Source: Halalkaliarchaeum desulfuricum (GTDB taxonomy: Archaea > Halobacteriota > Halobacteria > Halobacteriales > Haloferacaceae). From it: 64,000 nt of DNA. The stretch spans positions 868,001 through 932,000 of the forward strand of contig NZ_CP025066.1 in assembly GCF_002952775.1 (NCBI RefSeq). The letters run 5' to 3'. Shown here in pieces: positions 1 through 64,000 of the stretch. The notes beneath the pieces were generated by a model. That model was not told the origin of the DNA, did no database searches, and saw only the letters and a program-made list of their open reading frames with translations. The position numbers were made by a program, and so were the translations under genes. Positions within the stretch are counted from its first letter, which is position 1; every line of letters begins with the position of its first letter.

Positions 1-1160
1 TCGGGATCGACGAGCACCAGATCCGCGTCCCGACCCGGCTCGACTTTCCCCTTCTGCGGGAGATCGAACAGCTTCGCGGGAGTGGCCGCCACGAGGTCCC
101 GGACGCGTTCGGGTTCGAGCCGTCCCTGACGAACGGTTTCCAGAAGCAACGGCAGCATCGTTTCCACGCCCGGAACCCCGCTCGGTGCCTCGAGGAGGGG
201 TTGTTCTTTCTCCTCGACGGTGTGTGGGGCGTGGTCGGTCGCGATCACGTCGACCGTCCCGTCGGCGACACGCTCGAACAGTGCCGCCCGCCGGTCCTCC
301 GACCGCAACGGAGGGTTCATCCGGCCGAACGTCCCCAGCCGAGGGAGATCCTCGCGGGAGAGAAACAGGTGGTGAGGGGTGACCTCGCAGGTCGCACCGG
401 CGTCGACGGCGGCGTCGACCCCTTCGGGCGTGGAAGTGTGGGCGACGTGAACTGGAGCATCGGCGTCGTTTGCGACCGCGACCGCGCGCTCGATCGCGTC
501 GATCTCCGCCTCCGCGGTCCTGTAGGCGCTCCAGGCGTCGGCGGGGGCCGACCGGCCGGTTGGGCTCGAGGGAGGACTGTCGGCGTCGCTGTCGTCTTCG
601 AGCGACTCGATCGCTGCTTCGTCGAACAGGTCCGCGTTCTCGGCGTGGACGGTGACGGTCGCGCCGGCGTCGCGGGCGCGATCGACCGCCTCCGCGAAGA
701 GTTCGGCGTCGATCCCCATCTCGCCCGTCGAGTCGGCCAGGAACACCTCCCCGAGTGCGAATATCGGGCGGTCGAACAGCACATCGGGTTCCCAGTCGGG
801 CGTGACGCCGCCGTTGATGCCGTAATCGACCAGCGACGCCTCCGCAAGGGTTGCCTTCGCGTCGAACCCCGCGCCGGTCGTCGTCGCCGGGTCGGTGTTG
901 GGCTGGTCGACCACGGTGGTGACGCCCCCGGCGGCGGCCGACCGCGAGCCCGTCTCCCAGGTTTCCTTGTGCGGGAAACCCGGCTCCCGGAAGTGGACGT
1001 GGACGTCGATCGCTCCCGGAAACAGCAGGCGGCCGTCCGCCGGGATCACCCGCTCGTCGCTGTCGGGCGTCAACCCCCGTTCGACCGCCGAGATCCGTTC
1101 GCCCTCGACCCGGACGTCCCGGACCCGGCCGTCGACGAGCGCCGCGTCGGTGATGAGCAT
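1..1160 (-). CDS. pyrC: Dihydroorotase (3' end beyond window)
   Basis: Amidohydrolase that cyclises N-carbamoyl-aspartate to dihydroorotate in cytosolic pyrimidine synthesis. Translating the minus strand from the ATG at 1160 gives an unbroken frame to the window edge (386 codons). It begins MLITDAALVDG and carries the metal-binding DVHVHFREPG motif (His54, His56), the GGVTTVVDQPNT segment and the ATDHAPH motif with the catalytic-type Asp at about residue 309. The C-terminal strand region (KVEPGRDADLVLVD) is reached just before the edge, so only a short tail is missing. Allantoinases and other cyclic amidohydrolases share this fold, but the DxHxHFREPG form and the ATDHAPH site fit dihydroorotase best. 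It is divergent from the regulator at 1309. The long plus-strand frame across it is its antisense shadow. Confidence 0.9.
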   Translation of the reverse strand, partial: MLITDAALVDGRVRDVRVEGERISAVERGLTPDSDERVIPADGRLLFPGAIDVHVHFREPGFPHKETWETGSRSAAAGGVTTVVDQPNTDPATTTGAGFDAKATLAEASLVDYGINGGVTPDWEPDVLFDRPIFALGEVFLADSTGEMGIDAELFAEAVDRARDAGATVTVHAENADLFDEAAIESLEDDSDADSPPSSPTGRSAPADAWSAYRTAEAEIDAIERAVAVANDADAPVHVAHTSTPEGVDAAVDAGATCEVTPHHLFLSREDLPRLGTFGRMNPPLRSEDRRAALFERVADGTVDVIATDHAPHTVEEKEQPLLEAPSGVPGVETMLPLLLETVRQGRLEPERVRDLVAATPAKLFDLPQKGKVEPGRDADLVLVDP

Positions 1161-1277
1161 ACACCCCGATACCGCCGGCCCGAAGGTAAAGCGTCCGGAT
1201 CGTGCCGGATCGTCTCCGAGAGCCTCCCCCGGGAACCGAGCCCCGCAGGATTTTCACACAGTGAGGACAGTCGCAGC

Positions 1278-1284
1278 CTTATAC
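1278..1284 (+). promoter_or_regulatory. TATA box of the HTH gene
   Basis: CTTATAC lies about 28 bp before the ATG at 1309, the spacing expected for a leaderless haloarchaeal transcript. The 1161-1308 gap otherwise holds only the two divergent upstream regions. Confidence 0.6.
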
Positions 1285-1308
1285 TCAAATGATAGATAAC
1301 TCTCATAT

Positions 1309-1932
1309 ATGAGTGCCTCGATCAGCAAACTGCTGAGTAGATCCCGGGATCTGCGTGCCCGTCTTTCGCTTTCACTCCCGGAAGGACACCCGTGTCCGTT
1401 CACCGAGGCCTGTTCGTGCGTCGCCGATGTCGAACAGACGACTGTAGACGGGGTTTGCCACGTGATTTGCAAGGCGACACCGAAAGGCACCGACGAAAGC
1501 GCGGTGTTGCACACGAGGACCGAAGTCGACGAAGAACAGTGTTTCTGCACCTCGTTCGCCGACTACGATGCAGTTCCGTCGATCCTCGACAAAACGGGAG
1601 ACGCGGTGATTCTCGAAACGTTTCCCCCGGACCGATTGACATTCATGGATCTCGTCGGGGAGCTCTCGGAGATCGGTAGCGTCGAGGTCCAGCACCTCTC
1701 CCTTCTCGAACAGCAGGACGACGACATCTGTGACCTCGAGACGGTCAACGTCTCGGTACTCACCGATCTCGAGCGGGAAACCCTCGAATGGGGGATCGAA
1801 CAGGGCTACTACGAACAGCCTCGTGACGTCGGACTCGATGAGATCTCCGAGGAGTTTGACGTGTCCAAGTCAACCATCTCGCAGCGATTGAAGTCGGCCG
1901 AACGAAAGCTCGTTTCCCAAACAGTGGGGTGA
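1309..1932 (+). CDS. Bat-type HTH transcriptional regulator
   Basis: A 207-residue protein of the haloarchaeal HTH_10 (Bat-like) type. The N-terminal two thirds is an acidic domain with several Cys and His (CPFTEACSC near residues 30-40, CFC near 78) that could sense metal or redox state. The last ~50 residues form the HTH: LTDLERETLEWGIEQGYY, then the helix-turn-helix around DVGLDEISEEFDVSKSTISQ, which is the usual signature of this family. These regulators are typically orphans whose targets cannot be read from sequence. The next gene, a ferredoxin, starts about 50 bp downstream in the same direction, so control of it or autoregulation is possible but is inference. The start fits the TATA box at 1278. 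Confidence 0.8.
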   Translation: MSASISKLLSRSRDLRARLSLSLPEGHPCPFTEACSCVADVEQTTVDGVCHVICKATPKGTDESAVLHTRTEVDEEQCFCTSFADYDAVPSILDKTGDAVILETFPPDRLTFMDLVGELSEIGSVEVQHLSLLEQQDDDICDLETVNVSVLTDLERETLEWGIEQGYYEQPRDVGLDEISEEFDVSKSTISQRLKSAERKLVSQTVG

Positions 1933-1983
1933 CCGACGCGTTCGCCTCGGTGGTTTTATTCGGTCCGATTCCCGTGTACGTTC

Positions 1984-2517
1984 ATGGCAGACGAGAAGGG
2001 AGGATCGCAGCCGCCATACCGCGTCGAGTTCGTCCGCGACGACGGCTCCGACGACGTCGTCGAAACGGGGGGCGATCGCTCGCTTTTGGAGATCGCCGAC
2101 CGGAACGCGATCGACATGCGTCACGGCTGCCGGGAAGGCAAGTGTGTGAGCTGCACGGGCCGACTGCTGGCGGGCGAAGTGAGCTACCGAACAGAGCCCG
2201 AGGCGCTCACGGATCGGCTCCGTCGAAGCGGGTTCGTCCTCCTTTGTGTCGCAGCCCCCGTCTCCGACTGTCGGATTGAGATCGGACAGAGCGTGCTCGC
2301 GGCCGCGTTCCCGGGGCTGTGGAGCTCCGAGGGGTACACCGGAGTGCCGCAGCTGGAACGGGCCCGGACGGAATTGACCCGGCTCGAAGCCACCGAACTG
2401 GACACGGGAGAGCTGGACTATCTCGAGGGATCGCTCGAACCGTACGAGAACCTCCAGAAGATCAAAGCCGCCTACTGGAACGTCCGGAAGGCGAACGACG
2501 GTCGACACGACACCTGA
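1984..2517 (+). CDS. 2Fe-2S ferredoxin domain protein
   Basis: Soluble electron carrier of 177 residues. The N-terminal ~100 residues are a plant-type 2Fe-2S fold with ligands in HGCREGKCVSCTG (C-x4-C-x2-C) and the fourth Cys in FVLLCVA. The C-terminal ~75 residues (LERARTELTRLEATELDTGE onward) are a charged helical extension that I do not recognise. Its partner is unknown; nothing adjacent is an obvious reductase. It lies ~30 kb from the CO dehydrogenase genes, so a link to them would be speculation. The ATG at 1984 is about 50 bp after the regulator upstream, within a short AT-containing gap. Confidence 0.85.
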   Translation: MADEKGGSQPPYRVEFVRDDGSDDVVETGGDRSLLEIADRNAIDMRHGCREGKCVSCTGRLLAGEVSYRTEPEALTDRLRRSGFVLLCVAAPVSDCRIEIGQSVLAAAFPGLWSSEGYTGVPQLERARTELTRLEATELDTGELDYLEGSLEPYENLQKIKAAYWNVRKANDGRHDT

Positions 2518-2560
2518 CAGCACACGATGGCGAGTGATTCGATATCAACAACCATGAGGG

Positions 2561-2567
2561 TTTATAC
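2561..2567 (+). promoter_or_regulatory. TATA box of small CxxC protein gene
   Basis: TTTATAC lies 25-31 bp before the ATG at 2592. It favours that ATG over an in-frame TTG at 2580. Confidence 0.6.
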
Positions 2568-2591
2568 CACATCAGGCCGTTGTGTACCCGT

Positions 2592-2801
2592 ATGTCGACC
2601 GAACGTCTGGACTGTCAAACCTGTGGCGACGCCTGTGCGGACGGTGTAACCGTCGTCGAGAAGGATCCGCCGGGGCAGTTGATCATGATGTGCGATCACA
2701 CCACAGTGTCGTTCCAGCTGTCGGAGTACGACACCGAGAACCTGCCGCCGGATTCGGAGCTTCCCGACGAGTGGGTGCGGGAGGCCGCAGCCGAGTCGTA
2801 G
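2592..2801 (+). CDS. Small Cys-containing protein, putative zinc ribbon
   Basis: A 69-residue acidic protein. It begins MSTERLDCQTCGDACADG, giving a CxxC plus a third Cys, and has a fourth Cys in IMMCDHT near residue 37. That pattern suggests a small metal-binding module of the sort common among haloarchaeal one-domain zinc-finger proteins. The C-terminal half (SEYDTENLPPDSELPDEW) looks extended and acidic. No enzymatic function can be assigned. The start was chosen at the ATG because the TATA box at 2561 sits at leaderless spacing from it. It is flanked by the ferredoxin and TrkA-type genes, all in the same direction, with no evidence of co-transcription. Confidence 0.7.
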   Translation: MSTERLDCQTCGDACADGVTVVEKDPPGQLIMMCDHTTVSFQLSEYDTENLPPDSELPDEWVREAAAES

Positions 2802-2885
2802 CCGTTCTGCTCCACCCGGAGCCGAACACCGCTCAGAACTGACGGAGGGAACACGCTTATTAGGTGCTGTACCGACCTGTGTCAC

Positions 2886-3536
2886 ATGTCCGAAACGGGG
2901 CACATTGTCATCGCGGGGGGCGGTCGCGTCGGTCGACGCGTCGCGTCTCGCTTCGCGGACGGCGGAGTGGAAGTCACAGTGATCGAACGGAATCTGGACG
3001 GCGTTTCCGAGACTGAAGACGGCATCGAGTACATCGAGGGCGATGCCACCCGGCCGTCGATACTCCGGCAGGCGGTGACCGACGAGACGACCAGGCTCGG
3101 CGCGCTGACCGATCGGGGCGACACGAACCTCGCGATCTGCATGGCCGCAAAGCAACTGTATCCGGACATCCGAACCGTCGCCCGGATCGCCGACGAGGAC
3201 GGCGACGAGTACACCGAGTACGTCGACGACGTCTTCTTCCCGGAACGTGCCAGCATCAAGGCGGCGGTCAACGCCCTCGCAGGTAGCGACATCCGGACCC
3301 TCGAAGGGGTCACCGGCGACATCGAGGTGTTCGACGTCCGGGTCGACTACGAGGCGCCGGCGGCCGGCGAGGTCGTCGCCGACGCGCTTCCGGAGGGATC
3401 GGTGGTCATCTCCCAGTCCGACGGCGACGTCACCGTCCAGCACTCCACGAAGCTGGTCGGCGGCCGGCGGTATCTCGTCGCCGCCGACAGGGAGGTCGCC
3501 GGAGAGGTGCTCAAGCAGTTGCAGGGAGAAGACTAG
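2886..3536 (+). CDS. trkA: TrkA-type NAD-binding K+ uptake regulator
   Basis: A 216-residue protein with the two-domain RCK layout. The N-terminal Rossmann domain (TrkA_N) opens with IVIAGGGRVGRRVA, a GxGxxG-like nucleotide loop at about residues 8-20; Glu at the end of the second strand (VTVIERN) fits NAD(H) binding. The C-terminal ~75 residues match a TrkA_C ligand-binding domain. Such proteins gate Trk/Ktr potassium channels at the cytoplasmic face. No transporter subunit is adjacent, which is common in haloarchaea where stand-alone TrkA paralogues occur. Its 3' end overlaps that of the convergent peptidase gene by 4 bp. Confidence 0.85.
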   Translation: MSETGHIVIAGGGRVGRRVASRFADGGVEVTVIERNLDGVSETEDGIEYIEGDATRPSILRQAVTDETTRLGALTDRGDTNLAICMAAKQLYPDIRTVARIADEDGDEYTEYVDDVFFPERASIKAAVNALAGSDIRTLEGVTGDIEVFDVRVDYEAPAAGEVVADALPEGSVVISQSDGDVTVQHSTKLVGGRRYLVAADREVAGEVLKQLQGED

Positions 3537-5047
3537 AGTCCGTACAACTCGCCGTACTTTTCTTCGACGTACTCGGTGAAGTGATCGGCGACGAAGTCCT
3601 CGCCGGTGGCCCGAACTACGAGGTCGTTCGTCCGGTACTGCTTGCCGTGAGCGTGGACGTTCTCCGAGAGCCACTCGTGGAGCGGCCCGAACTCTCCCTC
3701 GCGGATCTTCCCCTCCAGGTCGTCGATCTCTTCGTCGGCGGCGGAAAACAGCTGGGCGGCCATCACCGATCCCAGCGAGTAGGTCGGGAAGTAGCCGAAG
3801 TTGCCGTGGCTCCAGTGGATGTCCTGCAGACAACCCTCCGAATCCGTTTCCGGCCGGATGCCGAGATACTCCTCGTACTTGTCGTTCCACACCTCGGGGA
3901 CGTCGGCGACCTCGAGGTCCCCCCGGACGAGGTCGCGCTCGATCTCGAACCGGATCACGATGTGGAGGTGGTAGGTGAGTTCGTCGGCCTCGACCCGGAT
4001 GAGGTTGTCCTCGTACACCTGGTTTGCCGCCTCGTACGCCTCCCGCGGCGTGCCGTCGAACTCGGGGAAGTGGTCTTTCACGATCGGCGTCAGGAGCTCC
4101 CAGAACGGCCGGGACCGCCCAACGTGGTTCTCCCAGAGCCGCGACTGCGATTCGTGGACCGAGAGGTCCCGCGACTCGCCCAGCGGCGTGCCGAACTCCC
4201 CTTGCGGGAGCCCGAGGTTGTACTGGGCGTGACCGAACTCGTGGATCGTCGAAGTCATCGCGCCCACCGGATCGGACTCGTCGAACCGGGTGGTGACCCG
4301 ACAGTCGAACTGGTTGCCCGACGTGAACGGGTGCGAGGAGGTGTCGAGCCGACCCCGATCCCAGTCGTAGCCGATTGTCGAGAGAATCTCCCGCGAGAGC
4401 TCCTCCTGCACGTCGGCGTCCCACTCGCCCTCGAAGGTGTCGGTCGCCAGGTCGGCGTCCGATTCACGGATCGCGTCGATCATCGGCACCAGCGTCTCCC
4501 GGAGCTCCGCGAGGATTTCTTCGGCCCGTTCGAAGGACAGCCACGGTTCGTAATCCTCGAAGAGCACCTCGTAGGGGTCCCGGTCGGGATCGATGTGTTC
4601 GGCGTACTCCCGCTTCAGGTCGACGTGCTTCTCGAGATACGGCTCGAACGTCTCGAAGTCGTCGTTTTCCTTCGCCTCCTCCCAGGCAGGCAATGCCTCG
4701 GAGGAGGTCTCGGAGATCTCCTCGACGAGCTCGCGGGGGACCGCGTCGGCGCGCTCGTGTTCCCGGCGGATCTCCCTGACGCTTGCAGCCTGTTTGTCGC
4801 CCAGATCGGCGTCCTCGAGCTCCGACAGCAGGGAGCCGATCTCGTCGTCGGTGAGCAGCTCGTGGCGCAGCGACGCCAGCGTGGACAGCTGCTTCGAGCG
4901 GGCGGGGGTCCCATCCTCGGGCATCATCACCTGCTGGTCCCACGAGAGGACGCCGCTGGCGGTACCGAGATACGAGATACGCTCGTAGCGATCCAGAAGC
5001 GTCTCGTAGGCTTCCGGGGCGTCTGTCGATGTGGCTTCGGTTGCCAT
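3533..5047 (-). CDS. Carboxypeptidase M32 (Taq family)
   Basis: Cytosolic zinc metallocarboxypeptidase of 504 residues, the usual M32 length. The zinc and catalytic motif HEFGH is at residues 269-273, in the family context TIHEFGHAQYNLGLP. The downstream block SRDLSVHESQSRLWENHVGRS carries the third zinc-ligand Glu region of M32. The C-terminal half contains the family's IHWSHGNFGYFPTYSLG block. It trims C-terminal residues from peptides, probably in protein turnover. No signal peptide is visible. It is monocistronic, convergent with the TrkA gene and divided from the M20 peptidase by about 60 bp. The long ORFs antisense to it are compositional shadows. Confidence 0.93.
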   Translation of the reverse strand: MATEATSTDAPEAYETLLDRYERISYLGTASGVLSWDQQVMMPEDGTPARSKQLSTLASLRHELLTDDEIGSLLSELEDADLGDKQAASVREIRREHERADAVPRELVEEISETSSEALPAWEEAKENDDFETFEPYLEKHVDLKREYAEHIDPDRDPYEVLFEDYEPWLSFERAEEILAELRETLVPMIDAIRESDADLATDTFEGEWDADVQEELSREILSTIGYDWDRGRLDTSSHPFTSGNQFDCRVTTRFDESDPVGAMTSTIHEFGHAQYNLGLPQGEFGTPLGESRDLSVHESQSRLWENHVGRSRPFWELLTPIVKDHFPEFDGTPREAYEAANQVYEDNLIRVEADELTYHLHIVIRFEIERDLVRGDLEVADVPEVWNDKYEEYLGIRPETDSEGCLQDIHWSHGNFGYFPTYSLGSVMAAQLFSAADEEIDDLEGKIREGEFGPLHEWLSENVHAHGKQYRTNDLVVRATGEDFVADHFTEYVEEKYGELYGL

Positions 5048-5105
5048 GCAGGCGCATTATCCTCCGCAGTAAAGAACGGACTGCTTTCCCTGACGGATTG
5101 CCGGC

Positions 5106-6332
5106 TTACGTCTCTCCCGACTCTCGACTGACGCGCTCTGCAGCCCCTCGATAAATCCGGTAACATCGCTCGAGGACGTCGATCGAGACGCTCTCGGTGT
5201 CGGTGTGAGCCTCCCCGGGTTCGGCGGGGCCACAGACGACGCAGGCCGTCCCTGCAGCGGCGAGCCACCCGGCGTCGGTGGCGTGGGGTTTGGTGACGTG
5301 TTCGGGCGTTCCCGTCTGGGCCGTTCGGGCGGCCTCGAGGATCTGCTCTGCGAACGCGTCGTCGGAACACGCCATCGGCGGGAGGTCCTGGTCGATCTCG
5401 AGATCGACGCCCGGGAGTTCGGTCGCACGTTCGAGGTCGGCCCGCTTGCCGGGGACTGTCCGCTCGTCGACGGTGATCTCACAGCGTTCGGGGATCACGT
5501 TCCAGGCACTCCCGCCGTCGATCTCGGTGACCGCAAGAGTCGCCTGCAGCCGCTCGCCGAGCACCTCCGCCTGCGGGAACGGCAACTCGCGGACGACATC
5601 GACCGCGTCGCTCGCCCGGTAGATCGCGTTTTCGCCCCGGTCGGGTTCACTCGCGTGAGCGGCCGTTCCCCGGGCGAGGAGTCTGCTCGCCCGTCGTCCC
5701 TTGTGGGCGACTGCGACGTCGGTGACTCCCGCCTTCGAGTAGTTCGTCGATCCCTCGGCCACCAGCGCGTAGTCGGGAACGAACCCGTCGTCGATCGCGG
5801 CACGCGCGCCCTCGCCGCCCGTCTCCTCGCCGACGAACGACGCGAACGCGAGGTCCGGAGCTTCGCCCCCGGCGCCCGCCCCGTCTCCACCGAGGTCGGC
5901 GTCCCGGAACGCGAGCAGACAGGCGGCGACTGCGCCCTTCATGTCGGCCGTCCCCCGGCCGTACAGTCGCCCGTCGCGTCGGTCGACGGCGTAGCTGTCG
6001 GCGCTTTCGACGGTCCCCGCCGCCACCTGCGACTGGGCCGGCGGGACGACGTCGTGGTGCCCCACCAGCGCGAACGTCGGTCGCTCGTCGTTCCGGATGT
6101 CGTCTGCGGGGACGCCGGGAGGCGTCCGACGAGCCAGAACGTTGCCGGCTCCGTCGCGTTCGACGACGGCCCCGGTCTCCCCCCGGAGCCAGCGCTCGAT
6201 CGCATCCCCCGCCGCTGTCTCGTCGTCGTGGCTCGGTATCTCGACGAGCCGACGGGCGAGTGAAACGAGTTCCCCATGTGCCGCTTCCCCGTCGAACGCC
6301 CGTTCGTCGCCGCCCCCGGGAGTGTCGTTCAT
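5106..6332 (-). CDS. M20 family peptidase/deacylase (ArgE/DapE-like)
   Basis: Zinc-dependent amidohydrolase of 408 residues. Motifs in order: GHHDVVPP (first metal-binding His/Asp), GRGTADMKG (bridging Asp), FVGEETGGEGAR (Glu-Glu catalytic and metal pair), and a C-terminal HATDAGW block holding the last His ligand. The ATG at 6332 (MNDTPGG) was preferred over an upstream in-frame GTG at 6386, because the extra 18 residues lack the acidic composition of the rest. Substrate choice within M20 (succinyl-diaminopimelate, acetylornithine, or a dipeptide) cannot be settled from motifs alone, and no lysine or arginine pathway gene is beside it. AT-rich DNA at 6380-6490 supplies promoters for this gene and the divergent kinase. 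Confidence 0.85.
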   Translation of the reverse strand: MNDTPGGGDERAFDGEAAHGELVSLARRLVEIPSHDDETAAGDAIERWLRGETGAVVERDGAGNVLARRTPPGVPADDIRNDERPTFALVGHHDVVPPAQSQVAAGTVESADSYAVDRRDGRLYGRGTADMKGAVAACLLAFRDADLGGDGAGAGGEAPDLAFASFVGEETGGEGARAAIDDGFVPDYALVAEGSTNYSKAGVTDVAVAHKGRRASRLLARGTAAHASEPDRGENAIYRASDAVDVVRELPFPQAEVLGERLQATLAVTEIDGGSAWNVIPERCEITVDERTVPGKRADLERATELPGVDLEIDQDLPPMACSDDAFAEQILEAARTAQTGTPEHVTKPHATDAGWLAAAGTACVVCGPAEPGEAHTDTESVSIDVLERCYRIYRGAAERVSRESGET

Positions 6333-6483
6333 GATCACTCTGGGACCCGCCGGCTCTTGGAAGTTGGTGTCCGAGTATTTTTTCACTGATTAAAATATAG
6401 AAATATCCTACGATATCAAATGTGAATGTCAAAAATCCCTTCATGCTACCATTATTCACATATCTGATAACTGGAGACGAATA

Positions 6484-6489
6484 TTTATA
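6484..6489 (+). promoter_or_regulatory. TATA box of sensor kinase gene
   Basis: TTTATA within an AT-rich stretch, about 40 bp before the GTG at 6529. This predicts a short leader. The same 6380-6490 interval holds A/T runs that could serve the divergent peptidase. Confidence 0.5.
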
Positions 6490-6528
6490 TTCGTTGCCGC
6501 TCTTTCTACAATAACGGACCGATATCGC

Positions 6529-8388
6529 GTGAGAAACACACGACGCGTCCTCGTACTCGCCGAGGACGGCCCGTCCGACAGCCTGATCGGGGCGCTCGCC
6601 AGGGAGTGGAGCGTCGCAGTCAGACATCCCGGCGAGGTCGACGGCTCACCGGACGCGGACTGTCTGGTCTGCTGTGATCCGCTGAGCCGGGCGTGGGCCG
6701 CGACGTCGCCGACGTCGGTTCCGACCGTCGTCTGCGGGGACGCTCCGACGACGCGGGGCGCGGCTGCGGTCGAATCCGGGACCGATCCGGCGGACTGTGA
6801 CGGCGTCACCTCCGTTCGGGACGCCGACGCATTTCGCTCGCCGGAATCGGTCGTCGAATCGGTGCGCGCCGCGTTGTCCGATGTCGAACGGACCCGCGAG
6901 GAACACGAACGACGAGTCACCGAACTCCACAAGGGCGTCACAGAGTTCGCGTCGCTTCGAGAGCCCCAGGAAGCGTTCGAGCAAACCGTCGACATCGCCG
7001 AGCGCGTGCTGGAGTTCGATCGATCTGCCGCAATGCGCCACCGGGACGGCGTGCTCGTTCCGGTGGCGCAGTCGGGGGATACCGAGATCGGCGACGCCAG
7101 ACCCATGTCGGTCGACGAAGGGATCGGGGGCTGGTCGTTCCGAACCGGAAAATCCCGGCTCGTCGACGAGGTGGATACCGAACACGACGCCAACCCCTCG
7201 AAGTCGGAGTTCCGCTCCGGGCTCAGCGTTCCGATCGGGGATCACGGCGTCTTTCAGGCGGTGTCCACCGATCCGGCCGCCTTCGACGAGCGAGATCTCG
7301 AGTTGGCCGAGCTTCTCGCGGCCCACGCCGGCGAGACGCTCGCGCGGATCGAAACCACCGCCGAGTTGCGAACCGAGCGCGACCGGCTCCAGTCGCTGTT
7401 CGAGAACGTGCCCGATCCGGCGATCGATTTCGAGCTGGTCGACGGCAACCCGATCGTCCGACGGGTCAACGCGGCCTTCGAGGAGGTGTTCGAGTACGAA
7501 AGCGAAACGATCGTCGGGGAGAACGTCGACGAGTACCTCCTGCCGGAAGACGACGAGGAACGCGAACGGGGCGAGCAGTTCAATCGCCGACTTCGCGAGG
7601 GTAAGAACGTCTCCGCGGAAGTTATTCGCCGGACTGCCGACGGACCACGTCACTTCATCCTCCAGGTGATCCCGCTGGAGCTCGACTCCCACAACGTCTC
7701 CGGATACGCCATCTACACCGACATCACCGAACAGCAGGAACGCGAGGAGATGCTCCGAAAGCAAAACGAGCGGCTCGACGAGTTCGCCTCGATCATTTCA
7801 CACGACCTCCGGAACCCGCTTTCGGTGGCGACGGGCTTTCTCGAACTCGCCCGCGAGACCGGAGACGACGACCACTTCGACCGGGCCACCAGGGCGCTGG
7901 ACGACATGCAGGAGTTCCTCGAGGATCTACTCCAGCTAGCCCGAGAGGGTCGACTCGTCGGCGAACTTGAAGAGACGGAACTGGAAGCCGTCGCGAGACG
8001 GGCGTGGGCGAACGTCGCCGACAACGGGGCGACCCTGGAGTTCGATTCGGGCTGTTCGGTCTCGGTCGACGAGGCACGCGCGGTCGAGCTGTTCGAGAAC
8101 CTGTTTGTCAACGCTGTCGAACATGGAGGGAAAGCCGTCACCGTCCGCGTGGGAACGCTCCCGTGCGAGTCGGCCGACCCGCCGGGGTTCTACGTGGAGG
8201 ACGACGGGTCGGGGATTTCGGAGGACGTACGCGATCGTGTGTTCGAATCCGGCTACACGACCGACGAGGAGGGCACCGGCCTCGGGCTGGCGATCGTCGA
8301 GCGGATCGCCGAGGCCCACGGCTGGACGGTCGAGGTAACCGACGGCGAGGACGGCGGCGCGCGGTTCGAGTTCTCCTTCGAGGAGTGA
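6529..8388 (+). CDS. GAF-PAS sensor histidine kinase
   Basis: A 619-residue soluble-looking kinase with no transmembrane segment that I can see. Layout: residues 1-110 a degenerate receiver-like region (RRVLVLAEDGPSD) lacking clear phosphoacceptor context; about 130-285 a GAF domain; about 290-400 a PAS/PAC domain ending YTDITEQQE; HisKA with the phosphorylated His at residue 425 (IISHDLRNPLS); then HATPase_c with N-box NLFVNAVEHGG, G1 DDGSGI and G2 TGLGLAIV. It should autophosphorylate in response to a cytosolic ligand, light or redox cue. No partner response regulator is nearby, as is usual for haloarchaeal orphan kinases. The start codon is GTG. Confidence 0.9.
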   Translation: MRNTRRVLVLAEDGPSDSLIGALAREWSVAVRHPGEVDGSPDADCLVCCDPLSRAWAATSPTSVPTVVCGDAPTTRGAAAVESGTDPADCDGVTSVRDADAFRSPESVVESVRAALSDVERTREEHERRVTELHKGVTEFASLREPQEAFEQTVDIAERVLEFDRSAAMRHRDGVLVPVAQSGDTEIGDARPMSVDEGIGGWSFRTGKSRLVDEVDTEHDANPSKSEFRSGLSVPIGDHGVFQAVSTDPAAFDERDLELAELLAAHAGETLARIETTAELRTERDRLQSLFENVPDPAIDFELVDGNPIVRRVNAAFEEVFEYESETIVGENVDEYLLPEDDEERERGEQFNRRLREGKNVSAEVIRRTADGPRHFILQVIPLELDSHNVSGYAIYTDITEQQEREEMLRKQNERLDEFASIISHDLRNPLSVATGFLELARETGDDDHFDRATRALDDMQEFLEDLLQLAREGRLVGELEETELEAVARRAWANVADNGATLEFDSGCSVSVDEARAVELFENLFVNAVEHGGKAVTVRVGTLPCESADPPGFYVEDDGSGISEDVRDRVFESGYTTDEEGTGLGLAIVERIAEAHGWTVEVTDGEDGGARFEFSFEE

Positions 8389-8430
8389 CGGTGCCGAACC
8401 GCCCCGGGACTCCGACCGACGAGAAACACC

Positions 8431-9462
8431 TCACGCCTCGAACGACTCCACGATCGACTCGATCCGTTCGACCGCAGCTTCGATGTCGGCCCCGGAGACG
8501 TCGCGATGCGTACAGAGCCGGGTCGTGTACTCGTCGAAGGCGCCGGCGCCGACGCCCGCGTTCTCGCAGGCGGCGACGAACTCCTCGGCGGTCATTCCCA
8601 GCTCGCTCGAGTCGACGACGACGACGTTCGTCTCGGGTTCGGGAGACCTGAGTCCCTCGAGGTCGTCGAGTTCGCTCGCGAGCAGTCGGGCGTTCTCGTG
8701 GTCGTCGGCGAGTCGATCGACGTTCTCGAGCGCGACCAGTCCGGGGGCGGCGATCACGCCCGCCTGGCGCATCCCGCCGCCGAACAGCTTGCGGATCCGG
8801 CGCGCCTCCGCGATGAACTCCCTGGAGCCGGCGAGCATCGAACCCACCGGCGCGCCGAGCCCCTTCGAGAGACAGAACATCACCGAATCCACGTTCTCGA
8901 CCAGCTCGTCGGCCGGCGTGTCGAGGGCGACGCCCGCGTTGAATAACCGCGCGCCGTCGAGGTGGACCGGAACCCCCAGTTCGCCTGCGGTCTCGGCTGC
9001 AGCGTCGACGAACTCCTTCGGAACGGCGATCCCGCCCCGATAGTTGTGTGTGTTCTCCAGACAGAGCAGCCCGGTCCCGGGCCGGTGGAGGCTCTCTTCG
9101 ACGTACGCCTCCCACACCTGTTCTGGCGTGGGAACACACCGGTCGCCGGCGTCGACGAGCCGCGTCTGGACAGCCGACAGCTGCGCGGCGCCGCCAACCT
9201 CCCATCGGTGGATGTGAGACTCCTGTTCGAGGAGGAGCTCCTCGCCGCGGTCGGTGTGGACCCGGATCGCGATCTGGTTGCCCATCGTTCCCGACGGGAC
9301 GTACAGCGCCGCCTCCGTACCGACGAGTTCGGCCGCGCGTCGCTCGAGTTCGTTCACCGTGGGGTCGTCGCGATAGACGTCGTCGCCGACGTCGGCGTCG
9401 CGGGCGGCCTCGCGCATCCGATCCGAGGGCTTCGTGACCGTGTCAGAGCGGAGATCGATCAT
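8431..9462 (-). CDS. ltaE: Low-specificity L-threonine aldolase
   Basis: PLP enzyme of 343 residues that cleaves threonine or allo-threonine to glycine and acetaldehyde. Diagnostic blocks: MIDLRSDTVTKPSDRM at the N-terminus, ALYVPSGTMGNQIA, VHLDGARLFNA, and the PLP-lysine at residue 200 in MFCLSKGLGAPVGS, followed by KLFGGGMRQAG. The ATG at 9462 was chosen because MIDLRSDTVT is the conserved family start and a minus-strand TATA-like CTTATATCC lies about 30 bp upstream at 9488-9496. A longer in-frame ORF extending upstream is spurious. Threonine synthase lies 2 kb away, giving a loose threonine/glycine theme without an operon. Confidence 0.93.
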   Translation of the reverse strand: MIDLRSDTVTKPSDRMREAARDADVGDDVYRDDPTVNELERRAAELVGTEAALYVPSGTMGNQIAIRVHTDRGEELLLEQESHIHRWEVGGAAQLSAVQTRLVDAGDRCVPTPEQVWEAYVEESLHRPGTGLLCLENTHNYRGGIAVPKEFVDAAAETAGELGVPVHLDGARLFNAGVALDTPADELVENVDSVMFCLSKGLGAPVGSMLAGSREFIAEARRIRKLFGGGMRQAGVIAAPGLVALENVDRLADDHENARLLASELDDLEGLRSPEPETNVVVVDSSELGMTAEEFVAACENAGVGAGAFDEYTTRLCTHRDVSGADIEAAVERIESIVESFEA

Positions 9463-9547
9463 CGTCGGATCCGACGGCCGGCCCATGGATATAAGATACG
9501 GTACCCGACGGCGCCGTGTGTTCGCGACGCCGGATGTTGGGCGGCCT

Positions 9548-10279
9548 TCATCGCACGTACATCCAGTCGCTCGCGCCGTACTCGGGGAGGTGGATGCGAT
9601 GGGCCACGGGGCGGGCCTGGATCTGCCGCAGTTCGATCCGGGCGTCGAACGCGGAGGCGAACGGGAGCTCCCGTGCCCGCTCGTCCGACATCGCGACGTG
9701 GAAGTGCCCCATCCCGTCTGCCCCCCGAACCGAACTCGTGACGTCAGTGACGAACTCCGAAACCGTCGACGTGGGGTATCGATCGAGCAGGGGGCCAAGC
9801 GAGTCGACGCCGACCCGGAGCTGTGCCGGCTCGAGGTCCCGACCCGCCACGCAGTCGGCCATCCTGTTTTCCAGCTCCGCACGGAGGTTCGGGAGGGGAT
9901 CTTCGCCCTCCGGCGGCGGGAACTGCTCGGGTGTCGGATCGTCGCCGTCGAGCTCGTCCCGGTAGTCGACGAGATGCGTCTCGTCGTCGAGAATCGAGAC
10001 GCCGCCGGGGAACTTCACGGCCAGCGCGTCGACGTCGTCGCGGATCATCACGAGGATCCGGTACCGCTCCTCCCGAGGTGAACCGAGCAGCCGGGCGGTG
10101 ATCCGGTCGACTGCGGGACCGCCCGTGCTCTTCGTCACCAGCACGTTACAGCCCCGCTGTTTGATCTGCTGGAGCCGACGGGAGAGTTCTTCGTCCTCGT
10201 CGGCGGACTCGTCTGGAGCGGCAGCGTCGGCGGCGGCAGCGTCGGCGGCAGTGTCGTCCTCGCGGTCGCCGGAGACCAT
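9548..10279 (-). CDS. Haloarchaeal conserved protein of unknown function
   Basis: A 243-residue acidic protein with no function that I can name. The first ~35 residues are an Asp/Ala-rich low-complexity tail. The core holds a strand-helix pattern with GCNVLVTKSTGG near residues 43-54, where a P-loop might be expected but no GK[ST] is present, then RYRILVMIRDDVD. The C-terminal part has GADGMGHFHVAMSDERAREL. The layout resembles haloarchaeal proteins built on a degenerate KaiC/RecA-like core (DUF7504-type, from memory), but that is weak. A minus-strand TATA (TTATATAAAC, about 10300) 25 bp upstream supports the ATG. It is divergent from the aspartoacylase-like gene. Confidence 0.7.
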   Translation of the reverse strand: MVSGDREDDTAADAAAADAAAPDESADEDEELSRRLQQIKQRGCNVLVTKSTGGPAVDRITARLLGSPREERYRILVMIRDDVDALAVKFPGGVSILDDETHLVDYRDELDGDDPTPEQFPPPEGEDPLPNLRAELENRMADCVAGRDLEPAQLRVGVDSLGPLLDRYPTSTVSEFVTDVTSSVRGADGMGHFHVAMSDERARELPFASAFDARIELRQIQARPVAHRIHLPEYGASDWMYVR

Positions 10280-10394
10280 TTGTTCGGACTAGTTCGACAG
10301 TTTATATAATAGTTTGGAGGGCAGTATTGACTCCGGGCGGGACGCTCGACGACGGATCGAACCGATAAAGGCTCTCGCGTTCGAGTATCGGCCA

Positions 10395-11354
10395 ATGACG
10401 ATCAGCCTCGGTACCGCAAGCGCGGCACCCGGCGAACGCGACATCGGCCGCCTCGAAGTCGGGCAAGCGCGGGACGGGAGCACGGTCGGGCTCCCGGTCT
10501 GTGTTGTGAACGGCGTCTCCGACGGGAAGACGCTGTACGTGCAGGCCGTAAGCGACGGCGACGAGCTAAACGGGCTCGGCGTGTTGACGCGGGTCGTCCC
10601 GCAGCTCGACCCCGCATCGATGTCCGGGACAGTCATCGTGGTCGGGATCGTGAACCATTTCGGCTTCCAGGTCGGGAAACACCGCAACCCGATCGACGAC
10701 ACGAAGCTGAACCGGACCTACCCGGGCGACGAGCACGGCTCGACCAGCGAGCGCATCGCCGCCGCAACGTTCGACGCCGCAAAGGACGCGGATCTGATTA
10801 TCGATCTCCACCAGGGGTCGACGAGCCGGATGATAAACGAGGTCCGGGTTCGCTGCGGCCGGCGTCATCGGATGCACGCCGACTGCCTCCAGCTCGCGAA
10901 GGTGTTCGGCTGCGGCCACGTCTTCGACCAGAAGGGTCCGGACGGACAGCTCGCGCGGGTCGCCCCCGACGAGGGGATCCCGACGATCGATCCCGAACTG
11001 GGAGGCAGCGTCGGGTGGGACGAAACCTCCGTCCAGAAGGGCGTCGAGGGGATGTTCAACGTGTTGCGATACTACGGGTTAATCGAGGGGAACGTCGACC
11101 TGAACCCCCAGACTCGCGCGCGGGGATTCGACCAGTACGGTTCGCCGGTCGGGGGACTCATCCACTTTCGGAAAGACCTCGGCGACCGAGTGGTCGCCGG
11201 CGACGTGCTGTTTCGCGTGACGGGACCGTTCGGCGAAGAGAAAGCCCGAGTGACCGCCGACAGCGACGGCGTCTTCTGGCGGTGTCGCCGCCTGCCCCAG
11301 GTTGCGACCGGCGAATACGTCTGTTCGGTGGGTACCGACGTCGACGAGTACTGA
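10395..11354 (+). CDS. Succinylglutamate desuccinylase/aspartoacylase family protein
   Basis: A 319-residue zinc hydrolase of the AstE/AspA carboxypeptidase-like family. The metal site is seen as NRTYPGDEHGSTSER and, further on, LIIDLHQGSTSRMINEVRVR (His ligand). The usual N-terminal HG.E zinc motif appears here as VNGVSDGKTLYV, so one ligand may differ from the classical form. The C-terminal ~90 residues look like a biotinyl/lipoyl-like beta domain (VAGDVLFRVTGPFGE), as in many members. Substrates are N-acyl amino acids or related amides; the exact one is unknown. It overlaps the threonine synthase start by one base (TGATG), so the two are probably co-translated. The ATG at 10395 fits the family start better than the longer frame from 10314. 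Confidence 0.75.
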   Translation: MTISLGTASAAPGERDIGRLEVGQARDGSTVGLPVCVVNGVSDGKTLYVQAVSDGDELNGLGVLTRVVPQLDPASMSGTVIVVGIVNHFGFQVGKHRNPIDDTKLNRTYPGDEHGSTSERIAAATFDAAKDADLIIDLHQGSTSRMINEVRVRCGRRHRMHADCLQLAKVFGCGHVFDQKGPDGQLARVAPDEGIPTIDPELGGSVGWDETSVQKGVEGMFNVLRYYGLIEGNVDLNPQTRARGFDQYGSPVGGLIHFRKDLGDRVVAGDVLFRVTGPFGEEKARVTADSDGVFWRCRRLPQVATGEYVCSVGTDVDEY

Positions 11355-12535
11355 TGAGTGGTGACTCCTCCGAATCCGGATCCGGGCCATCGACGCCGAG
11401 ATCCCTCATCTGTCCCGTGTGCGGAACACGCTATCCGGACCGGTGGCGGTGTCGCTGCGGGTCGCCGCTCCGGTTCGACTGGGAACCCACAGGCCTCAGC
11501 GATGAGCCGCCGGATTCGGGGGGGTTCGACACAGGCTCGGGACTCTGGAGTTTCACGGAGCTGCTCCCAATCGGCGACGACCCGAGAGATCGCGTCAGCC
11601 TGGGGGAAGGAATGACGCCGCTCGTGGACGCCGACCGCCAGCCCCCGCAAACGGGAACGGACCGTCCCGCGTGGAACGCCGACTTCAAACTGGAGTACGT
11701 GTTTCCGACGGGATCGTTCAAGGATAGAGGGGCGACGACGATCCTGACGCGGGCCCGGGAGCTGGGCGTCGATCGAGTCGTCGAGGACTCCTCGGGCAAC
11801 GCCGGCGCCGCAATCGCCACCTACGCCGCCCGGGCGGGGATCGACGCCGAGATCTTCGTCCCGGCGGCGACAAAGCAGTCGAAGCTCCGCGCGATCGAGC
11901 GCGCTGGAGCGACGACGGTCCGCGTGGAGGGAACCCGCAGCGACGTCACCGACGCCTGCATCCGGGCGGTCGAATCGGGCGACGCCTGGTACGCGAGCCA
12001 CGCCTACGACCCCGCCTTCTTCGAGGGGGCGGCGACGTTCGCCTACGAAGTTGCCCTCCAGCGCGACTGGAACGTTCCCGACGCCGTCGTCACCCCGCTC
12101 GGCCACGGGACGCTGTTTTTGGGCGCGTATCTCGGATTCAAACGGCTCGAGGCGGCGGGCTGGATCGACCGGCTCCCCCGACTGTTGGGCGCGCAGGCGG
12201 CCGGCGTCGCGCCGGTGGTCCGAAAGCGTCACGGCGAGGGAGCCGCCGAACCGGACGATGGAGAACACAACGACGTCGCCGACGGCATCCAGATCTCCGA
12301 GCCGGTCCAGCTGGACCGGATCCTCGAGGCGATCGACGAAACCGACGGCGACGCGATCGCGATCACCAGGTCCGCCACGGAGCAGGAACTCGATCGGCTC
12401 CACGCCGCGGGCTTTTATACCGAGCCGACGTGTGCAGTGGCGCCTGCGGCGCTGCGGGAGTACCGGCGCCGTGGCGTCGTGGCGCCCGACGACGACGTGG
12501 TCGTGCCGCTGACTGGCAGCGGATTGAAGACCTGA
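11354..12535 (+). CDS. thrC: Threonine synthase-like PLP enzyme
   Basis: A 393-residue fold-type II PLP enzyme. It opens with a zinc-ribbon-like CPVCGTRYPDRWRCRCG segment typical of archaeal threonine synthases. The core contains SLGEGMTPLV, the PLP-lysine at residue 123 in PTGSFKDRGAT, the phosphate loop SSGNAGAAIA and the C-terminal PLTGSGLKT. It converts O-phosphohomoserine to threonine. In haloarchaea several paralogues exist, some of them probably with other beta-replacement activities, so assignment to the main pathway enzyme is likely but not certain. It is translationally coupled to the preceding hydrolase. A hairpin with a T-run at 12654-12675 lies about 120 bp downstream. Confidence 0.88.
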   Translation: MSGDSSESGSGPSTPRSLICPVCGTRYPDRWRCRCGSPLRFDWEPTGLSDEPPDSGGFDTGSGLWSFTELLPIGDDPRDRVSLGEGMTPLVDADRQPPQTGTDRPAWNADFKLEYVFPTGSFKDRGATTILTRARELGVDRVVEDSSGNAGAAIATYAARAGIDAEIFVPAATKQSKLRAIERAGATTVRVEGTRSDVTDACIRAVESGDAWYASHAYDPAFFEGAATFAYEVALQRDWNVPDAVVTPLGHGTLFLGAYLGFKRLEAAGWIDRLPRLLGAQAAGVAPVVRKRHGEGAAEPDDGEHNDVADGIQISEPVQLDRILEAIDETDGDAIAITRSATEQELDRLHAAGFYTEPTCAVAPAALREYRRRGVVAPDDDVVVPLTGSGLKT

Positions 12536-12653
12536 GAGCCGACGTTTCAGCTCACAGATATCGCGTCCGTGGCACCGAGGTCATCGTCACGAACGACGTG
12601 GGGGACGCTACCGAGGAAACGATCTGGGGATGGCAAAATCCATCGCCGTGGAG

Positions 12654-12675
12654 GAAGCGTTGTTACGCTTCTTTT
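12654..12675 (+). terminator. Hairpin plus T-run after thrC
   Basis: Perfect 7-bp stem GAAGCGT, loop TGTT, ACGCTTC, followed by TTTT. It sits past thrC and runs into the last codons of the convergent regulator gene. The shape is a hairpin terminator; haloarchaea mostly use T-runs, so its role is inferred. Confidence 0.45.
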
Positions 12676-13634
12676 GGTTCCGTCCCCCGCTCGCGGATGA
12701 CCTCCCTGATCTCGTCTGGGTCGTCCATCCCGGCAAGCTCCTCACACGAGACCAGCGCCGTGCCGTCGACGGACTCCTTGCGGGCGTCCGACTCGGTGAA
12801 GTACACCGACTGTGTCCGGGTCACCCGACCGATCGAAGACATCAGCCGGGCGCGCTTCTCGGCGCTTTTGGTGAACTCCGAGTGGCCAGTGAGCACCCGC
12901 ATCCGCTGTTCGGCGACGTCCTCGCCGACCGCTTTGAACGGCGCCCGCTCCGTCGGGTGGACCGTGAATCCGGCGCGGGACAGCACCGCGACCACGTGGT
13001 GGTCGTCGGGGTCCGCGTCCGGGGCGTCCGGTGTCGGCTCCGCGTCGCGAACCTCCTCGGCCCCCTCGAGTACGTCTACCGGGTTCGAGAAGGGCCGGTC
13101 GAACAGGTCCTCCAGCTCGGCGGCGACCTCGATCGAGGCGTTCATTCCGTCCTCGTACTTCGAGACGGTCCGCCGGGAGACGCCAAGCTCCTTGGCGAGC
13201 TTGCCCAGCGACCAGCCGCGCTGTTCCCGCTCGTCTGACAGCACGTCGCCGTCGATGCTGACGTACAACCCGCCCGGCGCCGCGTAGATCAGCGGCGGCA
13301 CCTCCTCGACGAACAGGTCGTAGGCAGTGTCGGGGTGAATGACCGGTACCCCGTGTCTGAAGTACACCACGCCCGGTTTCAGCTCCTCGTTTCGGGTCCG
13401 GAGCCCGAGCAGGATCGGGGTCGCCTCGAGGTACTCGCCGAGCCGCCGCATCTCCTCGCCCGTACCGGCGTCCAGCGCGTCGACGTTGCCCAGAACCTTC
13501 AAAAGCAGGAGGTCCTCGCCCCGCCGCGCTGCGAGATCGAAACTCTTCGGACGGACGGCACACCGGTCGCTGACGAGGAAGCCGGCGTCCTCGAGCATGG
13601 CGACCACGTTTTCGACCAGCGCCATCCGTGACAT
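12663..13634 (-). CDS. COG1395-type archaeal HTH regulator
   Basis: A 323-residue conserved archaeal regulator. The N-terminal ~110 residues resemble a restriction-like or nucleotide-sensing module ([19 protein letters not shown]). A Cro/CI-type HTH lies at about 130-190: [20 protein letters not shown], then [17 protein letters not shown]. The C-terminal ~130 residues hold a second alpha/beta domain ([22 protein letters not shown]) that repeats the N-terminal pattern. The family is widespread in Euryarchaeota and annotated only as putative transcriptional regulator. The ATG at 13634 is preceded by AT-rich DNA and by a palindrome at 13683-13694 that could be its operator. It is divergent from tiaS. 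Confidence 0.85.
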
Positions 13635-13682
13635 ACTGAAATGTAAGTGACTTCCCGCATATATGTGTTGTGGGAATTTCGG

Positions 13683-13694
13683 AATACCGGTATT
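13683..13694. promoter_or_regulatory. Palindromic operator candidate
   Basis: Perfect 12-bp palindrome AATACCGGTATT in the divergent gap between the HTH regulator and tiaS. It is flanked by TATA-like elements on both sides (ATATATG near 13660 for the minus gene; TTTATATTG near 13732 for tiaS). This is consistent with autoregulation by the adjacent HTH protein; binding is inferred. Confidence 0.4.
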
Positions 13695-13793
13695 ACGCCG
13701 TCTGGCGGTTTTACTTCCGAACTCCGGGTCATTTATATTGAACCGCTCTCCGATCGCGTAACCGCCTTATCCGACCGTCAACTACTGCCGACA

Positions 13794-15164
13794 GTGACGC
13801 AGTCGACAGCGACGATCGTGGGCGTCGACGACACCGACTCCCGCGAACGCGGGATGTGTACGACCTACCTCGCGGCACGGCTCGCCGAGCGCATCGAGGC
13901 GGCAGGCGGCGGGGTCCGGCGGCAGCTGCTGGTTCGGCTCAACCCGGCAGTCCCGCACAAAACCCGGGGGAACGCGGCGCTCGCGCTGCACGCCGACGTC
14001 GACCCCGATCTGGCGCTGGAGCTGGTTCGCGAGGAACTGACCGGGCTCGCGATCGCTGACGATCCCCGAACCTCTCCGGGCACGGTTGTGGCCGACGTCG
14101 AACCGGCGGCGGTACCGGAAGACGTCGCGGCGTTCGCCCGCGGGGCGATGCGGGAGTTTCACGACCTCGCGGACGCGATCAATCTGATCGAGCGTCACGG
14201 CTGGGAGCACGAGGGGTTCGGCGGTGGAAAAACGGAGGCATCTGGAGAGCCCAGCGCAGACGACGCCGTCGGCCGGGGACGCATCGGCGCACTCGCGGCA
14301 GTCGGCGCCTGGCGGGCGTTCGACGACTGGACGAGCGAACACATTGCCTACCGGGAGTTCGACCGGTGTGGCACGCCCCGGGAAGTCGACGTCGACAGCG
14401 TCTTCGAGGCCGCAGACTTTGGGTATCCGACCGTGTGGGACACCGTCGACCGGGCGGAGGGGGAGGCGGTCTGCGTGCCGAACGCGCCGGGGCCGATCCT
14501 CTATGGCATTCGGGGGGACGACCCCGACGCCTGCCGTGCGGTCGCCCATCGAATCGACGCCGAACCGGTCGAGCGGACGGCGACGTTCCTGACGAACCAG
14601 GGGGCCGACGCCCACCTCGCACCCGGAGAGATCGGCTCGCTCCGCGACGGGGCGGGCTACCGGATCGAAGGGATCGTCGCGAGCAAACCGGAGACGCGCC
14701 GCGGCGGGCACGTGTTCTTCGAACTCGCCGGTCCCGAGGGGCCAGGGGACGGCCCGTCGGATTCGGAAACGAACGACTCCCCGACCGTCGACTGTGCGGC
14801 CTTCGAGCCGACGAAGCGGTTCCGGGACCGCGTCCGGGCGCTCCGGTCCGGGGATCGGATCACCGCCTGCGGCGAACACACCGACGGCACACTCAAACTC
14901 GAGAAGTTCGCCGTCAGGGAGCTGGTCGAGACCGAGCGCGTCAACCCGACCTGCCCCGAGTGCGACCGATCGATGTCGTCCGCCGGACGCACTCAGGGGT
15001 ACCGGTGTCGCGACTGCGGGACCGAGGCCGAACGGAAACGGGAGCAACCGATCGATCGGGAACTCGAGGAGGGATGGTACGAGGTGCCGCCGTGTGCCCG
15101 GCGCCACGTCGCGAAACCGCTCGTCAGGGGCGGGTTCGACGCGGACGTGCATCCAGAACGGTAG
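13794..15164 (+). CDS. tiaS: tRNA(Ile2) agmatinylcytidine synthetase TiaS
   Basis: A 456-residue archaeal enzyme that attaches agmatine to C34 of tRNA-Ile(CAU), letting it read AUA. The N-terminus, IVGVDDTDSRERGMCTTYL, is the kinase-like ATP/Mg site of the family. VPHKTRGNAALAL and the FGGGKTEASGE region follow, then an OB-fold (YRIEGIVASKPETRRGGHVFF). It ends with a zinc ribbon of two CxxC pairs (CPECDRS ... CRDCG). The start is the GTG at 13794, because the family N-terminus begins directly there and the longer frame upstream crosses the promoter region. It is essential in archaea that use this decoding route. Confidence 0.93.
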   Translation: MTQSTATIVGVDDTDSRERGMCTTYLAARLAERIEAAGGGVRRQLLVRLNPAVPHKTRGNAALALHADVDPDLALELVREELTGLAIADDPRTSPGTVVADVEPAAVPEDVAAFARGAMREFHDLADAINLIERHGWEHEGFGGGKTEASGEPSADDAVGRGRIGALAAVGAWRAFDDWTSEHIAYREFDRCGTPREVDVDSVFEAADFGYPTVWDTVDRAEGEAVCVPNAPGPILYGIRGDDPDACRAVAHRIDAEPVERTATFLTNQGADAHLAPGEIGSLRDGAGYRIEGIVASKPETRRGGHVFFELAGPEGPGDGPSDSETNDSPTVDCAAFEPTKRFRDRVRALRSGDRITACGEHTDGTLKLEKFAVRELVETERVNPTCPECDRSMSSAGRTQGYRCRDCGTEAERKREQPIDRELEEGWYEVPPCARRHVAKPLVRGGFDADVHPER

Positions 15165-15188
15165 GACGGAGTTCGCGTTCGTTCGGCG

Positions 15189-15977
15189 TCACGGTCGACT
15201 GCCGGGCTTCACGCAGGCGCGTTCCTCACAGACCCTGGCGGCGATCCGCCGGAGCTTCCGGTGTAATCCGGGGGAGGCCGCCTCCGGACAGCTGTCGACG
15301 ATGTCGGCGATGGTCCCGTCGAGCGAGTCCCGCGGGCGGGCGACGGCCGCGTTCCCCGTGGTCGCCTCCGTGGCGAGCGTCCAGCCGAACGCGGCACCGC
15401 CCTCCTCGAGGCGGTCGAGCGTCGCCCCCTCGAGGCCCCCGAGGACCCCCGCGAGCCGCGCGGCGGCCCCACCCAGGACCGCTGGGGCAGTGTGGTCGAA
15501 CCTGATCACGCCACCGTCTTCCGGGGACGCGACCGCGGAGAACTGTCGCCCTTCGAACTGGCCTTCGTGGGTCCGGATGCTCGCGCGGGTCAACACCGAG
15601 AAACACTGGGCAACCAACGGCGCCGGGGCGTCGAGTCGGCCGAGGCGTTCGAACGCCCGCGCCTGGAGGTAATCCCCCGAGAGGATTGCGCGGTCGTCCT
15701 CCCGGGCCGTTCGGCCGGACGGCGACACATCCTCCAGGATCCGTCCGTGAACGAGCGCCTGGAGGTACGAAAGTTCAAGCGACACGGCGGCAGGAAACGG
15801 ATCGGCGATGTCGGTCCCGACCGCGTCGACGAGCGCCAGAAACAGGTGTCCGCGGACGTATTCGGATGGCCATCGATCGCGGATCGAGTCGAACTCGACG
15901 TCGGCGTGCGGGCTGGTGAGTGTCCGCTCCAGGGACCGCTCGATCCGGGCGCTCCGGGCGTCGAGACGCTCGGTCAT
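15189..15977 (-). CDS. Polyprenyl-synthase-like protein lacking Asp-rich motifs
   Basis: A 262-residue all-helical protein. Helix spacing and residual motifs follow trans-isoprenyl diphosphate synthases: AAVSLELSYLQALVHGRILEDV sits where the first DDxxD helix should be, and DDRAILSGDYLQARAFERL matches the ILAGDYLLA block. The catalytic DDxxD motifs are missing: the first is replaced by LEDVSPSG, and no second motif is visible where DDxxD is expected. It may be a non-catalytic partner of a true synthase (one lies at 23428) or have a different role. It is convergent with tiaS. The functional call is inference; the sequence resemblance is what I see. Confidence 0.6.
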   Translation of the reverse strand: MTERLDARSARIERSLERTLTSPHADVEFDSIRDRWPSEYVRGHLFLALVDAVGTDIADPFPAAVSLELSYLQALVHGRILEDVSPSGRTAREDDRAILSGDYLQARAFERLGRLDAPAPLVAQCFSVLTRASIRTHEGQFEGRQFSAVASPEDGGVIRFDHTAPAVLGGAAARLAGVLGGLEGATLDRLEEGGAAFGWTLATEATTGNAAVARPRDSLDGTIADIVDSCPEAASPGLHRKLRRIAARVCEERACVKPGSRP

Positions 15978-16055
15978 CGTCGGTCGGACAGTCGACCGCT
16001 AGCTATAACGGTTTTTCGGCCATGCCGGGAAATCGACCGACTGAAGCGGGTCGGC

Positions 16056-18491
16056 TCAGCCGAACCGCCGCTCCCAGACGATCAGGGTCGGCGGCAACAC
16101 GATCAGCGCGGCCAGATACGAGTAGATCACGCTCACCGACATCAACAGGCCGAACTGCCCGAGCATCGGGCTGACCGCGAGCAGCAGCGATCCGACCCCG
16201 CCGGCGGTGGTAATCATGCTGCCGGTGATCCCGCCGCCGGTCCCGCGAAGCGTCGTCAACAGGGCGGCGTAGGCGTCCGGGTCCCGGTTGTACTCGTCGA
16301 TGAACCGATGGGTGATGTGGACCGAGTAGGCGACGCCGATACCGATCGTGATCGAGAGGATCGTCGCCGTGAGCGCATTAAAGGGGATGTCCAAAAGCGG
16401 CATCGTTCCCGCGAGAAACACCACCGTGACGACGATCGGAACGAGGTTGGCGATGCCGAGCGACGCCCGGCGTTCGAGCACGTCGTAGACGACGACCAGG
16501 AAGACGCCGGTAACGCCGAGCGCGATCGCAAGGCTCACGATCGCCGACTCGAGGATGAGTTCGGTCAGCGCCTGGAAGACGACGATGCTGCCGGTCGCGG
16601 TCGCCTCCAGCCGGTAATCGCTTGCGACGTCCCGGGCGTCACGGGTGACCGGTTCCTGGCCGGCGTCTGCCTCCACCGAATAGATCACCCGCGTCGCATC
16701 CAGGTCCTCGGAGATGTAGTTCAGTGCCTCATCGCGGACCGGTGAAGACAACAGTTCGTCGTAGATCTCTTCGAGGTTCCGGTCCGGGACGCCGTTTCCG
16801 CTCACGTCGCTTTCCGCAAGCAGCGCCGCGAACTCCGGGTCCTCGTCGGCGTACTCCTGCATCACGGTGACGACGCTGCGTGCGACCGCCCGGTCGCCGT
16901 CGGCGACGAACGTCGGCGGGGGGTCACCGCCGGCCCGGTGGATGGACTCGAGCGCGTACGGCTGGCGCAGGGGCCCCTCCGCGTACACCGTCACCTCGTC
17001 ATCTTCCCCCGTTTCGAAGTTGTCCCCGAGGAAGTTGACCGCCTCCGTCACCGTGTACTCTCCCGGACCGAGCGGTTCGGGGATGGCGTCGATGTAGACG
17101 GGCATCTCCTCGTACGGCAGGAAGTCCTCGTCGTCGAACCGGGTCTCGACGTCGGTCGCGAGGACACCCATCCCGGCGGTGGCGACGAGCAACACCAGAA
17201 GCATCGCGATCGGTGCCTTCCGTCCTGCGACCGCACCGGCGGGGAGAATCCGCCCCAGCGTCGACTCCTCGGAGCCCAGCGGTTCGTTGCTGAACTCCGG
17301 GAACCGGGTCCCATCGCGGAGGTCGTCCAGGAACACTTTCGCGGCGGGCATGAACACCCCGAAGATGAGGAACGTGAAGGCGATCCCGACGCTCGCGACG
17401 AAGCCGAACTCCTGGATCGGCCCCAGGTCGCTCGCCATGTTGGCGCCGAAGCCGATCGCAGTGGTGCCGGTGACGATGAAGAAGGCGACGAGCAGCTGGT
17501 TCGAGGCGGCTGTCATCCCGTCGTGGATCCCCTCGCCGGCGATACGCTCCTCTCGATAGCGGTTGACAGCGTGGATGCCGAAGTCGATGCCGACCGCGAG
17601 CAACAGGGGCGGTACCGCCACCATCATCTGGTTGAAGGGGATCCCCGCGATGCCGGTAAAGCCGAACGTCCAGATGACCGCCATGAAAAGCGAGACGAGC
17701 CCCAAAACCAGGTCGACGGGATCGCGGTACGCGACGATCAAGAAAAGCAAGATGAGCAGTCCGACGGCAGGCACCATGATCGAAAGCGAGTCGACGAGTG
17801 CGGCCTCGAACTCGGCGTCGAAGATGCCGCTGCCGAAGACGATCACGTCTCCGCCGACGGAGTCAGCGGTCGACTCGACCTGCCGCTGGATCTCCTGTTC
17901 GGTGTCGTCACCGCCTTCAGGGATCTGGTGGGTGATCACGCCGATCGTCGCGGAGGCGTGCATCTCGCGCTCGTTGAAGTCGTCCGACAGCGATCGGGTG
18001 ATACCGGGGTTCTCCTCGACGAGCGTTCGAGCCGCCGCCCGGACCTCGGCCTCGGTCGCCCCCTCGACGGCGTGGATCTGCGCTTCGAGCGTCTCGGCGT
18101 CCGAATCCAGCACCTGGGCGACCCCCCGTGCGGGGCTCGACGCCTCGACGACCCGCATGTCCGGATTCCGCTCGATCCGGTGTTGCAACTCGAGCATCCG
18201 GAGCACGCCGGTACGTGAGAGCACGTTCTCGCCACGCTGGACGAGCTGTGTCGTCGATTCGTCGTCTTCGAAGGCAGGCTCGAACTCCTGGTCCACCCGG
18301 TCGAGCGCCTGCTGTTCGGGGACGTCCTCGGTGAACGCGTCTGTGCCGGCGTCGAACTGGATGTTCGCGAGCCCGCCGGCGAACAGCGCAGTGACGAGAA
18401 GAAACGCCAGAATGACCGCCCGGGGGCGCTCGGTGATCCAGTAGTTGACCGTGTCCAGCGCCGGCTGGTAGTCCCACCGACCGCGGCTCAT
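16056..18491 (-). CDS. RND/MMPL family membrane transporter
   Basis: An 811-residue integral membrane protein with two similar halves, each a large extracellular loop plus a bundle of transmembrane helices. The first helix lies at about residues 27-47 (AVILAFLLVTALFAGGL). Blocks of helices near residues 235-380 (LLILLFLIVAYRDPVDLVL, LLLAVGIDFGIHAVNR) and 630-800 (FNALTATILSITIGIGVAY) carry the sterol-sensing/RND core. The GIDFGIHAVNRYREE motif is typical of archaeal predicted exporters of the RND superfamily. It should use ion gradients to move lipids or hydrophobic compounds. Its start overlaps the stop of the S-layer-domain gene by 4 bp (ATGA), so the pair is translationally coupled. Confidence 0.9.
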   Translation of the reverse strand: MSRGRWDYQPALDTVNYWITERPRAVILAFLLVTALFAGGLANIQFDAGTDAFTEDVPEQQALDRVDQEFEPAFEDDESTTQLVQRGENVLSRTGVLRMLELQHRIERNPDMRVVEASSPARGVAQVLDSDAETLEAQIHAVEGATEAEVRAAARTLVEENPGITRSLSDDFNEREMHASATIGVITHQIPEGGDDTEQEIQRQVESTADSVGGDVIVFGSGIFDAEFEAALVDSLSIMVPAVGLLILLFLIVAYRDPVDLVLGLVSLFMAVIWTFGFTGIAGIPFNQMMVAVPPLLLAVGIDFGIHAVNRYREERIAGEGIHDGMTAASNQLLVAFFIVTGTTAIGFGANMASDLGPIQEFGFVASVGIAFTFLIFGVFMPAAKVFLDDLRDGTRFPEFSNEPLGSEESTLGRILPAGAVAGRKAPIAMLLVLLVATAGMGVLATDVETRFDDEDFLPYEEMPVYIDAIPEPLGPGEYTVTEAVNFLGDNFETGEDDEVTVYAEGPLRQPYALESIHRAGGDPPPTFVADGDRAVARSVVTVMQEYADEDPEFAALLAESDVSGNGVPDRNLEEIYDELLSSPVRDEALNYISEDLDATRVIYSVEADAGQEPVTRDARDVASDYRLEATATGSIVVFQALTELILESAIVSLAIALGVTGVFLVVVYDVLERRASLGIANLVPIVVTVVFLAGTMPLLDIPFNALTATILSITIGIGVAYSVHITHRFIDEYNRDPDAYAALLTTLRGTGGGITGSMITTAGGVGSLLLAVSPMLGQFGLLMSVSVIYSYLAALIVLPPTLIVWERRFG

Positions 18492-21094
18492 CGGTGGTCG
18501 AACGGCGACTCGGTGTCGTCGCCGTCGCCCTCGTCGGGGAGGTCACCCTCATCGCCGCTCTCGGAGCCCTCATCGAACAACCGAGAGAAGGTTCCGGTTA
18601 TTCCTGGTTCACCCTCGGAACGAACGTCCCTGCGTCTGAGCCGCTCCCATTCCTCGCGAAGCTGGTCCCGATCGGGGAGGCGTTCACGGTACCGCCAGCC
18701 CGCCGCGGCAGCGATCACCAGAAGGAGCACCACGAGCCAGAGCGGAACCAGCGGATCGGCCGGTTCGACCACCTCGACGGGCACCCGATAGGTGTCGGAA
18801 AGCTTCGTCTCGTCGCGCTCGTCGTCGTACCGGAAGTCTATCGACACGGGATACGTCTTCGCCACCGCACCGCCGGAGGCGCTTACCTCGAACACGATCG
18901 TCTCGGTTTCCCCGGGCGCGATCTCCGTGAGGAATGCCTCGTCGTCGTCGCTGGACAGCGGGCTGTTGGTGAACAGCTTCGCGCGGACGTTTCGGAGCGT
19001 CTGATCGTAGGTGTTCTCGATCTCGATCGCGATCCGGGTTGTCTCGCCCGGCTCCAGTGTCGCCTCCGCCGGCCGGAGCGCGAACTCGTCCCGATGCGGC
19101 TGGACGGTCGCGAACACGTCAGTCGGATCCGACAGCCGGACCTCGCCGCGGTGGTTGCGGTACCGCGTGGTGAGCTCGAGCTGTCTCGGCCCGGCTTCGG
19201 CGTCCCGACTCACCCCGATCCGGTACCGGAAGTCGGCTGACTCGCCTGGATCCAGCGACCCGACCGCGTACTGGGTCTCCCGCGGGAACAGGTTCGCCAC
19301 GTCGCTGTCGTACAGGACGACCACGTTCTCGACAGGGCGCTCGCCCGTGTTGGTCACGGTCCCCTCGAGGGTTCCGTCCTCGCCGACGTGCAGCGAGCTT
19401 TCGATGTCGTCGACGGCGAACGTCTGCTCTGGAAGGGGACGCAGGCCGACCGTCCGGGTGCGGGGGGTGAGGTCGTTGTCGTCGGCGTCGCGGCTCTCGA
19501 CGGTCACGTCGACGGTGTAGTTGCGCTCGAGCGCGTCGTCGGTCGCGCCGCTGCGGTAGTACAGCGTCGCCGTCTCGCCGGCCTCCCACTCGCCCACGAA
19601 CGCCTCCGATGTCGGCGACCCCGTGCCCTCGGGTTCGAACGTGAACTCCCCGGCGGTGATGGGCTCGCCGGCGGTGCCGGAACCGAACACGATCGCCTGA
19701 TCGGCCGCCGAAACCGTGACCGCAGCCTCGTTGACGTCCCACGGACCGTCGTTGCGAACCTGGATCTCGAGCACGCCGTCGTCGCCCACTGCGACGTCGT
19801 GGTCCATGTCCACGACCTGGTACCGCTGTTTGGCCAGCGGCTGTACCCCGGTCCGGAGGCTGCGTTCGAACGCCTCGTCGTCGGCGGTGCGGTACGCGAC
19901 GTCGACGTCGACCGCGTAGAACTTCTCGATCGCTTCCTCGGTCGTGCCCGCCCGGAATTCGACGGTTCTGGTCTCGCCCGGTTCCCACTCGCCGACGAAC
20001 GTCTCCGAACTGGGCCCCCCGGAGCCGAAGAAGACGTCCTGATCCTGCGCAGTCGCCGTGACGGACGCCTCCTGGATCGACTCGCTTCCGGCGTTTCTGA
20101 TCTCGAGAGACAGCGTCCCCGACTCGTCGACGCCGATCGAGTGGTCGAGTTCCTCGATCCGGAACTGATGAGCGGGGTGTGGTCGAACCGCCGTCCGGAC
20201 CGACCGGGCCAGCCGTTCGCCGTCCTCGGTGTCGTACTCGAGATCGAGAGTCACGGTGTAGAACGTCCGGATCGCCTCGGGAGTCGTCCCCCCGCGGAAC
20301 GCGATCGTCTTCGTCTCGCCGGCCTCCCACTCGCCCACGAACGTCTCCGAACTGGGGCCGCCGGAGCCGAAGAAGAAGTCCTGATCCTGCCCCGTCGCCG
20401 TCGCCACGACGTCGTCGATGTCCTCGCTTCCCGTGTTCTCGACCTCGAACTCGACGAGCCCGGTTCCGCCGATCCCGACGTCGTGTGTCACGTTCGTGAC
20501 CTCGAACCGGGCTTCGTCCTCGACTTCGACCGTCATCCGGAACGTCTCCGACCGCTCGCGGACGTCCTCGTCGAAGTCGGCGTCCCCGTCGTCGTAATAC
20601 GTGTAGTAGACGAACTGCGCGTCGCGGTAGGTCACTTCGACGTCGATCGTGTACTCGCCGGGGTCGGCGTCCTCCTCGACGAACACCTCGAAGGCGTGGG
20701 GACCGCTGGACTCGCCGTCCTCGATCGTTCCCACGAACTGTTCGCCCGTTCGGACGTCGATCGGGGCCCCCCTCGTGTCGTCGATGTCGATCCTGACCGA
20801 TCGCGCCTCCGTGGCCCGATCGATCGCCTCCGAGGGATGCTCGCCCGTCGACTCAACCTCCCCGTCGTTCGCGATGAAGAACTCGAGCGTGTCCGTCTCC
20901 CCGGCCGCAACCCGGTTGTCCGGCAACGTCACGTCGAGGTTGGCGCTCCCCTGGACGACTCCCGATCGCGTCTCGTTGGCCTCCACGACGCCGACGCCGG
21001 ACCCCAGACCGATCCCGACGACGGCGATCACTACCGACAGAAACACCACCGTCGCGACCGCACCGACGACCCCTCGGCGCCACGGGGAACTCAT
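18488..21094 (-). CDS. COG1361-type secreted S-layer-domain protein, membrane anchored
   Basis: An 868-residue surface protein: an N-terminal signal-like hydrophobic segment (residues ~8-32, AVATVVFLSVVIAVVGIGLG), a long acidic ectodomain, a C-terminal helix (VPLWLVVLLLVIAAAAGW, about 780-800) and a cytosolic tail. The ectodomain holds Ig-like repeats. Three segments repeat the pattern SSETFVGEWEAGET and end in a short FY(T/A)V-type block, and the first two are very similar at DNA level too. NEW3-like modules follow. The family is commonly paired with RND exporters and is thought to act as a periplasmic-side adaptor. Here it is upstream of the RND gene and overlaps it by 4 bp. It is divergent from a TrmB-type regulator. 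Confidence 0.85.
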   Translation of the reverse strand: MSSPWRRGVVGAVATVVFLSVVIAVVGIGLGSGVGVVEANETRSGVVQGSANLDVTLPDNRVAAGETDTLEFFIANDGEVESTGEHPSEAIDRATEARSVRIDIDDTRGAPIDVRTGEQFVGTIEDGESSGPHAFEVFVEEDADPGEYTIDVEVTYRDAQFVYYTYYDDGDADFDEDVRERSETFRMTVEVEDEARFEVTNVTHDVGIGGTGLVEFEVENTGSEDIDDVVATATGQDQDFFFGSGGPSSETFVGEWEAGETKTIAFRGGTTPEAIRTFYTVTLDLEYDTEDGERLARSVRTAVRPHPAHQFRIEELDHSIGVDESGTLSLEIRNAGSESIQEASVTATAQDQDVFFGSGGPSSETFVGEWEPGETRTVEFRAGTTEEAIEKFYAVDVDVAYRTADDEAFERSLRTGVQPLAKQRYQVVDMDHDVAVGDDGVLEIQVRNDGPWDVNEAAVTVSAADQAIVFGSGTAGEPITAGEFTFEPEGTGSPTSEAFVGEWEAGETATLYYRSGATDDALERNYTVDVTVESRDADDNDLTPRTRTVGLRPLPEQTFAVDDIESSLHVGEDGTLEGTVTNTGERPVENVVVLYDSDVANLFPRETQYAVGSLDPGESADFRYRIGVSRDAEAGPRQLELTTRYRNHRGEVRLSDPTDVFATVQPHRDEFALRPAEATLEPGETTRIAIEIENTYDQTLRNVRAKLFTNSPLSSDDDEAFLTEIAPGETETIVFEVSASGGAVAKTYPVSIDFRYDDERDETKLSDTYRVPVEVVEPADPLVPLWLVVLLLVIAAAAGWRYRERLPDRDQLREEWERLRRRDVRSEGEPGITGTFSRLFDEGSESGDEGDLPDEGDGDDTESPFDHR

Positions 21095-21305
21095 TGTAGA
21101 ACTGCTCGGGGGTTGTGACGGATAACGGTTTCCAAACCATCAAAAACATAATATCAGTTTTTATATATTTGTTACGGAGCGAGTGTTCGGTTGCGATACC
21201 GGGGCGGAAAACAACACCGGGCATATAAGGGGTAAAAAGGGGGTTCGGAATTCGTGCCGCGCGGTCCGGAGAGTAAGTCGCCTGTAATGGAACCACGAGA
21301 ACTGG

Positions 21306-21312
21306 TTTATAC
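21306..21312 (+). promoter_or_regulatory. TATA box of TrmB-type regulator, with second TATA-like copy
   Basis: TTTATAC lies about 30 bp before the ATG at 21341. A second copy, TTTATATA, lies at 21321-21328, over the expected transcription start. The overlap could block initiation if bound, suggesting a regulated or divergent arrangement. Confidence 0.45.
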
Positions 21313-21340
21313 TGTCCGTGTTTATATACAGAGAGACGCC

Positions 21341-22216
21341 ATGAGCGATCGACGCGAGGGAACGGAGACGCGGATCGGCGAAGGAGAGGCGACGCTTCGG
21401 GATCTGGGGTTTTCGAGCTACGAAGAGCGAGCCTATCGGGCGTTGCTTGCGCTGGGATCGGCCACCGCAAGCGAGATTTCGGAGGCGAGCGAGGTCCCGA
21501 TGGGACGGATCTACGACGCCTTGAGCGGGCTGGAGTCTCACGGGGCGGTCCGGACCCAGGACGGGAGCCATCCGACCGTCTACGCCGCGGTCGAACCGGA
21601 GGTGGTCGTCGACAGGGTACTCGAGGTGCGAACCAGGGAACTGCGCGACCGGCTCGAACGGTATCAGTCACAGCGGGAGGAACTCGTCTCTGCGCTCCGC
21701 GAGATCGAGGTGCCCGAAGACGAGTTCTGGACGGCTGTGATGGGACCGGAAGAGTCGATGGAGCTGTTGCTCGAGCGCATCGACACCGCCGAGTCGTCGG
21801 TGACGCTCGTGGCCGACACCGTGAGCTCCCAGTTCGAGCTCGACGAACTCGGCCCCCGGATCCTGGAGACCCTGTTCGACGCCTACAGGCGGGAGGTCGA
21901 CATTTCGATTCTGCTTTCCGAGTCCGTTCTCGATCAACTCGGACGCGAGTTGGGCGACGGCGAGGGGCTCGACCACCGGCCGTTCGACTGGTCGCTGTTC
22001 GAACTACGGGCGAGCGACGACCTCCACGGCAACTTCACGCTGATCGACGACGCGGAGATCTGCATCGCGATCCCGAACCCGGCGGCGCCGGACGACCTGT
22101 TCGGGATGGTAAACTTCCGTGACGCCCACTTCGCGGCCCGGGCGGACGCGACGTTCGAGCGCGCTTGGGGGGACGCGAGACGGATCACCTCGCTGTCCAC
22201 CGCGCTCGAAGAGTGA
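21341..22216 (+). CDS. TrmB family transcriptional regulator
   Basis: A 291-residue sugar-responsive-type regulator. The N-terminal winged helix is clear: LRDLGFSSYEERAYRALLAL, EVPMGRIYDALSGLESHGAV. A coiled-coil dimerisation helix follows (VRTRELRDRLERYQSQREEL, about 95-130). Then comes the TrmB C-terminal phospholipase-D-like ligand domain (MGPEESMELLLERIDTAES). The ligand cannot be read off; family members bind sugars but some haloarchaeal ones do not. It is divergent from the S-layer-domain/RND operon, the natural candidate target. The start at the ATG 21341 fits the TATA box at 21306. Confidence 0.88.
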   Translation: MSDRREGTETRIGEGEATLRDLGFSSYEERAYRALLALGSATASEISEASEVPMGRIYDALSGLESHGAVRTQDGSHPTVYAAVEPEVVVDRVLEVRTRELRDRLERYQSQREELVSALREIEVPEDEFWTAVMGPEESMELLLERIDTAESSVTLVADTVSSQFELDELGPRILETLFDAYRREVDISILLSESVLDQLGRELGDGEGLDHRPFDWSLFELRASDDLHGNFTLIDDAEICIAIPNPAAPDDLFGMVNFRDAHFAARADATFERAWGDARRITSLSTALEE

Positions 22217-22237
22217 AAAACAGCCGGGGGAACCGCG

Positions 22238-22492
22238 TCAGGTCGCCTCGCCGTACGTCTCCTCGAGATACTCGATGATCCGCGTGCTCTCGGTCATTCC
22301 CTCCACGCCGTTCGCCTCGTCGACAAGCACGGGGACGCCGGTCTGACCGCTTATTTCCTGGACTTCCGTTCGCTCCGGGTGCGCCCGTGGGACGGTTCTG
22401 GATTCGTACTCGAGTTCTAGCTCCGCGAGCGTCTCGCGGACCATCGCACAGTAGGGACAGCCCTGCAGTTCATATAAGACGAGTTCCGTCAT
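22238..22492 (-). CDS. Glutaredoxin
   Basis: Thiol-disulfide oxidoreductase of 84 residues, standard glutaredoxin size. The active site is GCPYC at residues 11-15. The cis-Pro loop QTGVPVLVD and the C-terminal EYLEETYG complete the thioredoxin fold. Haloarchaea use gamma-glutamylcysteine rather than glutathione, so the physiological reductant is probably that thiol or a thioredoxin-like system; this is inference from known haloarchaeal thiols. It is convergent with the TrmB-type gene and lies about 85 bp downstream of gfcR on the same strand. Confidence 0.92.
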   Translation of the reverse strand: MTELVLYELQGCPYCAMVRETLAELELEYESRTVPRAHPERTEVQEISGQTGVPVLVDEANGVEGMTESTRIIEYLEETYGEAT

Positions 22493-22577
22493 CGGCTCGA
22501 GGTAGGCCCCTCGGAACGATTAATTGCCGGGGGTTGTGCCAGAACGGTGCCAGACCGCGAAACCGACGTCGGGCGGT

Positions 22578-23294
22578 TCACTCCTCGAACGTCGTGAGGG
22601 CGCCGACCGGCGCCTCCGTGAACGCCCGGGCACGGTCGAGCCCCTCCCGCCCGACGGCGATCAGCGTGAAGACGCCGGTCACCTCTGCGCCGGCCTGCTC
22701 GGCGATGTCCAGGAGTAGTTCCTGGGTCTCCCCCGACCGAATGAGATCGTCGACGACCAGCACCGTCTCGCCCTCGTCGATCGCCGTCGCCGGCAGGTAG
22801 TAGGTGAGTTCGATCCCCGAGGCGAGCCGGTGTCGCGACTCGATGAACTCTTCGACTGCGGTCTCCTTGGATTTCTTCGCGTAGGCGATCCGCGCGTCGA
22901 AATGCGAGGCCATCGCCGCTCCGAGGGTGATCCCGTCGGTCGCTGCAGTCAACACGACGTCCGGCCGATCGAACTCGAGCGTCTCGACGGCGACCGGCGC
23001 GACGAGATCGAGAAACGACTGATCGAAAACCACCGAGGAGTTATCGACGTACCCCTCCTCGTCGACGGTAACTCGGGCGCGAAGCTCCGACGCGAGCGCC
23101 TCCCGGCCGACCCCGTCGACCACCTCCCGGGCGCGGTCGGTCCCGGGCAGCACGTGGCCGTTGACGTACCGGTTCAGATCACCCGCCGGAAGCCCGGTCA
23201 CCGCCGCCAGTTCGTCGTACGTCCGGGTCTGCTTCAGCATTCGCAACACTGCGACCGCCTGTAGCTGCAGGCCGGCCTTCTCGGCTCTGTTCAT
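22578..23294 (-). CDS. gfcR: GfcR-type regulator with PRTase domain
   Basis: A 238-residue protein: an N-terminal winged helix (residues ~1-60, QAVAVLRMLKQTRTYDELAA) fused to a type I phosphoribosyltransferase fold with the PRPP loop VLVVDDLIRSGE and TAATDGITLGAAMA. In haloarchaea this orotate-PRTase-like family (GfcR) activates genes of the semi-phosphorylative Entner-Doudoroff pathway and lower glycolysis; it is known from Haloferax. The start is the ATG at 23294 (MNRAEKAGL). A longer in-frame ORF runs into upstream DNA of unlike composition. The A/T-containing stretch after 23295 is the probable promoter. Confidence 0.88.
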   Translation of the reverse strand: MNRAEKAGLQLQAVAVLRMLKQTRTYDELAAVTGLPAGDLNRYVNGHVLPGTDRAREVVDGVGREALASELRARVTVDEEGYVDNSSVVFDQSFLDLVAPVAVETLEFDRPDVVLTAATDGITLGAAMASHFDARIAYAKKSKETAVEEFIESRHRLASGIELTYYLPATAIDEGETVLVVDDLIRSGETQELLLDIAEQAGAEVTGVFTLIAVGREGLDRARAFTEAPVGALTTFEE

Positions 23295-23427
23295 GATCGC
23301 AGTAGCTGATTGCGCAACTATGAGTACTTCGAAACGTTCCCGCGAAGATATTGCACACGTGGATGCAGGAAACGGGCACAGGAAACGGGGCACAGGAAAC
23401 AGGGCAACTGTGCCGCCGGAAACCGGA

Positions 23428-24270
23428 TCAACGCTCCCGCACGACGACGAACTCTGCGAGGTCGCGGAGATACCCTTTCGCCGCGGTTTCGGGGACGTCT
23501 GCGGCCTCCAGCGACTGGAGGGCGAGGTCGGCCTGCCGCTGGGCCCGCTGGTTCGCCTCCTCGACGGAGAGGCCGGTCACCTGGACGAACGAGGGACGGT
23601 CCATCTGTTCGTCCTGACCGGTCGGTTTCCCCAGGTCGTCGGCGTCGGCTGTCGCGTCCAGAACGTCGTCCCGGATCTGGAACGCGATGCCGACCCGCTC
23701 GGCGTACTCGCCGAACGCCTCGACGGTGAACGCGTCGGCGTCGGCGGCGACGGCCCCCAACTCCGCCGCCGCGCGGAACAGCGCGCCGGTCTTGCGCCGG
23801 GCCAGTTCCATGTACGCCTCCTCGGAGTCAGGATAGGAGACGAGCTCGGTCGCCTCCCCCTCGCCGAGTTCGACCATCGCCTCCGCGACGATCTGGGTCG
23901 CCCGATCGTCAGCGGAAAACAGCGCGAACGCCTCGCCGAGTAACCCGTCGCTGGTGATCAACGCTGGGCCGTAACCGAACTCGGCCCAGGCGCTCGGGGT
24001 GCCTCGTCGAAGCTGCGAGCGGTCGATGATATCGTCGACGACCAGCGACGCGTTGTGAACGAACTCGATGCCGGCAGCGAAGTCGACCGCCTCCGCCGGA
24101 TCCCCGCCGCACGCCTCACAGGACAGCACCGTCACTGCCGGACGCACCCGCTTGCCACCCGCCAGCACGACGTGTTCCAGCTCCGCAGTGAGCTGTGCGG
24201 GTTCGACCCCCTCGATCACCTCGGTGAGACGGTCGTTCACGAGCTCGACCCGATGCTCGAGATACTCCAT
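23428..24270 (-). CDS. idsA: Isoprenyl diphosphate synthase (GGPP-type)
   Basis: A 280-residue head-to-tail prenyltransferase that makes C20 or longer chains for archaeal membrane ether lipids and quinones. Both Asp-rich motifs are present: VVDDIIDRSQLRRG (first DDxxD plus the Arg pair) and FQIRDDVLD (second). AGGKRVRPAV gives the IPP-binding Lys/Arg block. Side chains just before the first motif (FVHNASLVVD) set product length, but I cannot call C20 against longer with certainty. The ATG at 24270 was preferred to a GTG one codon earlier. It lies downstream of etfA on the same strand with about a 70-bp gap. Confidence 0.9.
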   Translation of the reverse strand: MEYLEHRVELVNDRLTEVIEGVEPAQLTAELEHVVLAGGKRVRPAVTVLSCEACGGDPAEAVDFAAGIEFVHNASLVVDDIIDRSQLRRGTPSAWAEFGYGPALITSDGLLGEAFALFSADDRATQIVAEAMVELGEGEATELVSYPDSEEAYMELARRKTGALFRAAAELGAVAADADAFTVEAFGEYAERVGIAFQIRDDVLDATADADDLGKPTGQDEQMDRPSFVQVTGLSVEEANQRAQRQADLALQSLEAADVPETAAKGYLRDLAEFVVVRER

Positions 24271-24338
24271 CACCGGAGAAAGGGGATCCGCGCGTTTGTA
24301 GGTGACGAAACCGAGGCCCGGACCGGCGCGCGATTCGA

Positions 24339-25292
24339 CTAGCTGAACTGTTCGGTCAGCTCGGGAACGACCTCGAAGAGGTCGTCGACGATGCCGTAAT
24401 CCGCGATGTCGAAGATCGGCGCGTTCGGGTCGGTGTTGATCGCGACGATCGTCTTCGCGCCCTTCATCCCGGCGACGTGCTGGACCGCTCCCGAGATGCC
24501 GACCGCGATGTACACCTCCGGGGTGACGACCTTGCCGGACTGGCCGACCTGACGGTTCTTCGGCAACCAGCCGTTGTCGACGACCGGTCTCGAGGCCGCA
24601 AGCGTCGCGTCCAGCGCGTCCGCCAGCGCTTCGACGATTTCCAGGTTCTCCTCCTCTTCGATACCCCGACCGATCGACACCAGCACGTCCGCATCCGAGA
24701 TGTCGACGTCACCCTCGCCGACCTCCTCGAATCCCGTGACTCGGCTGCCGACCGCCGACTCGTCCAGGTCGAACTCGAACGGCTCGAGGGACGCGTCGCC
24801 CCGGTCTTCCGTGGCTGGCCACTCCCCGCTCCGGATCGTCACGAAGAACCGGTCTGCGTCCACCTCGACGGTCGTCTCGACCTTCGACCCGTACATCTCG
24901 CGGGTCACCTCGAGGCCGTCCTCGTACTCCAGTGCTACCGCGTCGGTCACGAGCGGGATCGACAGCCCGTTGGCGACCGCCGGCGCGTAATCCAGCCCGT
25001 TGACGCTGTTGGGCGCGAGGATCGCCGTCGCGTCGATCTCCCCGCACAGCGCCTCGACCGCCTGCACGTACACGTCGTGGTTGAACTCCTCGCCCTCGTC
25101 GACGGTGTGGACGACATCGACCCCGTCCCGGTCGAGTTTATCTGCGAACGATTCGACGTCGCCACCGATCACTGCGACGTGGAGCTCACCGTCCAGGTCG
25201 TCGGCGAGTTCCCGACCCGCAGTGAGCAGTTCGAAGCTCACGTCCCGCAGTTCGCCGCGACGGTGGTCCGCGACCGCGAGCACGGCGCTCAT
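24339..25292 (-). CDS. etfA: Electron transfer flavoprotein alpha subunit
   Basis: A 317-residue FAD-binding subunit of the ETF heterodimer, which passes electrons from acyl-CoA dehydrogenases to the respiratory chain. The C-terminal FAD domain shows the family signature: [33 protein letters not shown] and [19 protein letters not shown]. The N-terminal domain I starts [19 protein letters not shown]. The first four bases overlap the end of etfB (ATGA), so both subunits are made together. An acyl-CoA dehydrogenase that could donate to it is at 55328. No ETF:quinone oxidoreductase is visible in the window. Confidence 0.95.
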
Positions 25293-26083
25293 TGGGCACC
25301 CACCCCCTTCTCCTGGAGGACTTCAGCAAGTTCACCGGCGGTCTCGCCCGGGTCACCCTCGAAGATCTCGGCGTCGGATTCGCTCACCGGCTCGTACATG
25401 CGCGTGAGATCGAGGGCTCCCTCGACGGCGTCTTCCCCCAACTCCAGGTCCTCGAGACCCTGCACGTCGATCTCTTTGCTCTGTGCCTGCCGGATGCCGC
25501 GGAGGCTGGCGTATCGTGGTTCGTTGATCCCCGTCTGGATCGTGAGGACAGCCGGCATGTCGACTTCGGTGAGCTCCTCGACGCCGCCCTCCAGTTCGCG
25601 GCGAACGTTCGCGACCGTGTCGTCCTCGGTGAGCTCCATCCGGTTTACCACCGCGGCCCACTGGACCCCGAGCTGGCGGGCGAGCGCGACGCCGGTGGCA
25701 CCGAAGCTGTCGTCGTTTGCCTGCACGCCCGACAAAATGAGATCGGGCTCCTCCTGTTCGACGATCGCCTCGAGCAGTCGTGCCTTCGCGTCGACATCGA
25801 GCAGGTCCTGCCGGGCGATCGCATCGTCCCAGACGCGCACCGCCCGGTCGAGCCCTTTCGCCAGCGCCATCCGGATCGTCTCCTCGCTGCGCTCGGGACC
25901 GATCGTTACCCCGACGGTTTCGACGTCGTCGCGCTCTTCGGAGAGCTGGACGGCTTCCTCGATGGCGTAATCGTCCCACTCGTTGAGATCGTACTCCAGA
26001 TACCCCTCCTCGATCTCCGTCCCCGAGATCTCGAAGTCGTCGGCGGCCTCAGCGACCTCCTTCACCGTGACGAGAACTTTCAT
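25289..26083 (-). CDS. etfB: Electron transfer flavoprotein beta subunit
   Basis: A 264-residue AMP-binding beta subunit of ETF. It begins MKVLVTVKEVAE, and the family blocks are seen as YDLNEWDDYAIEEAVQLSEE, ILSGVQANDDSFGATGVALA and PAVLTIQTGINEPRYASLRGI, the last being the beta-subunit signature. It is first in an operon with etfA, with a 4-base overlap. Beyond its ATG at 26083, about 80 bp separate it from the next gene; the sequence just upstream is moderately AT-rich and is the likely promoter. Confidence 0.95.
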   Translation of the reverse strand: MKVLVTVKEVAEAADDFEISGTEIEEGYLEYDLNEWDDYAIEEAVQLSEERDDVETVGVTIGPERSEETIRMALAKGLDRAVRVWDDAIARQDLLDVDAKARLLEAIVEQEEPDLILSGVQANDDSFGATGVALARQLGVQWAAVVNRMELTEDDTVANVRRELEGGVEELTEVDMPAVLTIQTGINEPRYASLRGIRQAQSKEIDVQGLEDLELGEDAVEGALDLTRMYEPVSESDAEIFEGDPGETAGELAEVLQEKGVGAQ

Positions 26084-26166
26084 GAAAGAGGGGTCACTTC
26101 CGCCGATGGTAAACGTTTTGATAGCCCTCCCGTTCGCGGTTCAACTGAAATCAACGGGAGACGCGA

Positions 26167-27441
26167 TCACTCGTCGGCGTGGGTGTCACGGTCGGTATTC
26201 CCCGCCCCGCCGGTATTTCCCTCCCCGCCGGTATCGCCGCCCCCGCCGGTATCGCCGCCGGTACCACCGTTCCCGTCGGCATCCACGTCGTCCGGCAGCG
26301 AAATCAGGTTCTCGCGGCCGAGGCGGAGCTTCTCGATCCAGCCCTCGTCGGCCATCCTGGAGAGCAGTTGGGACACCTTCGCGTCCGACCAGCCAGTCTC
26401 CTCGACGATTTCCGCCTGTCGCATCCGCCCGCCGCGTTGCTCCAGCAACCGTTCGACCCGCTCCTCGTCGGAAAGCAGCGAAAGATCGACCTCGTCGTCG
26501 GCCGCCTCCTCTTCTCCCGGTCCCCCGACCCCCTCGACGGGTTGCGACGGTACGTCCCCGGACGAATCTTCCCCGGCCGTCGGTACCACGGCGTCCGACT
26601 GGACGCCTTCTCCCTCCGTCTTTCGACGATACAGCAGCGCGGCGATCAGGATCGCCACCCCGATCAGGAAGGCGCCGCCGATGATCTCCCAGGAGTCTCC
26701 GGCCGCCTCGGTCGGCGTTCCCGGGGTGGGATCCGTATCGACGGGGCTGTACGTTATGATCAGACGGTCCTCGGCGGTGAACAGCTGTGGCCCTTCGATC
26801 CAGGCGTTACCCTCTCTGAGGTCAGGGTTCACTCCCGGCGTCGTGTCCACCTGGTAGCCGTCCGGCGTCACGACGACGAGCTGCTGGTTCGATTCGAGCG
26901 ATCCCAAGAGCGGATCGCCGTCGGCTGTCGTCAACGCGTCGTCGAGAACGAGCTTCCCATCGTCGGACGCGAGAAACGCCGTCCAGGTGAACTCCACGCG
27001 GAGAGTCCCGACGTTCCCTTCGCGTTCTGCGGCCCGGCGGACGGCGGTCATCGCCATCTCCCGATCGGTGGAGTCGTCGGCGACTGCGACGATCTGTTCG
27101 AACGTCTCGACGTCGAACGGGGCGTCCGCGGTCCCACCCTCGAAATCGGTTGCGAAGTCGTCGAACGCGTCCCGGTCGGCGTCAGTCTCGAGGTGGTACT
27201 CGGCCGTCACGTTCCAGGTCGCGTTCCCGTCCCCGTGAAGCACGACGCGGAACGTCGTTTCGGGAGGGTTCTCGGCACCACCGAGGGCTTCCAGAGACTG
27301 TGTGTGGTCGCCGTCGACGGACGGCTGCAGGGCGTCAGCTGGATGGACCGGAGAGGGCGTACCCGCCGCGGGGACCATCGCGGCTGCCCCGGCAAACACA
27401 CCGAACAGCACGACCGCGGCCAAGAGGGCGGAACGCCGCAT
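26167..27441 (-). CDS. Membrane-anchored sensor with cytosolic winged helix
   Basis: A 424-residue protein: a signal peptide (residues ~4-26, SALLAAVVLFGVFAGAAAMV), an ectodomain of ~240 residues, a transmembrane helix (SWEIIGGAFLIGVAILIAAL), then a cytosolic MarR/IclR-like winged helix (LSDEERVERLLEQRGGRMRQ, QAEIVEETGWSDAKVSQLLS). It ends with a Gly/Thr/Asp-rich tail made of imperfect GGxGxTGG repeats. DUF7345/DUF7343-type haloarchaeal proteins have this layout (from memory). It would sense something outside the cell and act directly on DNA near the membrane; that is inference from topology. It is divergent from the secreted coiled-coil protein at 27684. The start is ATG 27441; the larger frame upstream is read-through of the duplicated region opposite. 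Confidence 0.8.
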   Translation of the reverse strand: MRRSALLAAVVLFGVFAGAAAMVPAAGTPSPVHPADALQPSVDGDHTQSLEALGGAENPPETTFRVVLHGDGNATWNVTAEYHLETDADRDAFDDFATDFEGGTADAPFDVETFEQIVAVADDSTDREMAMTAVRRAAEREGNVGTLRVEFTWTAFLASDDGKLVLDDALTTADGDPLLGSLESNQQLVVVTPDGYQVDTTPGVNPDLREGNAWIEGPQLFTAEDRLIITYSPVDTDPTPGTPTEAAGDSWEIIGGAFLIGVAILIAALLYRRKTEGEGVQSDAVVPTAGEDSSGDVPSQPVEGVGGPGEEEAADDEVDLSLLSDEERVERLLEQRGGRMRQAEIVEETGWSDAKVSQLLSRMADEGWIEKLRLGRENLISLPDDVDADGNGGTGGDTGGGGDTGGEGNTGGAGNTDRDTHADE

Positions 27442-27547
27442 ATGGAGGAAACTAACCGGCCCCAGGCAAAACGCTTTCCATGCTTCCGGGGGTGACTGGA
27501 TCTGCGTAGGAGAGTTTTTGTAGCGCCGGGGGATAAGCCATCGTACG

Positions 27548-27808
27548 ATGAAGGCCGCCCCGATCCTGCTTTCGGTCCTCCTGGTCGTCGCCACCGCCGG
27601 CGTCGGCGCGTTCGCCCCGGACGCAAACGGGGAGCAGCCGGCCATCGAGGCCGGCGACGACGTCCCCCCTCCTGACGCCTTCGATGGCCGCCCCGATCCT
27701 GCTTTCGGTCCTCCTGGTCGTCGCCACCGCCGGCGTCGGCGCGTTCGCCCCGGACGCAAACGGGGAGCAGCCGGCCATCGAGGCCGGCGACGACGTCCCC
27801 CCTCCTGA
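27548..27808 (+). pseudogene. Original 5' end of the secreted protein gene, frame broken by duplication
   Basis: From the first ATG the frame reads MKAAPILLSVLLVVATAGVG, the same signal peptide as the gene at 27684. After one repeat unit it shifts and turns into an Arg-rich nonsense tail (GRRHRRRRRVRPGRKRG) that stops at 27808. The tail is unlike any haloarchaeal protein composition, so this is a displaced gene start, not an independent product. Confidence 0.7.
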
Positions 27809-27813
27809 CGCCT
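27554..27813. repeat. 133-bp tandem duplication across a gene start
   Basis: Positions 27554-27680 and 27687-27813 are identical over 127 bp. The repeat unit is 133 bp (127 plus a 6-bp joint TCGATG). 133 is not a multiple of three, so the second copy is in another frame relative to the first ATG. The joint itself makes a new ATG at 27684 that opens the long frame. Removing one unit restores a single frame beginning MKAAPILLS. Confidence 0.95.
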
Positions 27814-29021
27814 CGATTGCCGCCGTCGGCGCCGAAACCGGGCAGCTGACAGCCCCTGACGACTACACCAGGCAGCTGGAGCCCCGTGGGGAGAACGCAA
27901 CCCGGGTGCTCGGAATCCCCGACGACGACGTCGACAGCTCGGACGTCAGGCGGGAACACGCCGACATCGGCCCGGCCGTCGGCTACGGCACGGACGCCAC
28001 CGGCATGGAGATCAAAACGGAATCGATAGAACGACAGATCGAATCCATCGAGGAAACCGACGAGCGACAGCGGCAGATCCTTGCAGAGATTTCCGAGATC
28101 GAACAGCGAGAGATAACCCTCAACGGCCGGGAGCGAACCGCCGTCGAGGCGTACAGCACGGGCGAGATCGACGCCAGGGAGCTCGTCGTCCGGCTCGCTC
28201 GCGTGAGCATGGAGGCACAGATTCTTCGCGAGCGGCTCGAAATGCTCGGAGAACAGGCAGACGAGACGCCGGACTTCAGTGTCGACGCTCGGGCGAACAA
28301 CATCGACTTCCAGCTGCGGACCTACGACGGCCCCGTGCGGAACCACGCCAAAGGCATACTCGAGGGGGAACACCCCTCCGAACGAGTGTTCGTCGAGTCC
28401 GGCGGCGACGCTGTCGTCCTGTCGATGATACACGACGGCGAGTACGTCCGCGAGGCGAAAGTCCCCGACCGGCAGGACCGGTCGACGACCGGATCGATGG
28501 AACTCGAGGGTGCCGAGAGCGTGACGTTCGGCAGCTATCCCGAAATCGCCGCGACCCGGGAGGGTGCCGACTCGATCGGCTCCGACGGCCTCTTTATCGT
28601 CCAGGTGCCACACGCCGGCGGCGAGCTAACGACGTTCGTCGATGGGGGCAGCGAACAGGTGTTCATCGATCACCAGCGGATCCCCCTGGACGACACCATC
28701 GGTCAGGTGCCCGTCTCCGACGTCCAGGAAGGACTCAACGTGACCGTCGATCGGTCCTACCCCGGCGGTCCCGTCCGGGTGACCGTCCTCGATGTGGAGA
28801 CCGACGAGCCGGTGATCGGTGCGACAGTCACCGTCGGCGACGCCGTGCAAAGCGAAACCGTGGGAACGACCGATATCGACGGCCAACACTGGGTCGTCTC
28901 TCCGCGCGATCCGTTCCTGCTGACCGTCCTCGGCGAGGACACGACGGTGGCGCGACTCGAGATCCAGCCGACCGAGACGCCACATATAGAGGCGTATCAG
29001 CTCGAAAACGAGACCGACTGA
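27684..29021 (+). CDS. Secreted coiled-coil protein with C-terminal beta domain
   Basis: A 445-residue exported protein that I recognise only as a haloarchaeal family (DUF7096-like, from memory). Signal peptide at residues ~2-22 (AAPILLSVLLVVATAGVGAF); a coiled coil at about 105-195 (ESIERQIESIEETDERQRQI ... RERLEMLGEQ); beta-rich parts after it, and near the end a carboxypeptidase-regulatory/Ig-like fold (VRVTVLDVETDEPVIGATVT). The reading frame starts inside the second copy of a 133-bp tandem duplication. The original start at 27548 (ATG AAG) now leads to a frame that stops at 27808. Expression therefore depends on internal initiation at 27684, or the duplication is an assembly fault. It is divergent from the membrane-tethered HTH gene. 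Confidence 0.75.
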   Translation: MAAPILLSVLLVVATAGVGAFAPDANGEQPAIEAGDDVPPPDASIAAVGAETGQLTAPDDYTRQLEPRGENATRVLGIPDDDVDSSDVRREHADIGPAVGYGTDATGMEIKTESIERQIESIEETDERQRQILAEISEIEQREITLNGRERTAVEAYSTGEIDARELVVRLARVSMEAQILRERLEMLGEQADETPDFSVDARANNIDFQLRTYDGPVRNHAKGILEGEHPSERVFVESGGDAVVLSMIHDGEYVREAKVPDRQDRSTTGSMELEGAESVTFGSYPEIAATREGADSIGSDGLFIVQVPHAGGELTTFVDGGSEQVFIDHQRIPLDDTIGQVPVSDVQEGLNVTVDRSYPGGPVRVTVLDVETDEPVIGATVTVGDAVQSETVGTTDIDGQHWVVSPRDPFLLTVLGEDTTVARLEIQPTETPHIEAYQLENETD

Positions 29022-29051
29022 CCCGGGAGGACCTCTGTTCGGCACTCGGTC

Positions 29052-29948
29052 TCAAAGGCCGTACAGTTTCGTCGTCCAGAACTCCTCGAACGCCGCCGCG
29101 AGCGCATCCCGGTCGGTCCCGCCGGCACCGGCGGTCGCGGTGACGTCCACGTCGGACTCCAGTCGCGAGAGCACCGTCCGCTCCCCGACCAGAACCGTCC
29201 GATCGAGATCCTCGTCCCGGGTTTTCAGCACGTTCCGGACCCGGTCCACGTGGGCGTCGATCTGTTCGTCCCGGCGGCGCTCGAACCGTCCCTGTGAGAA
29301 CCCTCCTTTCGAGTGATCCGAGATCACGTCGCTTTCGAACCCCTCGAACGCGTCCAGTTCGTCGCCATCGTAGACGCCGAACGCAAACGTGTCCGACCGA
29401 ACGAGTCCGAAGCCGAACCGTCCCGTCGGCCGGAACCACTTGTCGGGGAGGCGAAAACAATCCTCCCACTCGGAGAACGGCTCCGGCGGCAGGGGCGGGG
29501 CCAGGGCGGCGGCGACGACGCCAGCGTCGTCCGCGAGAACGAGCGCCGGCGCGGCGTCGCGAACGAGCGGGCTCCTGTCGCCGAGGACCTCCCGCACGGA
29601 ATCCGGAACCTCCGTTTCGACGTACGCTGTCAGGGCACCCTCCCGAGGAGCTTCGAGGCTGCGAAGACGATCGAGTACTGACTCGAGACGGCGGCCGCGA
29701 CACCGCTCGGCGTGCCGGAACGACAGCTCCTCGTCGCGACCCTCCTCGGCCCGACTGACGCGGTCCTGGAGCTCTTCGATCCGGTCCTCGAGTCGGTTGA
29801 TCCGTTCTTCGGCTCGCTGTCGCTCGGTCACGGCGTCCGCCCGGCGATCCGACTCGGCTTCGAGCTGCCGTTCGAGATGCTCGTTCGCTTCCTCGAGTTC
29901 GTCGATCCGCGCTTTCAGTTCCGCGCGGCCGAGCAGCCTGTCGATCAT
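29052..29948 (-). CDS. Vms1/Ankzf1-type VLRF1 domain protein
   Basis: A 298-residue protein with an N-terminal coiled coil (residues ~1-90, RIDELEEANEHLERQLEAES) and a C-terminal VLRF1 domain. The signature is the SDHSKGGFSQGRFERRRDEQ block, in which GGFSxxRF(E)RxR matches the catalytic loop of eukaryotic Vms1/ANKZF1 and of archaeal homologues. These release peptides from peptidyl-tRNA on split or stalled 60S/50S subunits, so a role in ribosome rescue is inferred. The loop has Gln in the position used for peptidyl-tRNA cleavage. It is convergent with the secreted protein gene and starts at ATG 29948. Confidence 0.8.
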   Translation of the reverse strand: MIDRLLGRAELKARIDELEEANEHLERQLEAESDRRADAVTERQRAEERINRLEDRIEELQDRVSRAEEGRDEELSFRHAERCRGRRLESVLDRLRSLEAPREGALTAYVETEVPDSVREVLGDRSPLVRDAAPALVLADDAGVVAAALAPPLPPEPFSEWEDCFRLPDKWFRPTGRFGFGLVRSDTFAFGVYDGDELDAFEGFESDVISDHSKGGFSQGRFERRRDEQIDAHVDRVRNVLKTRDEDLDRTVLVGERTVLSRLESDVDVTATAGAGGTDRDALAAAFEEFWTTKLYGL

Positions 29949-29986
29949 ACCGGGGAGCGGTCCCGCGTGGACTTGAAACAGGGGGA

Positions 29987-30355
29987 TCAGGTGCCGGCGG
30001 AGGGCTCCCAGCCCGCATACCGGAGGAGTTCGAGGGCCCGGTCGGCCTTCGCGAGCAGCACCTCGCGGGTCGCCGGCAGCCGGCGTTCGGTGTACGTCGG
30101 TGGGAGCGCGAGCGTCCCGGTGGGAACGTCGTCGTCGCCGAGTACGGGGAAATGTCGCCCGTCGAGTTTCATGACCAGCGGCGCGTCGAGCCGTTCGAGA
30201 CCCTCGCCGGTCGCGTACAGCTGCTCGTTTACCCGCTCGTGATCCGCACGGTTGAGCACCGCATGATCGCCCTCGTGCGGTTCGACGTACATTTCCCCGA
30301 GGTAGTATCCGCTGGAAAATCGTTCGAACATACTGTGCAAGTTATTCTCACTCAT
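29987..30355 (-). CDS. Small conserved haloarchaeal protein (DUF5802-like)
   Basis: A 122-residue protein of unknown function that I associate from memory with DUF5802. Conserved-looking blocks: FERFSSGYYLGEMYVEPHEG, LYATGEGLERLDAPLVMKLD, HFPVLGDDDVPTGTLALP. There is no signal peptide, transmembrane helix or catalytic motif. The ATG at 30355 is preferred: the extra 29 residues of a longer frame overlap the promoter of the divergent regulator and are basic, unlike the rest. It lies about 40 bp upstream of the VLRF1 gene on the same strand, so co-transcription is plausible. Confidence 0.75.
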   Translation of the reverse strand: MSENNLHSMFERFSSGYYLGEMYVEPHEGDHAVLNRADHERVNEQLYATGEGLERLDAPLVMKLDGRHFPVLGDDDVPTGTLALPPTYTERRLPATREVLLAKADRALELLRYAGWEPSAGT

Positions 30356-30479
30356 GACCAGAGATAAAAGTTTCCGGGAACGTTTATATCGTCGCGCAAG
30401 TACGTCGCCGGAGTCGGGCGGACCGGCCACCATCGACGACAACGTATTTCATCCCGACTCCCGTAGTTTCGGTCGGTCG

Positions 30480-31340
30480 ATGGCTGCACACGACGACGTT
30501 CAGTATCTGGCCGGATCGCCGGTCCGCGCGAACATTCTCGCCGCCCTCTGCGAGGAGCCGCTCCGGCCGACACAACTGACCGACCGCGTGGACGCCACCA
30601 GAACGACTGTCCAGCGAATCCTCGCCGGATATCTGGACCGCGAGTGGGTGGTCAAGCGCGGACATCGGTACACGGTGACCGTCACCGGGCGGGGCGTGTA
30701 TCGCGCCTACGAGTCGCTGTGTGCAGACGTCGAACGGGCCAGCGAACTCGGGTCGTTCGCGTCCCATATCGGCCCGATCGCCGACGATCTCCCGTGGACC
30801 GCCCTCGAGAGTGCCGAGGTCACCGCCGCGAGCGACCGGGACCCGTTCTCGACGGTCCAGCGGCTGGTGGAACTCATCTCGACGGCCGACGCCGACCGCA
30901 TGCGCGCGATCACCCCAATCGTCGCCGAGGTGTTCAACGAGGCAGCCGCCGAGTTCATCGAGGGCGGCGGTCACCTCGAGTTGACGATAGACAGCGGCGT
31001 CCTGGAAGCGTCCCGGACCGGGTTTCCCGAGGCCGTCGATCGCGCCGTAGAGAACGGCGACGTCGAGGTCCGGGTTCATCCGGAACCGATCGGGTTCGGC
31101 CTGATGCTGTGTGAGGAGTGGGCCTGCCTTGGCGCGTACGACGACGAGAACAACGTCCGGGCCGTGATCGAATCCGACTCGTCGGAGCTGTTCGACTGGG
31201 CGAACGAACAGTACGGACGGTATCGATCTCGCACGAGACCGCTCGCGGAGGTACTCGAGGAACAGGCAGTGCGTTCACCAGATCGACCGGCCGACGAACG
31301 CCAGCGGCAAGACTCCACCTCCAGCGAACACCAGCGGTGA
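30480..31340 (+). CDS. HTH regulator, FilR1-type middle domain
   Basis: A 286-residue regulator. The N-terminal winged helix (residues ~5-75) reads VQYLAGSPVRANILAALCEE, LTDRVDATRTTVQRILAGYL. The following ~180 residues match the FilR1-type middle domain seen in methanogen and haloarchaeal regulators, with LELTIDSGVLEASRTGFPEA and the ligand-pocket-like IGFGLMLCEEWACLGAYD. The C-terminus is a charged tail. The target is unknown. The ATG 30480 follows a region with TATA-like elements around 30380, and the longer frame from 30354 overlaps the divergent gene start. It is followed by 272 bp without a gene. Confidence 0.8.
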   Translation: MAAHDDVQYLAGSPVRANILAALCEEPLRPTQLTDRVDATRTTVQRILAGYLDREWVVKRGHRYTVTVTGRGVYRAYESLCADVERASELGSFASHIGPIADDLPWTALESAEVTAASDRDPFSTVQRLVELISTADADRMRAITPIVAEVFNEAAAEFIEGGGHLELTIDSGVLEASRTGFPEAVDRAVENGDVEVRVHPEPIGFGLMLCEEWACLGAYDDENNVRAVIESDSSELFDWANEQYGRYRSRTRPLAEVLEEQAVRSPDRPADERQRQDSTSSEHQR

Positions 31341-31517
31341 CGGCGTGTCATCGGAAGCCGGAAACGGTCGAAGCAGGGGGGGCCGACCGCCGGGCGACCT
31401 GGATCGTGGCCGACATGTCAGAGGTGTTGCGTCAGGGAGGGGTCAAGACGACGCGTTCGGTGGTACCCGATCCGACTCCGTCGGGAGCGTCGGACGAACC
31501 GTTGGTCGTCTGCTCCC

Positions 31518-31602
31518 GTAACTATTCGCTGGGGTCCCGGCTACCTATACGTAACTGGCGATACGTGTTACAGACCCAATAACAAGTTACAGATCCTGTA
31601 AC
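31518..31602. promoter_or_regulatory. Cluster of GTAAC/GTTAC half-sites with a palindrome
   Basis: Between the 3' ends of two convergent genes the sequence holds five GTAAC or GTTAC copies in 85 bp (near 31518, 31551, 31566, 31586 and 31598). The last two form a palindrome, GTTACAG-ATC-CTGTAAC, at 31586-31602. The rest of the 31341-31612 gap shows no ORF, tRNA or other structure that I can support. It could be a regulator-binding site or a structured 3' UTR of ppiB; nothing decides. Confidence 0.4.
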
Positions 31603-31612
31603 AACAGCCGTT

Positions 31613-32134
31613 TCACCGGTCGATGTCGATCGACTCGATGAGCGCTTCCTCCTGTGGGCGGTCGGCACTGTCGGTCTGGAGTGCGCCGATGTCCTCGACG
31701 ACGTCCATACCGTCGATGACCTGGCCGAAGACCGCGTGTTTCCCGTCGAGGTGGGGCTGGGCGGCCAGCGTGATGAAAAACTGCGAGCCGTTCGTGTCGG
31801 GACCGTGGTTCGCCATGCTCAACACGCCCGGACCGTCGTGACCCAGGTCGTCGTGGAACTCGTCGTCGAACGTGTAGCCGGGGCCGCCCCGTCCGGTGCC
31901 GGTCGGATCGCCGCCCTGGATCATGAAGCCGCCGATCACGCGGTGGAACGGGACGTCCTCGTAGAGGGGATCCGTCCGCGTCTCGCCGGTTTCGGGGTGC
32001 GTCCACTCCTTTTCGCCGGTTGCGAGTCCGATGAAGTTCTCGACGGTTCGGGGGACGTGCTGTTCGTACAGTTCGACTTCGATCTCGCCGAAGTTGGTGT
32101 TGATCGTCGCGGTCGGATTCTCGGGATTCTCCAT
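31613..32134 (-). CDS. ppiB: Cyclophilin-type peptidyl-prolyl isomerase
   Basis: A 173-residue cytosolic cyclophilin catalysing cis-trans isomerisation of prolyl bonds. The catalytic Arg block is FHRVIGGFMIQGGDPTGTG, followed by MANHGPDTNGSQFFITLA and PHLDGKHAVFGQVIDGMDVV, all canonical. There is no signal sequence. The size and motif set are those of typical prokaryotic cyclophilins, with an acidic insertion (EKEWTHPETGETRTDP) as in other haloarchaeal members. It is divergent from cooS; about 230 bp lie between the two starts and contain the promoters of both. Confidence 0.95.
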   Translation of the reverse strand: MENPENPTATINTNFGEIEVELYEQHVPRTVENFIGLATGEKEWTHPETGETRTDPLYEDVPFHRVIGGFMIQGGDPTGTGRGGPGYTFDDEFHDDLGHDGPGVLSMANHGPDTNGSQFFITLAAQPHLDGKHAVFGQVIDGMDVVEDIGALQTDSADRPQEEALIESIDIDR

Positions 32135-32277
32135 GGATCTACTGCGGCAGCCATCCCCAAAAGGACTCGCTTCCGGAGCGGACGGGGACTGCGGTTCGAC
32201 GCCGGAGCGGACGGGGCCACCGGATCGACGCTCCGGTGTCGATCGCTAATAAAGCGGACCCCTGACTGTGAACCCGA

Positions 32278-32284
32278 TTATAAA
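32278..32284 (+). promoter_or_regulatory. TATA box of the cooS-cooC operon
   Basis: TTATAAA lies 80 bp before the cooS ATG at 32364, implying a leader of roughly 50-55 nt, longer than the leaderless norm here. An in-frame GTG at 32322 is a possible earlier start. A 15-bp direct repeat (CCGGAGCGGACGGGG) occurs upstream near 32172 and 32202. Confidence 0.45.
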
Positions 32285-32363
32285 CATATCGCCCCCTCCA
32301 CCGCCGTGACAACGCCCGGGGGTGCTCATTACTCCTCGCCGTGTACGCCTTCTGGAAAGAACG

Positions 32364-34244
32364 ATGTCTTCACAGACAGAGGGAGAGTACGAATTACCGG
32401 AGGATCGTCTCGAGGAGAGCCAGCCGCAGTGTCCGTTCGGCGTCGGGGGCGGCTGCTGCCGGATCTGTTACATGGGCCCGTGCCGGGTGACGGACGGCGC
32501 CCACGGGATGGATCGGGGGGTCTGCGGGGCGACGCCGGGGACCGTCGCCGCGCGGAACCTGTACCGCGAGATCGCCGCGGGGGCCGCAAGCCACGCCGAT
32601 CACGCACGCGAGATCGCCGAGGTGCTCGAAGAGATCGCCGACGGTGGGCTCTCTGCGTACGACATCCAGGATCCCGAGAAGCTGGAAGCGGTCGCAGCGG
32701 ATCTCGGGATCGAGGCCGAAACCGACGACGAAAACGAACTCGCGAAGCTCGTCGCCGAGGCCGCGATCGAGGACTTCCAGGGTGCAGGCGAGACACTCAA
32801 CTGGCTCGACCGGATGCCCGACGAGCAGCGGGAGTTCCTCGAAGAGCAGGGAATCCAGCCGAAACCGAGCGTCGACATGGAGGTGGCCCGGGCGATGCAC
32901 CGCACAACCCAGGGCAACGACGCCGACCCGGTCCACCTGCTTTCGGGTGCGCTGGAAGCAGGGATGGCCGACGGATACGCCGGCCTCACGATGGGGACGG
33001 ACCTCCAGGACGTCGTCTTCGGCCGGCCACAGCCGGTCGAGACCGAGGCGAACCTGGGGACGCTCGAAAAAGACCAGGTGAACATCGCGGTCCACGGCCA
33101 CTCGCCGGTGCTCAGCGAGATTATCGTCGAGATGGCCGAGGAACTGGAGCCGGCGGCCCGCGAGGCCGGCGCCGAGGGGATCAACCTCGTGGGGATCTGC
33201 TGTACGGGCAACGAACTGGCCGAGCGGCGAGGGATCCCGCTTGCGGCCCACAGCACCCAGGCCGAACTCGCGGTCACCACCGGCGCGCTCGACGCGATGG
33301 TCGCCGACATCCAGTGTATCTGGCCCGGCATCGGCGACGTGATCGAGTGTCATCACACGAAGCTTTTGACCACCACCGACTACGTGCGGATCCCCGGCGC
33401 AGAGCACGTCAGTTTCGATCCCGAAACTGCCGAGGCGGACGCCCGCGAGATCGTCCAGCGGGGGATCGACGCCTACGAGGACCGGAACAGCAGACAGGAG
33501 TACGACGTCGAGATCCCCGACGAGCGGGCCAGCGCGATGGTGGGCATCTCCGAGGACTACGTGCTGGAGGTGCTGGAGGCCGCCTCGCCCGAGGACCCGG
33601 TCGCGCCGGTCGTCGACGCGCTCGAGGCCGGCCAGCTGAAGGGAATCGTCGGGATCGTCGGCTGTCCGAACCCGAAACAACGCACCGCCGACATGACCGA
33701 GCGGCTGATCGAGGGGCTGCTCGCGGAGAACGTGCTGCCGATCGTCACCGGCTGCATCGGTCACGTCACCGCGCAGGCGGGCTATCTCGATCCCGCCCGG
33801 ACCGACGAGCTTGCGGGCGATGGGCTCTCGGAGGTGCTGCACGCGCTCGGTAACGCCGCTGGGCTCGACGGCCCGCTTCCGCCGGTGTGGCACATGGGTT
33901 CGTGTGTCGACAACTCCCGGATCGGCAACCTGGTTCGGGCGATCTCGGAGGGCGCCGACGTCCCCACGCGGGAGCTTCCAGTCGCCGCGAGCGCGCCGGA
34001 ACTCATCGCCGAGAAGGCAGTGAGCATCGGCGCCTGGGCGCTGACGCTGGGCCTGCCGGTCCACACCGCCCCGACGCTGCACATGGATCAAAGCGAGGAG
34101 GTGAGCCGGATCATGACCGAGGACCTGAAGGGGATCACCGGCGGCTACGCGATCCAGGAGGAGGATCCCGACGCCGCGATCGACGCGCTCGTGGCGGCGG
34201 TCGACGAACGCCGGCTGGCGCTGTTCGACGAGACTGGAGCGTGA
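32364..34244 (+). CDS. cooS: Anaerobic Ni,Fe carbon-monoxide dehydrogenase, catalytic subunit
   Basis: A 626-residue CooS that oxidises CO with water to CO2 or runs in reverse. Ligands can be placed by spacing against Carboxydothermus CODH-II: D-cluster Cys23 and Cys31; B-cluster Cys32, Cys35, Cys40 and Cys54; C-cluster His246, Cys280, Cys318, Cys434, Cys464 and Cys514; catalytic Lys551 (AEKAVSIG) and His77 (GAASHADH). All spacings match except a 3-residue gain between Cys318 and Cys434. Blocks GICCTGNEL, DIQCIWPGI, GIVGCPNPK and HMGSCVDNSRI are intact, so the enzyme should be active. This is not the aerobic Mo/Cu CoxL enzyme common in haloarchaea. It is followed after 6 bp by cooC. No ferredoxin subunit (cooF), hydrogenase or ACS gene is near. 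Composition matches its neighbours, so any transfer is not recent. Confidence 0.95.
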   Translation: MSSQTEGEYELPEDRLEESQPQCPFGVGGGCCRICYMGPCRVTDGAHGMDRGVCGATPGTVAARNLYREIAAGAASHADHAREIAEVLEEIADGGLSAYDIQDPEKLEAVAADLGIEAETDDENELAKLVAEAAIEDFQGAGETLNWLDRMPDEQREFLEEQGIQPKPSVDMEVARAMHRTTQGNDADPVHLLSGALEAGMADGYAGLTMGTDLQDVVFGRPQPVETEANLGTLEKDQVNIAVHGHSPVLSEIIVEMAEELEPAAREAGAEGINLVGICCTGNELAERRGIPLAAHSTQAELAVTTGALDAMVADIQCIWPGIGDVIECHHTKLLTTTDYVRIPGAEHVSFDPETAEADAREIVQRGIDAYEDRNSRQEYDVEIPDERASAMVGISEDYVLEVLEAASPEDPVAPVVDALEAGQLKGIVGIVGCPNPKQRTADMTERLIEGLLAENVLPIVTGCIGHVTAQAGYLDPARTDELAGDGLSEVLHALGNAAGLDGPLPPVWHMGSCVDNSRIGNLVRAISEGADVPTRELPVAASAPELIAEKAVSIGAWALTLGLPVHTAPTLHMDQSEEVSRIMTEDLKGITGGYAIQEEDPDAAIDALVAAVDERRLALFDETGA

Positions 34245-34250
34245 TATCGG

Positions 34251-35162
34251 ATGTGTGAAGAGTGCGGCTGTCACGACGGCGCGGGACACGCGCACGGTCA
34301 TCCCCACGGTCACGACCACGACCACGACCACGATCACGATCACGCCGATGTCGAAACCGAGTCGGCCGTCGACGCTCCGTTGCGGATCGCGGTGACCGGG
34401 AAGGGCGGCGTCGGGAAGACGACGCTGTCGGCGGCGCTTTCGACCCGGCTCGCGTCGGCAGACGACGTCGTCGCCGTCGACGCCGACCCCGACATGAACC
34501 TGGCGGCGACGATCGGCTGCGCGGAGCCGCCGCCGGTCACCGAAAAACGGGATCTCATCGAGGACCGGGCAGGCGGCGACGGGCTCGTGCGGCTCTCCCC
34601 CGACGTCGAGGACGTCCTCGAGAGCCACTCGACCCGATTCGGCGACGGGGACCGCGGTCGCCTGCTGACGATCGGCGCACCAGAGGGCGCGAACACGGGG
34701 TGTATGTGTGCCGAAAACAGCTTCGTCCAGTCGCTGGTCCGGTCGGCGCTCGACGCCGACTGCGCCGTGCTCGACATGGAGGCCGGCATCGAACACCTGG
34801 GTCGCGGGACCGCAGGCGACGTCGACGCGATGATCGTGGTCGTCGGCCCGTCGCAGTCGGCGGTGGAGACCGCAGAGGGGATTCGGGAACTGGCCACGGA
34901 GATGGGTGTCGAGGACGTGTACGCGGTCGTCAACCGGGTCCGCGGCGAGGAAGGCGAGACCGTCCGGGAGGCGCTGGCACTGCCAGTGCTGGAGACGGTA
35001 CCATACGACGAGGACGTTGCCGCGGCGGCGCTTTCGGGAAGGCCACCCGTCGAAGCCAGCGATCGACTGAACGTCGCGGCCGAACGGATTCTCCGGGGGA
35101 TCGAACGCCGGATCGACGGCGAGTCCTCCCCGTCGGCGCGTCCCGTCGAGGGCGACGACTGA
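34251..35162 (+). CDS. cooC: CooC nickel insertase with Cys/His-rich N-terminal nickel-binding extension
   Basis: A 303-residue P-loop ATPase that loads nickel into CooS. Residues 1-9 are MCEECGCHD (Cys2, Cys5, Cys7). Residues 8-31 hold 11 His, mostly in HD and HG pairs. This is the layout of HypB-type nickel-storage ends and the CooJ chaperone, not of standard CooC, which starts near the P-loop. The P-loop GKGGVGKTT is at 50-58 with the MinD/CooC signature Lys51. VDADPDMNLAATIG follows, and NTGCMCAENSF gives the CxC pair (Cys151, Cys153) that binds metal at the CooC dimer interface. Extension plus ATPase suggests insertase and nickel store in one chain. It starts 6 bp after cooS, so it is co-transcribed. 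Confidence 0.93.
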   Translation: MCEECGCHDGAGHAHGHPHGHDHDHDHDHDHADVETESAVDAPLRIAVTGKGGVGKTTLSAALSTRLASADDVVAVDADPDMNLAATIGCAEPPPVTEKRDLIEDRAGGDGLVRLSPDVEDVLESHSTRFGDGDRGRLLTIGAPEGANTGCMCAENSFVQSLVRSALDADCAVLDMEAGIEHLGRGTAGDVDAMIVVVGPSQSAVETAEGIRELATEMGVEDVYAVVNRVRGEEGETVREALALPVLETVPYDEDVAAAALSGRPPVEASDRLNVAAERILRGIERRIDGESSPSARPVEGDD

Positions 35163-35219
35163 TCTGCGGCTGCGGTGACGGCGACGCCTCCCCTCGCGGC
35201 GGCGGCGCGATGGACGACG

Positions 35220-36899
35220 TCACTTCTCGTTTTGTTTCCGCTCCCGGATCGCCTGTCGGGTGAACTGCGGGCGCGCCCGGATCGCCTTCGGCGTGCGGAA
35301 CGACCGGTAGAGGAACAAAAGCGGCACCACCGTGAGCAGCGCGACTGCCGCCGCGATCCGCCAGTCGGCGCCGAACGCGTAGATGATCGACGCCGAGAGC
35401 ACGCCGACCGCCGAGAAGATCGTGTACGTGAGCCGCTTTGCGAGCTTCGCGAACACGTCGTGGTCGTCCTCGACGGCGACGTTGACCGAGAGGCTGTCGC
35501 GTTCGAGCCGGTCGAGCGTCCGGTCGAGCTTCGGCGGGATCGTGACCATCGCCTCCGCGGTCGACTGGAGCTGTCTGGCGCCCCGTTCGGCCAGTTCCCG
35601 GGCGGTCTGCTCGTAGTACCCCTTCTCCGAGAGGTAGTCGGTCGCGACGGAGATGAAATCGAAGTCCTCATCGAGCGTGACACACACCCCTTCCAGGACC
35701 GTGACCACCCGGAGGATGAGCGCCAGGTTCCGCGGCAGACGAAGGGGGAACTCGTAGATCGTCGACTCCACGCTGGCGAGCACCTGGTTCACCCGGTACT
35801 GTTCGATGTCCTCCCCGCGGGCGTCCGCGATCGCGAGCTCCATCACCTCCCCCATCACCTCCCGGTCGACGTTCGGCGAGATCGTCCCCATCTCGATGAG
35901 CGTCTGGAGGATCGCGTCAGTGTCCTGCTGGGCGACCGCGACGTAGAAGTCGACGATCTTGTCCTGGATGAACGGGTCCACCCGCCCCGACATGCCGAAG
36001 TCGTAGAAGATGATCGTCCCGTCTTCGGCGACTGCGAGGTTCCCCGGATGTGGGTCGGCATGGAAGACGCCGTCCTCGATGATCATCTGCATGTACACCC
36101 GCTGGAGGTCGACCGCGACGTCGGTCCGGTCGAGCCCCATCGCGTCGAGTTCCTCGACATCGGTGATCTTGGTCCCGGGGATGTACTCCATCGTGAGCAC
36201 TCGCGGGGTGCAGGCGGACTCGACCGACTCCGGGATCACGAGGCTGTCGTTGTCCGCGAAGTTGCCGCGGATCTCTCGAAGGATCGACCGCTCGCGTTCG
36301 TAGTCCATCTCCTCACGGATCGTCTTCGCGAACTCGTCGGCGAGGTTCTCCAGCGAGAACGCCCGCCCCTCGCCGATGAACCGCTTCAACACCGGCAACA
36401 GCCACCGGATCGCCCGGAGGTCCGCCTCGACCAGCTCTTCGATCCCCGGTCGACGGATCTTGACCGCCACCCGCTGTCCCTCGTAGGTGGCGACGTACAC
36501 CTGCCCCAGCGATGCGCCGCTTATCGGATCCGTGTCGAACTCGTCGAACGCCTCCGCGACGGGGCCGAGCTCCTCCTCGAGCACCTGTCTGGACTCCACC
36601 CACGGCGCCGGGGGGACGTCGTCCTGCAGGCTCGAGATGACGTCGATGTACGCCGGCGGGAGGATGTCCGGACGCGTCGACAGCAACTGACCGAGCTTGA
36701 TAAACGTCGGCCCGAGCGTGAGAAGCGTCGACAAGAGGATTTCCGCGCGCTCGACCTGGGTCTCGTAGGCGACGTCCCTCGACGCACCGAACAGGAGATA
36801 CCGTCGTCTGTCCCTCGCGTAGGCGACGATCAGCGGGAAGAACTGGCGGATGATCAGGACGAACCGCCAGTACGCGCGGAGAGTGACCAGCGTGACCAC
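35220..36899 (-). CDS. ABC1/UbiB/ADCK family atypical kinase
   Basis: A 559-residue protein of the UbiB family, ATPase-like regulators of lipid and quinone biosynthesis. The KxGQ-region motif is seen as FIKLGQLLSTRPDILP (residues ~65-80). The nucleotide loop is the Ala-rich form SGASLGQVYVA, typical of this family. VAVKIRRPGI gives the kinase Lys, and DGVFHADPHPGNL plus IIFYDFGMSG supply the catalytic and metal Asp residues. Two C-terminal hydrophobic helices (about 500-545) probably anchor it in the membrane. It starts at a GTG only 3 bp after the stop of hsp20, so the two form an operon. Confidence 0.9.
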   Translation of the reverse strand: MVTLVTLRAYWRFVLIIRQFFPLIVAYARDRRRYLLFGASRDVAYETQVERAEILLSTLLTLGPTFIKLGQLLSTRPDILPPAYIDVISSLQDDVPPAPWVESRQVLEEELGPVAEAFDEFDTDPISGASLGQVYVATYEGQRVAVKIRRPGIEELVEADLRAIRWLLPVLKRFIGEGRAFSLENLADEFAKTIREEMDYERERSILREIRGNFADNDSLVIPESVESACTPRVLTMEYIPGTKITDVEELDAMGLDRTDVAVDLQRVYMQMIIEDGVFHADPHPGNLAVAEDGTIIFYDFGMSGRVDPFIQDKIVDFYVAVAQQDTDAILQTLIEMGTISPNVDREVMGEVMELAIADARGEDIEQYRVNQVLASVESTIYEFPLRLPRNLALILRVVTVLEGVCVTLDEDFDFISVATDYLSEKGYYEQTARELAERGARQLQSTAEAMVTIPPKLDRTLDRLERDSLSVNVAVEDDHDVFAKLAKRLTYTIFSAVGVLSASIIYAFGADWRIAAAVALLTVVPLLFLYRSFRTPKAIRARPQFTRQAIRERKQNEK

Positions 36900-36902
36900 C
36901 CG

Positions 36903-37259
36903 CTACGTTTCGTCGATCGGGATCTCTCTGCGTCCCGCCGCATCGCGTTTGGGAAGCCGGATCTCGAGGACGCCGCCGTCCATCTCCGCCTCCGCCGCGT
37001 CGCCGACACAGTCCGGAGGCAACGGGAGTTCGGCGTCGAGAAACAGCGGCCGGTTCTCGCGGACGTACTGGAACCCCTCGGGGGAGACTTTCTCCCGGCG
37101 CGCCTCCACGTCGACCCGGTTCGGTTCCGCGATCACTTCCGTCGTCTCCGCGGTCGCCCCGGGGAGATCGATGACGAGCAGATACGCGTCCTCCGATTCG
37201 AGCAGATCGGCGAAGATCGCCTCCGGAAGCTCCCGAAGGGCTTCCCGTAACGCGGACAT
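36903..37259 (-). CDS. Small heat-shock protein, Hsp20/alpha-crystallin type
   Basis: A 118-residue protein with an alpha-crystallin domain. It shows AYLLVIDLPGATAETTEVIA (beta strands 2-3), VDVEARREKVSPEGFQYV, and GGVLEIRLPKRDAAGRREI with the terminal strand. The C-terminal IxI-type motif is seen as IPI near the end. It is shorter than typical Hsp20s, having a reduced N-terminal arm. It acts as an ATP-independent holdase. The ATG 37259 was chosen over a longer frame whose first 45 residues are basic and overlap the divergent gene's promoter. It precedes the ABC1 kinase gene with 3 bp between them. Confidence 0.8.
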   Translation of the reverse strand: MSALREALRELPEAIFADLLESEDAYLLVIDLPGATAETTEVIAEPNRVDVEARREKVSPEGFQYVRENRPLFLDAELPLPPDCVGDAAEAEMDGGVLEIRLPKRDAAGRREIPIDET

Positions 37260-37387
37260 ATCCCCGGATACGGGGCGACGGGCGTTAAATGTCGTGGTCG
37301 GCGTAGTTGACGCTGCCCGCCCGGCGACGAGAAGACGCCGCTCGGCCGCAAAACCCATACCGGTCGACGTCCTATAGAGCAGTCCCG

Positions 37388-38110
37388 ATGGCAATCGACT
37401 CCTACGACGTGTGGCTGTTCGACCTCGACGGCACGGTCGTCGACGTGGAGTGGTCGTACACGCGGGAGCTGTTCGATCGTGTCGGCGACCGGATCGGCCG
37501 GGAGTTCACCGACCGGGAGGCGCTCGTCCTCTGGCACGGCCTCGGCGGGGATCGGAACGGGCAGCTGCGCGAGTGGGGACTGGAGCCGACGGGGTTCTGG
37601 GAAACCTTCCACGACGAGGAGAACCCACTCGAACGCGCCGACGCCACGTATCTCCATCCCGACGCCGAGCGCCTCATCCGAGAGATCCACGGCCCGATCG
37701 GGCTCGTAACTCACAGCCAGGAGTTTCTGGCGTCGCCGGTGCTCGACCGGCTCGACATCCGCGACTGGTTCGATGTCGTCGTCTGCTGTACGGACGAACT
37801 CGGCTGGAAACCCGACCCGGCACCGGTGTGGTACGCGCTGGAGTCGATGGGTGCCGCCGACGCCGATCGGGTGGTGCTCGCCGGCGACAGTTCGAGCGAC
37901 GTCGGCGCCGCCTGGAACGCCGGCCACGACGCCGTCCACGTCGAACGCCACGGCCACGAGAGCCGGGGACGGTGTGTACTCGCCGATTACATGGTCCAGT
38001 CGTTCGACGAGTTCCCCCGGGTTCCGCTCGCCGACGCCGATCTGTCCTTCCTCCAAACGTCGGAGGAACCGACGTCGATCGATCGAACCCGAACGCGGGC
38101 GAGCGACTGA
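37388..38110 (+). CDS. HAD superfamily phosphatase
   Basis: A 240-residue HAD hydrolase. Motif I is WLFDLDGTVVDVEW (nucleophile and acid/base Asp pair, residues ~11-17). Motif II is GLVTHSQ. Motif III Lys is in GWKPDPAPVWYALE, and motif IV is VVLAGDSSSDVGAAWNAGHD. A helical cap sits between motif I and II, giving a C1-cap phosphoglycolate-phosphatase-like layout. Substrate is unknown. The ATG at 37388 fits the conserved start. Its 3' end is followed by a 19-bp tandem repeat array before the convergent NIF3 gene. Confidence 0.88.
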   Translation: MAIDSYDVWLFDLDGTVVDVEWSYTRELFDRVGDRIGREFTDREALVLWHGLGGDRNGQLREWGLEPTGFWETFHDEENPLERADATYLHPDAERLIREIHGPIGLVTHSQEFLASPVLDRLDIRDWFDVVVCCTDELGWKPDPAPVWYALESMGAADADRVVLAGDSSSDVGAAWNAGHDAVHVERHGHESRGRCVLADYMVQSFDEFPRVPLADADLSFLQTSEEPTSIDRTRTRASD

Positions 38111-38125
38111 TCGCCGTCCATTCGG

Positions 38126-38182
38126 TCGATCAGAGACCGGTTAGTCGATCAGAGACCGGTTAGTCGATCAGAGACCAGTCGG
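38126..38182. repeat. 19-bp tandem repeat, three copies
   Basis: Units beginning TCGATCAGAGACC start at 38126, 38145 and 38164 (period 19). The first two are identical and the third diverges after 13 bp. The array spans the gap between two convergent genes and includes the stop codon of the NIF3 gene. Confidence 0.85.
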
Positions 38183-38959
38183 TCGATCCAGGTACGTCGT
38201 TTCGAGTCCCCACTCGTCGGCGAGCCGTTGCAGTGACCTGACGCCGAACGTCTCGGTCGCGTAGTGACCGGCAAGAACGACAGTGATCCCGGCTTCGCGC
38301 GCCTCGTGATACACCTTCGCCTTCCCCTCGCCGGTGACGAGGGCGTCGACGCCGGCGTCGATCGCCTCATCGAGCCAGTCGACCCCCGACCCGGTGACGA
38401 TCGCCACCTCCGAAAGCTCCGCGGGGCCGAAATCGAGGAGTTGAACCCCACCACCGCCGACGTCGAGGTCGCGTTCGAGCGTCTCCACCAGTTCCTGTGC
38501 TCCGACGCCGCCCGGTATCTCCCCGCGCGTTCCGATCCACTCCCCGCTCAGGGTGCCGAACGGCTCGCGATCCCGCACGCCGAGCAGGTCGGCGAGCCCG
38601 GCGGCGTTGCCCAGTTCCTGGTGGCCGTCCAGCGGGAGATGCGAGACGTACAGGGCAACGTCCTCCTCGAAAAGCGGCGCCAATCGGGCGTAGTCGCTGC
38701 CGGTGACCCGATCGAGCCCGCCCCAGACCAGCCCGTGGTGCGTGACGAGCACGTCCGCGCCGGCGTCTGCGGTCGCCTCGATCGTCTCGGCTGCGGCGTC
38801 GACTGCGAACGCGGCGTGATCCACCTCGGGGTCCGAGCCGGCCGCCCCGGCGTCGGGCGAGGGCCCCACCTGGAGCCCGTTCGCGCTCGCGTCGAGGTCG
38901 GCGTACGCCTCGGTGTCGAGTCTGTCGTCGAGTTTCGCGGCGAACTCGGAGAGTCGCAT
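38168..38959 (-). CDS. NIF3/DUF34 family metal-binding protein
   Basis: A 263-residue member of the NIF3 (GTP cyclohydrolase 1 type 2-like) family, a widespread dinuclear-metal protein of unsettled function. The metal sites are visible as DVLVTHHGLVWGG (His-His) and, C-terminally, AGHYATETFGVRSLQRLADE (His and Glu). A FAVDAAAETIEATADAGADV segment links them. The N-terminus MRLSEFAAKLDDRLD and the ANGLQVG block are also family features. There is no signal sequence. The stop codon lies within a 19-bp tandem repeat, so repeat expansion would affect its 3' end. Confidence 0.9.
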   Translation of the reverse strand: MRLSEFAAKLDDRLDTEAYADLDASANGLQVGPSPDAGAAGSDPEVDHAAFAVDAAAETIEATADAGADVLVTHHGLVWGGLDRVTGSDYARLAPLFEEDVALYVSHLPLDGHQELGNAAGLADLLGVRDREPFGTLSGEWIGTRGEIPGGVGAQELVETLERDLDVGGGGVQLLDFGPAELSEVAIVTGSGVDWLDEAIDAGVDALVTGEGKAKVYHEAREAGITVVLAGHYATETFGVRSLQRLADEWGLETTYLDRPTGL

Positions 38960-39079
38960 GTCCGACGATTGGGCGACGGCGGCTTGAAACCCGCGGCGTC
39001 GGAGCGGGAGAGACGAACCGGTAGATGTCGAACGAAAAACCGGAACCGTTTACCTCGTCGTCACACCATCCAGGGACGA

Positions 39080-39502
39080 ATGGGACGGCTCCTCGCGGTC
39101 GGACCCCGGCGGCACGCTCTCGACGTGGCGGTCGTCGCCGGCGGCGGCTACCTCGGCGCGAACGGTCGATACGGGATCTCGCTTCTCGTCCCGGGAACGC
39201 TGGAGGCGACGCTTCTCGTGAACGTCCTCGGGAGCTTCCTGCTCGGCGCACTCGTGTACAGACGCGTGGTCGTCGGTGCGCTTTCCTCCAGGCTTCGGCT
39301 GCTGTTCGGTACCGGATTCCTCTCGTCGTTTACCACCTACAGCACGTTCGTACTCGACGCGACGTCACACCCCGAAAGCGCGGTTCCGTACGTGCTCGCG
39401 AGCTACGCGCTCGGATTCGGCGCGGTGCTTCTCGCCCGATGGATACTTCGTCGGCCCGCTACCCCGGGTCGTGGTCGGAACGACGGAGGTGATCGGGAGT
39501 GA
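39080..39502 (+). CDS. crcB: CrcB/Fluc fluoride channel subunit, first of pair
   Basis: A 140-residue membrane protein with four helices, Fluc type: GGGYLGANGRYGISLL (first helix with the conserved GxxxRY), TLLVNVLGSFLLGALV (the NxxGSFxxG channel motif), GFLSSFTTYSTFVLDA (Phe/Thr track), and a final helix near ASYALGFGAVLLARWI. It exports fluoride as a dimer. Its stop overlaps the GTG start of a second CrcB gene (39499), so the pair is probably a heterodimeric channel. I looked for a fluoride riboswitch in the 120 bp upstream and saw nothing convincing. Confidence 0.92.
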   Translation: MGRLLAVGPRRHALDVAVVAGGGYLGANGRYGISLLVPGTLEATLLVNVLGSFLLGALVYRRVVVGALSSRLRLLFGTGFLSSFTTYSTFVLDATSHPESAVPYVLASYALGFGAVLLARWILRRPATPGRGRNDGGDRE

Positions 39503-39855
39503 ACTCGCTTCTGGCGGTGCAGTTGGTCGGCCTCGGTGGAGCGCTGGGTTCGGTGCTCCGGTACGGGGCGTACGCGGCGCTGCCGACGGACGGCTACCCG
39601 TTCGCGACGCTTCTGGTGAACGTCCTCGGGAGCTTCCTGCTCGGTGTCGTCACCTTCGGCGGTGCGGGTGACGGCGCCGCGCTGTTTGTCGGGGTGGGCG
39701 TCTGTGGCGCGTTCACGACGTATTCCTCGTTCAGCGTCGACGTCGTCCGCCTGTGGGAGCGCGGACGACGGAGCCACGCAGCCGCCCACGCCGTCGGAAA
39801 CCTCGCACTATCGCTTCTCGCCGTCGGCGCCGCGTGGGCTCTCGTCTCGGTGTGA
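39499..39855 (+). CDS. crcB: CrcB/Fluc fluoride channel subunit, second of pair
   Basis: A 118-residue paralogue of the preceding gene, with the same four-helix plan: GGALGSVLRYGAYAAL, FATLLVNVLGSFLLGVVTFG, VGVCGAFTTYSSFSVD and a C-terminal helix NLALSLLAVGAAWALV. It starts at a GTG that overlaps the previous stop by 4 bases, so it is translationally coupled. Antiparallel heterodimers of two CrcB proteins are known in other prokaryotes. The gene is the last before the convergent rRNA operon; 39856-40020 contains only the operon's trailing region. Confidence 0.92.
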   Translation: MNSLLAVQLVGLGGALGSVLRYGAYAALPTDGYPFATLLVNVLGSFLLGVVTFGGAGDGAALFVGVGVCGAFTTYSSFSVDVVRLWERGRRSHAAAHAVGNLALSLLAVGAAWALVSV

Positions 39856-40020
39856 GAGATTCGATCGCCACACCCGACTGCCGGCGTTGCCACTCTCGGT
39901 GTGACTTCGTTATATGTCGCTCTGTGGCTCAAAACAACCCAGTGATCCCTCTCTTCGGCTTGTTAGACGGAACGGAGAAAGATCCCTCTCCGCTCTAACG
40001 TGTCTCTGCTGTATGAATGG

Positions 40021-40142
40021 CGAGGCGGCGATCCGGATTTTCCAGAGGTTCGCACACTCCAGTACTCCCCGCAACGCTGGCGGGCTTAACTTCCGTGTTC
40101 GGTATGGGTACGGGTGTTCCCCCGCCGCTCTGGCCGCCTCAA
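40021..40142 (-). rRNA. 5S rRNA
   Basis: Minus strand from 40142 reads TTGAGGCGGCC, then the conserved archaeal 5S core (ACCCGTACCCAT, ACGGAAGTTAAGCCCGCCAG, GGAGTACTGGAGTG), and ends with the pairing strand GCCGCCTC. About 122 nt; the ends are set by the terminal helix and could be off by 1-3 nt. No tRNA-Cys follows it within the 165 bp before crcB, although one sits there in many haloarchaeal operons. Confidence 0.93.
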
Positions 40143-40228
40143 CACCGACCGACGGACTCGAACCGTCGTCTCTCACCTGTGTCGGCCGCTCACACCTCGC
40201 GTCCGTCTCGCTTTGACGCCTTTGTGTC

Positions 40229-40240
40229 CGTGCAATCCAG
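40229..40240 (-). other. 23S processing stem, 3' arm
   Basis: CGTGCAATCCAG (plus strand) is the exact complement of 43238-43249 in the tRNA-Ala/23S spacer, and flanking bases extend the pairing (TGACGCC at 40214-40220 against GGCGTCA at 43257-43263). This is the long helix flanking 23S in the precursor, where archaeal splicing endonuclease cuts at a bulge-helix-bulge. Confidence 0.7.
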
Positions 40241-40277
40241 CTTCCGCCTGAACCCGCCTCCCGGCGTGGTCGTATAC

Positions 40278-43191
<2,914 letters not shown>

Positions 43192-43237
43192 TGTAATTGT
43201 ATACGTCCACGACCCGCAAAGCGGGTTCAGTGGGCGT

Positions 43238-43263
43238 CTGGATTGCACGTACACACGGCGTCA
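43238..43263 (-). other. 23S processing stem, 5' arm
   Basis: Complement of 40214-40240 on the far side of the 23S gene. Two paired blocks are separated by a mismatched part, as expected for the bulge-helix-bulge cut site. Confidence 0.7.
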
Positions 43264-43403
43264 TCGATGCCGCCCGGGTGTGAACGGGCAGCGATCTCGA
43301 ACCCTTCCCATCCTCGCTCTCGCGGCATGGTGCATCGGTCGTCCATCCCACCGTTCCCGATCCGCCCCCATAAGGGGACTGATTCGTAACGGCGGGGCGG
43401 GCA

Positions 43404-43475
43404 TGGACCCGCTGGGATTCGAACCCAGGGCATCCTCCTTGCAAAGGAGGCACTCTACCACTGAGCTACGGGCCC
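43404..43475 (-). tRNA. tRNA-Ala (anticodon TGC)
   Basis: A 72-nt cloverleaf in the 16S-23S spacer. The acceptor GGGCCCG pairs with CGGGTCC (one G-U). The anticodon loop TTTGCAA gives TGC, and the T-arm contains GGTTCGAATCC. CCA is not encoded. This spacer tRNA is standard for haloarchaea. Confidence 0.97.
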
Positions 43476-43478
43476 TCC

Positions 43479-43512
43479 CCCCACTCGCCAGGGACCTCCC
43501 TGGCGAGTGGGG
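43479..43512. other. Perfect 15-bp hairpin just upstream of tRNA-Ala
   Basis: CCCCACTCGCCAGGG, loop ACCT, and the exact complement. In the precursor this stands between 16S and tRNA-Ala and probably guides spacer processing. Two more hairpins lie in the same spacer: 43588-43605 (GGGTTCCG arms) and 43620-43641 (CGCTGTGGA arms). Confidence 0.75.
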
Positions 43513-43516
43513 TCTG

Positions 43517-43535
43517 TGTGAGCCGCGATCGTTCG
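43517..43535 (-). other. 16S processing stem, 3' arm
   Basis: Nineteen bases (TGTGAGCCGCGATCGTTCG on plus) are exactly complementary to 45234-45252 in the 16S leader. Beyond them a CCCC/GGGG helix flanked by unpaired triplets forms the bulge-helix-bulge motif cut by the archaeal splicing endonuclease. Confidence 0.8.
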
Positions 43536-43652
43536 TTAGTGCCCCAAATGTCGAATGGGCGAACCGTGGAGCTTCCTCCACCTCGGTGGGTTCCGAACGG
43601 AACCCGTACAGCGAATGGGCGCTGTGGAGTGATCCACAGCGTCCCGGTCTGT

Positions 43653-45124
<1,472 letters not shown>

Positions 45125-45233
45125 GTCCCTGATCCGGGAATGCCGGGTCAGGGGGGTGGCGGGAATAGACACCGAAGTGTCTACTCACCATTGCAAGGTC
45201 CACGTTCGCTGCCACCGACATCGGGGGTGACAC

Positions 45234-45252
45234 CGAACGATCGCGGCTCACA
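45234..45252 (-). other. 16S processing stem, 5' arm
   Basis: CGAACGATCGCGGCTCACA (plus) is the exact complement of 43517-43535. Together the arms loop out the 16S gene in the precursor. Confidence 0.8.
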
Positions 45253-45299
45253 TCAGAACGCGCCTTACGGCGGACCGCAGGGACGCAATCCTCATCTTT

Positions 45300-45337
45300 C
45301 GTTCGCATCACGATCCGAGTGCCCTCGTACTGATAAG
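45300..45337 (-). promoter_or_regulatory. rRNA operon promoter, proximal copy
   Basis: On the minus strand, CTTATC (45332-45337) lies about 25 bp before TGCGAACG (45300-45307), an initiation-region sequence that I recall from halobacterial rRNA promoters. The predicted transcript starts about 180 nt before 16S. Confidence 0.6.
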
Positions 45338-45402
45338 GGCATCGGATCGGACGCAGTCGGCCGCTCCGATCCGGAGCGGCCGGACCCCAGGTCGCCCCGG
45401 GG

Positions 45403-45439
45403 CGTTCGCATCCCAACCGAGGAGAGTCGGCCACTTAAC
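45403..45439 (-). promoter_or_regulatory. rRNA operon promoter, distal copy
   Basis: The same pair of elements again: GTTAA (45434-45439 region) about 24 bp before TGCGAACG (45403-45410), spaced ~103 bp from the proximal copy. Multiple tandem promoters are typical of haloarchaeal rRNA operons. The rest of 45125-45662 holds the leader processing arm, an inverted TATA-like TTATAAA near 45501 and the tbp promoters. Confidence 0.6.
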
Positions 45440-45611
45440 CCCGTCGTTCCATCGCCGCCTCGTCACGGAGTTTCATGGGCCACTCGCCCGTGTTGGACCG
45501 TTATAAAGCACGGCCGACATCACACCGAGAGAGACATCACAAATCAAGCGGCGTGGGGGCTATCGCCCGCGATCTCCGGTTCAAAAGGGGATCGCCGCGC
45601 CGCGAGCTCGG

Positions 45612-45634
45612 TTTATAACACCGCGGTTTATAAG
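45612..45634 (+). promoter_or_regulatory. Tandem TATA boxes of tbp
   Basis: TTTATAA occurs at 45612 and again at 45627, the second 29-36 bp before the tbp ATG at 45663. Two copies 15 bp apart in front of the TBP gene could allow autoregulation. TTTATAA also reads as a TATA-like element on the other strand, towards the rRNA operon. Confidence 0.5.
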
Positions 45635-45662
45635 GGAGGGGTTCGCATTAAAAAGCGAAGCG

Positions 45663-46223
45663 ATGACGGAACCCGCCGATTCAATCGAAATCCAGAACGT
45701 AGTCGCATCGACCGGCATCGGGCAGGAACTCGACCTGGAGGCGCTTGCGGAGGACCTTCCGGGTGCCGATTTCAATCCGGACAACTTCCCTGGACTGGTC
45801 TACCGAACCCAGGAACCGAAAGCTGCCGCGCTGATCTTCCGCTCCGGAAAGATCGTCTGCACGGGCGCGAAAAGCATCGACGACGTCCACGAAGCACTCG
45901 GAATCATTTTCGAAAAGCTCCGCGGACTCGAAATCCCCGTCGAGGAGGATCCGGAGATCACCGTCCAGAACATCGTCTCGAGCGCGGACCTGGGACACAC
46001 GTTGAACCTCAACGCGCTCGCGATCGGCCTCGGGCTCGAGGACGTGGAGTACGAGCCGGAACAGTTCCCGGGACTCGTCTACCGGATGGACGATCCGGAC
46101 GTCGTCATTCTGCTATTCGGCTCGGGAAAGATCGTCATAACCGGGGGGAAGCACACCAGCGATGCCGAGGAAGCGGTGGTAGAAATCGTCGATCGGATCG
46201 AAAGCCTCGGACTCCTCGGCTGA
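45663..46223 (+). CDS. tbp: TATA-box-binding protein (TBP)
   Basis: A 186-residue general transcription factor, full length, built of two ~90-residue repeats. Repeat 1 has IQNVVASTGIGQELDLEALA, FPGLVYRTQEPKAAALIFRS and GKIVCTGAKS. Repeat 2 has VQNIVSSADLGHTLNLNALA, FPGLVYRMDDPDVVILLFGS and GKIVITGGKH. The intercalating Phe pairs and the lysine-poor acidic surface are those of haloarchaeal TBPs. Haloarchaea encode several TBP paralogues; position next to the rRNA operon and the full repeat structure suit a major form, which is inference. It is divergent from the rRNA operon, with about 540 bp between it and 16S. Confidence 0.97.
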   Translation: MTEPADSIEIQNVVASTGIGQELDLEALAEDLPGADFNPDNFPGLVYRTQEPKAAALIFRSGKIVCTGAKSIDDVHEALGIIFEKLRGLEIPVEEDPEITVQNIVSSADLGHTLNLNALAIGLGLEDVEYEPEQFPGLVYRMDDPDVVILLFGSGKIVITGGKHTSDAEEAVVEIVDRIESLGLLG

Positions 46224-46253
46224 ACGCCAGCCGACGACGGGGTTCCGTCGCGA

Positions 46254-46619
46254 TCAGGTCCGGAACGACTCGCCACAGCCACACTCGGAGACGACGTTGG
46301 GGTTTTCCACGTGGAACCCCTCGGCCTGGAGCCCGTCCTCGTAGTCCAGTTTCGAGCCGCCGATGTATTTCAGGCTCGCGGAGTCGACGAACACACGTAG
46401 CCCGTGGTGTTCGGTGATCTCGTCGTCGTCTTCCGGTTCGTCGTCGAACCGCATCCCGTACGAGAGGCCGGCACAGCCACCTTGCTGGACGAACAGCCGC
46501 AGCCCGCCGACGTCGACGTCCATGCCTTCCCCCTCCATCAACGTCAGTGCCTTCGCTGCGGCCGCCTCGGTCACCTCGACGTGAGTCGCTGGAGCGTTCT
46601 CGGCCGCTTCGGAACTCAT
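46254..46619 (-). CDS. A-type iron-sulfur cluster carrier (HesB/IscA/ErpA)
   Basis: A 121-residue scaffold/carrier protein that delivers Fe-S clusters. The three conserved Cys are present: QQGGCAGLSYGMRFDDEPED (Cys1) and SECGCGESF (Cys2-x-Cys3) at the C-terminus. The start is ATG 46619 (MSSEAAEN); a longer frame upstream is rejected because it runs into non-coding sequence beside tRNA-Leu and has a basic composition. Its clients may include the ferredoxin and CooS in this window, but that is a general role, not a shown link. It is convergent with tbp. Confidence 0.9.
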   Translation of the reverse strand: MSSEAAENAPATHVEVTEAAAAKALTLMEGEGMDVDVGGLRLFVQQGGCAGLSYGMRFDDEPEDDDEITEHHGLRVFVDSASLKYIGGSKLDYEDGLQAEGFHVENPNVVSECGCGESFRT

Positions 46620-46696
46620 AGAGTACCCTATCGACCGGACGATGTTAACTGTGGCGCCGGCGTCGACGCTCCTCGAACGTGGGAAACGAAGTGTTT

Positions 46697-46776
46697 TGCG
46701 AGGGAAGAGCGCTCCGAGAGCGTCTTCCGCATCACGGGGTGTGGACCCCGGCGATGCGAGGGAAGGGATTTGAACC
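46697..46776 (-). repeat. Copies of the tRNA-Leu 3' end
   Basis: TGCGAGGGAAGGGATTTGAACC (46755-46776) repeats 22 bp of the tRNA-Leu 3' end exactly (the same bases at 46842-46863). A shorter 11-bp copy, TGCGAGGGAAG, begins at 46697. Between the 22-bp copy and the tRNA a mirrored fragment (TTCAAATCCCTCCC, about 46803-46816) makes a 10-bp inverted pair. They are candidate attachment-site remnants. The 46620-46841 interval holds nothing else that I can support. Confidence 0.7.
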
Positions 46777-46841
46777 ACGGTCGCGCCGGAGGCGCTCCCT
46801 GATTCAAATCCCTCCCGTTGGCATTCGTGCTTTCACACTCA

Positions 46842-46927
46842 TGCGAGGGAAGGGATTTGAACCCTTGGACCTCTACAGGAGCGGATCTTGAGTCCGCCGC
46901 CGTTTCCAGGCTTGGCTACCCTCGCAC
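46842..46927 (-). tRNA. tRNA-Leu (anticodon CAA)
   Basis: An 86-nt class II tRNA. The acceptor GCGAGGG pairs with CCCTCGC. The anticodon loop CTCAAGA gives CAA. The long variable arm (CTCCTGTAGAGGTCC) and the T-loop GGTTCAAATCC are present. CCA is not encoded and there is no intron. ORFs of the MRGKGFEP type called over it are antisense artefacts. Confidence 0.95.
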
Positions 46928-46996
46928 GCGGTCGAGAATATTCGACCGATCCGGTTTAAGCCATCGGTTTTAGGCCGTCCGTCCCCAACGGAAGCT

Positions 46997-47536
46997 ATGG
47001 ACGACCACACCCGGGACCCGAGCGTCGCCCCGCCGCTGGGGAACCCAACGGGGTGGAACCCGGCGCGTTCGGACCGACAGGAACGAACGGAAGCCGGAGA
47101 CTGCGAGCCGGAGCCACGCGGCGGATACTGGGAACACGCGACCCTCAGGCGGGCAGTCGAGCACGGTGTTAGATTGTTCAACGCGGGCGCGTATCACGAA
47201 TCCCACGACTGCTTCGAGGACGAATGGTTCAACTACGGCGGCGGAACGACCGAGTCGGCGTTCCTCCACGGAATGGTGCAGGTGGCAGCGGGCGCGTACA
47301 AACACGCCGACTTCGAAAACGACGACGGGATGCGGTCGCTCTTCGAGACGGCACTACAGTACCTCCACTCCGTGCCCGAGGACTTCTACGGCGTCGACGT
47401 CGCCGACATCAGGACGACCGTCCGGGAAGCGCTGGAGGATCCCTCGGCGATCGACGACTGGCAGATCACGCTGGACGGACACACCCCCGAGGCGTACCCG
47501 GCCGATTACGAGTACGCCGAACGCATCGACGAGTGA
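46997..47536 (+). CDS. DUF309 family protein
   Basis: A 179-residue helical protein. The DUF309 signature is at about 50-85: [20 protein letters not shown], where the H-E-x-x-H-D-x-x-E pattern and the following EWF give the family's conserved polar core. Function is unknown, although metal binding has been suggested from the His/Glu set. The first ~45 residues are acidic and of low complexity. The stop codon is in the first unit of a 16-bp tandem repeat (47533). It is divergent from tRNA-Leu. Confidence 0.8.
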
Positions 47537-47596
47537 CTGGAACGGCGCGTGACTGGAACGGCGCGTGACTGGAACAGCGCGTGACTGGAACGGCGA
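47533..47596. repeat. 16-bp tandem repeat, four copies
   Basis: GTGACTGGAACGGCGC repeats with period 16 at 47533, 47549, 47565 and 47581, with one base changed in the third unit and a last-base change in the fourth. The stop codon of the DUF309 gene lies in the first unit. Confidence 0.9.
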
Positions 47597-47653
47597 GTGA
47601 TACGGCCGAGGAAATCGTGCGGTTGAAACCCATCGGCGCCCGAGGTTCGTGAA

Positions 47654-48463
47654 ATGAGAGTCACGGAACTGGGCGAGGGAGTTCCGGAGGTCGCGGTCGT
47701 GGGGGGCATCCACGGCGACGAGCCGTGCGGTCCGACCGCGATCGAGCGGTTTCTCGCCGGTGACCCCGACCTCGAACGCCCAGTAAAGTTCGTCGTCGCA
47801 AACGAGGAGGCGCTCGCGGCTGGAGTGCGGTATCTCGACGAGGACCTCAACCGTGCGTTCCCGGGATCCCCCGACGCCGACACCCACGAGGGACAACTCG
47901 CCCACCGCCTCGCCTCCGAACTCCGCGGCAGTACCGTGCTCTCGTTGCATTCGACGCAGTCGTACGCGGAGCCGTTCGCCCTGTGTGACACCGTCGACGA
48001 GGTGATCCGGGGTGTCGTCCCGCACCTTCCTGTAGACGTCCTCATCGAGACCGCCCAGTTCACCGACGGTCGCCTCATCGAACACGCCCACACCGTCGAG
48101 GTGGAGTGTGGCCTCCAGGGGAGCGAGGAGGCCACAGACAACGGCTACTGGCTGATCCGCGCGTTTCTCACCGCGACCGGTGCGCTGTCGGCCCCGGGTG
48201 CCGAAGAGCCCGTCCGAACCGGCGCCGGAAACGGCGAGGGGATCCGGGTGTACAGGCTCGAGGAGAAACTGCCGAAGCCGCCGGCCGAACGCTACGAGGT
48301 GTTCGCCCGAAACTTCAGCCGGGTACAGGCCGGCGAACCGTTCGCCGTCGCCGACGGCTCCGAATCGGTCGCACAGCGGGACTTCTATCCGGTGTTGCTG
48401 TCGGCGTACGGCTACGAAGACGTGTTCGGGTACGCCGCGACGAAGATCGGAACGCTGGGATGA
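47654..48463 (+). CDS. AstE/AspA family zinc carboxypeptidase-like protein
   Basis: A 269-residue M14-like hydrolase. The metal site begins with VVGGIHGDEPCGP (His-x-x-Glu). The third ligand is in LSLHSTQSYAEPF, and ARYLDEDLNRAFPG-type substrate binding is seen as VRYLDEDLNRAFPGSPD. The glutamate base region reads VEVECGLQG. It removes succinyl or acyl groups from amino acids. The gene is separate from the paralogue at 10395, which lacks the clean HGDE motif. The exact substrate is unknown. It starts at ATG 47654, about 55 bp after the 16-bp tandem repeat. Confidence 0.82.
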   Translation: MRVTELGEGVPEVAVVGGIHGDEPCGPTAIERFLAGDPDLERPVKFVVANEEALAAGVRYLDEDLNRAFPGSPDADTHEGQLAHRLASELRGSTVLSLHSTQSYAEPFALCDTVDEVIRGVVPHLPVDVLIETAQFTDGRLIEHAHTVEVECGLQGSEEATDNGYWLIRAFLTATGALSAPGAEEPVRTGAGNGEGIRVYRLEEKLPKPPAERYEVFARNFSRVQAGEPFAVADGSESVAQRDFYPVLLSAYGYEDVFGYAATKIGTLG

Positions 48464-48504
48464 GAACCGGCGCTGTGTCGGACAACCAGCCGGGCCGATA
48501 GCTG

Positions 48505-48951
48505 TTAGTCTTCCGGTGCGAACTCGACGAGTGTGAGCTCTCGATCGAGCGCACAGTAGTCGTGTGGGGGTTCGCCGATCACTTCCTCGATCCGATACTC
48601 CCCGTCGAACTCGGCGCCTTCCGGAACGCAGTACTCGTGACTGGGACAGTCCGTGTGGGGACACGGTCCCGCAAGCGAGGCGCGCGAACCGGCGTAGACC
48701 CCACGCGACGGAACGTTCGCGCGGACGGACGCGGGTTCGACTTCGACCGCCTGAACCCCCTCGTCGTGGACGGCACAGTCGAGCACCTGCGTGTTCTCGC
48801 GCACGCCGACAACACGGTAGCGTCGTCCCTCCGTGAGGTTCAGACACTGCGCCCGGTAGGGACACCCCTCGCACGCCGGAGACTCCCCCCGATAGACGAA
48901 CTCGCGGCCGGACTCCGCGAGGCGGGTTCCAATGAGCGTAACAGTCGGCAT
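48505..48951 (-). CDS. UPF0179 family archaeal protein
   Basis: A 148-residue cysteine-rich protein of the archaeal UPF0179 family; function unknown. Cysteines fall in two groups: CEGCPYRAQC (three) and later CPHTDCPSHEYCVPEGA (three), plus isolated DCAVHDEG and HDYCALDRE, suggesting an Fe-S or zinc site. The block SRGVYAGSRASLAGPCPH is characteristic. The start is ATG 48951 (MPTVTLIGTRLAESG); a longer frame is rejected because it crosses the start of the divergent YcaO gene. It is divergent from that gene with about 120 bp between. Confidence 0.85.
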   Translation of the reverse strand: MPTVTLIGTRLAESGREFVYRGESPACEGCPYRAQCLNLTEGRRYRVVGVRENTQVLDCAVHDEGVQAVEVEPASVRANVPSRGVYAGSRASLAGPCPHTDCPSHEYCVPEGAEFDGEYRIEEVIGEPPHDYCALDRELTLVEFAPED

Positions 48952-49069
48952 GCCCGCCCATTGCGCGGCCGAGGCGTTAAGCCTCTCGCTCGAACGACAG
49001 TTGTCCCGTATCCGCCGAAATCTCGAGGCGATGCCGATGATTTTTGCCCTCCATGAACGTGGATGGGGT

Positions 49070-50953
49070 ATGGACATCGCTGTAGTCGGCGACGGCCCGG
49101 CCGCGGACGCGGCGGAGGCCGGCCTCGCGGACGTGGACGCGAACGTGTTCGCCGTCGAGGCGTCACTTCTGGACGGGTTCGACCGGGCGATCGTGGTCGG
49201 AACCGCCGGCGACGACGTCTTCGAAACGGCCGACGCCGCACTGGATCGGTGGATCGCCGTCGAGATCGGCGGCCTCGGCGGCCACCCCCTCGCGGAGATC
49301 GACGCCGCAGTCACCCTGTTCGACCGCGCCTGTTACGACTGCCTCCGGACCCGCGTTGCGGCCGGAAGCGCAGAACCCGTCGAGACCGCCCGCGGCGTGA
49401 GGTCGGCGGTCCGGTACGCCGGCGCCGCCGCCGCTCGCCGGCTCATCCGGGCGCTGTCGGGGGACGATCTCGGCGACACCGTCCTCGAGGAGCCGGGAGG
49501 TGAACGACGACTGTTGCCTGCTCCGGGCTGTGAGTGCACGGAACCGGACGAGCCACAGGTCGACGCAGTCGACCGTCGCGTGGTTCTCCCGGACTCGACC
49601 TCGGCTGCCGGCGAAGCCGGCCCGCCACTCGAGGACGCGCTCGGGCGCGCCGAGCGGGCGGTCGACGACCGGATCGGCCCCGTTTCGCAAGTTGGAGAGC
49701 GCGAGTCGTTCCCGATCCCCTACTACGTCGCCGCCGCCGCAGACACCAGGGAGTTCAGCGATGCCAGGGCCGCAGAGTTCGCCGGCGGCGCCGACACCGA
49801 CTGGAACCGGGCGTTCATGAAGGCGCTCGGCGAAGGGCTCGAACGCTACTGCGCCGGGGTATACCGGGGCGACGGGTTCCGGACGGCGACGACAGCGACG
49901 CTCCGCGAGGAGGCGGGCGAGCGGGTCGTCGCCCCCGAGGCGTTCGTGACTCCGGAGGGATACCGACAGGGGAGCGACGACGGTGACGACGCCGCGGTGG
50001 ACGAAACGGACGAAGGCGATTCGCGTCCGTGGGTGCGCGGGACCATACTGGACGCGAAAGCAGAAACGAGGGGGGAATCGGGAACCGAAGGAGAAACCGA
50101 ACAGGCAAACGAGGGATCGGACGAAAGCTCCGCGTGGCTACCCGCCGAGTCCGTCTTCTATCCCCCCGTCGAACGCCGGCTCAAGCCGGCGATCACCACC
50201 GGACTCGGTCTGGGGAACTCGACGAGCGAAGCCGTCCTGTCCGGACTGTACGAGGTGCTCGAACGGGACGCGACGATGCTCGCGTGGTACTCGACGTTCG
50301 ATCCGCTGGAACTCGAATACGACGGCGAACTCGCGGACCTGCGGAAGCGAGCCCGCGCCGAGTCCCTCGCGGTGTCGACGCTTCTTGTCACCCAGGACGT
50401 CGACGTCCCGGTCGTCGCCGCGGCAGTCCACCGCGACCCGGCGGCGTGTTCGATCCCCGTCGATACGGGGTCGGACGACTGGCCGGCGTTCGCCGCCGGG
50501 TCGGGTGCCGCGCTCGATCCCGTCGCCGCCGCCCGGTCGGCGCTCTCGGAAGCGCTACAGAACTGGACGGAGCTCCGGGCGATGGGACCGGAACGTGCCG
50601 ACGAACAGGGGGGCGCGATCGGTCGATACGCCGGGTTCCCGGCGGAGGTACAGGCGTTTGTCGACGCTGACGCGAGCGTCCCGGCGGAGACGCTCGGCGA
50701 GCCGGAACTGTCCGGGCGGGCAGAGCTACAGGCGGTTCTCGAGCGGCTCGAAACCGAGGGACTCGGGGCGTATGCCGCCCGGACGACCACCCGCGACGTG
50801 GCGGCGCTCGGATTCGAGGGCGTACGCGTCGTGGTTCCGGAAGCGCAGCCGCTTTTCACCGGCGACCCCTTCTTCGGCGAGCGGGCCCGCGCAGTCCCCG
50901 AGACGATGGGGTTCGAACCGCGGCTCGATCGGGAGTACCACCCGTTCCCCTGA
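49070..50953 (+). CDS. Fused TOMM-type cyclodehydratase, YcaO domain protein
   Basis: A 627-residue protein with two parts. Residues 1-~165 resemble the ThiF-like partner of azole-forming cyclodehydratases (IAVVGDGPAADAAEAGL, ACYDCLRTRVA). Residues ~210-627 are a YcaO domain: an N-terminal ATP-binding Glu/Arg motif (FMKALGEGLERYCAGVYRGD), GLGLGNSTSEAVLSGLYEVL, ERDATMLAWY, and AARSALSEALQNWTELR. It ends PFP, a proline-rich C-terminus as in cyclodehydratases. The YcaO family activates amide backbones with ATP. No precursor peptide, dehydrogenase or export gene is visible near, so the target is unknown; it could be a protein instead of a peptide toxin. There is an acidic insertion of ~60 residues (about 305-365). 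Confidence 0.85.
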   Translation: MDIAVVGDGPAADAAEAGLADVDANVFAVEASLLDGFDRAIVVGTAGDDVFETADAALDRWIAVEIGGLGGHPLAEIDAAVTLFDRACYDCLRTRVAAGSAEPVETARGVRSAVRYAGAAAARRLIRALSGDDLGDTVLEEPGGERRLLPAPGCECTEPDEPQVDAVDRRVVLPDSTSAAGEAGPPLEDALGRAERAVDDRIGPVSQVGERESFPIPYYVAAAADTREFSDARAAEFAGGADTDWNRAFMKALGEGLERYCAGVYRGDGFRTATTATLREEAGERVVAPEAFVTPEGYRQGSDDGDDAAVDETDEGDSRPWVRGTILDAKAETRGESGTEGETEQANEGSDESSAWLPAESVFYPPVERRLKPAITTGLGLGNSTSEAVLSGLYEVLERDATMLAWYSTFDPLELEYDGELADLRKRARAESLAVSTLLVTQDVDVPVVAAAVHRDPAACSIPVDTGSDDWPAFAAGSGAALDPVAAARSALSEALQNWTELRAMGPERADEQGGAIGRYAGFPAEVQAFVDADASVPAETLGEPELSGRAELQAVLERLETEGLGAYAARTTTRDVAALGFEGVRVVVPEAQPLFTGDPFFGERARAVPETMGFEPRLDREYHPFP

Positions 50954-50988
50954 CCGTCACCGGGAGTTCTGCGCCGGTGTGGGGGGAG

Positions 50989-51999
50989 TCAGCCGCCGTC
51001 GCTCGAGGGACCGATCGACTGATCCGTCGCCACTTCGGAGCGATCGAGTTCCGAGGCCTCCGAAACGGCGACCTCCGCACGACCGCTGGTCTCGTCGAAG
51101 ATCAGATGCTGGTGGGGGTACGCGACATCGACGTGGACATCGTCGTCCTCGAGCGCTTCCCAGATGTTCGTCTGGACCTCCGAGCGAACCGCTATGAGGC
51201 GATACGGTTTTCGCGCCCAGTACCGCAGCGTGAGCAACACGCCGTCGTCGGCGTAATCGTCGATGTAGCAGGTCGGCGAAGCGGGATACCGCGCGGAACC
51301 GATCCGGATGTCGGGACCGCCGTCGATGACGGCGTCGGAACGCCGGGCGGCCTGTTCCATCACCTTGCGCGCCTGCGAGAGGTTGGACTCGTACGTGATC
51401 AAAATCGACAGCGAGAGCCTGGTGCGTTCGTCCTCCGCAGAGTAGTTGGTGACGTCCCGTTCACGGATGTTGGCGTTCGGAATGACGATGAACGTGTTGT
51501 CCAGCGTGAATATCTTGGTGTACCGGATCGTCATGTCCTCGACGAATCCCTGGGTGCCGTCGTCGAGTTCGATCATGTCGCCGATTTCGAACGGCTGGTC
51601 GGCGAGAACGAACAGCCCGTTGATGATCGATCCGACCAGCGGCGCGAGGATGATACCCACCACCGCAGAGAACACCGCAACCGAGAGGACGATGTCCGGG
51701 AATCCGAGGCCGGCAAGCCAGCCGCTGAAGAACAACGCGAGAACGATCACGGACAGCCGGATGCCACGGAGCACGGTCTGGGCGATGCTCGGGCGCACGA
51801 ATTGGCTGGCGATCGGACGACCGAGCAGCCGCAACAGATACTTCGAGAGGTATATTCCGGCGATCAGCGCGGCCAGGGCGACGAGATACTCCATGCCCGT
51901 AAAGGAGATCGGGTCCGGGAGGATTTCCCGACCGGGCGGACCTCCGCCGGCCTGCAACGGAAAACGGGAGGCCGCTGCAGCCGCAGTCTCTGCGTCCAT
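50989..51999 (-). CDS. MscS-type mechanosensitive channel
   Basis: A 336-residue small-conductance mechanosensitive channel. Three hydrophobic helices lie in the first ~150 residues (YLVALAALIAGIYLSKYL; IRLSVIVLALFFSGWLAG; IVLSVAVFSAVVGIILAP). The pore helix then passes into the MscS beta domain: PFEIGDMIELDDGTQGFVED, FIVIPNANIRERDVTNYS. The C-terminal domain follows with an acidic tail. It releases solutes on osmotic downshock, relevant to a halophile. It lies downstream of a COG1325 gene on the minus strand, with about a 75-bp gap. Confidence 0.92.
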   Translation of the reverse strand: MDAETAAAAASRFPLQAGGGPPGREILPDPISFTGMEYLVALAALIAGIYLSKYLLRLLGRPIASQFVRPSIAQTVLRGIRLSVIVLALFFSGWLAGLGFPDIVLSVAVFSAVVGIILAPLVGSIINGLFVLADQPFEIGDMIELDDGTQGFVEDMTIRYTKIFTLDNTFIVIPNANIRERDVTNYSAEDERTRLSLSILITYESNLSQARKVMEQAARRSDAVIDGGPDIRIGSARYPASPTCYIDDYADDGVLLTLRYWARKPYRLIAVRSEVQTNIWEALEDDDVHVDVAYPHQHLIFDETSGRAEVAVSEASELDRSEVATDQSIGPSSDGG

Positions 52000-52073
52000 A
52001 TCCCGTCGTCTCCCCCGCCGGGAAAAAACGTTTCCCGTCCGAAGGTCGGTTCAACCGGACTCGTCGGCGCCGA

Positions 52074-52517
52074 TCAACCGGACTCGTCGGCTTCGATCGA
52101 CTCTAGCACCTCGGCCGCGTTCTCCACTGCGTTCGGTTTCTTTGCGGGGTACGCCTCCACCTTCGCGCGGAGGGTGATCCCCTCGCCGAGTCGGACGTCC
52201 CCGCCGAAGGCGGCCTGTTTGTCCAGGCGGAGAAAAAGCGAACAGTTGTCGTCGACGCGCTCGTCGAGCTGGTCGATCACCCGATCGATACCCGAAAGCG
52301 ACGCGAGACGACCGAGAACGTGTCTTATCTCGTCTGCGTTCTCGACTCGCGCGGAGAGCACCACGATCCGGTCCCCGTGGTGTCCCTCGTTTTCCGTCCG
52401 GTCGATCTCGAAATCCTCGGGGAGGAACGTCAAAAGCGCCTCCTCTACCCGCTTTTCGTCCTCCGTGGCGTAGCAGAACGTCCTGAGGTCAACGTAGTGA
52501 AACGGAACGGTAGCCAT
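52074..52517 (-). CDS. RNA-binding protein, COG1325 type
   Basis: A 147-residue archaeal protein that I place in COG1325, predicted exosome-associated RNA-binding protein. The N-terminus MATVPFHYVDLRTFCYATED is the family start. RVEEALLTFLPEDFEIDRTE and GHHGDRIVVLSARVENADEI follow, then FLRLDKQAAFGGDVRLGEG. The fold resembles the dihydrofolate-reductase-like/RNase P subunit type described for this family. It starts at ATG 52517; a 20-residue upstream extension runs over the promoter. It is divergent from the DoxX-like gene. Confidence 0.8.
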   Translation of the reverse strand: MATVPFHYVDLRTFCYATEDEKRVEEALLTFLPEDFEIDRTENEGHHGDRIVVLSARVENADEIRHVLGRLASLSGIDRVIDQLDERVDDNCSLFLRLDKQAAFGGDVRLGEGITLRAKVEAYPAKKPNAVENAAEVLESIEADESG

Positions 52518-52629
52518 TAGCGACCAGTACGTACACCGGACGAAAAACGCTGCCGCTTGTCCGTCGGAGACCGTCATCTATCGAAGAGACCGACGGGTTC
52601 TTTCCCGGCCATCCCGTACTGGAATCGTT

Positions 52630-53130
52630 ATGTCCGACGTATCCGTCTCGGAGCGGTTGGAGTCAGGAATCGACCGGATGATCGGCACCTCCACCCGCCT
52701 GGAAACACTCGACAGAACGATCGCCGACTGGATGGATCGCTGGAGCGTCCCGGTGTTGCGGATCGCTCTCGGAATCGTCTTCGTCTGGTTCGGGGGCCTG
52801 AAAGTGTTCGGCGTCAGCCCGGCGGCCGACCTCGTCGCAGCGACCGTGTACCTCGTTCCACCCGAGATATTCGTGCCCGTGCTGGGCGTCTGGGAGGTGC
52901 TGATCGGGCTGTGTCTGCTGTACCGACCGCTGATTCGAGTGGGAATCTTCCTGCTTTTCCTCCAGATGCCGGGAACCTTCCTCCCGCTGGTGCTGTTGCC
53001 GGACGTGGCGTTCGTCTCGTTTCCGTTCGCGTTGACGGTCGAAGGTCAGTACATCGTCAAGAACCTGGTCATCATCGGGGCGGCGCTGGTGGTCGGCGGA
53101 ACGGTGCGGGAAAACAGCCGTCGGGAATGA
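52630..53130 (+). CDS. DoxX-like membrane protein
   Basis: A 166-residue integral membrane protein with four predicted helices: VLRIALGIVFVWFGGLKVFG (helix 1 with the DoxX G-x-K motif), IFVPVLGVWEVLIGLCLLY, VGIFLLFLQMPGTFLPLVLL and YIVKNLVIIGAALVVGGTV. The FGGLKVFGV block is the best family match. DoxX relatives include subunits of quinone oxidases and many proteins with unknown roles, so a precise function is not claimed. A charged cytosolic N-terminus of ~40 residues precedes the first helix. Confidence 0.82.
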   Translation: MSDVSVSERLESGIDRMIGTSTRLETLDRTIADWMDRWSVPVLRIALGIVFVWFGGLKVFGVSPAADLVAATVYLVPPEIFVPVLGVWEVLIGLCLLYRPLIRVGIFLLFLQMPGTFLPLVLLPDVAFVSFPFALTVEGQYIVKNLVIIGAALVVGGTVRENSRRE

Positions 53131-53136
53131 GACGAT

Positions 53137-53361
53137 CTACTCTTCAGTTTCTTCGGTTTCGGGTTCTTCGGCGTCAGCCTCGTCTTCAGCCGGCTCCAGC
53201 GCGTCCTCGGGGACGCCGGTCTCCTGTCCGTCCTCGAAGCTGACGGTGTAGGTCGCGTCGCCGAACATCGTCTCCATCACCTGTGTGATCGTCCCCGTCT
53301 CGCCGTCGTGTTCGCTGTGTTTGTCGTGCAAGACGACCTGGTCTTCCTTCTCGAAGCTCAT
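53137..53361 (-). CDS. Small SH3-like protein (DUF1918-like)
   Basis: A 74-residue acidic protein. The N-terminal ~50 residues form a KOW/SH3-type barrel pattern: EDQVVLHDKHSEHDGETGTI, ATYTVSFEDGQETGVPEDAL. The last ~20 residues are nearly pure Glu/Asp. DUF1918-type domains look like this, and the function is unknown. It is convergent with the DoxX-like gene, whose stop is 6 bp away. About 120 bp separate its start from the Nudix gene in the other direction. Confidence 0.7.
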   Translation of the reverse strand: MSFEKEDQVVLHDKHSEHDGETGTITQVMETMFGDATYTVSFEDGQETGVPEDALEPAEDEADAEEPETEETEE

Positions 53362-53481
53362 ACGCGTCGTTTCCGGGGCGAACTAAAAAGCCCGCCGGAA
53401 TCGGGCCGGCGACTCAGCCCCGACCAACCACGGCCGAGCGCCGAAGCCTCTTTCCCACCTGTCGCTAATAGGTGAACGCGG

Positions 53482-54042
53482 ATGACGAGTATCGACGACC
53501 TGTGGTTCCTGGCCGACACTGCGAGCCAGCGAGCCGAGCAGGCCGCCCACCAGCTCCGGACGCGGTACGACGACTACATCAGTAAAAGACAGTCCCGCCG
53601 GGTCTCCCGCTATCGGTTCCGGACGCTCGCCGACCGGATTCGACAGAGCGGCGCCCCGTACGGAGCACACACGATCGTGTACCGCGAGGACGGCGACGTC
53701 CTGCTCGTTCGCCACGACGGGATCGGCCAGTGGGTGCTCCCCGGGGGCGAGGTCGGTCCAGACGAAACCTTTCGGGAGGCGGCGAGACGCGAACTCGACG
53801 AGGAGGCCGGCATCGAGGCGGAGTACGACGGGTTGGCCCTGCTCGTGACCGTCGAAATCGAAAGCGACGGCCACGAGACGTGGGGCGTCATGCCGATCTT
53901 CGAGGCGCAAGCGAGAGCCGAACAGCCGGAAGTCGACGATCCGGACGGGGAAATCTCCGACGCAGAGTGGTTCACGAACGTGCCGACGGACAGCCGTGAT
54001 CGGCCGTATCTGAACGCGTGGCGCGAAAACCGGAACGAGTGA
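53482..54042 (+). CDS. Nudix hydrolase
   Basis: A 186-residue protein with a complete Nudix box, GGEVGPDETFREAARRELDE-EAGI (G-x5-E-x7-RE-x2-EE-x-G), at about residues 89-112. N-terminal to it is a ~45-residue helical stretch (ASQRAEQAAHQLRTRYDDYI) seen in haloarchaeal members. TIVYREDGDVLLVRHDGIGQ and AEWFTNVPTDSRDRPYLNAW flank the domain. It should hydrolyse nucleoside diphosphates linked to other groups; the substrate is unknown. The gene is convergent with the squalene/phytoene synthase gene. Confidence 0.9.
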   Translation: MTSIDDLWFLADTASQRAEQAAHQLRTRYDDYISKRQSRRVSRYRFRTLADRIRQSGAPYGAHTIVYREDGDVLLVRHDGIGQWVLPGGEVGPDETFREAARRELDEEAGIEAEYDGLALLVTVEIESDGHETWGVMPIFEAQARAEQPEVDDPDGEISDAEWFTNVPTDSRDRPYLNAWRENRNE

Positions 54043-54117
54043 CTCCGCGGCAGTCGTTCGGTCGCTGACACAGGGTCGGTAGAGGACAGACGATCGATCG
54101 AGACACCACAGGACCGC

Positions 54118-55185
54118 TCAGTCGGCGGTAGAGATCGCCCGGTGATACGGCTGCCGGGAGATGATCTCCCGGAGATGGGAAAGCGACTCCCGGCTGTCGC
54201 CGGTCATCTCGGAGATCACCGCGAACACTTCCTGTCTGGACACCTTCACGTCGGCGTCGCACACCGCGTCCTCGGGACGGCTGCCGACCTCCCGGAGCGT
54301 TCCGACCGCAAGGAGGTAGGGAACTCCCCAGGCGGCGACAGTGTTGCCGTGGGAAAGCGGCATCGTCTCAAGATACGTCTGTGCGTCGTCGAGGAACGAA
54401 CGGGCGTACTCGGCGGTCCGCTCGACGACTGCGGCGGTGCCCTCGCGGTTCTCCGGCTCGATCACGCCCTCCTGTGGAACCCCCTCGTCCTCCAGCCACT
54501 CGGCGGGGAGATACACGTTGTTCTCCTCGGTGTAGTCGTCGTAGACGTCCTTCGAGACGTTGACGAGTTGTAACAGCAGTCCGAACTCCTCGGCCGTGTC
54601 GTACAGCCTGGCGGCCCGCTCTTCGGCAAGGTCGCCGCGGGTGAGCAGGTTCGTGATGAGGTTGCCCACCGTGCCGGCGGCGTAGTAGCAGTACTCCTCC
54701 AGTTCGGCGCGATCGGAGATCCGGAGCCCCCCGTTGTCGGCGTGCCGTTCGACGAACATCGCCATCCCGTCAACGAGTTCGAGCACGGGCGGAACGATCG
54801 CCTTCCTGACGTCCGGCGGCAGTTCCTCGAACGTGGCTGCAACCGTCGGCGAGTGCGCCACCACGGACCAGTCGTCGTTTCGCTCCGCCGGCGCGGGGAG
54901 CCACTCGTCGACCGCCTCCCTGAACGCCGCCATCTCGGTCGGTTCGTCCGGGTCGACCGCCCGGCCGTACAGCCGGAGCAGTTCCGCCTGTTCGTCGGGC
55001 GGGATGTGACCCGCGTCCTCGACGGTGTCGGCGACACGACAGAGGAGATAGCCGAGACAGATGTGCGTCTCCATCGGTTCGTCCAGCACGTCCACGGTCA
55101 ATGCGAACGTTCGGGACACTCCCTGGACTGCCTCGAAGCACCACTCGAGATCGGGCGTGCCGGGCGAACGGGGGTCTCCGATCAT
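54118..55185 (-). CDS. Squalene/phytoene synthase family enzyme
   Basis: A 355-residue head-to-head prenyl synthase. The first Asp motif is in LLCRVADTVEDAG (DTVED), and the second is VNVSKDVYDDYTEENNVYLP (D-x-x-x-D). CYYAAGTVGNLITNL is the conserved turn between them. The family condenses two isoprenyl diphosphates to squalene or phytoene. The N-terminal WCFEAVQGVSRTFALTVDVL pattern and length resemble squalene synthases of haloarchaea more than bacterial phytoene synthases; I am only fairly sure. It links with the isoprenyl diphosphate synthase at 23428. No carotenoid cluster is adjacent. Confidence 0.87.
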   Translation of the reverse strand: MIGDPRSPGTPDLEWCFEAVQGVSRTFALTVDVLDEPMETHICLGYLLCRVADTVEDAGHIPPDEQAELLRLYGRAVDPDEPTEMAAFREAVDEWLPAPAERNDDWSVVAHSPTVAATFEELPPDVRKAIVPPVLELVDGMAMFVERHADNGGLRISDRAELEEYCYYAAGTVGNLITNLLTRGDLAEERAARLYDTAEEFGLLLQLVNVSKDVYDDYTEENNVYLPAEWLEDEGVPQEGVIEPENREGTAAVVERTAEYARSFLDDAQTYLETMPLSHGNTVAAWGVPYLLAVGTLREVGSRPEDAVCDADVKVSRQEVFAVISEMTGDSRESLSHLREIISRQPYHRAISTAD

Positions 55186-55327
55186 TAGGATACGGGCAAC
55201 TACAGCGCCAGGGCTAAAAAGTGTCGTGGCACGCGCTCGCCGGCGAGTCGGAAGAACAGCCCGCGGGAACGAACGTCACCAACGTTCGTGTGGTAACGAC
55301 TAAACCCGACGCCGTTGACGTTCGAGT

Positions 55328-56470
55328 ATGGAGCTTTCCCTCTCCGCGGAGCAGCGCCAGATCCGCGACATGGTTTCGGAGTTCGTCGACGAGGAGATCG
55401 TCCCGATCGCCGACGAGATCGACGACACCGACGAGTTCCCGGCCGAACTGATCGACGAGATGGCGGAACTCGGCCTAATGGGGATGCCGTTCCCCGAGGA
55501 GTACGGCGGCGCGGGGCTGGACTATCACGCGTACGCCATCGGGCTGGAGGAGATCTCCCGCGGGTCAGGCGGGGTCGGAACGATCGTCGCGGCACACACT
55601 TCGCTGGCGGGCAACATGCTGTTCGAGTTCGGGGACGACGAGCAGAAAGAGACGTTCCTGACGCCGCTGAACCGCGGCGACGACATCGGGGCGTTCGCGC
55701 TGTCGGAAGCCGGGGCCGGATCCGACGTGCCAGCGATGACGACGACCGCCGAACCCCACGGGGACGGCTACCTCATCGACGGGGAGAAGCTGTGGATCTC
55801 CAACGGCTCGGTCGCAGACACCGTCGTCGTCTTCGCAAAGACCGATCCGGACGCCGGAAACCGGGGGATTTCCTCGTTCGTCGTGCGGCCCGAGGAGGAC
55901 GACGGCTTCCACGTCGAAGGAACCGAAAAGAAGCTCGGCGACAAGGGCTGTCCGACCGCCGAACTCCGGTTCGACGGGCTGTACGTTCCGGAGTCGCGGC
56001 TGCTGGGCGGGGACGGCGACGGCTTCATCCAGGCGCTGAAGACGCTCAACGCCGGCCGGATCACCATCGCGGCACGCAGCGTCGGGATCGCCCGGGCGGC
56101 ACTGGAGGACGCGACTGACTACGCCCAGGACCGCGAGCAGTTCGACCAGCCCATCTCGGAGTTCCAGGCGATCCAGCACAAACTCGCCGACATGGACACG
56201 AAAGTCCAGACGGCGAAGCTGTTGATGCACAAGGCCGCCGACTTAAAAGAGCGCGGCGAGCCGTACGTCAAGGAAGCGGCCCAGGCGAAGCTGCACGCCA
56301 GCGAGGTCTCCCGGGAGGTCGCGAACGAGGCGATCCAGATCCACGGCGGCTACGGCTATACTGCCGACTTCCCGGTCGAGCGCTACTACCGGGACGCCAA
56401 GCTCAACGAGATATACGAGGGCACCAGCGAAGTCCTGCGGAACACCATCGCCCGCGAGATGCTGAAGTGA
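55328..56470 (+). CDS. Acyl-CoA dehydrogenase
   Basis: A 380-residue FAD enzyme for fatty-acid or branched-chain degradation. Domain features: MELSLSAEQRQIRDMVSEFV (N-terminal helix), the FAD/substrate block GAFALSEAGAGSDVPAMTTT, EKLWISNGSVADTVVVFAKT, and the C-terminal HGGYGYTADFPVERYYRDAK with IYEGTSEVLRNTIAREML. The catalytic-base Glu region reads IYEGTSE, as in short- and medium-chain types. It delivers electrons to ETF (24339-26083). Chain-length preference is not readable. The start is at ATG 55328, after a gap of about 140 bp from the divergent squalene synthase gene. Confidence 0.95.
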   Translation: MELSLSAEQRQIRDMVSEFVDEEIVPIADEIDDTDEFPAELIDEMAELGLMGMPFPEEYGGAGLDYHAYAIGLEEISRGSGGVGTIVAAHTSLAGNMLFEFGDDEQKETFLTPLNRGDDIGAFALSEAGAGSDVPAMTTTAEPHGDGYLIDGEKLWISNGSVADTVVVFAKTDPDAGNRGISSFVVRPEEDDGFHVEGTEKKLGDKGCPTAELRFDGLYVPESRLLGGDGDGFIQALKTLNAGRITIAARSVGIARAALEDATDYAQDREQFDQPISEFQAIQHKLADMDTKVQTAKLLMHKAADLKERGEPYVKEAAQAKLHASEVSREVANEAIQIHGGYGYTADFPVERYYRDAKLNEIYEGTSEVLRNTIAREMLK

Positions 56471-56491
56471 CCGCCCGGACGGTCAGGAAAC

Positions 56492-56896
56492 CTACCCCGT
56501 GTACGTGTACAGCGTGTCGATACGGCCGTCGCCGTCCATCCAGAACACGTCCACGAACGAGAACAGTTCCTCACCAGCGGCGTCCAGCAATCGTCCCCGG
56601 GCGGCGACCCCGTGCCCGTTCGGATAGATCGACTCGATCTCGTGAGTCGTCTCGGTCATCGGACGCTCCTCGCGCATGAACGTCACGAACGTCTCCCGGC
56701 CGTCGAGCGTACGATCCGGCCGGTAGTGGACGAACGACGGCGCGAGGAGGGACGCGAGCCGATCGTACTCGTGGGCGTCGATCGACGCGTAGTAGCTCTC
56801 GACCGCGTCGCGGCCGGTCCCTTCGCTATCTGCGTCGTCGCGCCCGTCACCGTCTGCGGATCGCTCGACCGTCGTCACGTCGTCGTCGGCGTCCAT
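56492..56896 (-). CDS. SnoaL/NTF2-like protein
   Basis: A 134-residue protein with an NTF2-like cone fold. After ~30 acidic residues the pattern runs VESYYASIDAHEYDRLASLL, APSFVHYRPDRTLDGRETFV, TFMREERPM, and ends with LFSFVDVFWMDGDGRIDTLY. Aromatic and His residues lining the cone (FVHYRPD) suit a small-molecule pocket, but the family ranges from enzymes to binding proteins. The start at ATG 56896 (MDADDD) is preferred, as the upstream extension is basic and overlaps the divergent tsr3. Function is unassigned. Confidence 0.78.
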   Translation of the reverse strand: MDADDDVTTVERSADGDGRDDADSEGTGRDAVESYYASIDAHEYDRLASLLAPSFVHYRPDRTLDGRETFVTFMREERPMTETTHEIESIYPNGHGVAARGRLLDAAGEELFSFVDVFWMDGDGRIDTLYTYTG

Positions 56897-56972
56897 GGTC
56901 GGAGTGTGGCGGGCGCCACCTTGAATCCGTCGCGAGCGAGCCGCTTTTGAACGTCGGCCGGGTAGCTCGAAC

Positions 56973-57473
56973 GTGGAACTCCACGTCCGGTACGAGGGCG
57001 ACGACGACCCCGAGAAGTGTACGGCACGCAAACTCGCCCGGTTCGACCTCGCGACGCTTCACCGCTCGGATCGTGCCACGCCGTACGGGATCGTACTGAA
57101 CCCACACGCCGAGCGGGCGCTCTCGCCGGCTGACGCCGAGACGGTCGAAAGCGACGCCCTGATCGCGCTCGACTGTTCCTGGGAGTCGGCGAGCGAGGCC
57201 CGGTTCGCGCTTCCGGGCGAACACCGGGCGCTGCCGTATCTCGTGGCCGCAAATCCCGTCAACTTCGGACGTCCCCTCCGGCTCACCACCGTCGAGGCGC
57301 TCGCGGCGGCCCTCGTCATTCTAGGCGATCGCCCCCACGCCGAGGAAATCCTCTCGAAGTTCACCTGGGGCGAGACGTTTCTCGAACTCAACGAGGAGCC
57401 GCTCGGCCGGTATGCTGCCTGCGAGAATTCGACCGCGGTGGTCGCTGTCCAGCAGGAGTACCTCGATCGGTGA
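56973..57473 (+). CDS. tsr3: rRNA aminocarboxypropyltransferase Tsr3 (DUF367)
   Basis: A 166-residue archaeal Tsr3/DUF367 protein that transfers the aminocarboxypropyl group of SAM to a pseudouridine in small-subunit rRNA. Diagnostic segments: [86 protein letters not shown] and [15 protein letters not shown]. It starts at a GTG at 56973, where the conserved N-terminal strand ([15 protein letters not shown]) begins. It belongs with the ribosome-maturation genes of the window (tiaS, DPH6, TrmI). Confidence 0.9.
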
Positions 57474-57533
57474 GTTCAGAGTTCGCACCCGAACGCCGGC
57501 AATGGTAACAGGCAGTATTGCTCCCGCCCCCTG

Positions 57534-58082
57534 TCACGGAAGTTCTTCTGTTACGTCGACGAGTTCCTCCTCAGTCTGCCACCGATAGAGCCGGCCTTCC
57601 CGGTCGAACAGTTCGAAGACCCCGTCCTGCATCCAACCGAAGGGGTACTCGTCACTCTCGTACTCCCGCTTGAGGACGTGGCTCTTGGCGAAGTACTCTG
57701 TCGTGCCGACGAGAAGTCCCTGCTCGACGAGGAAGTCACTCGGTTTCTTCTCGGCGACACCAACGAGGTGGGTTACCATGTCGGCGATCAGGCAGAACTT
57801 TTGGATGCTGTTGTCCCACTCCCCCCGGATATCAACCATCCGGAAGGCGTAGGCGTCCTGCCGGCGGTTGAGGCGGTCGGCCACCAGATTCAGCCGTCGG
57901 ATCGGCTCGCGGTCGTAATTCCCGAGCACGAAGTAAGACCGGTCGTTCTCGTAGATCGGCGTCAGTTCGCTCAGAGCGTGGAGGATTTCCTCGTTGTCCG
58001 CCAGCGAGATTTCCTCCTCGTCGAGTTGTTCCTTCGCACTCGTGAGGATCTCCTCGAGGACGGGCGCCCCCTCGTCGGACAT
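57534..58082 (-). CDS. Unknown protein divergent from an HTH regulator
   Basis: A 182-residue protein with no recognised domain. It is less acidic and has lower GC than its neighbours, with an aromatic-rich core (YFVLGNYDREPIRRLNLVAD, RMVDIRGEWDNSIQKFCLIA, GWMQDGVFELFDREGRLYRW). LGNYDREPIRRLN and HLVGVAEKKPSDF give a mixed alpha/beta impression. It may be a DNA- or stress-related accessory protein. Its start faces the HTH gene at 58212 across an AT-rich gap with palindromes, the layout of a regulator and its target. I cannot exclude a toxin-antitoxin-like pair. Confidence 0.65.
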   Translation of the reverse strand: MSDEGAPVLEEILTSAKEQLDEEEISLADNEEILHALSELTPIYENDRSYFVLGNYDREPIRRLNLVADRLNRRQDAYAFRMVDIRGEWDNSIQKFCLIADMVTHLVGVAEKKPSDFLVEQGLLVGTTEYFAKSHVLKREYESDEYPFGWMQDGVFELFDREGRLYRWQTEEELVDVTEELP

Positions 58083-58211
58083 ACACGGACTTTATCAGCG
58101 CTGTGAATTATAGTTTATGAAGTAATTTACTGTATCAATTACTGACTAGTTTACTTTAGCGTGGTTTACCTAGAGGTAAACTACTTGTCCCCGGGACGTG
58201 TACCCCGTCGT
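58083..58211. promoter_or_regulatory. AT-rich divergent promoter region with palindromes
   Basis: Contains GTTTACCT-AG-AGGTAAAC at about 58169-58186 (8-bp arms, 2-bp spacer), the inverted pair AGTAATT / AATTACT at about 58119-58141, and further TTTAC copies. Such repeated, spaced half-sites suit an operator for the adjacent HTH protein. TATA-like TTTATC and TTTATG elements overlap them. Confidence 0.55.
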
Positions 58212-58625
58212 ATGAGCACTGACTTGGAAAACGCAGAGGGAATAGAAACCCGCGAACTCGTCCACTTCGTGACCCAGCAGACGCGATTCGCGCTCGTCAA
58301 CAACATCCTCCAGCACCCCGATCAACTGCCTTCGATGTACGAACTCGAGGAACTCAACCCCAGCGTGAGCGACGCCACCGTCTACAAGCACGTCCAGAAA
58401 CTGATCGATGCCGGTATCGTCAGGGAAGTTGCTCTAGACGACGACCAGCGACGGCAGGGCTACCCCTGGAAGTTCTACGGACTCTCGGAGGAGGGCCGCG
58501 AGTTCCTCGAGGAGTACAATTTGCTCGCTGCCGAGGAGACCCTCCAGCAGATTTATGAAACCATCTCCGACAAACCCGAGAAGATGGTCAAATACGAGAA
58601 CGCACCCCGCCCTGAGGACGTATAG
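58212..58625 (+). CDS. Winged-helix transcriptional regulator
   Basis: A 137-residue HTH protein. The winged helix runs from about residue 18: HFVTQQTRFALVNNILQHPD, SVSDATVYKHVQKLIDAGIV, then the wing KFYGLSEEGREFLEEYN. A C-terminal helix (LAAEETLQQIYETISDKPEK) may serve dimerisation. The layout is ArsR/PadR-like without cysteine ligands. Its start follows an operator-like palindrome by about 25 bp, so autoregulation and control of the divergent gene (57534) are likely but inferred. Adjacent DNA is more AT-rich than the window average. Confidence 0.82.
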   Translation: MSTDLENAEGIETRELVHFVTQQTRFALVNNILQHPDQLPSMYELEELNPSVSDATVYKHVQKLIDAGIVREVALDDDQRRQGYPWKFYGLSEEGREFLEEYNLLAAEETLQQIYETISDKPEKMVKYENAPRPEDV

Positions 58626-58793
58626 CGACACAGTTTATTCCTGAAGAGTGTACTGTTCGTATATTCAGAGATCGAGAGTTGTGACGATTCCAGCTCGTTG
58701 GAGACGGATCAGACTCATCGGATGACGAACCCGGCTTGTCGGCGGACACGACCGACCCGGAATCGCCTTGAGTGTGGCCCCGAAAAGGGACGC

Positions 58794-59519
58794 ATGGCCG
58801 ACGAGTGCTGGGTGAGCCTCTTTTCGGGCGGGAAAGACTCCTCGTGGGCGCTGTATCGGGCACTGGAGGAGGGGCTGAACGTGACGCACCTGCTTACGGT
58901 CCACCCCGAAGGCGACTCGTACATGTACCACGTTCCGGCGACTCGCCTCGCCGAACTCGCCGCCGAGAGCATCGGACTCCCGCTAGTGGACGTCGAACCG
59001 GGAACCTTCGGGGCAGACACAGCCACTGATTCCGGAACGCAGGGCGACAGGGAGATCGAACCGCTGGAGACGGCACTCCAGGAGCTACAGGAGGACCTGG
59101 ACTGCGAACTCGCCGGCGTGACGGCGGGCGCCGTCGAGAGCGAGTATCAGACCAGCCGAATCGAGGCGCTGTGTGACCGCCTCGGGATCGAGCTGTTCGC
59201 GCCGCTGTGGCACCGGGATCCCGTGGAGCTGGCAGAGGCAATGATCGACGCCGGGTTCGAGATCACGATAGTGCAGGTGGCCGCCTACGGTCTCGACGAA
59301 TCCTGGCTCGGCCGGACGCTCGATACGGCTGCGCTCGCGGAGCTGCGAGAACTCAACGAGGAATACGGCGTCCACGTGCTGGGGGAAGGTGGCGAATTCG
59401 AGACGCTGGTGACCGACGCACCGCACATGGACCGACCGATCCGCCTCGAGTACGAACCCGAGTGGGACGGCACGCGCGGGCGGCTCCGGATCACCGACGC
59501 GTGGCTCGCCGACGGGTGA
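58794..59519 (+). CDS. dph6: Diphthine-ammonia ligase (DPH6 family)
   Basis: A 241-residue ATP-PPase that amidates diphthine on elongation factor aEF2, the last step of diphthamide synthesis. The PP-loop SGGKDSSWALYRALEEG is near residues 11-27. The family block GAVESEYQTSRIEALCDRLG and the C-terminal GEGGEFETLVTDAPHM (catalytic E-G-G-E-F-E motif) are diagnostic. The start is ATG 58794 (MADECWVSLFSGG); the 32-residue upstream extension is basic and non-conserved. It stands alone; the other diphthamide genes are not in the window. Confidence 0.92.
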   Translation: MADECWVSLFSGGKDSSWALYRALEEGLNVTHLLTVHPEGDSYMYHVPATRLAELAAESIGLPLVDVEPGTFGADTATDSGTQGDREIEPLETALQELQEDLDCELAGVTAGAVESEYQTSRIEALCDRLGIELFAPLWHRDPVELAEAMIDAGFEITIVQVAAYGLDESWLGRTLDTAALAELRELNEEYGVHVLGEGGEFETLVTDAPHMDRPIRLEYEPEWDGTRGRLRITDAWLADG

Positions 59520-59618
59520 GGCAACCTGACGGATCCCGAACGGGAAAGCGACCAGGTGACGGGCGAACCGTCGCCTCCGGCTGTCTTTTTAAGTAAACCG
59601 ACGACGTTGTTTGACGGG

Positions 59619-60263
59619 ATGGGAGTGCCCGCCCCCGACATTCCCGAGGAGTTACTGGACGGCTGGCGCCGCATCGAGAAGCGCGAGGAGAAACCGTTTC
59701 GCGCCGGCCCGATCTCCGTCAGGGCACACACCGTCGTTTACGAGGACGCCGAGCGCCGTGAGCGACTCCGCGAGGCGATCGGTCCCGAGGTGGACACAAT
59801 CTGGCGGTTCTACTTCGCCTCGCGGGTCAGGATACGTCCCCGCATTTCGTCGTCGGTCGCGCTCACGCGGATCGTCGAATCGAACGCGACCGCGGCCTTC
59901 CGGGAAGAGCTCCGAACCCGGGGCTTCCAGTCGGTAGAACGCCGAGACAGACGGACGCTCGATGTCGGCGGCCGCATCGCACCCACCTTCAGGTTCGTAG
60001 CCGTCGTGTCCGCCGTCAGTATGGCGGTTGCGAGCGAGGCGTTCCTCGCCGTCGTGCCCGGCGACAGGGAGTACCAGCTCGTCGGAGGAGCATACCCGAC
60101 GTCCGTGATCGACGGTGATTCCGGGGACAATAACAGTGGAAACACCAGTGATGACACCACTGAGGACAGCAAATCCGCCATCGAAGCGTTCCTGCAACCC
60201 GAGTCGGACCGCGAAGAGTTGATCCGACTCATCAGAACGGCCCGGGGCCATCCGGACCGGTAA
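59619..60263 (+). CDS. Haloarchaeal conserved protein, unknown function
   Basis: A 214-residue protein that I do not recognise. Its N-terminus (VPAPDIPEELLDGWRRIEKR) is followed by an alpha/beta-looking core with regular Arg/Glu helices (ERRERLREAIGPEVDTIWRF, RIRPRISSSVALTRIVESNA) and a hydrophobic stretch (FVAVVSAVSMAVASEAFLAV, about 133-152) that could be one transmembrane or a buried strand-helix. A disordered Asp/Ser/Thr/Asn tract follows (DSGDNNSGNTSDDTTEDSKS). ATG 59619 was chosen because the upstream frame is poor. No neighbour gives a clue. Confidence 0.65.
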   Translation: MGVPAPDIPEELLDGWRRIEKREEKPFRAGPISVRAHTVVYEDAERRERLREAIGPEVDTIWRFYFASRVRIRPRISSSVALTRIVESNATAAFREELRTRGFQSVERRDRRTLDVGGRIAPTFRFVAVVSAVSMAVASEAFLAVVPGDREYQLVGGAYPTSVIDGDSGDNNSGNTSDDTTEDSKSAIEAFLQPESDREELIRLIRTARGHPDR

Positions 60264-60396
60264 GAAGCGAAACGCGACAGTCGTGAGTATCAGATGCTTT
60301 CGAACCGTTCATCGAGCCGCTCCCGGGACCGTTGACTGCCGGTCTACAACCCTCATTGTGAGCGAACTCTCCAACCATTAGTTGGCCACTCTCGTT

Positions 60397-60813
60397 TCAG
60401 TAGCCGATCGGGGCAGCCATCCGACGTCGAACGGAGTCGGCGATGATCCCTCCGAGATACGCTGCAAGAAGCATCAACGGCCCGTAAACCACGATGTCGA
60501 GAACGGCAAACACCACACTGAAGAAGGCGGCGTCGCCGCCGGCAGCTGGGGTCACAGAGAGCCGGTAGATCACGGCGTACCCGTAGATCGGGAACAGCGA
60601 TATCACGACCCCGAGAAGCCCGTTATTCGCGGGGACGCCGGAAAACTCCCCGACCATCGCGGCGACGACACCCGCGAAGAAGCCGATCGGGAGAATCCAC
60701 GCCGGGCGCCCGACGATCAGGATCGCTACCGCGCCGAGAACGATCGACGTCGCCGCCGCACAGGCGACCGGGAGCCCGTCGTATTCGAACTGCGGATTGA
60801 ACGATTCAACCAT
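60397..60813 (-). CDS. Small integral membrane protein (DUF5518-like)
   Basis: A 138-residue protein with four hydrophobic helices: PVACAAATSIVLGAVAILIV; PAWILPIGFFAGVVAAMVGE; NGLLGVVISLFPIYGYAVIY; and AAFFSVVFAVLDIVVYGPLM, then LAAYLGGIIADSVRRR near the end. Gly-rich helices resemble small haloarchaeal DUF5518 proteins (from memory). There is no catalytic motif. It starts at ATG 60813, preceded by about 95 bp before the divergent deacylase gene. A plus-strand ORF overlying it is its shadow. Confidence 0.75.
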   Translation of the reverse strand: MVESFNPQFEYDGLPVACAAATSIVLGAVAILIVGRPAWILPIGFFAGVVAAMVGEFSGVPANNGLLGVVISLFPIYGYAVIYRLSVTPAAGGDAAFFSVVFAVLDIVVYGPLMLLAAYLGGIIADSVRRRMAAPIGY

Positions 60814-60910
60814 GGTAACACACCGTCGGACCTATCCTCGGTTGAACAACACAAAAACGTATCCAAGAGTTCAAAAGTAATTGTAACTACTCACGCATTA
60901 CGAGAGTGAC

Positions 60911-61393
60911 ATGCATTCACGTGCCGAGGCGTTCGCCGAGCAGGCAACGCAGAAATACGGACTCGACATCGAGGTACTGGAGTTCCCTGCGGGAACGAAA
61001 ACGGCAGCCGACGCAGCCGAGGCGCTCGGCTGTGACGTCGCCCAGATCGCGAGTAGTATCGTCGTCGACGCCGACGGCGACCTGATCGTCGCGATTACCA
61101 GCGGTGCGAACAGGGTTGATCTCGCCGCAGTCGCAGAGCGGTTCGACGCTCCAGTCGAACGAACGACGATGGCCGATCCAGATCGCGTCGCCGACGAGAT
61201 TGGCTGGTCGATCGGGGGCGTACCGCCAATCTGTCACGAGACGGACGTTCCTGTCCTGTTCGATCCGGCGCTTCAGGAGTTCGAGACCGTGTACGCTGCC
61301 GCCGGAACGCCAGAGGCGGTGTTTCCGATCGATCCCGAGACGTTGCGGGAGCACGCTTCGGCGACAGTCGTCGACGTGACGGAGAGCCGGTGA
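60911..61393 (+). CDS. YbaK/ProX-type aminoacyl-tRNA deacylase
   Basis: A 160-residue protein of the YbaK/EbsC family, which clears mischarged tRNA in trans. Key blocks: ALGCDVAQIASSIVVDADGD (the conserved K/S active-site area holds Ser here), LIVAITSGANRVDLAAVAER, and DEIGWSIGGVPPICHETDVP (the GxxP/G-G motif), then LFDPALQEFETVYAAAGTPE. Which amino acid it edits (Pro, Cys or Ala) is not determined by these motifs. It is followed by 323 bp without a gene that holds two hairpins. Confidence 0.85.
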   Translation: MHSRAEAFAEQATQKYGLDIEVLEFPAGTKTAADAAEALGCDVAQIASSIVVDADGDLIVAITSGANRVDLAAVAERFDAPVERTTMADPDRVADEIGWSIGGVPPICHETDVPVLFDPALQEFETVYAAAGTPEAVFPIDPETLREHASATVVDVTESR

Positions 61394-61505
61394 GCGGAAT
61401 CGGCAGATGGGTAAACGATTCTCGGGGGAGAGTATACGCGAAAGGCCCGTGAGGCCAGGTGATATTACAAGAAACTGCATACGCCGAGGCGAGCGAGATG
61501 TGTTA

Positions 61506-61538
61506 CCGATAGCAAGGGCCGAAGACCCGAGCTATCGG
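61506..61538. other. Hairpin in non-coding gap, first of two
   Basis: CCGATAGC and GCTATCGG arms with an inner GGG/CCC pair. It lies in the 323-bp gap (61394-61716) between two convergent genes. I see no ORF, tRNA or known RNA in the rest of the gap. Candidate terminator or small structured RNA. Confidence 0.45.
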
Positions 61539-61546
61539 CAGTTTTG

Positions 61547-61565
61547 ATTCGCTCACGGAGCGAAT
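61547..61565. terminator. Hairpin in non-coding gap, second of two
   Basis: ATTCGCTC-ACG-GAGCGAAT, a perfect 8-bp stem followed by TTCTCCT on the plus strand. It comes 8 bp after the first hairpin. It might end the deacylase transcript, but the T-run is weak. Confidence 0.4.
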
Positions 61566-61716
61566 TTCTCCTGTCATCCAGCAAATCCTTCGTAGTTGCA
61601 CCACATATTTTACCGGAGTCGGGGGGAGCAAGGCGCTCTCAAGGGAGCCTCGCGGAGACGGGAACGGGAAGCGGAGCGACCCGTGAGCGCGCTCGCTCCA
61701 CGAGGGCCCGAGTTTT

Positions 61717-62466
61717 TTAAAAGTCGTGGCGACCGAACGTCAGATATCCCGTGTGTCCGACACCCGCGGTGTCGGGCCTGGATCCCCGGTCGTCGAACTG
61801 CATCCGGCGCTGGATCGTCTCGAACGTCTTTACGTCGGATAGGTCTGCATCGCGGGTCGCCTCGACGACCTCGCGAGTGTGTTCGACGAACGGTGAATAG
61901 ACCGAAAGAAAGCCGCCGGGAGCGAGCAGTTCCGGCGCCCGCCGGACGATCGTCGGCGCGTCTTCGGTGTCCAGCGTGAGCAGATCGAACGGGGCGGTGT
62001 CACCGTCGTCGATTTCGGCGATCAACTCGTCGACTTCGACGGCGAGATCGCCCGTCCGCACGTCGACGCGGTCGGCGACGCCGGCGACCTCCATGTTCGT
62101 TCGGGCCTGCTCGGCGAACTCCGGGTCGCGCTCGTAGGTCGTCACGTCGGCGCCGATCCGACCGAGATACGCCGACAGGATCCCCGTTCCGGTGCCGGCG
62201 TCGAGCACCCGATCGCCCGCCGCAGCGCCGGTATGGCCCACGACGAGGCCGATATCCCGGGGCATCATCGGCGCGCCCGTGCGGTCGAGGTGATCGAACA
62301 GGTCCGGGCCGCGAAGCTCCCGAACGTGGAAGGTCGTCCCCAGATGGGTCTCCAGGGTGTCACCGGGCGCCGCGTCTTCGGGGACCGTCAAGACGCCGAG
62401 GTCGGTCTGGAGTTCCTCCCCGGGCCCGCGGAGATACTCTCTGTCCTCGTGGACGAGCAGGAACAC
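61717..62466 (-). CDS. trmI: tRNA (adenine-N1)-methyltransferase TrmI-type
   Basis: A 249-residue SAM methyltransferase that modifies A57/A58 in the T-loop of tRNA. SAM motif I is GDRVLDAGTGTGILSAYLGR, and motif II acid is VTTYERDPEFAEQARTNMEV. FDLLTLDTEDAPTIVRRAPE holds the catalytic-loop Asp, and LAPGGFLSVYSPFVEHTREV follows. The N-terminal beta domain (GVLTVPEDAAPGDTLETHLG) is typical of TrmI. The start is a GTG at 62466, 6 bp after the NAC stop, so the two genes are one operon. Confidence 0.9.
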   Translation of the reverse strand: MFLLVHEDREYLRGPGEELQTDLGVLTVPEDAAPGDTLETHLGTTFHVRELRGPDLFDHLDRTGAPMMPRDIGLVVGHTGAAAGDRVLDAGTGTGILSAYLGRIGADVTTYERDPEFAEQARTNMEVAGVADRVDVRTGDLAVEVDELIAEIDDGDTAPFDLLTLDTEDAPTIVRRAPELLAPGGFLSVYSPFVEHTREVVEATRDADLSDVKTFETIQRRMQFDDRGSRPDTAGVGHTGYLTFGRHDF

Positions 62467-62472
62467 TGCCGC

Positions 62473-62868
62473 CTACTCCAGCCGGTTGATCGCGGCCGCC
62501 AGGTCGCCGTCCTCGGCCTCGAGGGCCTCGCGGGCCGTCGATTCGGGCACGCCGGCCCGAGCGGCGACGATTTCGACGTCCGAGTCGGGGATGCCGCCGT
62601 CGTCCGGATCCCCCTCGTCGGTCTCGGCGGCCTCGGCTTCGTCACCGGCCACCGCCGTCGCCTCTTGTCGGGTGGGTTCGCCGACGATCTGGTAGGTCTG
62701 CTGTCCCTGGGCGTCCATCCGCGTGACCTGCGGAGCGTCGAAGACGAGGTCCTCCTCGCCTTCGGTACGGATGACGACCTCGGTGGCATCGAGTTCGGTG
62801 ACGTCGATGCCCATCTGCTCCATCATCTGCTTCATCTTTCGCGGGTTCATCCCGCCGCCTCCAAACAT
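62473..62868 (-). CDS. nac: Nascent polypeptide-associated complex protein
   Basis: A 131-residue archaeal NAC-alpha homologue. The N-terminus [20 protein letters not shown] is the classic archaeal NAC start. The NAC beta-barrel follows ([38 protein letters not shown]). An acidic linker leads to a C-terminal UBA domain ([20 protein letters not shown]). It binds ribosomes near the exit tunnel and shields emerging chains as a homodimer. The ATG 62868 is the family start; the upstream extension in the same frame is discarded. Confidence 0.95.
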
Positions 62869-62990
62869 ACCCGCACGGTCGGGCCCACGGAGCAAAAGAT
62901 TGGCGAAGCCGTCCGAAACCACCACTCACCCGCCGGTGGACGCGTCCCGGAACCGACGCAATTGATGGTGCCGGGGTCGGAACTGCGACC

Positions 62991-63776
62991 ATGTACCTTG
63001 CGGACCGAACCTGGCCGCAGTTGGGCGAAGCGATGGACGGTGAATCCCTGGCGGTGATTCCGCTCGGATCGACCGAACAACACGGGCCTCATCTCCCGCT
63101 TGCAACCGATCACCTCATCGCGGAGTCACTGGCACGGGCAGCCTCCGGGCGAACGGGCCACGTCTGTACCCCGACAGTCGACATCGGCGTGAGTGCCCAC
63201 CACAAACAGTTCCACGGCACGCTGTGGGTCGACCCGCCAGCGTTCCGGTCGTACGTCGAGAGCCTTGCCCGAAACCTGACGTATCACGGGATCGACCGCA
63301 TCGTTTTCGTCAACGCTCACGGCGGCAACGTGGAACCGCTCCGTGAGGTCGGCCGTCGACTCCGTGAGGACCGGGCGGCGTACGCCATCGAGTGGATGTG
63401 GAACGACTCGATCCCGGAACTCGTCGAGGAACTGTTCGAGCATCCGGGACCCCACGGCGGACCGAAGGAGACGGCGATGATCATGCACGTCGCCCGCGAG
63501 CTGGTCGACGAAGACAGGCTCGGAGACGCACGCGACGGCGGCGTCGTCGACCTCGAGAACACGGATTCGCGCAAGTTCGGTGCCCGAACGTTCTACGACG
63601 CGATCGACAACTCCGAAAACGGCGTCTTCGGCGACCAGACTGACGCGACCCCTGAAAAGGGGAAACAGCTGTTCGAGGCGGCAACCGATCGGCTGGTCGC
63701 GCTTCTGGAGTGGCTCGACGACCAACCGTTCGAGGACCTCATGCCGGAGCCACATGTCGGTACGGATCGTCGCTGA
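62991..63776 (+). CDS. Creatininase family metal amidohydrolase
   Basis: A 261-residue protein of the creatininase/ArfB family. Metal-binding motifs: PLGSTEQHGPHLPLATDHLI (His, Asp and Glu ligands), FVNAHGGNVEP, and HGGPKETAMIMHV (Glu). The methanogen relative ArfB deformylates an F420/riboflavin intermediate, and haloarchaea make F420, so that role is possible; the true substrate may also be another formamide or lactam. It starts at ATG 62991, about 120 bp from the divergent nac. A 21-bp tandem repeat lies over its stop. Confidence 0.85.
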   Translation: MYLADRTWPQLGEAMDGESLAVIPLGSTEQHGPHLPLATDHLIAESLARAASGRTGHVCTPTVDIGVSAHHKQFHGTLWVDPPAFRSYVESLARNLTYHGIDRIVFVNAHGGNVEPLREVGRRLREDRAAYAIEWMWNDSIPELVEELFEHPGPHGGPKETAMIMHVARELVDEDRLGDARDGGVVDLENTDSRKFGARTFYDAIDNSENGVFGDQTDATPEKGKQLFEAATDRLVALLEWLDDQPFEDLMPEPHVGTDRR

Positions 63777-63816
63777 TCGCCGAACCAACGGCGGTGATCG
63801 CCGAACCAACGGCGGT
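63775..63816. repeat. 21-bp direct repeat, two copies
   Basis: The unit starting GATCGCCGAACC occurs at 63775-63795 and again at 63796-63816, with a degenerate third copy after. The first copy overlaps the last base pairs of the creatininase gene (stop at 63774-63776). Confidence 0.85.
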
Positions 63817-63868
63817 GATCGCGACCCACCGACGGTGACCGCCGGCCGATCGGCACCGGGCTCTCCGG

Positions 63869-64000
63869 TCAGGGAGTGACAGCCGATACCGCGATCCCGG
63901 ATCCGACCGGAAGGACGACCGTTTCGGCGTCGGTGTCGCGTTTCACCCGTTTCAGATACGTTCCGATCCCCCAGGTTCCTTCGTCCTCCTCGTTGGACGG
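63869..64000 (-). CDS. O-methyltransferase-like protein, C-terminal end (partial)
   Basis: Only the last 43 codons lie in the window (stop TGA at 63869-63871). They read GTWGIGTYLKRVKRDTDAET, then VVLPVGSGIAVSAVTP. The pattern of a final long strand ending in LPVGxGIAVS is the C-terminus of the YrrM/COMT-type O-methyltransferase family as seen in haloarchaea. The family call rests on this short piece alone. The gene runs off the right edge. Confidence 0.55.
   Translation of the reverse strand, partial: PSNEEDEGTWGIGTYLKRVKRDTDAETVVLPVGSGIAVSAVTP

Follow-up and report, generated by a model that had tools for sequence, protein, structure and literature searches.

A haloarchaeal CooC with a HypB-like, histidine-rich N-terminal arm: a probable nickel-insertion ATPase fused to a nickel-gathering extension

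CooC, CooJ and CooT all aid the delivery of nickel to CODH, with an interplay that is still unsettled, and in CooC1 of C. hydrogenoformans a CxC motif forms a metal site at the dimer interface (PMC6006190). In E. coli HypB, Ni(II) is bound by Cys2, Cys5, Cys7 and the N-terminal amine (PMC7055735). A His-rich terminal stretch is found in nearly all UreG proteins from genomes that lack UreE (PMC2770081), and groups B-1 and B-3 of the clade B Ni-CODHs carry an HxH-rich terminal extension, which its describers likened to CooJ and HypB (PMC6344411). The principle of a His-rich fusion is thus already familiar from UreG, HypB and some CODHs (PMC2770081, PMC7055735, PMC6344411). We found no report in the open-licence literature of a His-rich tail on CooC or of haloarchaeal CooS maturation; the main text of a 2026 survey of CODH operons (PMC13056359) mentions neither histidine nor HypB and describes no tailed CooC.

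The window analysed here, a stretch of 64,000 nucleotides from Halalkaliarchaeum desulfuricum, contains cooS, the gene for the catalytic subunit of an anaerobic Ni-CODH (32367..34244, + strand; TIGR01702, 583 bits against a cut-off of 478). An alternative GTG start upstream, at 32322, is possible. CooS aligned to PDB entry 6elq with 594 bits, and the motifs VHGH, GICCTGNE, QCI, GC, TGC and GSCVDNSR, which we take to be the C-cluster ligands, are all present in the alignment. This enzyme is the presumed client of the CooC encoded directly downstream, and the order cooS–cooC is the same in 8 haloarchaea. No cooF, cooJ, cooT or hyp gene adjoins cooSC in the window. About 1 kb upstream of cooS lies a gene for a FilR1-type regulator (PF08350, HVO_A0261_N; 30354-31340, + strand), a possible candidate for its regulation; a peptidyl-prolyl isomerase gene is located between the two on the opposite strand.

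The cooC gene (34251..35162, + strand) follows the cooS stop codon at a distance of 6 nt and encodes a 303-residue MinD/Mrp-type ATPase with an N-terminal extension (PF01656, 63.9 bits). Judged by its sequence, this open reading frame is a complete CooC, combining the MinD/Mrp-type fold and deviant Walker A motif with a CxC pair and a genomic link to cooS. The core spans residues 44-303 and was mostly modelled by AlphaFold with a pLDDT above 90. CooC1 of C. hydrogenoformans (3kje) is both the closest solved structure by sequence (E 3.7e-36) and the top Foldseek match of the model (E 6e-18). The deviant Walker A motif GKGGVGKTT covers residues 50-58 (34398..34424, + strand), of which G50, K51, G52, G53, G55 and K56 are invariant in a 17-row alignment. 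In the same alignment, both cysteines of the CxC pair Cys151-Met-Cys153 (34701..34709, + strand) are invariant.

Residues 1-43 (34251..34379, + strand) form an extension that ordinary CooCs lack; in the alignment, tail-less proteins start at MK, immediately ahead of the common xAxTGKGG. The protein opens with MCEECGCHDGAGHAHGHPHGHDHDHDHDHDHADVETESAVDAPLRIAVTGKGGVGKTT, and its first 31 residues read MCEECGCHDGAGHAHGHPHGHDHDHDHDHDH. Three parts can be distinguished by direct reading and alignment. The cap MCEECGCH (34251..34274, + strand; Cys2, Cys5, Cys7 and His8) has the HypB-like form CxxCGC and recurs as MCxxCGxH in four haloarchaea. It is followed by a His-rich run at residues 13-31 (34287..34343, + strand), in which ten His alternate with other residues, and by an acidic linker at residues 32-43 (34344..34379, + strand). 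The whole extension is predicted to be disordered (AlphaFold pLDDT block means of 49-60). An earlier note on this DNA had reported Cys2, Cys5, Cys7 and 11 His within the first 31 residues, ahead of a complete CooC P-loop and CxC pair, and direct reading of the frame confirms each of these features. Against the 2.0% His background of the window, the binomial probability of at least 11 His in 31 residues is ~1e-11, a figure that overstates independence because part of the run is made up of an array of CACGAC hexamer repeats (34311-34344). Elsewhere in the window, called genes reach at most 4 His in a stretch of 31 residues. Given the CACGAC array, conservation is a stronger argument than the binomial.

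We therefore turn to the distribution of the arm. A profile search across 391 genomes of the host's class gave 15 with a CooC-family match, 8 of them linked to cooS. The tail, with MCxxCGxH and a His-rich segment, occurs in four of these 8: the genome of the window (G000), its sister species (G001; tail beginning MCEECGCHEGAGHDHDHPHDHDHD), G127 (MCDHCGNHQEPTHDHNQDYDHEHGHTHV) and G304 (MCDACGRHGDGNSHDGSNGSHGQDHREDHEHTHGHDH). These four haloarchaea span three genera and two families, so the tail is more than the peculiarity of a single genome. It is absent from the other four cooS-linked CooCs (G390, G272, G339 and G209) and from seven further haloarchaeal CooC-like ATPases, a separate group that does not adjoin cooS where the neighbourhood was read. 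Beyond the class, CooC matches were obtained in 197 of 295 genomes of the phylum, 30 of 296 genomes of the Spirochaetota and 24 of 142 genomes from the class of an Aminicenantes genome; among the matches listed with at least 286 aa plus the best 30, no Cys/His arm was seen in any of the three sets. We examined about 110 CooC-family ORFs from archaea and bacteria, none of them tailed. Bacillota, Desulfobacterota and Pseudomonadota were covered by an exact-peptide scan only, and a plasmid collection yielded one weak CooC match.

The tail is thus rare among the CooCs sampled, and the prospect raised in the earlier note, that it might prove common in known CooCs, did not materialise. Its suggestion that the fused tail could compensate for weak nickel affinity in a high-salt cytosol is unsupported: four other haloarchaeal cooS-linked CooCs, half of the total, do without a tail, so the argument fails, and we rejected the tail as an adaptation to high salt shared by haloarchaeal CooCs. 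The CooC and CooS trees each require one change of tail state, with the tail-less haloarchaeal set forming a supported clade. Such trees would be consistent with either one gain in the tailed lineage or one loss in the tail-less lineage.

The seven CooC-like ATPases that are not of the cooS-linked type have the Walker A sequence GKGGSGKTT, keep the CxC pair and are tail-less. Their loci include L027:2737-13139 (G095) as well as L020-L022, L028, L029, L036-L039 and L048. In L027 and L048, the two clusters read gene by gene, the ATPase sits with [NiFe]-hydrogenase subunits. The cluster in G095 contains confirmed HypD, HypE and HypF, together with a hydrogenase large subunit that has both CxxC motifs. 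No protein of these seven genomes passed the family cut-off for HypA or for HypB, and the CooC-like ATPase may do the work of the two there.

The earlier note had called the tail of the cooS-linked CooC "HypB/CooJ-like". The first half of this description holds by virtue of the MCxxCGC cap, while only a generic HxH richness is shared with CooJ. The caps read MCEECGC in G000 and G001, MCDHCGN in G127 and MCDACGR in G304, so that MC, CG and His8 are kept in all four and position 7 is Cys, Cys, Asn and Arg, respectively. In two of the four, G000 and G001, the cap corresponds position for position to the high-affinity nickel site of E. coli HypB. Since Cys7 is replaced in the other two, the HypB site is not preserved in full across the group; a cap with three cysteines, as noted earlier, is a feature of this protein but its third Cys is not one of the tailed group. 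The octapeptide MCEECGCH also opens a genuine HypB from a Lentisphaerae MAG (L017; TIGR00073, 246 bits), recovered by the exact-peptide scan, in which a His-rich run likewise follows. The HypB prefix model NF053667 (HypB_prefix_1) scored 20.6 bits with CooC residues 1-33 and 28.0 bits with the isolated G001 tail, both below its curated cut-off of 30, and convergence between the tail and the HypB prefix is possible. Searching Pfam with the tails alone yielded nothing informative, and the G3E GTPase domain of HypB (TIGR00073) was not matched in the tailed CooC protein.

The genome of the window has a HypB of its own at G000:619411-620046 (L023). The MCxxCG cap is absent from the haloarchaeal HypBs examined (L023 and L049-L054), including those of tailed genomes, and borrowing of the tail from HypB of the same genome was rejected on this ground. 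An HRFGHxxH patch lies inside most of these HypBs, and the C-terminus of several is His-rich.

The analysis shows the order of the genes, the intact motifs of CooC and CooS, the arm's conservation and a prediction of disorder for it. We consider it likely that this CooC serves the Ni-CODH encoded just upstream as its nickel-insertion ATPase and that its N-terminal fusion is an arm for gathering nickel. The tail would most likely act as a tethered buffer of nickel during CODH maturation; we infer that the metal is nickel, and likewise its binding, its stoichiometry and the steps of its transfer. In the cap, MCxxCG(C)H, the donors of a HypB-type site in this genome would be the N-terminal amine, Cys2, Cys5 and Cys7, and the flexible HxH run of variable length could hold several further ions weakly. 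The disordered arm would thereby scavenge and buffer Ni(II), raise its local concentration and hand it to the CxC pair, located where two CooC subunits meet in an ATP-dependent manner, for delivery to apo-CooS.

Binding by HxH runs and Cys-rich caps extends to several transition metals. Metal specificity is not readable from sequence, and the arm could be a general metal buffer for zinc, cobalt or excess nickel that rides on CooC instead of supplying CODH. We regard this as unlikely, although it is the most serious of the alternatives. The arm occurs on a CooC dedicated to CODH and is missing from the seven CooC-like ATPases that are not beside cooS, and it bears a HypB-type cap instead of a plain His tract.

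The His run might also be neutral low-complexity sequence, generated by repeat slippage and devoid of function. Repeats are evident in both members of the sister pair: to the CACGAC array of G000 corresponds, in the G001 tail (L025:8507-8617), a perfect 24-mer DNA repeat of 4.6 copies with 100% match, which codes for HDHDHPHD, and the two tails differ in length by 20 residues. As read from its DNA, the G001 His run appears to have grown through this repeat, and length variation between strains is likely. Slippage alone is nevertheless an improbable account of the arm, since the cap is conserved across genera and the G127 and G304 tails are His-rich by mixed codons, without any repeat. The tails contain 11, 20, 8 and 10 His in 44, 64, 49 and 58 residues (G000, G001, G127 and G304, respectively), while the cores of the same proteins have 1-4 His each per ~250 residues. 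Neither the G127 tail, whose cooC lies in a region of 47% GC, nor the G304 tail is a simple repeat, so His richness persists through changes of sequence.

A further alternative, which we consider very improbable and slightly more so than slippage, is that the arm is a docking segment for HypA/HypB, through which CODH would draw on nickel from the hydrogenase machinery. HypA and HypB are both present in three of the tailed genomes (G000, G001 and G127). However, G304 keeps the arm with neither protein above the family cut-off, and all four tail-less cooS-linked genomes possess HypA and HypB.

Finally, the extension could be an untranslated start-site artefact, as the tail-less CooCs begin right at the core, but this was rejected: ATG 34251 is the sole start upstream of the P-loop strand, with an in-frame TGA two codons 5' of it and the next candidate starts, at residues 44 and 48, at the edge of that strand, so the extension is translated if the gene is; likewise, the first start in G001, G127 and G304 is the ATG of the tail, and none other precedes the core.

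The tethered nickel buffer, the most economical reading, gains support from genomic context. CooT is absent from all 8 cooS-linked haloarchaeal genomes, and no His-rich, CooJ-like gene lies beside cooSC in any of them apart from the tail itself; other flagged His-rich frames there were judged spurious, being short or overlapping cooS or cooC in other frames. With HypA and HypB missing from G304 as well, the arm could fill an empty role. Conversely, CooC function as such does not depend on the arm, since four related CooCs manage with no arm, no CooT and no nearby His-rich gene. More tentatively, and with rather less than even confidence, we propose a self-sufficient CODH maturase, in which one chain would gather, store and insert nickel, replacing the help of CooJ, CooT and HypA/HypB, and in which the arm would have been assembled on a CooC in haloarchaea, independently of the HypBs of these genomes. 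If true, and considered together with the CooC-like ATPases of hydrogenase clusters whose genomes lack HypA and HypB, this would mean that CooC-type ATPases serve nickel insertion more widely than is assumed at present.

Since the arm of this natural fusion is well delimited and can be deleted, and close relatives lack it, the system offers a clean test of the coupling between nickel storage and insertion. CooC would join HypB and UreG among the insertases that have acquired a nickel-binding tail, putative in the present case, and the cap would represent a compact design for making active CODH at low nickel.

In comparison with known systems, the protein shares its whole ATPase core, Walker A motif, CxC pair and operon with cooS with CooC1 of C. 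hydrogenoformans and the CooC family (COG3640), from which it differs by the N-terminal extension, missing in CooC1 and in every CooC examined outside the four haloarchaea. HypBs with CxxCGC, a His-rich N-terminus or both (E. coli type; NF053667) have the same arm design, in which MCxxCGC opens the protein and a His-rich segment comes next; their core, however, is a G3E GTPase, not a MinD-type ATPase, and the third Cys of their cap is missing in two of the four tailed CooCs. CooJ of Rhodospirillum rubrum is His-rich and tied to CODH maturation as well, but it is a separate protein of 12.6 kDa with its His region in the C-terminal domain and no described CxxCG cap (PMC6006190), whereas here an N-terminal tail continues in frame into CooC. 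The clade B CODHs of groups B-1 and B-3 place an HxH-rich terminal extension within a CODH system, yet on the catalytic subunit instead of on CooC (PMC6344411). By analogy, the closest precedent would be the His-tailed UreG of genomes without UreE, which unites an insertase NTPase and a His-rich stretch in one chain (PMC2770081), although UreG is a GTPase of the G3E family and serves the urease pathway.
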